From Acidobacteriota bacterium (GTDB lineage Bacteria; Acidobacteriota; Terriglobia; Acidiferrales; UBA7541), in contig QHYR01000084.1 in NCBI GenBank assembly GCA_003223315.1, forward strand, positions 1-39,020: a DNA stretch of 39,020 bases, written 5' to 3'. Made by a program: the position numbers and the translations under genes. The notes under the pieces are model-generated. The model was not told where the DNA came from. It ran no database searches and saw only the letters and a list, made by a program, of their open reading frames with translations. Below are positions 1-39,020 of the stretch, piece by piece. The first letter of the stretch is position 1; each line of letters opens with the position of its first letter.

Positions 1-486
1 CCCAAAGTTATGTACCAGCAGCGCGCGCAAGTTCAAATCCTTGCGGCCGCGCATCAGGCCCAATGTGATCGCGCCATTGATGACCAGCGCAAAGAGCGAT
101 AGCCCGATCATCCACTGTTCATGCACCGGGACGGGATGCCGAAAACGGTCGAAAGCCTCCCAGAAGAGGGCCAGCGCTACCAGCAGCAGCAAGATGGAAT
201 TTGTGAACGCCGCGAGAATCCCCGCGCGGCGATAACCGAAGGTCCTCTCCGGATCCGCGGGACGCTCCGCCCAGTGCGCCGCGATCCAGCAGATCAGGAT
301 CGTGGGCACATCAGAGAGATTATGGACCGCGTCGCTCACCAGGGCGATGGAATGGCCCAGGTAACCGCCCAAGAATTCCGCCCCTACCAATACGAGCGTG
401 GCGAGCAGAGCCGCAGAAAGGAATCCGCGGGCCGGCTTTCCGTGTGCATGGGCATCGCCGCGGTGGTGCACGTGCATGGAAACCAT
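1..486 (-). CDS. Cation diffusion facilitator (CDF) transporter, N-terminal part
   Basis: Reading the minus strand from the ATG at 486 gives 162 codons with no stop before the left edge, so the gene is truncated by the window. The product starts with a His-rich segment (HVHHRGDAHAHG). Hydrophobic segments follow, and the CDF signature SDAVHNLSD lies near residue 50; its Asp/His residues form the transport metal site in this family. A second membrane pair and the motif RTFGYRR (CDF cytoplasmic loop) follow. CDF proteins such as CzcD and ZitB export Zn, Co or Cd from the cytoplasm by proton antiport. An in-frame second ATG at 477 is an alternative start. Family assignment is firm; metal specificity cannot be read. 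Confidence 0.88.
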   Translation of the reverse strand, partial: MVSMHVHHRGDAHAHGKPARGFLSAALLATLVLVGAEFLGGYLGHSIALVSDAVHNLSDVPTILICWIAAHWAERPADPERTFGYRRAGILAAFTNSILLLLVALALFWEAFDRFRHPVPVHEQWMIGLSLFALVINGAITLGLMRGRKDLNLRALLVHNFG

Positions 487-721
487 TCTACTTCACACGT
501 CCGGGGTGTGAAGGAAATGCGTCATGGCAGCGTGCGAATGCCGGGACGGCGTGCCGATTTGGGTCATCACGTTCTAAGCAACCGCCGCCCGAAAGCCCTT
601 TGACTTCCCCGCAAACCGGCGCCTAGTATTCCTTTAACTTGGTGTGTACGAAGGATTTCCGGCCAAGCCGTGGCGTAATCAGAATCGAGCGGCGCGATCC
701 CAAGCAATCCTGTCTGTGATT

Positions 722-1882
722 ATGGCAAAGGTGGCCAAACTCAGCTTCTGGGGCGTGCGTGGGTCGACTCCGACAGTGGACCGAGCCATGCTGCGCTACG
801 GCGGAAACACGCCTTGTCTCGAGTTAATTACGCCCGACGGCGGGCGGTTGATCCTGGATTGCGGCACCGGCTTGCGAATTCTCGGCAATCGCTTGGCCGC
901 GGCAGCGGAAGCGGACAAAGCGATCGAGGCGCAAATCCTTGTGACCCATTACCATTGGGATCACATACAGGGCGTTCCCTTCTTCGCGCCCTTATATCCA
1001 CCACAAAATAAATTTCACTTTTATAGCTTTCGATCGGAATTTCTCGGACGCGACAGCCTGAAGCGCGTCTTTGAAGCGCAGATGGCCCATCCTTACTTCC
1101 CGGTGGACCTTCATGCCATGTCGGCGGCCCGCAAATTCACCGACGTCGCCGGCGGGGACTGTTTTTCGATCGGAGATAATCAGGTGAGCACCTGCTGGCT
1201 GAACCACCCGCAGGGCTGCTTAGCCTATCGCATCGAAACATCAGTCGGCACGATCGTCTACGCCACCGACAATGAGCCCGGAAATCTGGAATACGACCGC
1301 AACTTGCAGCGCTTCGCCGAAGGTGCGGATATCTTCGTGAACGACGCCCAGTACACCCCGGAGCAACTGGAGCATCATCGCGGATGGGGCCATTCGAGTT
1401 GGCGCGAAGGGGTGCGCATTGCCGAGGCCGCCAGCGTGCGCAATCTGGTTCTTTTTCATCATGACCCGGACTCCTCGGATAAGACCATAGATGGCATCCT
1501 GCGCGATGCGCGCGCAGAATTCGAGAATACCTGGGCTGCTGCCGAAGGCATGGTCATGACCCTCGGGGAAGACCGGACCGACGTGGTGATCCCCGCTGCG
1601 CGAAATAGCTTGCGACGCGAGGCGCATTTCCGAGCCCGGGTGATGGGCTTCACCGAAGAAGGAAGAGCTTTCCAAGAGGACACCGTGATCCGCGATCTCA
1701 GTCTGCATGGTGCGCTGATCTATCTCGACCACAGCCCCAAACTGCAATCGGAATTGCACGTCATGTTGGAAAATCCCGGGGATGGCGATGCCAAGCGGCT
1801 GGCGCTGCGCGGATACGTAGTGCGCATCGAGCCGGGACCTGAGAAGGACCAGGTCGGCGTGGGCATTGTCTTCACCGAGTAG
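722..1882 (+). CDS. MBL-fold metallo-hydrolase fused to a C-terminal PilZ-like domain
   Basis: 386 residues from the ATG at 722. The frame is open further upstream, but homology-like sequence starts at MAKVAKLSFWGVRG, typical of this hydrolase family. The MBL domain covers about 1-290: HxHxDH at 76-81 (HYHWDH), then candidate metal ligands H162, D183 and H246. This is the arrangement of PhnP/RNase Z-like phosphodiesterases. Residues about 295-386 look like a PilZ domain: an arginine-rich start (RREAHFRARV, 298-307), DLSLHG at 325-330 matching the (D/N)xSxxG half of the c-di-GMP motif, and a beta-rich tail ending VGVGIVF. The arginine half is not a perfect RxxxR. The inferred role is a cytoplasmic hydrolase controlled by c-di-GMP; the substrate is unknown. 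The radical SAM gene starts 26 bases after the stop, so co-transcription is likely. Confidence 0.85.
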   Translation: MAKVAKLSFWGVRGSTPTVDRAMLRYGGNTPCLELITPDGGRLILDCGTGLRILGNRLAAAAEADKAIEAQILVTHYHWDHIQGVPFFAPLYPPQNKFHFYSFRSEFLGRDSLKRVFEAQMAHPYFPVDLHAMSAARKFTDVAGGDCFSIGDNQVSTCWLNHPQGCLAYRIETSVGTIVYATDNEPGNLEYDRNLQRFAEGADIFVNDAQYTPEQLEHHRGWGHSSWREGVRIAEAASVRNLVLFHHDPDSSDKTIDGILRDARAEFENTWAAAEGMVMTLGEDRTDVVIPAARNSLRREAHFRARVMGFTEEGRAFQEDTVIRDLSLHGALIYLDHSPKLQSELHVMLENPGDGDAKRLALRGYVVRIEPGPEKDQVGVGIVFTE

Positions 1883-1908
1883 ATGGCGCAAACTCGTCTG
1901 CACCATCC

Positions 1909-2967
1909 ATGGAACCCAAGCGAAACATCTCCACGCGCACGCTCATCGCAGGCTTGATCAACCAGGCGCCGCTCGCGCTCAAAAATTTTCGCCTCTATTT
2001 CACCAACCTCTATCGGCGCAAAATCCGGCGCACCAATATCGTCGCGCCCTACGCGCTCATTTTTTATGCCACCCACAAATGCAATCTGGCCTGCAGTTAC
2101 TGCACTCAGAAAGAGCCGGACGTCTTTAGCGAAGAGTTAACCACGACTGAAACGCTGCGCCTTCTGCGCGTGATTCGGCGCGAAACCGACTCCATTGTGT
2201 TCACCGGGGGCGAACCTACTCTGCGCCCCGATATCGAGGAACTGATCTCCGCCGCCCGCCGGCGCCTGCGTTTCCGCTCGGTTATGCTCATCACCAACGG
2301 AACTCTGCTCGACCGCCGCTCCAGCCTTTTCGAAAATCTGACCGGCCTGGTGATCAGCCTCGACGCGCTAACCATGGATCCGACGAATCCGTTGTCCAAG
2401 CCCGCTGCCTTACCGAAGGTGATGGAGAATATCGCGCTGGCCAAATCGCGCATGCCTCATCCGCGAACCATCACCATCAGCACGGTGATCGAGGAATGGA
2501 ACATCGGTGAAATCGAGCGCATTCTGGACTGGGCCGGCGAGCAAGGCTTCGTATTTGCGACGCAAAGCGCGCTGAAAGAAAAGCTGCCCAATCTTCGCTT
2601 GATCGAAAACCCGCGCTACCTCGAGCTGGTGCGAAAAATCGTGGATCGGCGCAAGCAGAATCTTCAGCCCATCAACGGGACGCCGCGCATCATCGAGACG
2701 CTTCTGCGCTTCGGCGATTTCCAGTGCTTCCCGACCATGTTTCCGCGAGTCTACCCCAATGGCGACGTCTTTTACCCCTGCGAGCCGCTCCGGAAGATCG
2801 GAGGTAATCTCTTACGCGAAGGTTCGCTGGCCAAAGTTTTCGCCAGGGGAAAAAGACTTTATGGCGAGATTCCCGAATGCCACGGAATCTGCCATTTATT
2901 CGGAAATGTGATTTCGCATTACTATACAAACGATTTCTGGCGCCTGGCAGGCGAATACATACGCTGA
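1909..2967 (+). CDS. Radical SAM protein with extra C-terminal cysteines
   Basis: 352 residues. The radical SAM CxxxCxxC motif is CNLACSYC with C58, C62 and C65, which bind the 4Fe-4S cluster that cleaves S-adenosylmethionine. GGEP follows at 100-103 (SAM binding), as does an ITNG strand near 129-132. The C-terminal part has further cysteines (C274, C292, C325, C329) around YPNGDVFYPCEP and ECHGICH. This resembles a SPASM-type or twitch-type auxiliary cluster region in layout, not in exact spacing. No substrate peptide gene is seen nearby. It is probably co-transcribed with the upstream MBL-PilZ gene (26 bp gap). The superfamily call is firm; the reaction is unknown. Confidence 0.85.
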   Translation: MEPKRNISTRTLIAGLINQAPLALKNFRLYFTNLYRRKIRRTNIVAPYALIFYATHKCNLACSYCTQKEPDVFSEELTTTETLRLLRVIRRETDSIVFTGGEPTLRPDIEELISAARRRLRFRSVMLITNGTLLDRRSSLFENLTGLVISLDALTMDPTNPLSKPAALPKVMENIALAKSRMPHPRTITISTVIEEWNIGEIERILDWAGEQGFVFATQSALKEKLPNLRLIENPRYLELVRKIVDRRKQNLQPINGTPRIIETLLRFGDFQCFPTMFPRVYPNGDVFYPCEPLRKIGGNLLREGSLAKVFARGKRLYGEIPECHGICHLFGNVISHYYTNDFWRLAGEYIR

Positions 2968-3051
2968 GGCGATTCCCCGAGCGGGTTCCCCGGTACCGAT
3001 TTTTAACTTCTATCGTCACCGCAGACCGGCATCGACTCCCTCCGGCGGCGA

Positions 3052-4071
3052 CTAAGGATGCGCAGAAAGACTTACACCGTAAGATGCGGTGGCTGGATTG
3101 TAAAGCGGTTCGATGCGCACCGATTTTGCCTTCGGTTCGTAGAAGGCAGAGTGGTGGTGGTAAACGTATCCGCCAATGCTATAGCCGATCACCGAACCTA
3201 CCAAGGCATCGGATGGAAAATGGTTGTCTCCTGTGACTCTGGCGATGGCCACGCCCGTCGCCAAACCGTAGAGTGCAACATGCAACCAAGGATGGCCCGG
3301 CGTCTCCTCAACCATCACACGTGCAAAGGCCCAGGTGGCGGCCGCATGGCCTGAGGGAAAGGAGCCGCTGAAAGTATAGACGTCGCTGTCATCCGGCCAG
3401 AATTTTCCTGTGCCGGGAGCCACATAGGGGCGCTGGCGGTTGGTCGCAAGTTTGAGCGCCTCCACGACCAGGCTGGCGTCGGCTATGCTTTCGAGCGCAA
3501 GCATGCCGGTCTCGCGCGGTCCTTCCTTGTGATCCAATTTTCCAATCAAGTAGGTGAGGCCGGCAGCGGGGACCAGGACGTAGCCGGAGCCGAGGTGCGT
3601 AAAATCATTGCTAACGCGAATTCGCGTGGGAGATGGTCCGAGCGCGTTCATGGCCCGCACATCGTAAACAAATGCCAGCGTCGTCGCCGTCGCAAAAGGG
3701 ACAAGCCAAAGCAGTTTCCGCCCGCGGAGCCTGGCCGGTGCGGTCCAGATTCCTGCTTGATCGCGGAACACGTCGCCGAAGCACCTCAGTGGAGCAGACG
3801 CTAAATCGCAGGTACTGCCGGCACTTTGAGTCGCAGTGGGGCCGGCAGCCTGAGCGGCAGTGGGGCCGGTATTCCCCGGCGCCTGGGTGTCCGGGGCCGG
3901 AGGCGAGGAGGAAGTCTGCGGCACAGCGATGGGGGAGATGGATCCACTATCTACGAAGGACGACGCATCGAATGAAGCCTGTGCCCGGGTAGACGGAGAG
4001 AGAGCAAGCAGAAGCGTGGCGACTAATATCGGCTGAATCGCAAGACCCAAAAGTTGATAGGCCCTTTTCAC
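3052..4071 (-). CDS. Exported PAP2-family phosphatase
   Basis: 339 residues. It starts with a Sec signal peptide (MKRAYQLLG, hydrophobic 10-24, likely cleavage after TRA near residue 30). A Pro/Thr/Ala-rich linker (about 40-90) follows, which includes an eight-residue duplication encoded by a 13-base core repeated at 3833 and 3857. The phosphatase domain holds the three acid-phosphatase motifs: K207-x6-R214-P215, PSGH at 239-242, and R278-x5-H284-x3-D288. H242 and H284 would be the catalytic histidines. The family dephosphorylates lipid phosphates such as phosphatidic acid or undecaprenyl pyrophosphate; the precise substrate is unknown. It is convergent with the radical SAM gene. Confidence 0.9.
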   Translation of the reverse strand: MKRAYQLLGLAIQPILVATLLLALSPSTRAQASFDASSFVDSGSISPIAVPQTSSSPPAPDTQAPGNTGPTAAQAAGPTATQSAGSTCDLASAPLRCFGDVFRDQAGIWTAPARLRGRKLLWLVPFATATTLAFVYDVRAMNALGPSPTRIRVSNDFTHLGSGYVLVPAAGLTYLIGKLDHKEGPRETGMLALESIADASLVVEALKLATNRQRPYVAPGTGKFWPDDSDVYTFSGSFPSGHAAATWAFARVMVEETPGHPWLHVALYGLATGVAIARVTGDNHFPSDALVGSVIGYSIGGYVYHHHSAFYEPKAKSVRIEPLYNPATASYGVSLSAHP

Positions 4072-4214
4072 ATTCGATTCTCGTGGCGTCAGCGCATCAC
4101 GCCACTATCCCAGCCACCAGGCCACCATGCATGGACGCAACTTTGCAAGATAGAAAAGATAGAAATGATCACCACGCTATGATGCGCATCCGGCTTCCGG
4201 CGTCGCCAACTGCA

Positions 4215-4829
4215 TTAGCGCATGACCGGCAATTCGCGATAGAGGCGGCTACGCACCGTGGCATCGGCCACACGTGCCAGGTGCTCCGCGAATCCGCCTT
4301 CGTAGATAAATTCCGCTGTCGTCTCTTCGCAATCCACACGAAAGCTCCAGTCCATGCCAGCGGGCTCCACAGATACAGTCCGAACTTGCTGCAGCGGTAT
4401 TTCGACTAAAACTTGGAGGCTAGCGTCTATCACCCATAGCCGCTCAGCGCCGATGAAGAGTTTCGCCCGGTGTCGGCTTCCGGCGCCATCGGTGTAGTAG
4501 CCGCCATCGACCGCGATCAATGCCCCCAGTTCGCGGGCCCGCGCGTCGATGGAAAATGCGGGGCGTTCTGGCGTCAAAAGGATCGCAAGCAGCAGCATCA
4601 GAGCCCCCAGCACGAGCAGCATGGACGAATGCGGCCGCACCGCTCCAAAGGCGAGTACTATCACGCCCGCGAACGCCATAAGAATGCGGACAAAATTCCA
4701 CAACTTCCTTCGGCGCCGCAATCGGATCACCTTCGGAATGACCAGAACCAACCCGAAAATGACCCAGAGCCCGCCGCGGCGCAACCCCGCCGCTCCTCTG
4801 CGCAATGGCGAAATTTTGGAATGTTCCAT
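4215..4829 (-). CDS. Conserved-looking small membrane protein of unknown function
   Basis: 204 residues; family not recognised. The N-terminus is basic (LRRGAAGLRRGG). Three hydrophobic segments lie at about 20-34, 44-62 and 68-86, with a very basic stretch RLRRRRK between the first two. Residues about 90-204 form a soluble domain with alternating strands (LFIGAERLWVIDA, LVEIPLQQVRTVSVEP), which recalls a PH-like bacterial domain; that is only an impression. It lies divergent from the MFS gene with about 157 bp between them. An N-terminal membrane anchor with a cytoplasmic C-terminal domain is inferred. Confidence 0.65.
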   Translation of the reverse strand: MEHSKISPLRRGAAGLRRGGLWVIFGLVLVIPKVIRLRRRRKLWNFVRILMAFAGVIVLAFGAVRPHSSMLLVLGALMLLLAILLTPERPAFSIDARARELGALIAVDGGYYTDGAGSRHRAKLFIGAERLWVIDASLQVLVEIPLQQVRTVSVEPAGMDWSFRVDCEETTAEFIYEGGFAEHLARVADATVRSRLYRELPVMR

Positions 4830-4986
4830 CGAACGACCGACCCATCTTCAATTGGGCTTCGCCGTATGTCAAATCGCCAGAGGCAAAAGCGAGCAAATTC
4901 TGTTCTCTTTTGTAACCAACGACCGATTCCAGCCGAAAAAGGGCCCTGCGGCTAAGCTACAATATCGGTGCATCAAAAAGAATGTC

Positions 4987-6336
4987 ATGGCGGAAACGGC
5001 AACCTCGTCCGAGCTGCGTCAGGCACGCAATACCGACGACCAAAAACCTCGTATAGGTCTGCGGACAACTGTCCGGGCATTGCGCCATCGAAATTTTCAG
5101 CTCTTCTTTGGCGGCCAGCTAATTTCCCTCGTGGGCACCTGGATGCAGAACATTGCCCAGGACTGGCTTGTCTATCGGCTGACGGGCTCGTCGCTGCTGT
5201 TGGGAACCGTCGCCTTCGCCAGTCAGATTCCCATTTTCCTGCTGGCGCCGCTGGCCGGCATCGTAGCCGACCGGTGGAACCGCCATCGCATCATCATCGC
5301 CACCCAAACGGCGTCCATGGTGCTGGCGCTGACCCTGGCCACGCTGACGCTCAGTGGAGCGATTCGCATCTGGGAGATCATGGTTCTGGCGTCATTGCTG
5401 GGCGTGGTGAACGCCTTTGATATTCCCGCTCGACAGGCTTTCCTGATCGAGATGGTGGGGCGCGACGATCTGTTGAACGCCATCGCGCTGAACTCCTCCA
5501 TGTTCAATAGCGCGCGTATCATCGGACCGGCCATCGCCGGCATCCTGGTGGCGTCGGTTGGGGAAGGCTGGTGTTTTTTCGCCAACGGCATCAGTTACAT
5601 CGCCGTGATTACCGGGCTACTGCTGATGCGGCTCACCAGGCAGGGTGAACTGCAGAAGCACGGATCTCCCCTGGAGAATCTGGTCGAAGGCTTCCGTTTC
5701 GCACGCCATACGGCTCCGGTGCGGGCTCTATTGCTCCTGATCGGATTTGTCAGCCTCGCCGCCATGCCCTATACGGTATTAATGCCGATTTTCGCGGGCC
5801 GTATTCTGCATGGCGGAGCGCGCCAGTTGGGAATGCTGATGGGTGCGACCGGCGTCGGCGCGCTGCTCGGCGCTTTGACGCTCGCCTCCAAAACCAACGT
5901 CCGCGGGCTCGGGAAGTGGGTGTGGATGGCTGCAACCGGTTTTGGCACGAGCCTTATCCTTTTTACGTTGTCGCGGCACCTCTGGCTCTCGCTGGCACTC
6001 CTCATTCCTACCGGATTCGGCATGATGGTTCAGATGGGCGCAACCAACACCCTTTTGCAAGTCATGGTTCCCGACCGCCTGCGCGGGCGCGTAATGTCGC
6101 TTTACTCTATGATGTTCATCGGAATGGGTCCCATTGGCGCGCTGCTTGGGGGCGCCCTTGCGGCGAGAATCGGCGCGCCTTGGACGGTGGCTATTGGCGG
6201 AGTCACTTGCCTTGCCGGCGGCGCGATTTTCGCGCGGCGCTTGCCGGCCATGCGCGGTGTGGCTCAGCGGTTGATTCTGGCGCAGGGAATGGGCGCCGGC
6301 GAGCCTCCGGCATCCTTGCCGATGCCGCGCTCATAA
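4987..6336 (+). CDS. MFS transporter, EntS/DUF894-like exporter
   Basis: 449 residues from the ATG at 4987. The frame is open back to 4549 but the upstream codons read the antisense of the small membrane protein, so they were excluded. The N-terminal motif ALRHRNFQLFFGGQLISLVG and the following WMQNIAQDWLVYRLT are typical of the MFS_3/enterobactin-exporter-like group. The loop 2-3 motif is present as GIVADRWNRHRI, and about 11-12 hydrophobic segments follow. In the second half the DRLRGRVMSLYSM loop is also characteristic. Proteins of this group export siderophores or drugs across the inner membrane; the substrate here is unknown. The RBS before 4987 is weak (AAAGAA). It precedes gnd by 89 bp. 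Confidence 0.85.
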   Translation: MAETATSSELRQARNTDDQKPRIGLRTTVRALRHRNFQLFFGGQLISLVGTWMQNIAQDWLVYRLTGSSLLLGTVAFASQIPIFLLAPLAGIVADRWNRHRIIIATQTASMVLALTLATLTLSGAIRIWEIMVLASLLGVVNAFDIPARQAFLIEMVGRDDLLNAIALNSSMFNSARIIGPAIAGILVASVGEGWCFFANGISYIAVITGLLLMRLTRQGELQKHGSPLENLVEGFRFARHTAPVRALLLLIGFVSLAAMPYTVLMPIFAGRILHGGARQLGMLMGATGVGALLGALTLASKTNVRGLGKWVWMAATGFGTSLILFTLSRHLWLSLALLIPTGFGMMVQMGATNTLLQVMVPDRLRGRVMSLYSMMFIGMGPIGALLGGALAARIGAPWTVAIGGVTCLAGGAIFARRLPAMRGVAQRLILAQGMGAGEPPASLPMPRS

Positions 6337-6425
6337 TGCCGGAAGCAACTGTCGAGTAACTGCCCCGCGGGCGCAGGTCCAATAGAATCCAACTCAGGGA
6401 ATCCCACGCGAGGAGCACACCAGAC

Positions 6426-7448
6426 ATGCAGATCGGAATGATCGGCCTCGGGAGAATGGGCGGAAACATGAGCCGCCGGCTGCTGCGAGCCAAGCATCAG
6501 TGCGTCGCATTCGATAGGCATCCGGAAAATGTGAAGAAATTGTCAGATGAGGGCGCTGCGGGAGCAGCCTCGCTCGAAGAGCTTGTTCAGAAGATAGCGC
6601 CGCCTCGCGCGATCTGGATGATGGTGCCGGCGGCAGGCGTGGACGCCACCATCGAACAACTCGCTCCAAAATTGCAGCGAGGCGACATCCTGATCGACGG
6701 CGGGAATTCCTATTACATCGACGATATCCGGCGTTCCAAGCAACTGCAGCAGCGCGGAATTCACTACGTGGATGTGGGCACGAGCGGCGGCGTTTGGGGC
6801 TCGGAACGCGGTTACTGTCAGATGATCGGGGGTCCTCGGGAGGTCGTCGAGCATCTCGATCCCATCTTCAAGGCGCTTGCTCCTGGGCGGGGAGATGTGC
6901 CGCGAACTTCTGGACGAGAGAAAATCGGCGGCACTGCCCCCTCTACAGCCGAGGACGGCTACCTCCATTGCGGCCCTGCAGGGGCCGGGCATTTCGTGAA
7001 AATGGTGCATAACGGAATCGAGTACGGACTCATGGCGGCCTACGCGGAAGGAATCAATATTCTGAAGCATGCCAATGTCGGCAAATCCACGAGCCGCAGT
7101 GACGCCGAGACCGCCCCGCTGCGCGACCCCGATCACTATCAATACGATTTCAATCTTGCCGATGTCACCGAAGTATGGCGGCGCGGCAGCGTCATTGCGT
7201 CCTGGCTTCTGGATCTGACCGCCAGCGCGATGTTAAAAGATCCCCACCTCGCCAGCTTCTCGGGCCGCGTCTCGGATTCCGGCGAAGGGCGATGGACCAT
7301 TCTGGCGGCAGTCGAAGAAGGCGCTCCGGCGCCGGTCTTGAGCGCGGCTCTTTATGAGCGATTTACTTCGCGGGGCGAGAGCGATTTCGCCAATAAACTG
7401 CTCTCGGCCATGCGCCTTGAATTTGGCGGCCATCTGGAAACGCGGTGA
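6426..7448 (+). CDS. gnd: 6-phosphogluconate dehydrogenase, decarboxylating (short GntZ-type)
   Basis: 340 residues, the shorter 6PGDH subfamily (about 300-340 residues) rather than the 470-residue type. Rossmann motif GLGRMGGN lies at 7-14, DGGNS at 91-95, the substrate loop [12 protein letters not shown] at 118-129, and the catalytic stretch [11 protein letters not shown] at 191-201 with K192, N196 and E199. After strand beta2 the sequence is AFDRHP; an acidic residue there suggests NAD rather than NADP use (inference from Rossmann rules). It oxidises 6-phosphogluconate to ribulose 5-phosphate and CO2 in the cytoplasm. A GAGGAG ribosome site lies about 10 bases before the ATG. zwf and a sugar porter follow, forming an oxidative pentose phosphate operon. 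Confidence 0.95.
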
Positions 7449-7548
7449 GAACATACCCGAGCTTGTCGTCCGCTTTCCGAACGGCCCTGGTCTTCTAGTG
7501 CATCAAAAAATAGAAAGCTCTCACCCGCGAGGCAAAGGAGAGTCCGTA

Positions 7549-9057
7549 ATGAGCGCGACCCTGACGGCCGGTATTTCGGAGCAGCGCCGTTTGCCCAAAA
7601 CCGTGGCGCTCTCAGACGCATTGGTTTTTTTTGGCGCAACCGGCGATCTCGCTTATAAGCAAATTTTCCCCTCGCTCCAGCAGATGATCCGGCGCGGCAG
7701 TCTCAACGTGCCGGTTATCGGCGTCGCCAAAGCGGGGTGGTCGCTCGACCAGCTTCGGCAACGGGCGCACGAGAGTCTTGAGAAGCACGGCGGCATAGAT
7801 CAGGCCGCCTTTTCCAAATTGATGGAATTGCTGAATTATATCGATGGTGACTACCAGGATCCGAATACCTTCAAGAGGCTTCGCGACGTGCTGGGCAAGG
7901 CGCAGCTTCCCACTCATTATCTGGCCATTCCTCCCAGCCTCTTCGCCACCGTTATCGAAGGCCTCCACGCTTCCGGATGCGCCAAGAATGCCCGCGTGAT
8001 CCTGGAAAAGCCCTTCGGCCGCGATCTCGCTTCGGCTCAAGAACTCGACGCCACCCTGCACTCCGTTTTTCCCGAATCTTCGATTTTTCGGATTGACCAT
8101 TATCTGGGCAAAGAAGAAGTCGAGAATCTGCTCTTCTTCCGTTTTGCAAACACGTTTCTGGAGCCCATCTGGAACCGCAATTACGTGGAATGTGTGCAGA
8201 TCACCATGGCGGAATCTTTCGGCGTCGCGGGCCGGGGCAAATTTTACGAGGAAGCCGGCGCAATTCGCGATGTGGTGCAGAACCATCTCTTGCAAGTAGT
8301 GGGATTTCTCACCATGGAACCGCCCACCAGCATGTATGCCGAATCGCTGCGCGATGAACAGGTTCGCGTCCTTCGCACCATCCCTCCTATTCAGCCGGCA
8401 AACGTGGTGCGCGGGCAGTTTGAGGGATATCGAAAAGTTCGCGACGTGGCTCCGAATTCCAAAGTGGAGACTTTCGTCGCCTTGCGTCTTGAAGTGGACT
8501 CCTGGCGCTGGGACGGCGTCCCGTTCATACTGCGCACCGGCAAATGCCTGGCCGTAACCGCGACGGAAGTGCTCGTCAAGCTCAAGCAGCCTCCTCTTCG
8601 GCGCGTCCCGAATCAGAACAACTACTTCCGCTTTCGGCTGGGCCCCGATCTCTCCATAAATCTGGGCGCGCAAATCAAGCGTCCCGGCCCCGAGATGGTT
8701 TCCATGCCGGTCGAACTCTCGGCCGTGCATCTTGATCTCAGCGGAGAACTCCTGCCCTACGAGCGCCTGCTCACCGACGCCATGCGCGGCGATCCGCTTC
8801 TCTTCGTGCGCCAGGATGCGGTCGAAGCGGCCTGGGGCATCGTCGATCCCATCCTCGGGCCGGATACCACGCCACTCTATTTTTATCCGCGCGGAAGCTG
8901 GGGTCCGCCGGAAGCCGATCGTCTGGCCGCGGACATCGGCGGGTGGCACGACCCCGAGCCTTCCGCGCAGGGCGGCACATCTCACTTTATGTGGCGCTAC
9001 GATGAGCACGAAGACGCCTCCGCGGATGGCGGTCAGTCCGCCGGCCGTACAGGCTGA
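7549..9057 (+). CDS. zwf: Glucose-6-phosphate dehydrogenase
   Basis: 502 residues from the ATG at 7549, chosen because AAGGAG sits 8 bases upstream; the open frame extends back to 7354 into gnd. Nucleotide-binding GATGDLA lies at 29-35, EKPFGRDL at 153-160, the substrate signature RIDHYLGKE at 181-189, and the catalytic region [10 protein letters not shown] at 241-250 with H246. The C-terminus ends the domain with [12 protein letters not shown]. It oxidises glucose 6-phosphate to 6-phosphogluconolactone with NAD(P)+. The lactonase gene (pgl) is not in this operon. The 3' end overlaps the sugar-porter start by about 56 bp. Confidence 0.96.
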
Positions 9058-10399
9058 AGAGACCGGATTTGTATTCGCCGCCGCCGCATTCGCGGCTCTC
9101 GGTGGATTTCTGTTCGGTTACGACACCGGAGTTATCTCCGGCGCGCTGATTTTCATTCGCACCCAATTTGGACTTTCCACCTTCCAGCAGGAACTCGTCG
9201 TAAGCGTGGTGTTGGTAGGCGCCGCGGTGGGGGCCTTGAGTGGAGGCCGCTTGGCCGACATTTTCGGCCGCCGCTTCATGCTGTTGATTACGGCGCTGAT
9301 TTTCGTCGTCGGCGCGATTGTTTGCGCAGCCGCGCCGTCATTGAGCGTCCTGGTGATCGGCCGCCTGATCGTTGGACTGGGTATCGGCCTCGCCAGCAGC
9401 ACCGTGCCGATCTACATCTCCGAAGTTTCCCCGGCGCAGACGCGCGGCTGGCAGGTGTCGCTTTTTCAACTGGCCATCACCATTGGAATTCTTGCCGCTT
9501 ATCTGGTCGATTACACTTTTTCAGGCAGCGGAGCCTGGCGCTGGATGCTGGGACTGGCGTTTGTGCCCGGCGCAATCCTCGGGCTCGGGATGATTCGCAT
9601 GCCGGAAAGCCCGCGCTGGCTTGCCGAACATGGCCAGTCCGATCTTGCGCGCCAGGTATTGGCGCGGATTCGGGGCACAGAGAACATCGAATCGGAATGG
9701 CTGGAGATCGAGAAGACACTGGCGGCGGCGGAAGAGCGCGGCCGCTTCTCTGATTTGTTTGGCCCGTCCGTCCGCACCGCGCTGGTGATCGGCATTGGCT
9801 TGGCAATTTTTCAGCAGGTCACCGGGATCAATACGGTCATCTATTACGCTCCGCTGATCGTGCGTTCGGCGGGAATTCCCACGGCTTCGGGAGCTATCCT
9901 GGCGACGGCGGGCATCGGCCTGGTGAACGTCATCATGACCATCGTGGCCATGTGGCTGATCGACCATGTGGGCCGGCGCCCTCTACTCTTGGTCGGCATC
10001 GCTGGGATGATAATCAGCCTGGGTGTCCTGGGATTTGTCTTTCGCATGCCCACCGGAGGCGCGCTGGCGTGGCTGGCTGTAATCACGCTGATGGTTTACG
10101 TGGCCTCGTTCGCCATCAGCCTCGGTCCCATTTTCTGGCTTCTGATTGCCGAGATTTATCCGCTGAAGGTCCGAGGCATCGCTGAAGGCTCAGCGGCGGG
10201 TGTGAATTGGGCCTTCAATTTTTTGGTGTCGATTACGTTCCTGACGCTGGTCGAGGTCCTGGGGCCGAGCCTGACTTTTTGGGTGTATGCCTTGCTGGCG
10301 ATCGCGTCCTGGCTATTTTCGTATTATCTGGTACCCGAAACCAAAGGCCGCACTCTCGAAGAGATCGAGCATTCCTTCCGCCACCGCCACGCCGACTGA
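9002..10399 (+). CDS. MFS sugar porter (sugar:H+ symporter type)
   Basis: 466 residues from the ATG at 9002; an in-frame ATG at 9026 is an alternative, and either start lies inside the 3' end of zwf. Family motifs are all visible: [11 protein letters not shown] in the first membrane segment, [10 protein letters not shown] in the 2-3 loop, PESPRWL after segment 6, GRRPLLLVG in the 8-9 loop, and [12 protein letters not shown] at the C-terminus. Twelve hydrophobic segments are expected. These are diagnostic of the sugar porter family (XylE, GalP, GLUT). Translational coupling to zwf and gnd suggests import of a hexose that feeds G6P oxidation. The sugar cannot be told from sequence. Confidence 0.93.
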
Positions 10400-10483
10400 A
10401 CCGCTTGATCCCTCCGTCGCTAACGTCTCGACTTCGAGAGTCAGCAGAGTGACGTTCGCGTAATATTGCGATCCTTAGAGAGT

Positions 10484-10559
10484 TGTCATCCCGAGCGTAT
10501 CCGGGGTCCCCGGCATGCGCCGCTGTTGCGCATGCTGGGGTGGAGGAGCGAGGGATCTG
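10484..10559. repeat. REP-like dispersed repeat with long hairpin, copy A
   Basis: Begins TGTCATCCCGAGCG and ends GAGCGAGGGATCT. The same boundaries occur in copy B at 13901. Inside is a 13-bp stem, 10508-10520 with 10528-10540, loop CGCTGTT, with one G-T wobble. It lies between the convergent sugar porter and sodC genes, where it could act as a two-way transcription stop. Confidence 0.6.
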
Positions 10560-10665
10560 CTTTCTCCCGGGTGCCGCACCCCGCTTGCCCTGCTCGCCCT
10601 GAGCTTCGAAGGGAGTTTGCGAAAGGCGCATTCTGAAGCGTGGGAGGGAAAGCTCGCGCCGCCTG

Positions 10666-11184
10666 CTACTTCTCGACCACTCCACAGGCGATCCGGTCTC
10701 CCGAATTGCCCGCAGGATCTGTCTTGTAATCGTCAGGACCGGCGTGAATCACGAGTGCTGTCCCGCCCGTATGAAACAGCGAATTCGCACCTCCACCCAA
10801 AGTCACCATATCCGCAACGATGGTCGCTTTGCCTTTCCCGCTTTTGCCCACGGTGAAATTGGGCAGATCGCCGGCGTGCGGACCTTGGGGATTATCCTTG
10901 CCATGCATCTTTCCCATGGGGTTGAAATGTCCGCCCGCGGAAGCGAAGTTGGGACCTTGGCACATGCCCACGTTATGGATATGAATGGCATGCATGCCCG
11001 GCGGCAGCTTCATGACACTCACATTGATGCGCACGCCTTTGCCCGTTTGCGTCAGCATTGCGGTGCCAACCTTGTCGCCTTTGCCGTTTACGAAGTTCGC
11101 ATGCGCCTTTGTAGTCTTCGTCTGCGCGAACGCCGAGGCCGCGCTCAGTAATGCGCCGATCAGCAATATGCTTCGAAATGACAT
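10666..11184 (-). CDS. sodC: Exported Cu/Zn superoxide dismutase
   Basis: 172 residues from the ATG at 11184. An ATG two codons upstream (11190) lies only 2 bases from the GGAGG ribosome site, whereas 11184 has 8 bases spacing. A Sec signal peptide ends at AFA near residue 20. Cu/Zn-SOD ligands are visible: H68 and H70 in HIH, H86 in GGHFNP, a zinc loop with H95, H103 and nearby D106, and H147 in [10 protein letters not shown]75 and C167 should form the conserved disulfide. The C-terminus [12 protein letters not shown] is typical. It converts superoxide to peroxide in the periplasm. Its promoter and signal-peptide block is near-identical to that of the DUF6152-like gene at 12147-12548. Confidence 0.95.
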
Positions 11185-11261
11185 GGCCATATCCTCCGCT
11201 GGCTGCTCTCCCCGCTTGTTGCTGCTTAGTTATACCTGCGCACGCCCGCAAAAAGCAATCG
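11126..11261 (-). repeat. Duplicated promoter/RBS/signal-peptide block, copy A (sodC)
   Basis: Two near-identical stretches match copy B at 12490-12654: one spans the RBS, start codon and signal-peptide codons (11126-11200), the other the promoter (about 11219-11261). The intervening leader differs, and copy B is about 29 bases longer there. Confidence 0.75.
11229..11258 (-). promoter_or_regulatory. Predicted sigma70 promoter of sodC
   Basis: On the minus strand: -35 TTGCTT (11253-11258), 18-base spacer, -10 TATAAC (11229-11234). The same hexamers and spacer occur before the DUF6152-like gene at 12622-12651, and conservation between the two copies supports function. Leader of roughly 40 bases to the start codon. 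Confidence 0.55.
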
Positions 11262-11293
11262 GGGGTACGTTCACCGTGAAGTTGGTGTTGGGT

Positions 11294-12160
11294 TTACTTG
11301 CCGCTGCCGCCGTCTTTTTCTTTGAGGGATTGGTATTGCTGCACTTCCTGGTTGTTCGTGCAGTAGTACTCTTCCAGATCTTCGTGGCTGAGCGACCATT
11401 GCCGGGGAGCGGAGGTCCACGGCTTCGTCAGAACCTTGGGGTCCTCGATGGTAACCTGATAGACGAGATAGTTTTCGCTCGGACGCGTGAGGCGCTCAAT
11501 CACGTGTTCCTGATCGCTATGGAACCACCCGACGAAGTTGTTCCAGGTCCGTTCGTCGATGGCAATTACGTCGATCACCAGCGTATCCCCCTCCCAATGG
11601 GCGGTGGCGTCTCCATTGAAGGTAGGATCCGGGTCTTTGGCGTGCGGCCGGCCGTCGGTGTGGACCACGCGAAAGTTGTTATTCAGTTCGCTCAGCTGAA
11701 TCAGTTCGTCGCGGGTTTGCACCAGCTTTGTGGGATAAGGGTTCAACAGGAACATCCCCGGGGTGCCGCGTGGCAGACAATTCACTGAGGCGCGCCCGAG
11801 TTCAAAATCCACAGCGGTCATGGACTTAATCTTGGCTGCTGCCCACGGCTGCAACGGCGGCTTTTCCTCCGGCGTCACCTTAGGATCGAATTGGCGTTGC
11901 GCCGGCGGGCTGCTCGTATCGTAGCCTCCCGTCGTACCTGGAAACCACACTCCCGAAAGGTCCGGATGGCCGTCGGCAGTACGCGGAGTCGGTCCGCCCT
12001 TGGGCAACGGCTGCAATCTGGGTTGAAAAGAATTATCTCCGGAATTCTTTCCCTCTTGGGCGGCAGCAGCCATAGAAACGCACGTTGCCGCCAAAGCTGC
12101 CAGCACCACAATAGAACCGGCGCGCCCAACCTTTGTTCGCGCCCTTTCAGTTCTGCCCAT
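11294..12160 (-). CDS. Exported protein of unknown function, paralogue A (PRTADGHPDLSG family)
   Basis: 288 residues. An N-terminal signal peptide ends near AAAAQ (about residue 35). A conserved-looking core begins with PRTADGHPDLSGVW (about 59-72), then RAHPKDPDPTFNGD-type and HWEGDTLVIDV segments and a C-terminal stretch SDQEHVIERL. These blocks recur almost unchanged in the protein at 17694-18605. From general knowledge, such proteins are common in acidobacterial genomes next to DUF6152 genes, but no function is established. Its start codon overlaps the end of the DUF6152-like gene by 14 bp, so the two are probably translated together and act in the same envelope process. No catalytic motif was recognised. 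Confidence 0.75.
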   Translation of the reverse strand: MGRTERARTKVGRAGSIVVLAALAATCVSMAAAAQEGKNSGDNSFQPRLQPLPKGGPTPRTADGHPDLSGVWFPGTTGGYDTSSPPAQRQFDPKVTPEEKPPLQPWAAAKIKSMTAVDFELGRASVNCLPRGTPGMFLLNPYPTKLVQTRDELIQLSELNNNFRVVHTDGRPHAKDPDPTFNGDATAHWEGDTLVIDVIAIDERTWNNFVGWFHSDQEHVIERLTRPSENYLVYQVTIEDPKVLTKPWTSAPRQWSLSHEDLEEYYCTNNQEVQQYQSLKEKDGGSGK

Positions 12161-12548
12161 GCTCGTAATCGCTTCCGACCCTCACCGTACGGCCGTCGGC
12201 CATCTTGAGGGTTTCAGCGGCGGCCCTTTTTGCACTGGCGCTTTTTCCGAGGCAAGCCCTCACGGTGACGACCTTACCCATATTGTCGAGGAAATCTTGT
12301 TTCTGGATCCCGCTCCTCTTGAGAAAAGCCACGGATACTGCCTCAAAGCTCCAGGAGCTGACCTGGTTATCGCTATCTTTGAGATCCACATAGAAATAAA
12401 CGTGCGGATTTTCCCAATCCACTTTCGTAAGCGTACCTGTCATGTCGCTGCACTTCGATGCATCGTACTCAACCGAAAACGTATGATGCGCGAACGCCGG
12501 CGCGGCGCCCAGTAATACGCCGATCAGCAATATGTTTCGCAATGACAT
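12147..12548 (-). CDS. DUF6152-like exported protein, copy A
   Basis: 133 residues. The signal peptide MSLRNILLIGVLLGAAPAFA is followed directly by HH, and the mature protein then has VEYDASK, GTLTKVDWENPH and VYFYVDLKD, the pattern I associate with DUF6152. One cysteine pair (SKCSDM and RACLGK) could form a periplasmic disulfide. A ribosome site GGAGG lies 8 bases before the ATG. The first gene of a two-gene cassette with the downstream exported protein (14-bp overlap). A paralogue lies at 18674-19105. The signal peptide and promoter are a close copy of those of sodC although the mature proteins are unrelated. Function unknown. Confidence 0.78.
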   Translation of the reverse strand: MSLRNILLIGVLLGAAPAFAHHTFSVEYDASKCSDMTGTLTKVDWENPHVYFYVDLKDSDNQVSSWSFEAVSVAFLKRSGIQKQDFLDNMGKVVTVRACLGKSASAKRAAAETLKMADGRTVRVGSDYEHGQN

Positions 12549-12654
12549 GGCCGTATCCTCCGCTTCGTGCCGCTCCTGCCTCGGGGACTCGCTGCGTATA
12601 TTCTGCGCCTGTTGCTGCTCAGTTATACCTGCGCACGCCCGCGAAAAGCAATCG
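12490..12654 (-). repeat. Duplicated promoter/RBS/signal-peptide block, copy B (DUF6152-like)
   Basis: Matches copy A at 11126-11261 over the signal-peptide/RBS part (12490-12564) and the promoter part (12612-12654), interrupted by extra leader sequence. Confidence 0.75.
12622..12651 (-). promoter_or_regulatory. Predicted promoter of the DUF6152-like cassette A
   Basis: Minus strand: -35 TTGCTT (12646-12651), 18-base spacer, -10 TATAAC (12622-12627). Identical hexamers and spacer length to the sodC promoter. The rest of the gap up to 12844 shows nothing recognisable. Confidence 0.5.
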
Positions 12655-12844
12655 CGCGCCCTCGCACGCCACTCGCCGTACTCAGGGTTGGTTGAGCCGA
12701 AAAGCGAACATCACGCGGAAGTTCTCGTTATTCCCTGTCGGAATCAGCCAGGCAATAATCGACACTGGAACACACTACTGCGAGGCGGCCAGCAGGCGTA
12801 TCCCTGCTCGAATTGCTTCCCTGCCTCTGGTTGTCTTCTCTCGA

Positions 12845-13330
12845 TCAACTCACCGGAGTTGCCGAGCTATAGTTGACCATGCGTATCAACCGATTCGATA
12901 CCACCGTGCGTAGCTGGTTCCGGTGTTCCCCCGCTGCTTGCCGCTTCGCGGCCGAGCCATAGTGTTTCAGTTCGATGGGATCGACTCGGTCTCCCAGGCC
13001 ATCCAGGGCCGCATAGTTCGCATAGCTTAAAAGCATCCCCACGTTCCAGTCGCTGGGATTATCTGCGGTTACGTTGTTGAAAAATTGGTACCCGGTGAGA
13101 ATCCCGGCTTTTTTCTCTTCCTCGAATACGGGGATCAAGTTGGTCATCACATCCTGATCGAAAGCGGGTCGCTGACCCGGGTTGATCTTGTAGAGGAATG
13201 TCCGGCTGACGTTCGTCGGAGTGACTTTGACATTGACCGTTTGCGCCGACACCTGGCTTCGGCGTAGAGCAATGAAGCCTGCGAGCGCAACAAACAGCAA
13301 TACCAGAATCAAAATGCGGTATCTCTTCAT
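12845..13330 (-). CDS. Small membrane-anchored or exported protein, unknown function
   Basis: 161 residues. MKRYR followed by hydrophobic residues 6-22 gives a signal peptide or anchor with a possible cleavage near VSAQ. The mature part (FLYKINPGQRPAFDQDVM, then FEEEKKAGILTGYQFF and MLLSYANYAALDGLGD) has the strand-helix rhythm and aromatic spacing of dimeric alpha/beta-barrel proteins such as NIPSNAP or ABM families. That is an inference from pattern only. It is not closely linked to its neighbours: about 300 bp separates it from the next minus-strand gene. No catalytic residues were recognised. Confidence 0.6.
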   Translation of the reverse strand: MKRYRILILVLLFVALAGFIALRRSQVSAQTVNVKVTPTNVSRTFLYKINPGQRPAFDQDVMTNLIPVFEEEKKAGILTGYQFFNNVTADNPSDWNVGMLLSYANYAALDGLGDRVDPIELKHYGSAAKRQAAGEHRNQLRTVVSNRLIRMVNYSSATPVS

Positions 13331-13690
13331 GGTTACTCTTTTCTGGGGGGAGCGGAGGCGTTTAGAGGCGCGTTCCCACCGATTTCCGGATTGGAGGCCT
13401 ACCTGGGAAGGGCCGACTGTTGGGATTACGACTCTGCTTGTACTCCTCGGCCACGCCCCAAGTCAAGCAAGTCTTGCTCGTGCTATACGCCCTCCGGCCA
13501 AGGGATACTCAGTGTCGGATCCAGAGCTTCTTCAGGCGGCCTTAGAGGGTATTCGTTCGAAACTGTTTCACGTGAACGGCGTTCGACCATTTCTCTGAGA
13601 CTTGCGCCTTATAAGGACGCGCGTTCAGTTCGAACGCGCGAATTCGGAGGAATTCGTTCGAATACCATGGCGTAACTAAGCAAGGAATCA

Positions 13691-13719
13691 TTGACATGTT
13701 GTGTACTCTATGATAAACT
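13691..13719 (+). promoter_or_regulatory. Sigma70-like promoter without a protein gene behind it
   Basis: TTGACA at 13691-13696, 17-base spacer, TAAACT at 13714-13719 (4 of 6 to the -10 consensus). The -35 is a perfect match. No open frame starts within the next few hundred bases, so a non-coding transcript is possible. Confidence 0.45.
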
Positions 13720-13725
13720 ACGCTT

Positions 13726-13880
13726 GCATTTGTACGGGAGACGCTCTTGTGAGGCCGTCTTGTGATGGTTGACCTCGCTTGCCTCTCCGCCCGGCGTGCT
13801 TACTGGACGGCTACCCAGTCCGCGGGGTGGATTTTCGGGCCGCGTGAGGCAGAGCCGACGCTCAGGAAATAGCAGGCGTG
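13726..13880 (+). ncRNA. Candidate structured RNA, family unknown
   Basis: Lies directly after the promoter at 13691. Nested complementary segments can be drawn: TGCCTC pairs with GAGGCA, GCCCG with CGGGC inside it, and ACTGG with CCAGT at the centre. I do not recognise 6S RNA, SRP RNA, tmRNA or RNase P core motifs. Boundaries are guesses. Confidence 0.2.
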
Positions 13881-13900
13881 GCGAAGATGATCTATGAAAT

Positions 13901-13943
13901 TGTCATCCTAAGCGGATCCGCGTTGGGGATGAGCGAAGGATCT
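13901..13943. repeat. REP-like dispersed repeat, copy B
   Basis: Starts TGTCATCCTAAGCG and ends GAGCGAAGGATCT, matching the ends of copy A at 10484-10559, but lacks its long central hairpin. The two ends are imperfect inverted repeats of each other (GGATC and GATCC cores). Confidence 0.55.
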
Positions 13944-14016
13944 CTCCGGGTACCTTTACGCGTGCTGTAAGAAGAGCAAAATGTGCACTTACAACAACTC
14001 CGCAAGTAAGTTCCGT

Positions 14017-14032
14017 AGAATGAACACTTGCA
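14017..14032 (+). repeat. Direct repeat, left copy
   Basis: AGAATGAACACTTGCA, repeated exactly at 14319-14334. Both copies are followed by a G-rich run (GGGGGAGGGG or similar). Confidence 0.6.
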
Positions 14033-14318
14033 AAAAAACCAGGGGGAGGGGCTGGCAACCGATGATCCGGTTTGTCGAGCGGCAAAAAGGCGTCTTCGCC
14101 GCGAACGTCTACCAACAGGATGAGCTTCGCGGCGTTAAAGAAGTCATCACGCCGTTTTTGCCGCATGGAAAAGTAGCGGCCGCCTTCAGGCGGGCTGCTT
14201 GGCTCATCAAAAGCGGCCGGAGGGGTGGAACAAAATCCGGCGCGATTGCTTCATTCGCTATGGGGTCGGGTAAACACAACAGGCCCTGCACCGGTGGAAT
14301 GCCACAAGCAAGTGGCGC

Positions 14319-14334
14319 AGAATGAACACTTGCA
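14319..14334 (+). repeat. Direct repeat, right copy
   Basis: Exact second copy of the 16-base repeat at 14017-14032, 302 bp away, with a similar G-rich downstream flank. Confidence 0.6.
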
Positions 14335-14411
14335 CAAATATGGGGAGGGGGGAGGCCCAGAGCAGTCTTACCGCGCTATAATCAGCGGAGCGAATTCGGA
14401 GGCGATTGGCC

Positions 14412-15311
14412 ATGGATCTCTTCGAGGAAGTCTTGCGGCTCAGGCGCGAAGGCAAGCGCGCCGTGATGGCTACCATCGTTCATACCAACGGCTCGATTCC
14501 CAGCTTTGAGAGTTCCCGCATGCTGGTGCGCGAGGACGGTTCGATCCTGGGGACGATCGGCGGAGGCTGCGTCGAAGCCGAAGTCTGGGCTGCTGCCAAA
14601 GATGTGCTCAAAGCGGAGGCGCCCCGCAAAATGACCTTCAATCTGAATAACGAAGCGAGCTACGACAACGGGCTGATCTGCGGAGGTACCTTAGAAGTCT
14701 TCGTCGAGCCCATCCTGCCCCAGCCGGCGCTGTATATTTTCGGCGGCGGGCATGTCTCCATAGCGGTGGCGAACGCGGCGCATACCGCCGGCTTCGCCAT
14801 TGGCGTGATCGACGATCGCGAGCAATTCGCCAATCGCGATCGCTTTCCCATGGCCCGCGAGATCTACACCAGCTACGAAGACGCCTTCGCCAAATTGCAG
14901 CCGAACCCCTCCACCTATGTCCTGATTGTCACGCGCGGGCACCGCGACGACATGCGCGTGCTGGCCTGGGCCGTGAAGACCGAGGCGCGTTATCTCGGCA
15001 TGATCGGCAGCAAGCGCAAAGTGCTTTCCGTCTACCAGGCGCTCGAGCGCGAGGGCTTCGCGGCCGAACTTTTCGATCGCGTGAACGCCCCGGTGGGACT
15101 TGAAATTGGCGCGCTCACGCCCGAAGAGATCGCCATCAGCATCACCGCCGAGCTCATCGCCGTGCGTCGCGGAGCCGCGAACCTCGCGCATAAAGCCCTC
15201 GTCAGAAAGGACGATGGAAAACCAGGCCGCAAGCCTGCGGCGCGCCCCGCCGAGGCCAAGGCTGAGGCTAAGGCCGAACCAAAAGCTGCGGCCGAGAGCG
15301 TTTCGCGCTGA
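14412..15311 (+). CDS. xdhC: XdhC/CoxI-family molybdenum cofactor maturation protein
   Basis: 299 residues from the ATG at 14412; CGGAGG lies 9 bases upstream, while the in-frame TTG at 14406 is too close. The N-terminal domain contains TIGGGCVEAEVW with C53 and LICGGTLEVFVEP with C90, the two conserved cysteines of the family. A Rossmann domain follows (FGGGHVSIAVA, 110-120; GMIGSKRK later). The last 25 residues are an unusual Ala/Lys/Glu-rich tail. XdhC-type proteins bind Moco, protect its sulfurated form and deliver it to xanthine-oxidase-family enzymes. The Mo hydroxylase operon at 19.8-23.9 kb is the probable client. The MocA-like gene starts 11 bases after the stop. Confidence 0.92.
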   Translation: MDLFEEVLRLRREGKRAVMATIVHTNGSIPSFESSRMLVREDGSILGTIGGGCVEAEVWAAAKDVLKAEAPRKMTFNLNNEASYDNGLICGGTLEVFVEPILPQPALYIFGGGHVSIAVANAAHTAGFAIGVIDDREQFANRDRFPMAREIYTSYEDAFAKLQPNPSTYVLIVTRGHRDDMRVLAWAVKTEARYLGMIGSKRKVLSVYQALEREGFAAELFDRVNAPVGLEIGALTPEEIAISITAELIAVRRGAANLAHKALVRKDDGKPGRKPAARPAEAKAEAKAEPKAAAESVSR

Positions 15312-15321
15312 CCGTACTCAC

Positions 15322-15927
15322 GTGGTCGCCGCCGTCATTCTCTCCGCGGGTGAGTCGTCGCGCATGGGCTCGCCGAAGGCGCTCCTTCCGTTCCGTGGCA
15401 GCACATTTCTAGGGCACCTGCTCGAAGTCATTCATCAGTCTAAAAAAGACGCCGACGGCGGCAAAGAGATCGGCTGCACGCGTGTAGTCCTCGGCGCTCA
15501 CACCGAAGAGATCACCGCGAAAATTCCGCTCGATCGCAGCGCGATTGTGCTGAATCCACAGTGGCAGCAAGGCCAACTCTCTTCTATCCAAGAGGCGATC
15601 CGCAGTCTTAGGGAAGTGCAAACCGATGGGATTATTCTCTTCCTCGTGGATCACCCGCTGGTCAGCGCCGAATTGGTCAGCCAACTGGTGCGCCAGTTTT
15701 ACACTTCGGGCCGCTCCATCGTTCTGCCGAAATTCCGCAGCAAGCGCGGCCATCCGGTCATCTTTGCTGCGCGACTTTACGCCGAACTGCTCGCCGCTCC
15801 CGCAGAGCAGGGCGCCCGCGCGGTTGTCTGGGCGCATACGGACGAGATCTTGGAGGTACCGACGAATGAGGAAGGGGTCGTGCTGAATCTAAACGATCCG
15901 GAGGCGTTGCGCCGCGCGCTCACCTGA
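15322..15927 (+). CDS. MobA/MocA-like molybdenum cofactor nucleotidyltransferase
   Basis: 201 residues from a GTG at 15322, the first start in frame after the xdhC stop. Codons further upstream in this frame overlap xdhC and have no family sequence. The nucleotide-binding signature LSAGESSRMGSPKALLPF sits at 7-24, followed by LGAHTEEI, the QGQLSSIQEAI segment, a metal-site-like LVDHP, and RGHPVIF. These fit the MocA group, which makes the cytosine dinucleotide form of Moco used by xanthine-oxidase-family enzymes such as PaoABC. Together with xdhC it forms a maturation pair. The C-versus-G nucleotide choice is inferred from context. Confidence 0.88.
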   Translation: MVAAVILSAGESSRMGSPKALLPFRGSTFLGHLLEVIHQSKKDADGGKEIGCTRVVLGAHTEEITAKIPLDRSAIVLNPQWQQGQLSSIQEAIRSLREVQTDGIILFLVDHPLVSAELVSQLVRQFYTSGRSIVLPKFRSKRGHPVIFAARLYAELLAAPAEQGARAVVWAHTDEILEVPTNEEGVVLNLNDPEALRRALT

Positions 15928-15972
15928 GCTCCGGCATCGACTCTTGCCCGGCAGCGGTGGCTTTGATCGTTC

Positions 15973-16326
15973 TTAGAGTTGCTCGAGGATCTCGTCCAGC
16001 GCGTCTTCCGCCAATTGACTGCCATGGCGAGTCGCGGCCGGCAATCCGCCAAGCGCCTGGGAGATTTGCTCAGCAGTAATGCCGCGAATCTCCTCGATTG
16101 TCTTGCCGATGATCAGCTCGGTCAGGAGCGAAGCGCTGGCAATTGCCGCCTTGCATCCGCGCGTGCGGAATCGTGCATCGGCAATCCGGCCGTTCTCGAT
16201 GCGCACCGCCAGGCGCAAGTCGTCGCCGCATACAGGGTTTGTGACGTTCACAGTGTTGGTTGCGTCAAGCAGATCGCCGAAGTTGCGGGGATGCTCGCAG
16301 TGTTCGAGCACGACTGCGCTGTACAT
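15973..16326 (-). CDS. IscU/NifU-N-like Fe-S scaffold protein lacking the third cysteine
   Basis: 117 residues from the ATG at 16326; upstream in-frame codons are Arg-rich and unlike the family. HPRNFGD (12-18) and TNPVCGDDL with C33 are typical, as is RGCKAAIASASLLTE with C58. At the third ligand position the usual H-C-S-x-LAEDA reads H-G-S-Q-LAEDA, with Gly at 102 encoded by GGC. So only two of three cluster cysteines remain. This may be a divergent scaffold or carrier subfamily. It is convergent with the mocA-like gene (45 bp apart), and a link to Fe-S subunits of the Mo hydroxylase is possible but not shown. Confidence 0.85.
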   Translation of the reverse strand: MYSAVVLEHCEHPRNFGDLLDATNTVNVTNPVCGDDLRLAVRIENGRIADARFRTRGCKAAIASASLLTELIIGKTIEEIRGITAEQISQALGGLPAATRHGSQLAEDALDEILEQL

Positions 16327-16494
16327 GATTCGAGTATCCCAGTCTGATCGTCGTCGTGCAACTCGTCGCGCAACTCTGCTGGATACTGCGGGGAGCAACC
16401 CTCTTGCGGCGCCAAGCTCCGAGGAGTCAGAGTAAGTTGCGGGCCCGTTCTGGGACTCAAGGGATCAGGGCATTGAAGTATTAATGGGAGGGAG

Positions 16495-16528
16495 AGAATA
16501 TGTGCGGCTAGCCGCTGAGACATATTCT
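16495..16528. promoter_or_regulatory. Nested inverted repeat, possible operator
   Basis: Nine-base arms AGAATATGT (16495-16503) and ACATATTCT (16520-16528) enclose a perfect 12-base palindrome GCGGCTAGCCGC (16504-16515). It lies 80 bases before the MBL gene at 16608 and 170 bases before the IscU-like gene start, in their divergent intergenic region. Confidence 0.5.
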
Positions 16529-16607
16529 TGGCTATGGGCATTCCGCTGTGCCTGGCTGCACGACACCGGTGAACGAGACAGGTTGCACTAGAAAGGACTG
16601 GCGGGTT

Positions 16608-17444
16608 ATGAGCCACATCTGCGTCACCTGCGGAACACAATATCCAACGGCAAATGACCCTCCCGCAGAGTGCCCCATCTGCAAGGACGAGCGCCAATAC
16701 ATCGGACCCGGGGGACAGGAGTGGATCACTCTGGAAGCCTTACAGAAATCGCATCGCAATGTGTTCTTTCAAGAAGGCGAGGGTATTTGGGGAATTCACA
16801 CCGAACCGGAGTTTGGCATTGGACAGCGGGCCCTCCTGCTGCAAACGCGAAATGGGGGAGTCCTGTGGGACTGCATCAGTTTGCTTGATGCGAGCACGAT
16901 CGAGCTTGTGAAGGCGCTCGGCGGTTTGTTCGCCATCGCGATTTCCCACCCGCATTATTACGCCAGCATGGTGGAATGGAGCCGCGCCTTCGGCGGCATC
17001 CCGATTTATTTGCACGAAGCGGACCGCGAACACGTGCAATATCCGGATTCTGCAATTGTGTTCTGGAAGGGCGAGACGCATCGCCTGAACGACGACCTCA
17101 CACTCATCCGCGTTGGGGGCCATTTCAGCGGATTTCAGGTGCTGCACTGGGCCTCTGGCGAAAAGGGAAGTGGTGCGCTGTTGACGGGCGACATGCCGCA
17201 GGTCTGCCCGGATCGCAGGTACGTTAGTTTCATGTACAGCTATCCGAACTTGATCCCTGTGGATGGCGCAACTGTCCGCGACATCGTCAGCAAACTCGAG
17301 CCCTATAACTATTCAAGGCTGTATGGTGCCTGGCCCAAGTTTGTTGTCTCGGGCGATCCGAAAACCGCTTTAAGGCGTTCGGCTGAGCGCTATCTGCGCG
17401 CCATCGGCGGTCTCAGCGACCGCAAGACTCAAACCTCACGGTGA
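16608..17444 (+). CDS. MBL-fold-like protein with N-terminal Zn-ribbon and degenerate metal motif
   Basis: 278 residues from the ATG at 16608. The N-terminus has two CxxC knuckles (C5, C8 and C22, C25), like a rubredoxin or zinc ribbon. The rest has a metallo-beta-lactamase-like layout: ISHPHYYASMVEW at 112-124 stands where HxHxDH is expected, keeping H114 and H116 but lacking Asp-His; then GGHFSGFQ (H172) and LLTGDMPQV (D195). It may therefore bind one metal or use different ligands. Function unknown; related proteins are usually annotated only as MBL-fold hydrolases. It is transcribed alone, downstream of a nested inverted repeat. Confidence 0.78.
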   Translation: MSHICVTCGTQYPTANDPPAECPICKDERQYIGPGGQEWITLEALQKSHRNVFFQEGEGIWGIHTEPEFGIGQRALLLQTRNGGVLWDCISLLDASTIELVKALGGLFAIAISHPHYYASMVEWSRAFGGIPIYLHEADREHVQYPDSAIVFWKGETHRLNDDLTLIRVGGHFSGFQVLHWASGEKGSGALLTGDMPQVCPDRRYVSFMYSYPNLIPVDGATVRDIVSKLEPYNYSRLYGAWPKFVVSGDPKTALRRSAERYLRAIGGLSDRKTQTSR

Positions 17445-17481
17445 CATGACTGTCGGGCATTTCTCGGCCCCAATTTGGACC

Positions 17482-17496
17482 TAGGCCTCGCGCCTA
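17482..17496. terminator. Weak hairpin between convergent genes
   Basis: TAGGC and GCCTA arms around loop CTCGC. There is no proper T-run, so this is only a possible stop between the MBL gene and the exported protein on the other strand. Confidence 0.2.
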
Positions 17497-17693
17497 ATCC
17501 TTTCGCAATCAATCGAGGATGTACAGGCGAATCAGGGATTGCGTTATCACACACGCTGAGAATTTGCGCTCACGTCGCCTTTCGACCTGTGACGCGCACC
17601 CAATCTACCGCGTCTTAATGTTGTTTCACTGGTCTCTAGCCAACGAGGTCGGACCGCAGCTGAGCGCACTGATGCATTAGGCTCATCAGCCTC

Positions 17694-18605
17694 TCACTTA
17701 CCCTTGGCCTTCGCATCGTGTTCCGTGATCCTCTTATATTCCTCTGGCTCCTGGTTCAGCGTACAGAAGACTTCTCCCCACTCGTCGTTGGGACTCTGCG
17801 CCAGCGACCAGCGACGAGGCGCCGATTTCCAAGGCTTCGCCAGCACTACAGGGTCGTCAATAGTGACTTGGTAGATGAGGTAGTTCTTCGAGGGACGACT
17901 GAAGCGCTCGACCACATGCTCCTGATCACTCGGAAACCATCCACTGCCGTCTACGCCCGTGATAACCCTGAGCCGCTCATCGATAGCGATAACGTCCACG
18001 ATCAGCGTGTCTCCCTCCCAATGAGCAGCCGAGTCGCCGTTGAACGTGGGATCCGGATCTTTGGGATGCGCACGCCCGTTGGTGTATATCATGCGAACGT
18101 CGAGGGGGTATTCATCCAGCATTACCAACCTGCCCGGGCTTTGAATCAGCTCCATGGGAGCGTGTTGGCTGATTTGCTCTAGCGTCGTGCTGGGAGTACC
18201 GGCCTGATCACATATCCCGTAAGGGAGCCGCCTCGTGTATTTCGCGGGCAGACCAGGCTTGAAGGAAGGCGGTTCCTCCGGCATCGCCTTGGCATCGAAT
18301 TGCCGGAATACAACTGGGTCGACCGGGTAAGCAACCTGCAGCATTCTTCCAGCGCCGTTTGGATACCAACGTCCAGACAGATCCGGATGCCCATCCGCCG
18401 TGCGGGGCGCCGGTCCGCCGGGCGGCAATTCATGCACCTGGTCAAAGCCGCCGGCCACCGGCCCGGGAACTTTTCCTCCTGTTCGAGGCAAGTTCTGAGC
18501 AAAAGCGAGCGTGAAGATCATGCACAAAGCCGCCAGTACGACTCCAGCAGTTCCAACGCAATAGCGGAACCGTCGCTTCATTCCTCTCATCTCCAATTTC
18601 TCCAT
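17694..18605 (-). CDS. Exported protein of unknown function, paralogue B (PRTADGHPDLSG family)
   Basis: 303 residues. Three in-frame ATGs (18605, 18590, 18581) are possible starts; GGAG boxes suit the last two best. The signal peptide is hydrophobic up to LAFAQ. The body repeats the blocks of paralogue A: PRTADGHPDLSGRW, AHPKDPDPTFNGD, HWEGDTLIVDVIAIDER, SDQEHVVERFSRPS and VLAKPWKSAPRRWSL. Differences from paralogue A include an insertion around GVDGSG and a longer linker after the signal peptide. It lies downstream of the DUF6152-like gene copy B with a 68-bp gap rather than an overlap. Function unknown. Confidence 0.75.
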   Translation of the reverse strand: MEKLEMRGMKRRFRYCVGTAGVVLAALCMIFTLAFAQNLPRTGGKVPGPVAGGFDQVHELPPGGPAPRTADGHPDLSGRWYPNGAGRMLQVAYPVDPVVFRQFDAKAMPEEPPSFKPGLPAKYTRRLPYGICDQAGTPSTTLEQISQHAPMELIQSPGRLVMLDEYPLDVRMIYTNGRAHPKDPDPTFNGDSAAHWEGDTLIVDVIAIDERLRVITGVDGSGWFPSDQEHVVERFSRPSKNYLIYQVTIDDPVVLAKPWKSAPRRWSLAQSPNDEWGEVFCTLNQEPEEYKRITEHDAKAKGK

Positions 18606-18673
18606 TTTTCAGGCTCGACGACAAATGCTCACGTAATGCTTCGGAGGGGGCCCATTGTGCAGTTCCTGAAAAT

Positions 18674-19105
18674 TCAGAAATGAAGTTGCTCGGGCGTCAA
18701 ACCTTCCACATTCTGCCCAACGATACGCAATATGCCATCCGCTAGCTTGAGGAATTCCGCCGTGCCTCTGTACTGTGTACCGCCAGCCTTGGTCGGACAG
18801 GTCCTCGCCGCGATGGGCTTACCTATATTATTAAGGAAATCCTCTCTCGTGGTGCCGGACCTTTTCATACCGAGCGGGGTGATCGTTTCCAGGCTCCACG
18901 AAACCGTCTTGCCGTTGGCATCCTTCACGTCCATGTGAACATACGCGTGCGGATTCTCCCAGTCGATACCCGTGAGGGTACCCTTCAGATCCATGCACTT
19001 ATCTTTGTCGAACTCCACACCGAATCCGTGGTGCGCAAACGCGGGAACCGCCGCGCCGAGCAGAGCAAAAACCGCGATCAAAACACCGGCAAGTTTAACT
19101 CGCAT
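18674..19105 (-). CDS. DUF6152-like exported protein, copy B
   Basis: 143 residues from the ATG at 19105, chosen because GAGGAGA lies 7 bases upstream; the frame is open to 19153. The signal peptide MRVKLAGVLIAVFALLG ends before AHHGFGVEFD. Then GTLTGIDWENPHAYVHMDVKD matches the core of copy A almost residue for residue, and a cysteine pair (KDKCMD, ARTCPT) is kept. It is the first gene of cassette B with the exported protein at 17694-18605. Unlike copy A its leader is not related to the sodC leader. Function unknown. Confidence 0.78.
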   Translation of the reverse strand: MRVKLAGVLIAVFALLGAAVPAFAHHGFGVEFDKDKCMDLKGTLTGIDWENPHAYVHMDVKDANGKTVSWSLETITPLGMKRSGTTREDFLNNIGKPIAARTCPTKAGGTQYRGTAEFLKLADGILRIVGQNVEGLTPEQLHF

Positions 19106-19325
19106 CGAGATGTCTCCTCGGATCGACGGACCTGGAAACGGATTTAGGCTCAACCGATCTAATAATATGCCTGCTTGCCCAAGCTAATACGCTAGTTGCA
19201 TTCTCCATGTCAAGTTCTGTTGATCGCAATCGCACACGGCCAGAAAGTGCTGCGGACGGAAAGGCCTCGTCGGTTACGCAATCAGGATGTGCTCATCGGA
19301 TTTCTCCTCCAGTCCAGCCTCCTAG

Positions 19326-19459
19326 AACGGCACCTCCATAGGCCTCGATCCGGAAGTCGCGCAGTTCGGCTGTTCCTGCACCACGCCGGACGTAGCCAAT
19401 CCCGTGGTGGGCTCGGGTGGTCCGCGGCATATCCAGTTCGCGTGAAATTGATCTACTGA
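19326..19459 (+). pseudogene. C-terminal remnant of a TonB-dependent receptor
   Basis: Reading from 19326 gives a phrase including PEVAQFGC, TTPDVANPVVGSGG and RHIQFA. This is the typical end of Oar-like acidobacterial receptors (…R-x-IQFALKLIY-stop). After IQFA one base is missing (GCG TG AAA), and in the next frame KLIY and TGA follow at 19445-19459. An in-frame TAG at 19323 closes the frame upstream. So a receptor gene once ended here; the rest has been deleted or eroded. The intact receptor at 24689-27955 ends in a comparable REIQFGLKFIY. Confidence 0.65.
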
Positions 19460-19564
19460 GGATAGGGGGGCGAGCCGAAAGGGATTCTTCGGCCGATGGG
19501 ATCGGCCTTCCGAATGATACGATCATGCGGCCTAAACTGAGTCGCTATATCTCTGTGATTCGCC

Positions 19565-19594
19565 TTGACACCGCTAGAGAGCGGAGCGTATAAG
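19565..19594 (+). promoter_or_regulatory. Strong predicted promoter of the Mo hydroxylase operon with spacer dyad
   Basis: TTGACA at 19565-19570, 18-base spacer, TATAAG at 19589-19594. The spacer contains the inverted repeat CCGCT-AGAG-AGCGG (19571-19584). A dyad between -35 and -10 is the layout of MerR-type operators, though those usually have 19-20 base spacers. A repressor site is equally possible. Confidence 0.6.
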
Positions 19595-19798
19595 TTGGCC
19601 ATCAGAATACGTTGGAAGCCGACAACAGATGTGTGGCCTTCCGGACGATAAAGACTTCACGCGTGTCCTGCTGATGCCTGTAGGGCGAGCTTCCGGAGTT
19701 CGCCTTCTATGTATCTCAAACACAAACCGGACCGTCTCGCCCTGTGCCGATCAAGTTGTGATTCACAATCGCCGCGACCGCTGTAGGGAGGTTTGAAG

Positions 19799-20428
19799 AT
19801 GGAATATTCTCGCAGAAATTTCATTAAAGCTGCGGGTGTGGGTGCCGTCGCTGTGACGACCACGGTTAGCGCCGTGGTCTCGGGAGCCGAAGTGGCTGCC
19901 GCTGCTCCCAAGCCTTCTCCTCTGGCGATTCCGGACGCCATGAACCGGGAGACCAACACATTCAATATCAACGGCAAGAACTATCGAGCGGAATACGAAG
20001 CTCGAACGACACTGTGGGAAGTGATTGCCGTGAAGCTGGGCCTGACGGGGACGAATCGGAGCTGTAATCGGGCAAGCTGCGGCGCGTGCAGCGTCCTGAT
20101 TGACGGCAGACCGTTTTATTCCTGCCATACGCTGGCCATGGAAGCGGTGGGCAAGAAGATCTTCACAGTGGAGGGTTTGGGCGATGAGAAGAATCTGCAT
20201 CCCTTGCAGCGCGTAGCGCACCTGTACTCGGCGGCGGAGTGCGGATTCTGCACACCGGGTTGGGAGGTAACGGCAAAGGCCCTGCTGGACAAGAATCCCA
20301 ATCCGACAGTCGAGCAAGTGAAGGCGGCTTTATCGGGACATATTTGCCGCTGCGCGGCTTATGCAGCCATCGTGCGTACCGTCATCGATACGGGCAAGGT
20401 ATTGCGAGGGGAGGCGGAAATCGCATGA
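19799..20428 (+). CDS. Tat-exported 2Fe-2S subunit of a molybdenum hydroxylase (PaoA/YagT-like)
   Basis: 209 residues from the ATG at 19799, with GGGAGG 8 bases upstream; the in-frame TTG at 19793 is less likely. The N-terminus is a twin-arginine signal (SRRNFIKAAG, hydrophobic up to about 30). A plant-ferredoxin-type cluster is formed by C89, C94, C97 and C109; the second cluster by C148 and C151 (CGFCTPG) and C183 and C185 (CRC). The usual CRCTGY reads CRCAAY. It passes electrons from the Mo site to FAD. The export signal sits only on this subunit, as in E. coli PaoA, where the assembled complex is carried to the periplasm. It overlaps the next gene by ATGA. Confidence 0.92.
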   Translation: MEYSRRNFIKAAGVGAVAVTTTVSAVVSGAEVAAAAPKPSPLAIPDAMNRETNTFNINGKNYRAEYEARTTLWEVIAVKLGLTGTNRSCNRASCGACSVLIDGRPFYSCHTLAMEAVGKKIFTVEGLGDEKNLHPLQRVAHLYSAAECGFCTPGWEVTAKALLDKNPNPTVEQVKAALSGHICRCAAYAAIVRTVIDTGKVLRGEAEIA

Positions 20429-22968
20429 GTTCAGAACCACAGCATCCCCAGAAGCCGAAGGAAAAGCTCGAATCCAAGCCTGAATTGTGTGTCATCGTCA
20501 ATCAACCCATGGTGCGGAACTACTCCACCGGCGGCGGACATGGGCCGGAAGGCACGCTGGTGGAAGGCGATCAGAAGTTTGTTACGCGAAAGTGGCAGGG
20601 CTACCCTCCCCAAAATCTCAATCTGATCGGGAAACCGCATCCCCCCATGCCGGAAGTGGGGATACCGCGGCTTACCGGCAAAGCGGAATACGCCACTCGC
20701 GTTAATTTGCCGAATATGCTTTGGGTCGAGCTGCTTACCAATCCTCATCCTCGCGCCCGGGTAAAGACGATGGATGTTTCCAAGGCGGAGAAGATGCCGG
20801 GTGTGGCGCACATATTGACGGCCCAGAACGCGCCGAAGACGTATCCGTTTCCAGACGAGCTTTTCTTTCAGGGCGAAGTCGTAGCCATTGTTGCCGCGGA
20901 GACCGAGGATCTTGCCGAGGATGCCGTCGCGGCTATTCAGGCGGAATATGAAGTTCTTCCGTTCGCTTCCAATCTCGAACAGGCCGCGGCGGCGAATGCG
21001 CCAGACCTAACGATTACGGCTGGTGGCAGGAAAAGGCCCGGCGTCGTGAAGACGCTGAACGAATGGGGCGACGTCGATAAAGCATTTGCAGAAGCGAATA
21101 TCGTTAGGGAATTTAGCTATTCCTTTGCCGGGGCGATCCCCGTTCCCATGCAGCCCAACGGTTGCGTAGCCAAGTGGGACGGCGACAAGCTGACGATTTG
21201 GGGAATGGGACAGTCGATTTATAATTCCCGAAACAATACCGCCAAAAGGTTGGGAATCTCGCCGGAGAATATTCGATTCATCAACAAATGGAACGGCGGG
21301 AGCTTCGGAGGAGCGCTGCCTACCGGCGATAAGTTTTATGCCTGGATCGCGCACATCTCCAAAGTGACCGGCCGTCCCGCCAAGTTAATGCTACCCAAAA
21401 ATCAGGAACTCGCGTTCCTGCAAATAAAACCGCAGACGTTCAGCAAATTCAAGGTGGGTGCTACCAAAGACGGAAAGATAACGGCGTGCCAGCGTGAGTT
21501 CCACGTCAGTATGGGCGCGAATCAGGGAGGGATACAAGAAGGAGGAGGCGGCCGGTCCGAGCTGTACCTCCACGTCGTTCCCAATTGGAGGGAGATCGGC
21601 GTCCTCTATCGGACCAATGCCATAGTCATGGGCTCCTCGCGGAGCAATTTCCAGCAGGAGTTCAAGTGGGCCTGGGAACAGATGATGGACGAAATGGCGG
21701 AAGCAGTCGGCATGGACCCGGTTAAGTTCCGGTTGCTGAATGTGCAGAAACCGGGGACAAAGGTGGCCCTCAAACAGGGAGGTCCGACGATCGTTCCCAT
21801 GCCTGAGACTGAGAACGGGGAACTTCACTACGATAGTTATGCTTCGGTCGAAGTGCTGGAGGAAGGAGCGAAAGCGATCGGGTGGGAGAAGAGGAATCCT
21901 GTGGCCGGCGGAAACCCTGGAAGGTTCAAGCGAGGATTCGGCGTCGCGATGTCTCAGCACCACGCCGGACGGGTGGGTTACCAGGAAGGCGAGGCAGGCT
22001 ACGATTGGGTCCTGGCCAGGAACAAGGCACAAGGCAATGTTACTCCGGGCGGCGAGGGCGACATCTTCAATGCGGAACTGGAGCTGGATGCAGAGGGCAA
22101 TGTGGTTATGTACTTCGCCCAGCCGGACAGTGGCACGAACCACGGCACCGCGATGGCTATCCAGGTAGGGGAGATTTTGGGATTCGCGACTTTGGATCAC
22201 ATCCGGCTGATCTGGGGCGACTCGGACCTGGCACCCTCAGCTCCACCCTGGCATAGCGGCCTAACCACTCAGTTGCAAGGTGGGGCGCTCTGCAATGCCG
22301 CCGACAAGATGCGAAAGGACCTCCTCAGCCGGGCGAGCAGTGTTCTCAAAGTGGATGCGGCGAAACTACAAATACGGGACGGCGTGATCTCCTCGCCAGA
22401 GGATCCAAGAAAAAGGATCACGTTCGCAGAACTGGTCAAAGCCAACAAGAGCCCCATACGCCAAGTGGGCCGGTGCCTGCATCCGGGATCCATCGGCAGA
22501 GCGATGAACCGTGGGATCGGGACCTGTTTTGCGGAGGTGGAGGTGGACACCTGGACAGGCGACTGGCGCTACGTCAGGGTGGCGTATTGCCAAGATGCAG
22601 GCAACGTCATGAATCCGCTTTTGGCTAACGCTGATCAGCACGGATCGTTGGTCCAGAGCACCGGGATGGCGACCGATGGCATTCCGTGGGATCGCGAGTT
22701 TCCGGGCACGTTTCATTACAGCGTCGGTTACTTGTCCTACCGGCTCCCTACCATAATGGAACCACCGGAACAGACCAATGTATTTATTAATAGTCTAGAA
22801 CCGCGCTGGTTTTTTGGATCGAAAGGTTTCGCGGAAACGGCCATCGGGGCCGCTCCCAGTGCACTGGCAAACGCCATCTATAACGCCTGCGGGGTAAGAA
22901 TCCGAGAGCATCCGATCACGAAGGACAAAATACTGGCGGGCTTGAGAGCCAAGGGAGAAATCGTATGA
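20425..22968 (+). CDS. Molybdopterin-binding subunit of a xanthine-oxidase-family enzyme
   Basis: 847 residues from the ATG at 20425; the frame extends upstream but the ATGA overlap with the 2Fe-2S gene fixes the start. The first 70 residues are a family-atypical Pro/Lys-rich extension. The a/b hammerhead domain starts near GKAEYATRV, and FFQGEVVAIVAA is typical. NGGSFGG supplies the first Moco contact, and RSNFQQEFKWAWEQMMDEMA the second. Near the C-terminus GSKGFAETAIGAAPSALANAI contains the expected catalytic Glu (about residue 804). No signal peptide is present. The family hydroxylates or oxidises aldehydes, purines or N-heterocycles; the substrate here is unknown. It overlaps the FAD subunit gene by ATGA. 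Confidence 0.92.
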   Translation: MSSEPQHPQKPKEKLESKPELCVIVNQPMVRNYSTGGGHGPEGTLVEGDQKFVTRKWQGYPPQNLNLIGKPHPPMPEVGIPRLTGKAEYATRVNLPNMLWVELLTNPHPRARVKTMDVSKAEKMPGVAHILTAQNAPKTYPFPDELFFQGEVVAIVAAETEDLAEDAVAAIQAEYEVLPFASNLEQAAAANAPDLTITAGGRKRPGVVKTLNEWGDVDKAFAEANIVREFSYSFAGAIPVPMQPNGCVAKWDGDKLTIWGMGQSIYNSRNNTAKRLGISPENIRFINKWNGGSFGGALPTGDKFYAWIAHISKVTGRPAKLMLPKNQELAFLQIKPQTFSKFKVGATKDGKITACQREFHVSMGANQGGIQEGGGGRSELYLHVVPNWREIGVLYRTNAIVMGSSRSNFQQEFKWAWEQMMDEMAEAVGMDPVKFRLLNVQKPGTKVALKQGGPTIVPMPETENGELHYDSYASVEVLEEGAKAIGWEKRNPVAGGNPGRFKRGFGVAMSQHHAGRVGYQEGEAGYDWVLARNKAQGNVTPGGEGDIFNAELELDAEGNVVMYFAQPDSGTNHGTAMAIQVGEILGFATLDHIRLIWGDSDLAPSAPPWHSGLTTQLQGGALCNAADKMRKDLLSRASSVLKVDAAKLQIRDGVISSPEDPRKRITFAELVKANKSPIRQVGRCLHPGSIGRAMNRGIGTCFAEVEVDTWTGDWRYVRVAYCQDAGNVMNPLLANADQHGSLVQSTGMATDGIPWDREFPGTFHYSVGYLSYRLPTIMEPPEQTNVFINSLEPRWFFGSKGFAETAIGAAPSALANAIYNACGVRIREHPITKDKILAGLRAKGEIV

Positions 22969-23957
22969 AACCGATATCCGTCTACCGACCCTCAAGCGTC
23001 GAGGAAGCCATTCAAATCCTGTCACTCCATGGAACGCAAGCCGGTGTCTATGCTGGCGGAACCGACCTTCTGATTCAGTTGAAGAATAGAATCGAAGCGG
23101 CACCGACATTTTTGGTGGACATCAAGAAGATCGACGGCCTGCGCTACATCAAAGAAGATGGGCAAGGCGGAGTACAGATCGGCGCCTTGACCAAATTGGC
23201 GGAGCTGGCGGAATCGGATTTACTGGCGAAGAGATACCCGATGCTGGTGGACGCGGTCCAGCATATCTCTTCGCCCGAACTGCGAAATGCCTCCACCATT
23301 GGTGGAGACATGTTGCAGCAGGTGTGGTGCCAATATCTGCGAGGCGGTTATTCCTGCTATCGCAATGGCGGATACATCTGCTATGGGGCGATTGGGGACA
23401 ATAGCTATTACCATTCGGCCATGGGCGGGCGACTTTGCTATGCGGTGTATCCGGGAGACATTGCCACGGCACTCATTCCGCACGACGCCAAAGTGAAGGT
23501 AGCCACCCCCTTCGGAATGAAAGAGCTGACCATCGAGCAGCTCGTGCCGGGGGACATGATGGTGGACGGGAGACTGCAATCGCATGTGCTCCGCTTCAAC
23601 GAGATTCTGACCGAAGTAACGATTCCAGCGCCAAAGGCGGGGTTCAAGGCTTCGTTCGAGAAGCTGCGGCCGCGAGGGGTTTGGGATTTCGCCATGGCCT
23701 CGCTGGCGATGGGATTACAACTGCAGGCCAATACGATCGAGGATGCGCGGGTGGTGTTCGGCGGGATCGCCGGCAAGCCTTGGCGGGAAACCGCCGTGGA
23801 GAACTTCCTCAAAGGCAAGACGCTCAGTACGGATTTGACGCGTCAGGCACTTGCGATGGCGCTGACGAATGCGGCGCCTCTGAAATACAACGCGACGAAG
23901 ATCGATATGGCGAAAGGGCTGCTCGCCTCCGGCATCGCCAAGCTGGCTGCTGTTTAG
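22965..23957 (+). CDS. FAD-binding subunit with four-Cys insertion (PaoB/YagS-like)
   Basis: 330 residues. FAD-binding motifs AGGTDLL (30-36) and NASTIGGDM (108-116) mark the CO-dehydrogenase-flavoprotein fold. Between them and the C-terminal domain four cysteines, C122, C131, C139 and C158, occur in a Tyr/Gly-rich loop (CQYLRGGYSC, GGYICYGA, GGRLCYA). This pattern matches the extra 4Fe-4S cluster loop known from E. coli PaoB and 4-hydroxybenzoyl-CoA reductase beta subunits. It carries electrons from the Fe-S subunit through FAD to an acceptor. It overlaps the large-subunit gene by 4 bp. No signal peptide; periplasmic location would depend on the Tat signal of the small subunit. Confidence 0.93.
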   Translation: MKPISVYRPSSVEEAIQILSLHGTQAGVYAGGTDLLIQLKNRIEAAPTFLVDIKKIDGLRYIKEDGQGGVQIGALTKLAELAESDLLAKRYPMLVDAVQHISSPELRNASTIGGDMLQQVWCQYLRGGYSCYRNGGYICYGAIGDNSYYHSAMGGRLCYAVYPGDIATALIPHDAKVKVATPFGMKELTIEQLVPGDMMVDGRLQSHVLRFNEILTEVTIPAPKAGFKASFEKLRPRGVWDFAMASLAMGLQLQANTIEDARVVFGGIAGKPWRETAVENFLKGKTLSTDLTRQALAMALTNAAPLKYNATKIDMAKGLLASGIAKLAAV

Positions 23958-23985
23958 GATTTTTTGAGCACCTGGTCGCAACCGC

Positions 23986-24636
23986 TTACCGAGGGCGCGA
24001 TTTTGCGCTTTCCGCTGCCAGCCGGATCGCATCAGGCAGTTCGCGCAACGAGACAATTCCGCCGGTCGGCGCGTATAAAGCCAATCGCCTGCCCTGCTCA
24101 TAATCATTGATCATGAGAATGGAGTTGGTGCCGAGCTCCCGGGCCACGCTCAGGCTCTCGATCGTATCCACCAGAGTAATTACATGTTCCGGCTGAAGTG
24201 ATGCGCTTTCCATAGCCTTCGCAAGAGGCGCCGCTTTGACGCCGCCGGCACTGTCTCGATTCCAAACCGCAGAGAATAAGTCCTGTACTGCAAATCTTTC
24301 CAGGAAGCGGCGGATGGCGGCCCCGGAAAGGGATGACGCGATGAGCAATCGGATGCACATCTTCTTCAATTCAGAAAGCGCCGGCGCCACGTCTTCATAA
24401 AGCTCAACCTGTTCAACGGCCTGAACCTCCAGTTGTTCGGCAATCTCTCTGTCCGGTGGATTGAGTTTGCCGCCCGCTTTCTCGATCAGTGCCAGAACTT
24501 GCCAATACGCTTCACTTCCGGACGAGTTGATGGATGTCTTATCGAATAAACGAGCCGCGATCTGGTCGAATTCCAAGGCAGGGAATTCGGCGAGACATCC
24601 GACAGGTTCGAATAAAACAGCGTGGATGGTCTGCAT
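23986..24636 (-). CDS. HAD-like protein with altered catalytic residues
   Basis: 216 residues from the ATG at 24636, with AGGGA about 8 bases upstream; a GTG at 24654 is also in frame. The HAD fold is recognisable: motif I region AVLFEPVGCLAE (6-17), motif II LLIASSLSGA, a Lys in GGVKAAPLAKAM and the motif IV region ITLVDTIESLSVARELG. However, motif I DxD reads E10-P-V12, so both aspartates are replaced, and motif IV has VD instead of GD or DD. Phosphatase activity is therefore doubtful. It may be a regulatory or structural HAD protein. It is convergent with the Mo hydroxylase operon and lies just upstream of the receptor gene on the same strand. Confidence 0.75.
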   Translation of the reverse strand: MQTIHAVLFEPVGCLAEFPALEFDQIAARLFDKTSINSSGSEAYWQVLALIEKAGGKLNPPDREIAEQLEVQAVEQVELYEDVAPALSELKKMCIRLLIASSLSGAAIRRFLERFAVQDLFSAVWNRDSAGGVKAAPLAKAMESASLQPEHVITLVDTIESLSVARELGTNSILMINDYEQGRRLALYAPTGGIVSLRELPDAIRLAAESAKSRPR

Positions 24637-24688
24637 GGTCAAGTCCCTACACACAGCACAACTCGCGGGAAGGCAGGCATACGCCCGC

Positions 24689-27600
24689 CTAGTAAATAAA
24701 CTTCAGGCCAAACTGAATCTCGCGCTCGTCTGTCGCCGTGTGTTGCAAAACTGCGAGACCGGCCTGGTTGGGCGCTAGTGACTTTGTGAATATCCTCTGT
24801 GTACCGGCCACAAAGTTGGTCCAGTTGAACACGTTGAAAAACTCGGCTCGGAACTGGACCGTCAGCCTCTCCTTGACGGTTTGGTTTTTGAAGATTGAAA
24901 AGTCGAAGTTGTTGAGACCCGGCCCGCGCAAGCTATTGCGGCCGACGTTGCCCAACTCACGCGGCGCCGGCGGTGCGAAACAGTTCACGTTGATATAAGT
25001 GTAGACACTTCCAGGGTTGACGGCGCCGGGCGTGCAACCGGCCCCCCCTACATAGTCCGGTCTCTGCGAAAAGCCGCCGTGGGCGCCTGTCTTGGCCAGA
25101 TCGGAATTGCCCAATTGCACGCTGAAAGGCATGCCGCTCTGAACCGTGTAAATCCCGCCCAGTTCCCATCCGGAGAGGAGGAATCGGGGCGCCGCCATCG
25201 CGAGATGTGGCGAGGGCGCAAGCCAGTCAAAGTTGAAGGCCAGGTGCTGCGGAACGTCCCAATCGGCAAAGCCCCGGTTGAACCCGGGATCGAAGGGGAA
25301 GGGGTTGTCCGTGGTGTTGAAATTATCCGCGTTGTTAACCTCCGACGACCCGTCATCAATAGCCTTTGCCCACGCATAAGCGGCCTGAAAACTCAGTCCG
25401 TGAGTGATTCGCTGCACCACGTTGATTTGCAGCGCGTGGTAAAAGGAGTCCACACTCCATCTCGTAGCCGGAATGGTGAGGCCCGGACTTGCCGCATCGA
25501 TCCTAGGGGGCGTGCCCGCCGGGAACAGCAGATGCCCATCTGGGGCCGTGGTAACCAACGATGGAGGCACGACGTTGACGTCGCCGTAACGGAAGGGAAG
25601 ATGCACGCCCCGGGCGCCTACGTACGCCGCCGTGACGCTCAAGCTATTGGTGAGCTGCCGTTGTATGTCGAAGTTCCATTGGAGCTTGTAAGCCCGGGGC
25701 GGATTCGGGTCCATGTAGTATCCCGATCCACCGGTTGCACCGGCTGTTTGGCAAGGATTGGTACCGGGCAGGACCTCGCAAGGAGCGTGCGGAAAGATAG
25801 CCTGAGCCCCGGGAAAGCCGGAAGCAACATCATAAGGATTATTGAAGTTGACCAGCTGATAGAAAGGAATAGTGTGGTTCATATTGCCGCTGAGCAGGTT
25901 CGGCAGCGGGAGCACGTTGAACATGCCGAAGCCGGCGCGAACGGAGGTTTTGCCGCTGCCGGTGGGATCCCAGGCCAGGCCGATGCGGGGAGTGAAATCC
26001 TTGTGCGTGGGGTTGTGGAGTAAATACGGGTTGCCGGTGTGAATCGTTGCAACTGTGCAGCTGGTAAGGACGTAACAATTGGAGGCCAAGCCATTCAACA
26101 CGTTATAAGTGGTCGTCGGTTCGTAGCGCACGCCGAGATTCACGGTGAGATTGGAGCGAACGCGGATATCGTCCTGGATGTAAAGGCCGAAAATCTTTTC
26201 GCGCAGGCTGCGGTAAGAGCCCGGGCCGGGCACTGTGGCAGCGAAGAGCGTAGGTTTGTTGTTCGCCAGGAAGTTCTGGACGGTATCGAATTCCCAGTCA
26301 CCTTGCGGATAACGTCCCACGCTTAGGTTATCCCGGATGGCCTCCATACTGAATCCCATGCGAATATCATTCCGCCCCTTAACCCACCCGAGGTTGTCGT
26401 TCAGCTGTGGGTCTGTCCACCAAATCTGGTCGCCTCCCGTAGAGCCGACTCCTCCGGGTACGGCCGAACCGGAACCGACGGTGTTCGGAGCCAGATCGCC
26501 AATGGTAAAGACCCCCGGGGGTAAATTGGGAAAGAAACCGGCCGAAGGATCGCTGTAGATGGGAACGGTCCCCGATCCAACAACATCGATGTTCCCCGTT
26601 CCCACCTCGCGGGAAAATCCCGTATTAACCGTGTTGAGGATCGTGGGAGTGAGCGCATACTGCCAGCTCAGGGTAACTCTCTGGTCCCGCGTCAGGTCCC
26701 CAATCGTTTTCAGGCCGACGGAATCCGGTGCCGAGGATACCGAATGATCGAACATATAGGTGCCGTGGATCGTACTCTTCGAGGTGGGCACATAGTCGAT
26801 CCGGCCGATCACGTAGTCCTCGGTTCCCCGAAAGCCCCCGGGAAAAGAATACTGCGCGAGGTAGGGGCTTCCGGCGACCACCGGTCCATTCGCCGCGGGA
26901 AACATGGCGAGATAGGGTTTGACGGCTGCAGCGATCGGTTCCAGGGCGCCGCTTCTGGCTGCGTCGGAAATCGTGTAGGTAGGCGCCGATTCGGCTTTGA
27001 ACTCCCGTATTCCTTCATAGTCGGCGAACCAGAAGAGCTTGTCTTTTTTGATTGGGCCGCCGATCGCGCTGCCGAACTGCCCGCGGTGAAAATTCGTCTT
27101 CCCGTTGAAGAAATTGGACGAATCGAAGGCGCTATTGCGGAGAAAGCCGAAACCCGTGCCATGAATATTGTTGGTGCCTGACTTGGTGATGGCGTTGACG
27201 ACGCCGCCGGAACTCCTTCCGTACTCGGCCCCAAAAGTGCTCGTCAGAACGGAGAACTCCCGAATGGCGTCGACGCCCAGGTTTACGCCATGGACCGAGC
27301 CGCCCGGGCTCTTGTTGGGTTCAGTGTTGATCACCAGTCCATCCACCATGAACACATTCGAGGTGGGACGGCCTCCGGAAACCGTGAGAAACACTCCGGC
27401 CCCATGGGTGACGTTTTCGCCGGGGTCCGGGTTCTTGGTGAGGCCGACGAGGACACCGGCCTGCAGCGCGGTCAATTGCAGCCAGTCGCGTCCGTTGAGG
27501 GGGAGCTGGCGAATGGAGGTATCGCTGACCAGCCCGGACAAGGTCGAGGTGGTGGTATCGACCTGGGGAGCTTCGGACGTCACCACGACCTTTTGCTGCA

Positions 27601-27955
27601 CGTCTCCCACGTTCAGCTTGAAGTCCAAGCGGAGCACCGCGCCGACCGTCATGGTGACACCGCTGCGCACCGTTTGCTGGAAGCCGGGAGCGGTGACAGT
27701 AACGTCATAAGGTCCCGCCGGAACGCTGGTGACGGTAAATTCGCCGGAGCCGTCCGAGGTTGCGGTGCGCTCCAAGCCCGTCTCCCGGTTTCTGGCGGAG
27801 ATCGCTGCGTTTGGAATCACCGCCCCTTGCGCATCGAGGACCGTGCCCACGATCGTTCCCGTAACGGTTTGCGCGAGCGTTCGCGGTGCGATCGCAAACG
27901 CCGATACAGCCACGAGCAGGGCAACCAGCAACCGAGCGTTATTAGGCTTTCCCAT
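24689..27955 (-). CDS. TonB-dependent receptor with carboxypeptidase-regulatory domain (Oar-like)
   Basis: 1088 residues from the second of two adjacent ATGs (27955), which has GGAGG 6 bases away; the first (27958) is only 3 away. The signal peptide ends at RTLAQ near residue 29. A CarboxypepD_reg-like Ig domain follows (GTIVGTVLDAQGAVIPNA, then YDVTVTAPGF). The plug domain contains LPLNGRDWLQLTALQAGV and SGGVVNAITKSGTN. The remainder is a beta-barrel with many aromatic strands ending REIQFGLKFIY and stop, as expected for outer-membrane insertion. Receptors of this group take up large substrates, often carbohydrates or peptides, powered by TonB; the substrate is unknown. It follows the Vgb-like gene on the same strand after 193 bp. 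Confidence 0.93.
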   Translation of the reverse strand: MGKPNNARLLVALLVAVSAFAIAPRTLAQTVTGTIVGTVLDAQGAVIPNAAISARNRETGLERTATSDGSGEFTVTSVPAGPYDVTVTAPGFQQTVRSGVTMTVGAVLRLDFKLNVGDVQQKVVVTSEAPQVDTTTSTLSGLVSDTSIRQLPLNGRDWLQLTALQAGVLVGLTKNPDPGENVTHGAGVFLTVSGGRPTSNVFMVDGLVINTEPNKSPGGSVHGVNLGVDAIREFSVLTSTFGAEYGRSSGGVVNAITKSGTNNIHGTGFGFLRNSAFDSSNFFNGKTNFHRGQFGSAIGGPIKKDKLFWFADYEGIREFKAESAPTYTISDAARSGALEPIAAAVKPYLAMFPAANGPVVAGSPYLAQYSFPGGFRGTEDYVIGRIDYVPTSKSTIHGTYMFDHSVSSAPDSVGLKTIGDLTRDQRVTLSWQYALTPTILNTVNTGFSREVGTGNIDVVGSGTVPIYSDPSAGFFPNLPPGVFTIGDLAPNTVGSGSAVPGGVGSTGGDQIWWTDPQLNDNLGWVKGRNDIRMGFSMEAIRDNLSVGRYPQGDWEFDTVQNFLANNKPTLFAATVPGPGSYRSLREKIFGLYIQDDIRVRSNLTVNLGVRYEPTTTYNVLNGLASNCYVLTSCTVATIHTGNPYLLHNPTHKDFTPRIGLAWDPTGSGKTSVRAGFGMFNVLPLPNLLSGNMNHTIPFYQLVNFNNPYDVASGFPGAQAIFPHAPCEVLPGTNPCQTAGATGGSGYYMDPNPPRAYKLQWNFDIQRQLTNSLSVTAAYVGARGVHLPFRYGDVNVVPPSLVTTAPDGHLLFPAGTPPRIDAASPGLTIPATRWSVDSFYHALQINVVQRITHGLSFQAAYAWAKAIDDGSSEVNNADNFNTTDNPFPFDPGFNRGFADWDVPQHLAFNFDWLAPSPHLAMAAPRFLLSGWELGGIYTVQSGMPFSVQLGNSDLAKTGAHGGFSQRPDYVGGAGCTPGAVNPGSVYTYINVNCFAPPAPRELGNVGRNSLRGPGLNNFDFSIFKNQTVKERLTVQFRAEFFNVFNWTNFVAGTQRIFTKSLAPNQAGLAVLQHTATDEREIQFGLKFIY

Positions 27956-28151
27956 CATGTGCCTCCACCCCCTAGGGCTTGCTCTGAATCGAAATGACCT
28001 GCGAGGCCAACAAGCGGACCCGAACTAGCCGCTACCTTGGCGACGCTGGCTTTACTACGGCCTACAAGAAAAGTCAAGGAAGTTGAGCGGTGAGCCCTGG
28101 CGGAACGAAGGCGATTTACAGCCTTGGGCACACCGCTCACACAGTTTCAGC

Positions 28152-29921
28152 TTATTCCAGCGGTTCGAGTTTAATGATCGTCGCTCCGAGATTGTTGCCT
28201 ACCCAGAAGGTCGGCGGGTTGGTTGAATTGTCGACATTCACGCGACGCACGTTGGTGGTGCGGGGCAGGAGATATTCGGTGACCTCGCCTGCTCTGGTGT
28301 TCACGCGCACGATGTGGTCGTTGGACATTCCGCCCGTCCAGGCGTACCCCGCGCTGTCCAGGATGGCATCGTACGGGTTCGTCCAAGGAGTAGGCACCGC
28401 ATACTCCTGGAATTTTTCTGTCTTGGCGTCAAACATCCCGATATTGTTGCCGCGGTATTCGCCGAACCATAGCCGATCTTGCGGGTCCACGTGACCACGA
28501 CGCGGAGCGGAGTTGGGAGTGGGAGTCGCCCAGCGAGTGACTTTCATCGTTTTTGCATCCACCCTGGTGATGTACGTCCCGCCAAAGTTCATGCCATAGA
28601 AGTTGTTCTTCGAGTCCGAGGCAACGCCATAGGAGCCGAGGTTCAGCTTTGCGAGCGGCGAATCCGGCGGGAGACCTTGCGTGTAGTCGATGGTGACCCA
28701 CTTGTCCGATTTCAAATCCACCTGATATTCGTCATCGCCTCCCACCCAAACCTTACCGTCAACATCGACGCGAACCGGCGTCACCATTGCCGTCCGGGCC
28801 GCATCACCTTTTCCGAAGGTCGGGATTTTCCACGTTTTGAACTCCTGCGTCTTGGGATCAAGCCTCGCGATGACTCCCTGATACATGGTGCCGAGCCAGA
28901 CGTAGCCGCTGGGATCCAATTCCAGGTCGAGCGCGCCCCGCGGTTCGTTTGGATCCATCACCGGAACCGGGTATTCCACGGTCTTGCCGGTCTTGGGATC
29001 AAGTTTGCCAACGTATTGCGAACCGAAATCCGAATACCACACCATCCCTTGCGCATCGATAACGGCATCGTGCGGCATGGCTTCCGGGCGCGGCAAATCG
29101 TACTCGGTTATGATCACCTTCGTTGCTTTGCCTTTGGGCCGTGCATTCGTCTTCAGAGGATATTCCCATTGGGAAATGCTGCTGAGATTCACGGTGGCCA
29201 TGTATTCGGCCCGCTTTTGCACGACCGCGGTTGGGGGCGGCGGCCCTCCACCCATGGGGCCCTCCGCATCTCCATTGCCAGCCGGCCCTCTGGGCCGCAG
29301 CTGCGGACGGCTGGGAGTGCTGCCTTGAGCGTAGGTGGTCATGCGCCGCAGCACCTGGGCGAATTCGGCGGCGTCATGCTGCGATCGTACGATTCGCTCC
29401 AGCGTGTGGCAGCTCGTACAGCCCAGAAATACCTGCTTCTGCTCCTGTGTCCCCGGCATGCTCATCAGCCACTCTCCATTCGAGAGTTGACGCGAGAGGT
29501 CTCGGGCCTTGTGCAGCTTCAGATCCAGCTCCGCTGCTTTCTGTGCTGTGACTTCGACCGGCCCCGGATTGTCCATTTCATATCCGACCGCCCTGATGCG
29601 GAGGGAGTATTGTCCCGGTTCTAGTCTGCTCCGAGGGAAGCTGTACTGGCCTTGAGCGTCGCTCACCACCGTGACGGTAATTGTGGATCCCGCCCGCTTT
29701 GCGCTAACCAGTGCGCCTTCCATCGGGCCTTCCTCTTGCGAAGTCACGCGGCCTCCCAGCGCCGAGGCAGATGAATTTTGCGCGTTGAGGATTTCGAATC
29801 CGGCGCAGAAGAGAAGTGCAGACACTATCAGCAGCAGGATTGTCGTCGCGCCAAGCACGCGCATGGCCTTTTTCACGTTGACAGATACGAATTGCCTCGC
29901 GATGGCCGTCGTAAACCTCAT
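28152..29921 (-). CDS. Exported CarboxypepD_reg / CxxCH / streptogramin-lyase-like propeller fusion
   Basis: 589 residues; AAGGAGG lies 5 bases before the ATG. A membrane segment at about 22-40 serves as signal or anchor. Residues about 53-135 form a carboxypeptidase-regulatory-like Ig domain (GGRVTSQEEGPMEGALV). A central segment holds CTSCH at 168-172, a cytochrome-c-type heme site with possible distal helix RMTTY, and then a Gly/Pro-rich linker. The C-terminal half (about 268-589) is a Vgb-like beta-propeller with repeated units such as AVIDAQGMVWYSDFG and LDPKTGKTVEY. Similar fusions are known in Acidobacteriota but not characterised. Periplasmic electron transfer or lyase activity is plausible; neither is proven. 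It is divergent from the large propeller gene. Confidence 0.85.
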   Translation of the reverse strand: MRFTTAIARQFVSVNVKKAMRVLGATTILLLIVSALLFCAGFEILNAQNSSASALGGRVTSQEEGPMEGALVSAKRAGSTITVTVVSDAQGQYSFPRSRLEPGQYSLRIRAVGYEMDNPGPVEVTAQKAAELDLKLHKARDLSRQLSNGEWLMSMPGTQEQKQVFLGCTSCHTLERIVRSQHDAAEFAQVLRRMTTYAQGSTPSRPQLRPRGPAGNGDAEGPMGGGPPPPTAVVQKRAEYMATVNLSSISQWEYPLKTNARPKGKATKVIITEYDLPRPEAMPHDAVIDAQGMVWYSDFGSQYVGKLDPKTGKTVEYPVPVMDPNEPRGALDLELDPSGYVWLGTMYQGVIARLDPKTQEFKTWKIPTFGKGDAARTAMVTPVRVDVDGKVWVGGDDEYQVDLKSDKWVTIDYTQGLPPDSPLAKLNLGSYGVASDSKNNFYGMNFGGTYITRVDAKTMKVTRWATPTPNSAPRRGHVDPQDRLWFGEYRGNNIGMFDAKTEKFQEYAVPTPWTNPYDAILDSAGYAWTGGMSNDHIVRVNTRAGEVTEYLLPRTTNVRRVNVDNSTNPPTFWVGNNLGATIIKLEPLE

Positions 29922-30334
29922 GAGGTCCTCCTTAGGAAGAAACAGACTGGATTATAAACGATGCGTAGCCAATTAGCAGTTCGCTTCGTCGATGTCAAGC
30001 AAGTGTCGAGTGCGCTATTTAGCGGACGGCGTTTTACTGACTGTTTAGAGAACCAGACGAGCGCGGGCTCTCGCCGAATTGGTCTGACATTGCCCAGAAT
30101 ACGATCCAGGCGTCGCTATGATATACTCCGCGCGAAAGCACCTTCGCGGATGTGTTATGCACATTGCGAAGCATACTGCCTTGGCATCCCCTGTGTTTGC
30201 AACCCACATCACGGGCCGGTTGAGTGTGTGTTGCGGTTTCCCCGCCAGTGACCTTCTGACTTCGTGCGCCTCAGCGGAAGGATGCGTTCCCGGGAAGGGG
30301 CCGTCCCTCTTAAGAAGCGCAGAATGCGAGCGAA
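29922..30334. other. Divergent intergenic region
   Basis: About 410 bp between two exported propeller genes. On the minus strand a perfect -10 TATAAT lies at 29951-29956, about 30 bases before the Vgb-like start codon, but without a good -35. On the plus strand CTATGATATACT near 30116 could supply a -10 for the other gene. No gene is seen. Confidence 0.4.
29951..29956 (-). promoter_or_regulatory. Perfect -10 hexamer before the Vgb-like gene
   Basis: TATAAT on the minus strand. The expected -35 position holds no recognisable hexamer. A TTGACA occurs further upstream (29992-29997) at a spacing too long for this -10. Confidence 0.35.
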
Positions 30335-31594
30335 ATGATGCTTCGAAAAATTCTCTTTGTTGCAGCCGCTCTCGTCCTTAGCTACTTCGTTGGTTCGCGG
30401 TTCGACTTCGTTCCCATTTTGAAGACCGCAACGGCCCTGGCGCAAGGGCAGCGAAGCTTATCTTCCCGGGATTCGAAGAGCGGCAGTCGACCCGCGGCGG
30501 ACGCCTCGATTGGCGGCGGCGATATCGCTCCCATTCGCGCCGTCGCTGATCCTTATCCTGTCTTCGATGGAATCGCGCTGGATCCCGCCAATAACCTGGT
30601 GGCCATCAGCGACGAAAATCACCACAGCCTGCTGGTCTACGACCGCGCCAGCGGCGGCAAATCGGACGCCGTGACCGAGCCGCGCCGCCGCATCATGGGA
30701 GCGGCAACGGAAATGGGGTTTGTCGCCGGCGTGACCATGGATCCCGAGCACCACGAAGTCTACACCGTGAATAACGATTCCGGCGATCAGGTAACCGTTT
30801 ACTCCTATCAGTCTGACGGAAATGCGGTGCCTGCGCGCCGGTTGTTTGTGCCACATCAATCGTGGGGGCTTTCGCTGGCTCTGGGCCGCGGAGAATTGGC
30901 GGTAACCACGCAGGAATTGAATGCCGTCGAGATTTACAGCCGCACCGCCAAGGATCTGACCAAACCGTCGCGGCAGATCGTGGGAATGGACACTGGCCTC
31001 GAAGATCCGCATGGCGTGGTCATGGACGAACGGCATAACGAAATCGTGGTCAGCAATCACGGCAATTGGACTCAATTCCGGCCTTACACTAACTACGATC
31101 CCTTGAATCTGGACCAAAAGTATGTGCCCGGGCGCTTCGATCCGGCTTCGATCACGGTGTATCCCATTACCGCGAACGGGAACGTGAAACCGGAGCGCAC
31201 CATTCAAGGCGCGCACACCGCGCTCAACTGGGCCATGGGTATCGATGTGGATGCGCAACACGACGAGATTGCCGTGGCTAATTACGGAGACGATTCGGTC
31301 CTCGTCTTCAAACGCGATGACAACGGCGACGCGGCGCCGATTCGGCGTATCTACGGCCCCAATACCCACATCGTGGGTCCCGTAGGAGTCGCGGTGGATA
31401 CCAAGAATAACGAGCTGTGGGTCGCCAACTATGGGGATCATACGGCGCTGGTATTCTCCCGCACCGACAGTGGCAATGTTGCTCCGAAGCGCATCGTGCG
31501 CAACGCGCCGGCCGAAGCTGCCACCTGCGGATTCACGAATGCTTCCGCCGCGGCCTACGATCCTAAACGCGGCGAGATTCTGGTTCCCAATTGA
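30335..31594 (+). CDS. Exported beta-propeller (NHL/lactonase-like), part before in-frame TGA
   Basis: 419 residues to the TGA at 31592-31594. A hydrophobic N-terminus (MLRKILFVAAALVLSYFVG) gives a signal peptide, with cleavage near ALAQ. The rest is a chain of about six propeller blades, each with a pattern like GVAVDTKNNELWVANYGD followed by VFSRTDSGNVAPKR. The TGA falls in the middle of a blade, after EILVPN, and the same reading frame resumes at once with the second half of that blade. So this is probably one protein of about 739 residues cut by one stop codon. Two perfect hairpins follow the TGA directly. Inferred to be a periplasmic binding or enzymatic propeller; function unknown. Confidence 0.8.
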   Translation: MMLRKILFVAAALVLSYFVGSRFDFVPILKTATALAQGQRSLSSRDSKSGSRPAADASIGGGDIAPIRAVADPYPVFDGIALDPANNLVAISDENHHSLLVYDRASGGKSDAVTEPRRRIMGAATEMGFVAGVTMDPEHHEVYTVNNDSGDQVTVYSYQSDGNAVPARRLFVPHQSWGLSLALGRGELAVTTQELNAVEIYSRTAKDLTKPSRQIVGMDTGLEDPHGVVMDERHNEIVVSNHGNWTQFRPYTNYDPLNLDQKYVPGRFDPASITVYPITANGNVKPERTIQGAHTALNWAMGIDVDAQHDEIAVANYGDDSVLVFKRDDNGDAAPIRRIYGPNTHIVGPVGVAVDTKNNELWVANYGDHTALVFSRTDSGNVAPKRIVRNAPAEAATCGFTNASAAAYDPKRGEILVPN

Positions 31595-31636
31595 GTGAGC
31601 GTGCCGAGAGTCTCGGCGTTTGCCAGGCTGGCAAAC
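31592..31636 (+). promoter_or_regulatory. In-frame TGA followed by two abutting perfect hairpins
   Basis: TGA at 31592-31594. Hairpin 1 at 31603-31617: GCCGAGAGTCTCGGC, a 15-base perfect palindrome. Hairpin 2 at 31618-31636: arms GTTTGCCA and TGGCAAAC, loop GGC. The apical loops begin 14 and 31 bases after the TGA. Bacterial SECIS elements, which direct selenocysteine insertion, typically lie in this range with a G in the first loop positions. A readthrough element or chance are alternatives. Confidence 0.45.
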
Positions 31637-32554
31637 GGCGCCGTCGCTCCGAAGCGGATTCTGGAAGGACAGGCCACACACTTGAGCCGCACCATGCACG
31701 GAATGGATTTTGATGTGCCTCACGACGAGTTTTTCATCCCCGTGGCGCTCTCCGGCGCGGTCCTCACTTTCCCTGGTGGCGCGGGAGGCTCGGAGCCGCC
31801 CAAGCGCGTGATCCAGGGCAGCAAGACGGGTCTAGTGCGGCCGCAGACGATTGCGGTCGATCCCGTGCACGATGAACTTTTCGTAGGTGACCCGAGCGCC
31901 CGCGCTGTTTATGTGTTTCACCGAACGGATAACGGCAATGTGGCGCCCATCCGCGTGCTGCAAGGCACGAAATCGAAGCTCGTCGAGGTGACCAGCGTGG
32001 CCGTGGACCCGGTTCACGACCTGTTGATCGCCGGCCAGAGAGGGCCCACTCCACAAACGACGGGATTATTGATTTTCAAGCGAACCGACAACGGCGACGT
32101 GGCTCCTCGGGCCATCATTGCGGGCCCAAAAACCCGCATGTACCACTTTCGTCAAGTGGTGGTGGACCCGAAGGTGGGCAAGATCTACGTCGCGGTGCAG
32201 GATATTTGGTATAAGCCGGCCGCGCCGTATGCTTCGAGCAACGTTCGCAGCGACTTCGCGGCGGAGAAAAATGAAGAAGCACTCAAGTGGACCACCTCGC
32301 CGTTTGATCCCAGCACCAAGGGCTTCATTGGCGTGTGGGATATTCACGACGACGGCGATGTGCCTCCGCGCGCGGTGATCCGCGGTCCGGAAAGCCGCTT
32401 GCTCGAGCCTGGCGGGGTGGCGCTGGATCCGGGACACGGCGAGGTGATCGCGGTGGACGGCGGAGTCAACGGCTATCAGGTCTACCTCGTGCCTCAATTC
32501 TTCCAGTCCGAATTTTGGAGCTTGCTCGCACATGGGTTGCGGCTTCAGCCGTAA
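31595..32554 (+). CDS. Beta-propeller, part after the in-frame TGA
   Basis: 319 codons in the same frame as the preceding segment. The first triplet after TGA is GTG, which could restart translation, but there is no clear ribosome site and no signal peptide on this half. It continues the blade pattern: VSAFARLANGAVAPKR, then VYVFHRTDNGNVAPIR, LLIFKRTDNGDVAPRA and similar units, about four to five more blades. It ends with a blade containing GFIGVWDIHDDGDVPPRAV. Because the break is mid-blade and the second part has no export signal, a separate functional protein is unlikely. It is best read as the rest of the upstream propeller. Confidence 0.65.
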   Translation: MSVPRVSAFARLANGAVAPKRILEGQATHLSRTMHGMDFDVPHDEFFIPVALSGAVLTFPGGAGGSEPPKRVIQGSKTGLVRPQTIAVDPVHDELFVGDPSARAVYVFHRTDNGNVAPIRVLQGTKSKLVEVTSVAVDPVHDLLIAGQRGPTPQTTGLLIFKRTDNGDVAPRAIIAGPKTRMYHFRQVVVDPKVGKIYVAVQDIWYKPAAPYASSNVRSDFAAEKNEEALKWTTSPFDPSTKGFIGVWDIHDDGDVPPRAVIRGPESRLLEPGGVALDPGHGEVIAVDGGVNGYQVYLVPQFFQSEFWSLLAHGLRLQP

Positions 32555-32587
32555 CTCAATTGCCATTCGTAGCGTAGCATTGGGGGC

Positions 32588-32603
32588 TTAAGTCTCGACT
32601 TAA
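32588..32603. promoter_or_regulatory. Short palindrome, possible operator
   Basis: TTAAGTC-TC-GACTTAA, a near-perfect 16-base dyad 34 bases after the propeller stop and about 190 bases before the MoxR-type operon. Confidence 0.35.
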
Positions 32604-32654
32604 TGTTCGATGTGGCCTACGTTCTAGCGGTAGCGGCGTCGGTTCTGAAATAAC

Positions 32655-32684
32655 AGCGGGGACCAACAAGCCGCGGCCCCCGCT
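32655..32684 (+). terminator. GC-rich hairpin after the propeller gene
   Basis: AGCGGGG (32655-32661) pairs with CCCCGCT (32678-32684), loop 16 bases. No T-run follows, so termination is uncertain. Confidence 0.3.
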
Positions 32685-32778
32685 CGCGCCGAAGCCAACC
32701 AACCTCGCCCTTTGGTTCGCCAGATTTCTTGCTTTCACTCAGGGGTTAATTTAGTATCACTTGCCAGTGAGGAAGAGG

Positions 32779-33408
32779 GTGGCACGAAAGCATTACAACA
32801 GGCACATCTTGAAATTTTCTGCGGGTATCCTGCTGCTGATCGTGTCTTTGAGCGGCTTAGAGTACAGTTCGCTGTTGCGCGGGATGGCCCGGGCGGCAGA
32901 GGACTACAACCGGGGCGACACGGAGTCCGCGTTGAGACGGTACGACGATATCGAGCGCCAGCTTCGATCCTTCCGGGTTATCCGTTTTATCCCCGGGGAG
33001 GACCGCCGCATCCTCTTTCTCGACGAAGCACGATCGCTGTATTCCTTAGGCCGTTACGATGATGCCCTTGAACGCATGGAGCGAGAAAATCAATTCTCCG
33101 CAATGATTACGGATGGCCGCTTCTCGCTCTTGCGCGGCGACGTCACCTTTCGCAAAGGGACGATAAATGCCGGGGCCGCGAAGAGCGATCCGCAAATATT
33201 GGAGGACGCGATCAGCGCGGCCGAAGATGATCTGAGGGAATCGCTGCGCCAAGACCCGAACAACTGGGATGCCAAGTATAATTTCGAGTACGTCAATTAC
33301 ATACAAAAGCAACTGGAGAGGGATCAAAAGGAGGGGTTGAAGCTCCTGCCGCAGATTCCAGACAAAGAAAATCGAACGAAATCCCTCTCACCCAAACAGA
33401 AGACCTAG
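32779..33408 (+). CDS. Membrane-anchored TPR-like protein of the MoxR/VWA operon
   Basis: 209 residues from a GTG at 32779, chosen because GAGGA lies about 6 bases upstream; a GTG at 32767 and a TTG at 32761 are also in frame. A basic start is followed by a single membrane segment (about 11-27). The soluble part is helical, with TPR-like repeats: AAEDYNRGDTESALRRYDDIE, ARSLYSLGRYDDALERM, and ending in SLRQDPNNWDAKYNFEYV. TPR proteins occur in Bat operons (BatC/BatE) and as MxaK in methanol dehydrogenase clusters. It is the first gene of a six-gene operon and presumably a scaffold in the periplasm or at the membrane. Confidence 0.75.
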   Translation: MARKHYNRHILKFSAGILLLIVSLSGLEYSSLLRGMARAAEDYNRGDTESALRRYDDIERQLRSFRVIRFIPGEDRRILFLDEARSLYSLGRYDDALERMERENQFSAMITDGRFSLLRGDVTFRKGTINAGAAKSDPQILEDAISAAEDDLRESLRQDPNNWDAKYNFEYVNYIQKQLERDQKEGLKLLPQIPDKENRTKSLSPKQKT

Positions 33409-33501
33409 AAAGTAACAAATTTCGGGGAGCCTAAAAGGGCGTTCCTCAGAGGGGACCGGCGTGTAGGGGAAGGCTCTCCAGATATAGGTGCGACCCTCTG
33501 G

Positions 33502-34518
33502 ATGGAGTTTGCACGACAACAATATTTTTGGCTATTACTGGCGACTCCCTTTGTAATGTTCTTATGGGGAGTCGGGGTATGGCACCAGCGCCGAATGCGC
33601 ATCCGATTCGGCAATATTGAGAATCTGGAGGCGATCTCCAGAATTTCCAGTTCCGGACTAGCATGGGTCCGAGGCGTACTGTTTGCGGCAAGTCTTTTTT
33701 TCATGACTGTGGGGTTGGCCTATCCCCGCATGGTGCTCCGGGAACTCCAACCTTTGCCAACTCCGACGGATGTCGTATTTTTGCTGGATATCTCTCCCTC
33801 TATGTATGCCCGGGATATGTCGCCCAGCCGATTGGCGCGCGCTGAAGAAATCATCCAGAAATTTATCTTGCGCAAACAGCCGCAAGACCGCTATGGGCTG
33901 GTGGTATTCAATTGGGATAGCGCCGTACTCTCTTATCTGACCAGCGACCCCCAAAATATCCTGGTTTATTTTGATTATCTCAATCAGCAGGATAAACCGG
34001 AAACGGGCACAAATATGGGATCCGCGCTCACGGGAGGTTTGCGCCTCCTCGCCACCGAGCAAAAATTCAATCCGGGCAGCTTCAAGGGCCGCCGATCCGT
34101 CTTCGTCATGCTTTCCGACGGGGACGATACGGCATCGCAACTGGACAAGCCGCTGCTCGCACTCGCAAAGGCTGATACAAAGGTTTACACCTTCGGGTTT
34201 GGTACTGCCAGCGGCTCCTTTGTGCCTCTGGTGATGAGAGGGGGTTTGGGAGGCGAGGTGGATCAGTACCTGACCGACGAGGGAGGCTCGCGGCTTGTCA
34301 GCCGCGCAGAGGCCAAGACCTTGCGTGGGATCGCCGAAAAATCAGGAGCGAGATTTGTCCGCGCGGAGAACGGTCGACAAGTGGAGGAGGCCCTGGACGA
34401 AATTCTGGTTCAAGGTCGGCCTGTAGCTGGCTACTACTCAAATCCGGTCCGGAAGGACTTGCATCGCTATTTTCTTGCAGCCGCCTTCGCCTGCCTGATT
34501 GCCGGCATTTTTTTATGA
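33502..34518 (+). CDS. VWA-domain membrane protein (BatA/BatB or MxaL-like)
   Basis: 338 residues. Two N-terminal membrane segments (about 8-25 and 56-74) and one at the C-terminus (about 322-338) flank a von Willebrand factor A domain. The metal-ion-dependent adhesion site is complete: D96-x-S98-x-S100 (DISPS), T170 (GTNMG) and D206 (SDGDD). This places the VWA domain in the periplasm or against the membrane, as in BatA/BatB. The gene ends in ATGA, overlapping the MoxR start by 4 bp, so coupling is tight. It probably works with the neighbouring MoxR ATPase as a chaperone-like complex. Confidence 0.88.
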   Translation: MEFARQQYFWLLLATPFVMFLWGVGVWHQRRMRIRFGNIENLEAISRISSSGLAWVRGVLFAASLFFMTVGLAYPRMVLRELQPLPTPTDVVFLLDISPSMYARDMSPSRLARAEEIIQKFILRKQPQDRYGLVVFNWDSAVLSYLTSDPQNILVYFDYLNQQDKPETGTNMGSALTGGLRLLATEQKFNPGSFKGRRSVFVMLSDGDDTASQLDKPLLALAKADTKVYTFGFGTASGSFVPLVMRGGLGGEVDQYLTDEGGSRLVSRAEAKTLRGIAEKSGARFVRAENGRQVEEALDEILVQGRPVAGYYSNPVRKDLHRYFLAAAFACLIAGIFL

Positions 34519-35567
34519 CCGCTATGCCGAGCTCCACAGGGAGAAATGCTTTGCGGGCACAGGTGGAAACCAAGGAACAGGCATGGGAGGTCATTCGTCA
34601 GATCGAAGAACAGATTCGAAATGTGATCATCGGGCAGGATGATCTCATCCGACGGATCTTGATCGGACTGTTCGGCCGCATCCCTTATTCCTTCCGGCGT
34701 GGCGACGAGGAGAAAGCAGGCTCGGGGCACGTTTTGCTGGAAGGTGTGCCGGGCTTGGCCAAGACGCTACTTGTTTCGGCCATCGCCAATTGCATCCACG
34801 CCCGCTTCCAACGTATTCAGTTTACGCCGGACATGCTGCCGGCTGACATTCTGGGGACGCGCATATACGACAGCAAGTCGGGTGAGTTCCGAACAGAAAA
34901 AGGACCTATCTTTGCCAATATCATTCTGGCGGATGAAATCAACCGCGCTCCGCAAAAAACACAGAGCGCCTTGCTCGAAGCCATGCAAGAGCGGCAGGTG
35001 ACGATCGGAGAGAACACCTATGGGTTGGACGATCCTTTTTGGGTCCTGGCCACGCAAAACCCAGTGGAGCAGGAGGGTGTATTTTCTCTTCCCGAAGCCC
35101 AGCTCGATCGCTTTGCGATGATGGTTCGCGTGCACTATCCTTCCCCGGAAAGTGAGTTTCAGATGCTCACCTCGCGGTTGGAAAATATCCGTGTGAACAC
35201 GGTGGCCGAGCCGCAAGCGGTGCTGGCGATACGGCAACAAGCCGGCTACGTGTATGTGGATGACAAGATCCGCCGCTATATCGTTGCCCTGGGGCAGGCG
35301 ACCCGCAACAACGGTTCGAATTCCTTGCCGATCGTGAGGGAGATGGTGCAGCATGGTGCCTCACCGCGTTCCTACCAACATCTGCTGGCGATGTCCCGGG
35401 CTGCCGCTTTCTTTCGCGGCCGGGACTACGTCATGCCCACCGACGTAAAATTCATGGCGACCGATGTTTTACACCACCGGCTCGTTCGTACGATCCGTGC
35501 CGAGGTGGAGAACGTAGGGACCGATGAAATCATTGCAGAGGTGCTGAGGCACACTGCCATCCTATAA
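34515..35567 (+). CDS. MoxR-family AAA+ ATPase
   Basis: 350 residues. The N-terminal region VIIGQDDLIRRILIGL is typical of MoxR. Walker A is GVPGLAKT at 77-84, Walker B IILADE at 136-141 and sensor 1 ATQNP at 179-183; QLDRF near 196-200 belongs to the arginine-finger region. A C-terminal lid domain ends in EVLRHT. MoxR ATPases act with VWA and DUF58 partners in metal insertion or maturation of enzymes (MxaR for methanol dehydrogenase) or stress tolerance. It overlaps the upstream VWA gene (ATGA), and DUF58 follows after 12 bp. Confidence 0.95.
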   Translation: MTAMPSSTGRNALRAQVETKEQAWEVIRQIEEQIRNVIIGQDDLIRRILIGLFGRIPYSFRRGDEEKAGSGHVLLEGVPGLAKTLLVSAIANCIHARFQRIQFTPDMLPADILGTRIYDSKSGEFRTEKGPIFANIILADEINRAPQKTQSALLEAMQERQVTIGENTYGLDDPFWVLATQNPVEQEGVFSLPEAQLDRFAMMVRVHYPSPESEFQMLTSRLENIRVNTVAEPQAVLAIRQQAGYVYVDDKIRRYIVALGQATRNNGSNSLPIVREMVQHGASPRSYQHLLAMSRAAAFFRGRDYVMPTDVKFMATDVLHHRLVRTIRAEVENVGTDEIIAEVLRHTAIL

Positions 35568-35579
35568 AGAGCTTGAGCT

Positions 35580-36470
35580 ATGCTGGCCCCTGAACTGGTT
35601 GAAGAGCTTCAGTACCTCGAGATCGCGGTCTCACGTCGCATACGCAGCCTGCGCTTTGGTCAAAACCGCAGTCAGGTGCGGGGCACCGGATATGAATTTG
35701 ACTCCCACCGCAAGTACGAAATTGGCGAGGACAGCCGCCGCATAGATTGGAATGTATCAGCCCGCATGCAGGAGCTTTATTTGAAGCGGCACTTTGAGGA
35801 GAGAGAGGTGACCGTATTTCTGTTGGTCGATCTTTCCCGTTCGATGGACTTCTCTACGGCCGCCCACTCCAAGCGCCTCCGGGTAGTGCAAGTCGCTGCG
35901 AACCTGGGTTTTTCGGCGGTCAGCGATAACTGCCACTTCGGGTTCCTTGCCTTCAGCGATCAGGTGGAGGCCTTCGAACCTCCCAGAAAGGGACGAGGGC
36001 ATGTGTGGCGCACACTGCATCGTCTTTATAGCTTGAAACCCAGCCACTCGGGAACTGATTGGGGAGTGGCATTGCGCTTTCTTCGGAGCCAACTTCGCCG
36101 CACGTCCGTTGTTTTTCTTCTCTCTGACTTTATCACCGATCCCGCGGCTGCTCATCTGGATGATCTGTCCGACTTGAAAATCCTTGCTCGCAAACACGAC
36201 GTTATACCGATCGTGTTCGAAGATCGGCTGGAAACAAATCTACCCATTGGCCGCGGCTTGTTGCGATTTCGTTCCGCTGAGTGTCGCCAGGAAATGGTTC
36301 TCAGCCTTTCTCCTTCCCGAAGGAAGGCATTTGAAGCGTTGGTGGGGCGGCGCAAGTCGAGTTTGCGGGATTTTTTTTATCGTCTCGGGATGGAGTGTCT
36401 GTTTCTGAATGTTGCGGAACCATTTTTCGATCCTTTGATGATGCTATTTGAAAGGCGGAGGAAAGTTTGA
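35580..36470 (+). CDS. DUF58 protein with VWA-like site (MxaS-like)
   Basis: 296 residues. The DUF58 core is clear: GTGYEFDSHRKYEIGEDSRRIDWNVSAR (about 35-62, the family signature), then LKRHFEEREVTVFLLVDLSRSMD with the DxSxS motif D84, S86 and S88. A second strand and SDF near VVFLLSDF are consistent with a VWA-like fold. No membrane segment is evident. DUF58 proteins are the regular partner of MoxR in Bat and Mxa operons. The stop codon overlaps the next gene's TTG start (TTGA). Confidence 0.93.
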   Translation: MLAPELVEELQYLEIAVSRRIRSLRFGQNRSQVRGTGYEFDSHRKYEIGEDSRRIDWNVSARMQELYLKRHFEEREVTVFLLVDLSRSMDFSTAAHSKRLRVVQVAANLGFSAVSDNCHFGFLAFSDQVEAFEPPRKGRGHVWRTLHRLYSLKPSHSGTDWGVALRFLRSQLRRTSVVFLLSDFITDPAAAHLDDLSDLKILARKHDVIPIVFEDRLETNLPIGRGLLRFRSAECRQEMVLSLSPSRRKAFEALVGRRKSSLRDFFYRLGMECLFLNVAEPFFDPLMMLFERRRKV

Positions 36471-37627
36471 GCAGCCATTTTCATTTGCAGGTGGAAAGGC
36501 TCCAATGCGGTCGTCGCTGGATCCGGAGAGCACGTGCCACCGGGGCCAGTAGCCGCTGGGCAGGAGCGCGAGCGCACTCTCGGCCTGTAGTCGTCGGAGC
36601 AGTACTGTGGCTAGCGCTGGGTCTCGCTAGCACGGTCTCATGGGCACGGTCGACTCCTCCGGAGGCAGGGAGGGTCCAGAGCGGCAACGCAAAGGCCGGG
36701 CGCGCCCCGCAAAAGGCTGAAGAAACCCTGCCTCCACCTTCGGGCATGTCTTACACGACCAGGTTGGACCGCACTGCTATCTGGGTGGGAGACAAATTCC
36801 ATTACGTGATTACGGTTGACTATTCCTCAGAGTATGAATTCGTCCTGGACAATGTAGACAAAGAGGATGTCAACATGGATCCCTTCACCGTAGTCGACGT
36901 CACGAAGCAGACAACGCCATTAAGTAACAACGAGACGCGTCTCCTGTTGGATATCACCCTAGCCAATTACTTATTGAACCAGACTGAGGCGCATATCCCG
37001 CAGCTCTCTCTCTACTATTTTCGGCGTGGCCAAAATACCACCAGCGCGGAACAAGCTGCGGCCGAGAGCCTGACGGTGTCTGGCCCCACGGTTGGCCTCC
37101 GAAGTACGCTGCCCCCGAATCCTGCTGACATCAGGGACTCTGCCGTTGTGATTAGCTGGGAACGTTCGCGTTGGGTGGTGCCGGCCGTAGGTTTGGTGGC
37201 TCTGGTCTCCTTGATAGCTTGGCTCGGATGGGAGGCATACCTCTTTTTTAAGAAGCGAAGGACTGCACCGGGTCCAGACCGCCGGATTTCGATGGAAGCC
37301 GTTCGCGCTCGCTGGGCCAGCGGCGTACCTTCGGATTTTTCTGATAGCCAAACAACGATGAAGTTTTTGGACCGGTCCTATCTGAACCTGAAAGAGTATC
37401 TGAGCTATTATCTGGAGACTGACACTGCGGGTCTGACGGCCGAAGAAGTAAAAGAAGAGATGCAGCGCCTAGGCGCGAGCAGCGATGTCACGCAGAAGGT
37501 AGCCAAGGTCCTGGGCGCCTGCGAGGCGCTGCGCTTCTCGGGAGATGGGACTGCAGCCACCGCGGAATCTGCTCGTGGCGTAGCGCAAGACGTCAGAGAA
37601 ATCTTGAGCCTAGATCCGAAATATTAG
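36467..37627 (+). CDS. BatD/MxaA-like membrane protein
   Basis: 386 residues from a TTG start; GGAGG lies 5 bases upstream, and TTGA overlaps the DUF58 stop by 4 bp. An Arg-rich N-terminus precedes a signal anchor (about 41-60). A periplasmic beta-rich domain (about 95-225; RLDRTAIWVGDKFHYVITVDY) recalls the Ig-like domains of BatD. A second membrane segment lies at about 236-261, followed by a basic stretch and a cytoplasmic helical domain with LDRSYLNLKEYLSYYLETDTAGLT, a pattern shared with proteins that end MoxR operons. The family name is inferred from layout and position, not from a diagnostic motif. Confidence 0.7.
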   Translation: MSSHFHLQVERLQCGRRWIRRARATGASSRWAGARAHSRPVVVGAVLWLALGLASTVSWARSTPPEAGRVQSGNAKAGRAPQKAEETLPPPSGMSYTTRLDRTAIWVGDKFHYVITVDYSSEYEFVLDNVDKEDVNMDPFTVVDVTKQTTPLSNNETRLLLDITLANYLLNQTEAHIPQLSLYYFRRGQNTTSAEQAAAESLTVSGPTVGLRSTLPPNPADIRDSAVVISWERSRWVVPAVGLVALVSLIAWLGWEAYLFFKKRRTAPGPDRRISMEAVRARWASGVPSDFSDSQTTMKFLDRSYLNLKEYLSYYLETDTAGLTAEEVKEEMQRLGASSDVTQKVAKVLGACEALRFSGDGTAATAESARGVAQDVREILSLDPKY

Positions 37628-37636
37628 GTTGAACAA

Positions 37637-38602
37637 GTGACGTTTCAGAACTTTCAATGGATTTACCTAGCGGCTCCATTATTGCTGGCGCTGGTGGTCG
37701 TGCGGTTCTGGAGAAGGCGTTATTGGGGCCATTCGCTCGTGGAGCATGTGGGTCAAGATTTGGGTGGTCCGAACCTCCTGCTTCGTCTGCCTATCATGTT
37801 GGAGGGCTTGACTGTTGTATTTCTCCTGTTGGCACTTTTGGACCCCGTCTACCCCTTTACTCTAAACCGCATCGAGCGAGGCGGCTTGCAGATCATGTTC
37901 GTTTTTGATCTCTCACAGAGTATGGAAGAACCGCTTCGAGAACCGATACCAAACCCCGCTGAGCTACCTCCGTCTCCTAGTAAGATGGAAGCCGTGAAAG
38001 CCAGTGCCGCTGCGTTTATCCGCAAACGCTCGGGAGATGCCATCGGTCTGATCGTTTTCTCGAACAATGCCTACTTGGTTTCCCCAGCTACGTTTGATCA
38101 CGACAGTCTCATCAATTACCTTCGCATGGTGAGTCCCCAGACGCTCGTCACCGAGGGATATACGGCTATTGGTGAGGGTCTCGCTCTCGCCCGGCAATTC
38201 TTTGCCTTCAGCCAGGAGCGGGAGCGCCGGACAAAAGGCCAAATCATCATCCTATTCACGGATGGGGTGAACAACTATGGCAGGGACCCGCTAGAGCAAA
38301 TCGAAAAAGCGCGCATGGAAGGGACCCGTGTTTATTACATCGGAGTCGCTCTCGAACCGGGAGCCTCCCAGGATATCGGTCAGGCTTTGCCCTCTACGGG
38401 CGGGCAATTTTTTGACGTGCGTGATCCTATGCATTTGGAGGAAGCCGTCAATGCCATTGACAAAATAGAGAAGGGCCGCTTTCATACGCTCCAGTTAGTG
38501 CGGCAGCAGCCAGCCTATTTCATTTTCGTGTTGCTGGCCTTTTTGGCTCTGGCGGCGCGGATGGCGCTCAATGGCATTCCTCACTTCGTGGACCTCAGCT
38601 AA
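37637..38602 (+). CDS. VWA-domain membrane protein (BatA/B or MxaC-like)
   Basis: 321 residues from a GTG at 37637 (AGG about 8 bases upstream). Two N-terminal membrane segments (about 9-25 and 53-69) and a C-terminal one (about 295-312) flank the VWA domain. Its metal site is complete: D91-x-S93-x-S95 (DLSQS), T176 and D209 (FTDGVNN). It is longer than the usual VWA between the DxSxS and the next helix because of a Pro-rich insert (EPLREPIPNPAELPPSPS). It is the last gene of the operon, and its architecture matches the VWA gene at 33502-34518. Confidence 0.88.
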   Translation: MTFQNFQWIYLAAPLLLALVVVRFWRRRYWGHSLVEHVGQDLGGPNLLLRLPIMLEGLTVVFLLLALLDPVYPFTLNRIERGGLQIMFVFDLSQSMEEPLREPIPNPAELPPSPSKMEAVKASAAAFIRKRSGDAIGLIVFSNNAYLVSPATFDHDSLINYLRMVSPQTLVTEGYTAIGEGLALARQFFAFSQERERRTKGQIIILFTDGVNNYGRDPLEQIEKARMEGTRVYYIGVALEPGASQDIGQALPSTGGQFFDVRDPMHLEEAVNAIDKIEKGRFHTLQLVRQQPAYFIFVLLAFLALAARMALNGIPHFVDLS

Positions 38603-38821
38603 ATTCCCTTGCGCCGAAAATTTCAACGGGTAATCTGCGCCTTTGTGTGACTCACCGGAAAAGCAAACAACGCTAGATGCTTAAACGTGTAGAGGCTTGA
38701 GCGGATAACTCTTCCATTGCGATACGCCAGGAGATCGTTGGGAAGCAGGGCAAAATGCCCTACATAGGGGAAACACTCAGGCGCCCGTATTGCGCCAAAA
38801 GTTTCCGAATTTTAAACGTGC

Positions 38822-39020
38822 TTAGAAAATCTCGGGGAAAGAATACATCACAATACGATTTCCCCCGAGGATGACCTCTTTCTGATTGGGGTTCAGCGCG
38901 ACGCGACCAGGCCCTACTACGCCTTTCGGATCGCTCAACACGTAAACGGGAGGGACGTCGCCAGGGCCACTGACTTTCAAGAAATCATCGATGTTCCAGG
39001 CGGCAATTCCAGCGGGTCCG
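38822..39020 (-). CDS. C-terminal end of a beta-propeller protein, truncated by the window
   Basis: The minus strand read from 39018 gives 64 codons to a TAA at 38822-38824: GPAGIAAWNIDDFLKV, GPGDVPPVYVLSD, then GPGRVALNPNQKEVILG and a final VMYSFPEIF. This resembles the last blade of the propeller at 31595-32554 (GFIGVWDIHDDGDVPPRAV … GGVALDPGHGEVIAV). So a second, related exported propeller runs off the right edge. The 220 bp between it and the VWA gene hold a short hairpin (AGGGC…GCCCT near 38747) and nothing else recognised. Confidence 0.6.
   Translation of the reverse strand, partial: GPAGIAAWNIDDFLKVSGPGDVPPVYVLSDPKGVVGPGRVALNPNQKEVILGGNRIVMYSFPEIF

Follow-up and report, generated by a model that had tools for sequence, protein, structure and literature searches.

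The region described here is a stretch of 39,020 nucleotides from a soil Acidobacteriota bacterium (contig QHYR01000084.1, assembly GCA_003223315.1), called the window below. On its plus strand, an open reading frame covers positions 30335–31591 and is followed by a TGA triplet at 31592–31594, after which the identical frame stays open until a TAA at 32552–32554. With the TGA read as selenocysteine (Sec), positions 30335–32554 make up one selenoprotein gene for an exported NHL-type β-propeller of 739 residues, with Sec as residue 420 (the features of this gene given below are all on the plus strand). The call is based on homologues, on a structural model and on an NHL match (PF01436) in the N-terminal part, with 47.8 bits against a Pfam gathering score of 20; a Lactonase match is also present in the N-terminal part in the Pfam scan. 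The N-terminus, MMLRKILFVAAALVLSYFVGSRFDFVPILKTATALAQ (30335–30445), is signal-peptide-like, an inference made without a predictor, and the full-length homologues also start with hydrophobic N-termini. Export of the protein is inferred from sequence alone. The downstream open reading frame (31595–32554) begins with GTG, and the string TGAGTG thus contains a stop codon abutting a possible start codon.

Downstream from the TGA, the initial annotation had described two abutting perfect palindromes (31603–31636), and both are exact: GCCGAGA-G-TCTCGGC (15 nt, 31603–31617) and GTTTGCCAG-G-CTGGCAAAC (19 nt, 31618–31636). RNAfold of 31592–31640 returns precisely these two hairpins, at −20.2 kcal/mol. 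The limits are slightly refined by the units conserved in the family. Hairpin 1 (31604–31616; 5 bp, 3-nt loop) starts 9 nt past the UGA, and hairpin 2, the SECIS hairpin (31617–31637), has 8 bp and a 5-nt apical loop, AGGCU (31625–31629), starting after 30 nt past the UGA (family consensus N-G-[G/U]-N-N). In that loop, RNAfold pairs the A with the U, leaving GGC. The whole segment is merely moderately stabler than shuffled sequences (z of −1.3), and for this reason stability alone is not taken as evidence; hairpin 2 by itself reaches −11.4 kcal/mol (z = −3.7). A stem of 6 bp directly adjoining one of 8 bp, each capped by a 3-nt loop, is present a single time on the window's plus strand, and 150 first-order Markov windows of equal size contain no such tandem. 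The Rfam scan of the region gave no SECIS or other credible family, only one chance match.

A search with the 120 residues around the TGA against contigs from one genome per species gave 48 Acidobacteriota loci, 40–96% identical around the site and belonging to 22 assemblies (tallied from accession prefixes). The aligned codon is TGA in 47 of the 48 and TGC (Cys) in the remaining one, L008; the 47 include L034, off by one codon, and L048, which lacks its 5′ end, and each of these two carries TGA. No other sense codon, TGG included, is found at the site among the 48 loci. The full-length homologues are 39–90% identical to the window protein, and nucleotide changes cluster at third positions upstream and downstream of the TGA alike. 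Such a bias downstream of the TGA indicates translation of this part and selection on its protein product; constraint on the frame is as strong past the TGA as ahead of it, as read from the nucleotide sequences. In L008 (TGC at 3181–3183), both hairpins are lost and CGG replaces AGG, while the same assembly still carries two copies with TGA (L014 and L021). From these sequences we infer that the replacement of Sec by Cys coincides there with decay of the SECIS. The family thus has almost no Cys form, with a single Cys homologue found.

These data bear on the simplest rival explanation, a gene broken by a recent nonsense mutation, as a pseudogene or through an assembly error. A single in-frame stop does look like this, and the source assembly, like those of most relatives, is a metagenome-assembled genome. 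Against it, the same TGA recurs in 47 of 48 loci and in full-length paralogues, and the downstream protein is conserved with third-position-biased changes. Since the TGA recurs across 22 assemblies, mutation and assembly error are excluded, and a broken gene is left with next to no support. The initial annotation had proposed that the residue in homologues would decide, a conserved Cys pointing to Sec and a variable residue to a nonsense mutation; no ordinary variable codon occurs and the only alternative is Cys, which favors Sec and speaks against a nonsense mutation.

With further paralogues added, 76 distinct sites are available, and no insertion or deletion is needed to align any of them over the 57 nt that start with the TGA (hairpin 1 at columns 13–25, hairpin 2 at columns 26–46). 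The distances are the same at all sites: 9 nt from UGA to hairpin 1, 13 nt for hairpin 1 and 30 nt from UGA to the SECIS loop. In hairpin 1, 94.2% of the cells are paired, with 43 double changes and a covariation of 0.274 (0.122 for shuffles and at most 0.101 for versions slid along the alignment). In hairpin 2, the values are 95.6%, 57 double changes and 0.298 (0.178 and at most 0.126, respectively). Each hairpin exceeds every shuffled and slid control in cells paired, double changes and covariation. The shuffle controls ignore shared ancestry, and no probability is attached to them; the slid controls keep ancestry and score far lower. The conservation of hairpin 1 by covariation had been missed when only the window was read. 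At two sites (L016 and L108), hairpin 1 is apparently rebuilt in a shifted register, CCAG/CTGG, as read by eye.

The strongest covarying pair of hairpin 2, columns 30/42, is C-G in 43 sites, U-A in 32 and U-G in one. In all but one site, these columns are the silent third bases of a Phe and an Ala codon: TTC occurs with GCG (42 sites) and TTT with GCA (32 sites), with one TTT/GCG and one TAC/GCG. Two silent positions therefore change together, which is the best single argument for a signal in the RNA. The Arg codon in the loop is AGG in 47 of 47 genes, while outside the loop AGG accounts for 6.7% of the Arg codons of these genes. In other paralogues the loop residue becomes Ser or Gly, and the loop is still N-G-[G/U].

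The published rules for bacterial SECIS elements (PMC13188914) call for an apical loop of 3–9 nt on an upper stem of 4–16 bp, a G within the first two loop positions, mostly then G or U, a distance of 16–37 nt between UGA and apical loop, and a free energy of at most −7.5 kcal/mol. Hairpin 2 satisfies all of them, and the fit suggested by the initial annotation holds. The loop has 5 nt (3 if the A-U pair closes) on 8–9 bp; position 2 is G and the following base G or T in 76 of 76 sites; the spacing, 30 nt in all 76 sites, is permitted but lies above the middle of the range; and the energy of hairpin 2 alone (−11.4 kcal/mol, as above) is within the limit.

The SECIS of E. coli fdhF, a 41-nt element confirmed in 5388 E. 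coli genomes, is likewise a hairpin soon after the UGA, with the loop AGGUCU where the propeller family has AGGYU. Unlike fdhF, the propeller family has an extra conserved hairpin of 13 nt between the UGA and the SECIS hairpin, a raw spacing of 30 nt, and no bulged U in the stem. In fdhF the UGA-to-loop distance is 17 nt, and it is 17 nt also in the propeller family if hairpin 1 is folded out (30 minus 13). From this equality we infer that hairpin 1 either folds out or stacks coaxially on hairpin 2, and that its folding would keep SelB at the usual distance from the UGA. The covariation supports, as a possibility, a two-hairpin SECIS as a distinct type, with its function inferred.

The genome of the window (4.3 Mb, 91% complete, 381 contigs) contains the four genes for Sec insertion that the initial annotation had proposed to look for, adding that absence of selB or selC would refute a Sec reading. 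All four are present, which favors Sec: selB on contig C371 (354.7 bits over its pieces, above the curated cut-off), a tRNA-Sec with a UCA anticodon on C342 (Rfam 63.6 bits; also ARAGORN), selA on C42 (555 bits) and selD on C265 (367 bits). No formate dehydrogenase alpha subunit above the family cut-off is found in this genome. A fragment of a xanthine-dehydrogenase-type molybdenum hydroxylase gene (L057:862-1683) adjoins the tRNA-Sec gene.

Two further rivals take the TGA as a real event of translation without Sec. In the first, translation terminates at the TGA and is re-initiated in a coupled manner at the next GTG, so that a split propeller is made of two polypeptides. The TGAGTG overlap and the GTG start of the downstream frame favor this. 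However, the codon after the TGA is GTC, which is not a start, in 16 of the 76 sites and GTA in three, and on these grounds re-initiation at the GTG is rejected; the cut would also fall inside a blade, and the covarying hairpin 2, the Cys homologue and the sel genes would be left unexplained. In the second, the UGA is decoded as a standard amino acid, such as Trp, with stimulation by the hairpins and without SelB. In general, a stem-loop downstream from a stop codon is able to promote readthrough. But neither TGG nor any sense codon besides TGC occurs at the site in the loci compared, a complete Sec system with a UCA tRNA is present, and the loop follows the G-[G/U] rule of bacterial SECIS elements. 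Both rivals are very improbable. The conserved UGA, the conserved RNA structure, the sel machinery and the constraint after the UGA together lead to the Sec reading; insertion of Sec at UGA 31592–31594 is very likely, although inferred from sequence and without protein evidence. Among the options first listed (Sec, programmed readthrough, mutation or assembly error), Sec is strongly supported.

In an AlphaFold model of the window protein made with 39 homologues (model residues 1–680, window 30512–32551; mean pLDDT 90.8, pTM 0.90), the DSSP strands resolve as 12 four-strand (A-B-C-D) blades. In our reading of the model, the N-terminal strand seems to supply the D strand of blade 12. Blade 7 (31553–31663) comprises DSSP strands 348–350, 355–360, 366–371 and 382–384, and Sec, model residue 361, comes directly after strand B. 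The TGA is thus located between strands B and C of one blade, in agreement with the first view that the frame and the blade pattern continue across the TGA, which splits a blade and is not at a domain boundary; the open reading frames and the 12-blade model support both points. At the position of Sec, blades 5 and 6 have the Tyr of ANYGD repeats. The longest inter-blade loops are those entering blades 7 and 8.

The best solved sequence relatives are the NHL domains of TRIM2, TRIM3 and Brat (PDB), with which the window protein shares the repeat sequence, above the Pfam cut-off. Unlike these propellers, it contains Sec, and its single chain forms 12 predicted blades. The criterion applied for an NHL-repeat propeller was a single six-bladed ring; the 12 blades of the model are predicted without a determined number of rings. 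The fold search in the PDB gave solely tandem propellers, at a whole-model TM of about 0.3. Because tandem propellers superpose this poorly, the blades may form one large ring or two nested rings, as a prediction of the model only.

Around Sec, an Asn preceding strand A of blade 7 (model residue 343; 31538–31540) and the His of an RTxH motif preceding strand A of blade 8 (model residue 396; 31697–31699) are each invariant (39 of 39), and a role for them as partners of Sec is inferred. Invariant also are N360, R393 and T394. A Sec flanked by N360, N343, R393, T394 and H396 resembles an active site, again by inference. Unlike in most redox selenoproteins, no conserved Cys is found near Sec in the family alignment. 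A Cys–Sec redox pair was considered as a general mechanism and rejected, the Cys at −22 of the window protein being retained only in the closest relatives. In the absence of a conserved Cys partner, the argument for a redox role is the general chemistry of Sec. On balance we lean toward a catalytic or metal-binding residue, by inference and without activity data. The alternative is a true selenoprotein in which Sec is structural or serves in selenium storage or binding. For it speak the tendency of propellers to bind rather than catalyze, the absence of a partner Cys and the many paralogues per genome. Against it are the one strictly placed Sec with the same five invariant residues around it, and the inference that a storage protein would tend toward several Sec. 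The non-catalytic alternative is the less likely of the two, though far from negligible.

The genome contains six or seven such genes, the window gene included, a point missing from the initial annotation: six members with the TGA occur there (the window gene and two past the right end of the window on contig C104, two in tandem on C226, and one on C100), with a fragment on C204. Six paralogues and a fragment are what is expected of a diversified enzyme family. The two paralogues past the right end (locus L101), C104:39168-40811 on the minus strand and C104:46257-47942 on the plus strand, carry TGA and SECIS. Between them are a gene resembling the HAD-like open reading frame of the window (23986–24654) and a molybdenum hydroxylase fragment, and the neighborhood therefore seems to be partly duplicated.

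The family occurs in seven of the 396 Acidobacteriota genomes sampled, and every full-length copy has the internal TGA. In some matches a second stop is maybe the gene's own end; these were not checked individually. All seven genomes have selB, against 254 of 396 overall (curated cut-off); Sec coding is thus apparently widespread in the phylum. An incomplete genome of 2.5 Mb (G226) has 14 SECIS matches, and G131, G338 and the genome of the window (G000) have six each. The family is patchy, expanded in a lineage-specific manner and almost wholly Sec-dependent.

There is no fixed operon around the family members. Recurrent neighbors, named partly by eye, are TonB/Oar-type receptors (15 loci), Vgb-like lyases (5), ABC/FtsX-type permeases (5), Rieske oxygenases (4) and xanthine-dehydrogenase-type molybdenum hydroxylases (3). 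The last occur in the window (20239–23957), in L101 and in L103. The selenoprotein gene adjoins a gene on the minus strand (28152–29921) for a carboxypeptidase-regulatory-like and Vgb-like propeller protein, homologues of which are near family members in L001, L017, L019 and L020. Such neighbors hint at a processing of extracellular compounds, which is possible but not conclusive.

In the explanation proposed, positions 30335–32554 would encode, as a single gene, an exported 12-blade NHL-type β-propeller selenoprotein. SelB carrying Sec-tRNA(UCA) would bind the N-G-[G/U] loop of hairpin 2 and deliver Sec at UGA 31592–31594, and translation would run on to the TAA at 32552. Hairpin 1 would be part of the signal and, by folding 13 nt away, would leave an effective UGA-to-loop distance of 17 nt. 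Sec, where strand B of blade 7 ends, would work with the invariant Asn, His and Arg, without a Cys partner, and the product would be an exported redox enzyme; there are no data on either export or activity.

A 2026 review (PMC13188914, Table 1) inventories 119 prokaryotic selenoprotein families, among which there is no β-propeller or NHL family. No NCBIfam selenoprotein model (June 2026) scores above its cut-off for the window protein, and no NHL or propeller selenoprotein is found in the open-access literature searched, although unpublished NCBI annotations could exist. With the inventory families the propeller family has in common the UGA and the bacterial SECIS, and envelope or exported types are also among them (TlpA-like, UshA-like and TonB-receptor proteins). 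Many inventory families have CxxU or UxxC, and nearly all selenoproteins have Cys homologues; in contrast to most of them, the propeller family lacks a Cys partner, and only one Cys homologue of it is found. The authors of deep-Sep state that selenoproteins without Cys homologues may be missed or filtered out (PMC12013277), which would explain the absence of the propeller family. SELENBP1/SBP (methanethiol oxidase) is also a β-propeller tied to selenium, but it contains no Sec (PMC10277263), and the window protein has no match to an SBP/SELENBP profile in the Pfam or NCBIfam scans. The propeller proteins are likely to be a selenoprotein family not described before, whose fold is an addition to the prokaryotic list, and the family was probably overlooked since its genes are annotated as two pieces.

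A bolder reading, for which the case is evenly balanced, sees an undescribed class of exported 12-blade-propeller selenoenzymes, with a two-hairpin SECIS that restores the canonical distance and an expansion, among Acidobacteriota of soil and the subsurface, that reaches 14 sites in a single genome, maybe as a main reason why the Sec system is kept there. The β-propeller is a fold not yet in the published inventory of prokaryotic selenoproteins. The covarying hairpin 1 offers a testable proposal for how bacterial SelB gauges the distance between UGA and SECIS. Selenoprotein numbers in Acidobacteriota, with selB in 254 of 396 sampled genomes, may be undercounted, since such genes are read as two truncated open reading frames and offer hardly any of the Cys homologues on which search programs depend. 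In the genome of the window, which lacks a formate dehydrogenase alpha subunit above the family cut-off, the propeller family may be what maintains Sec coding.
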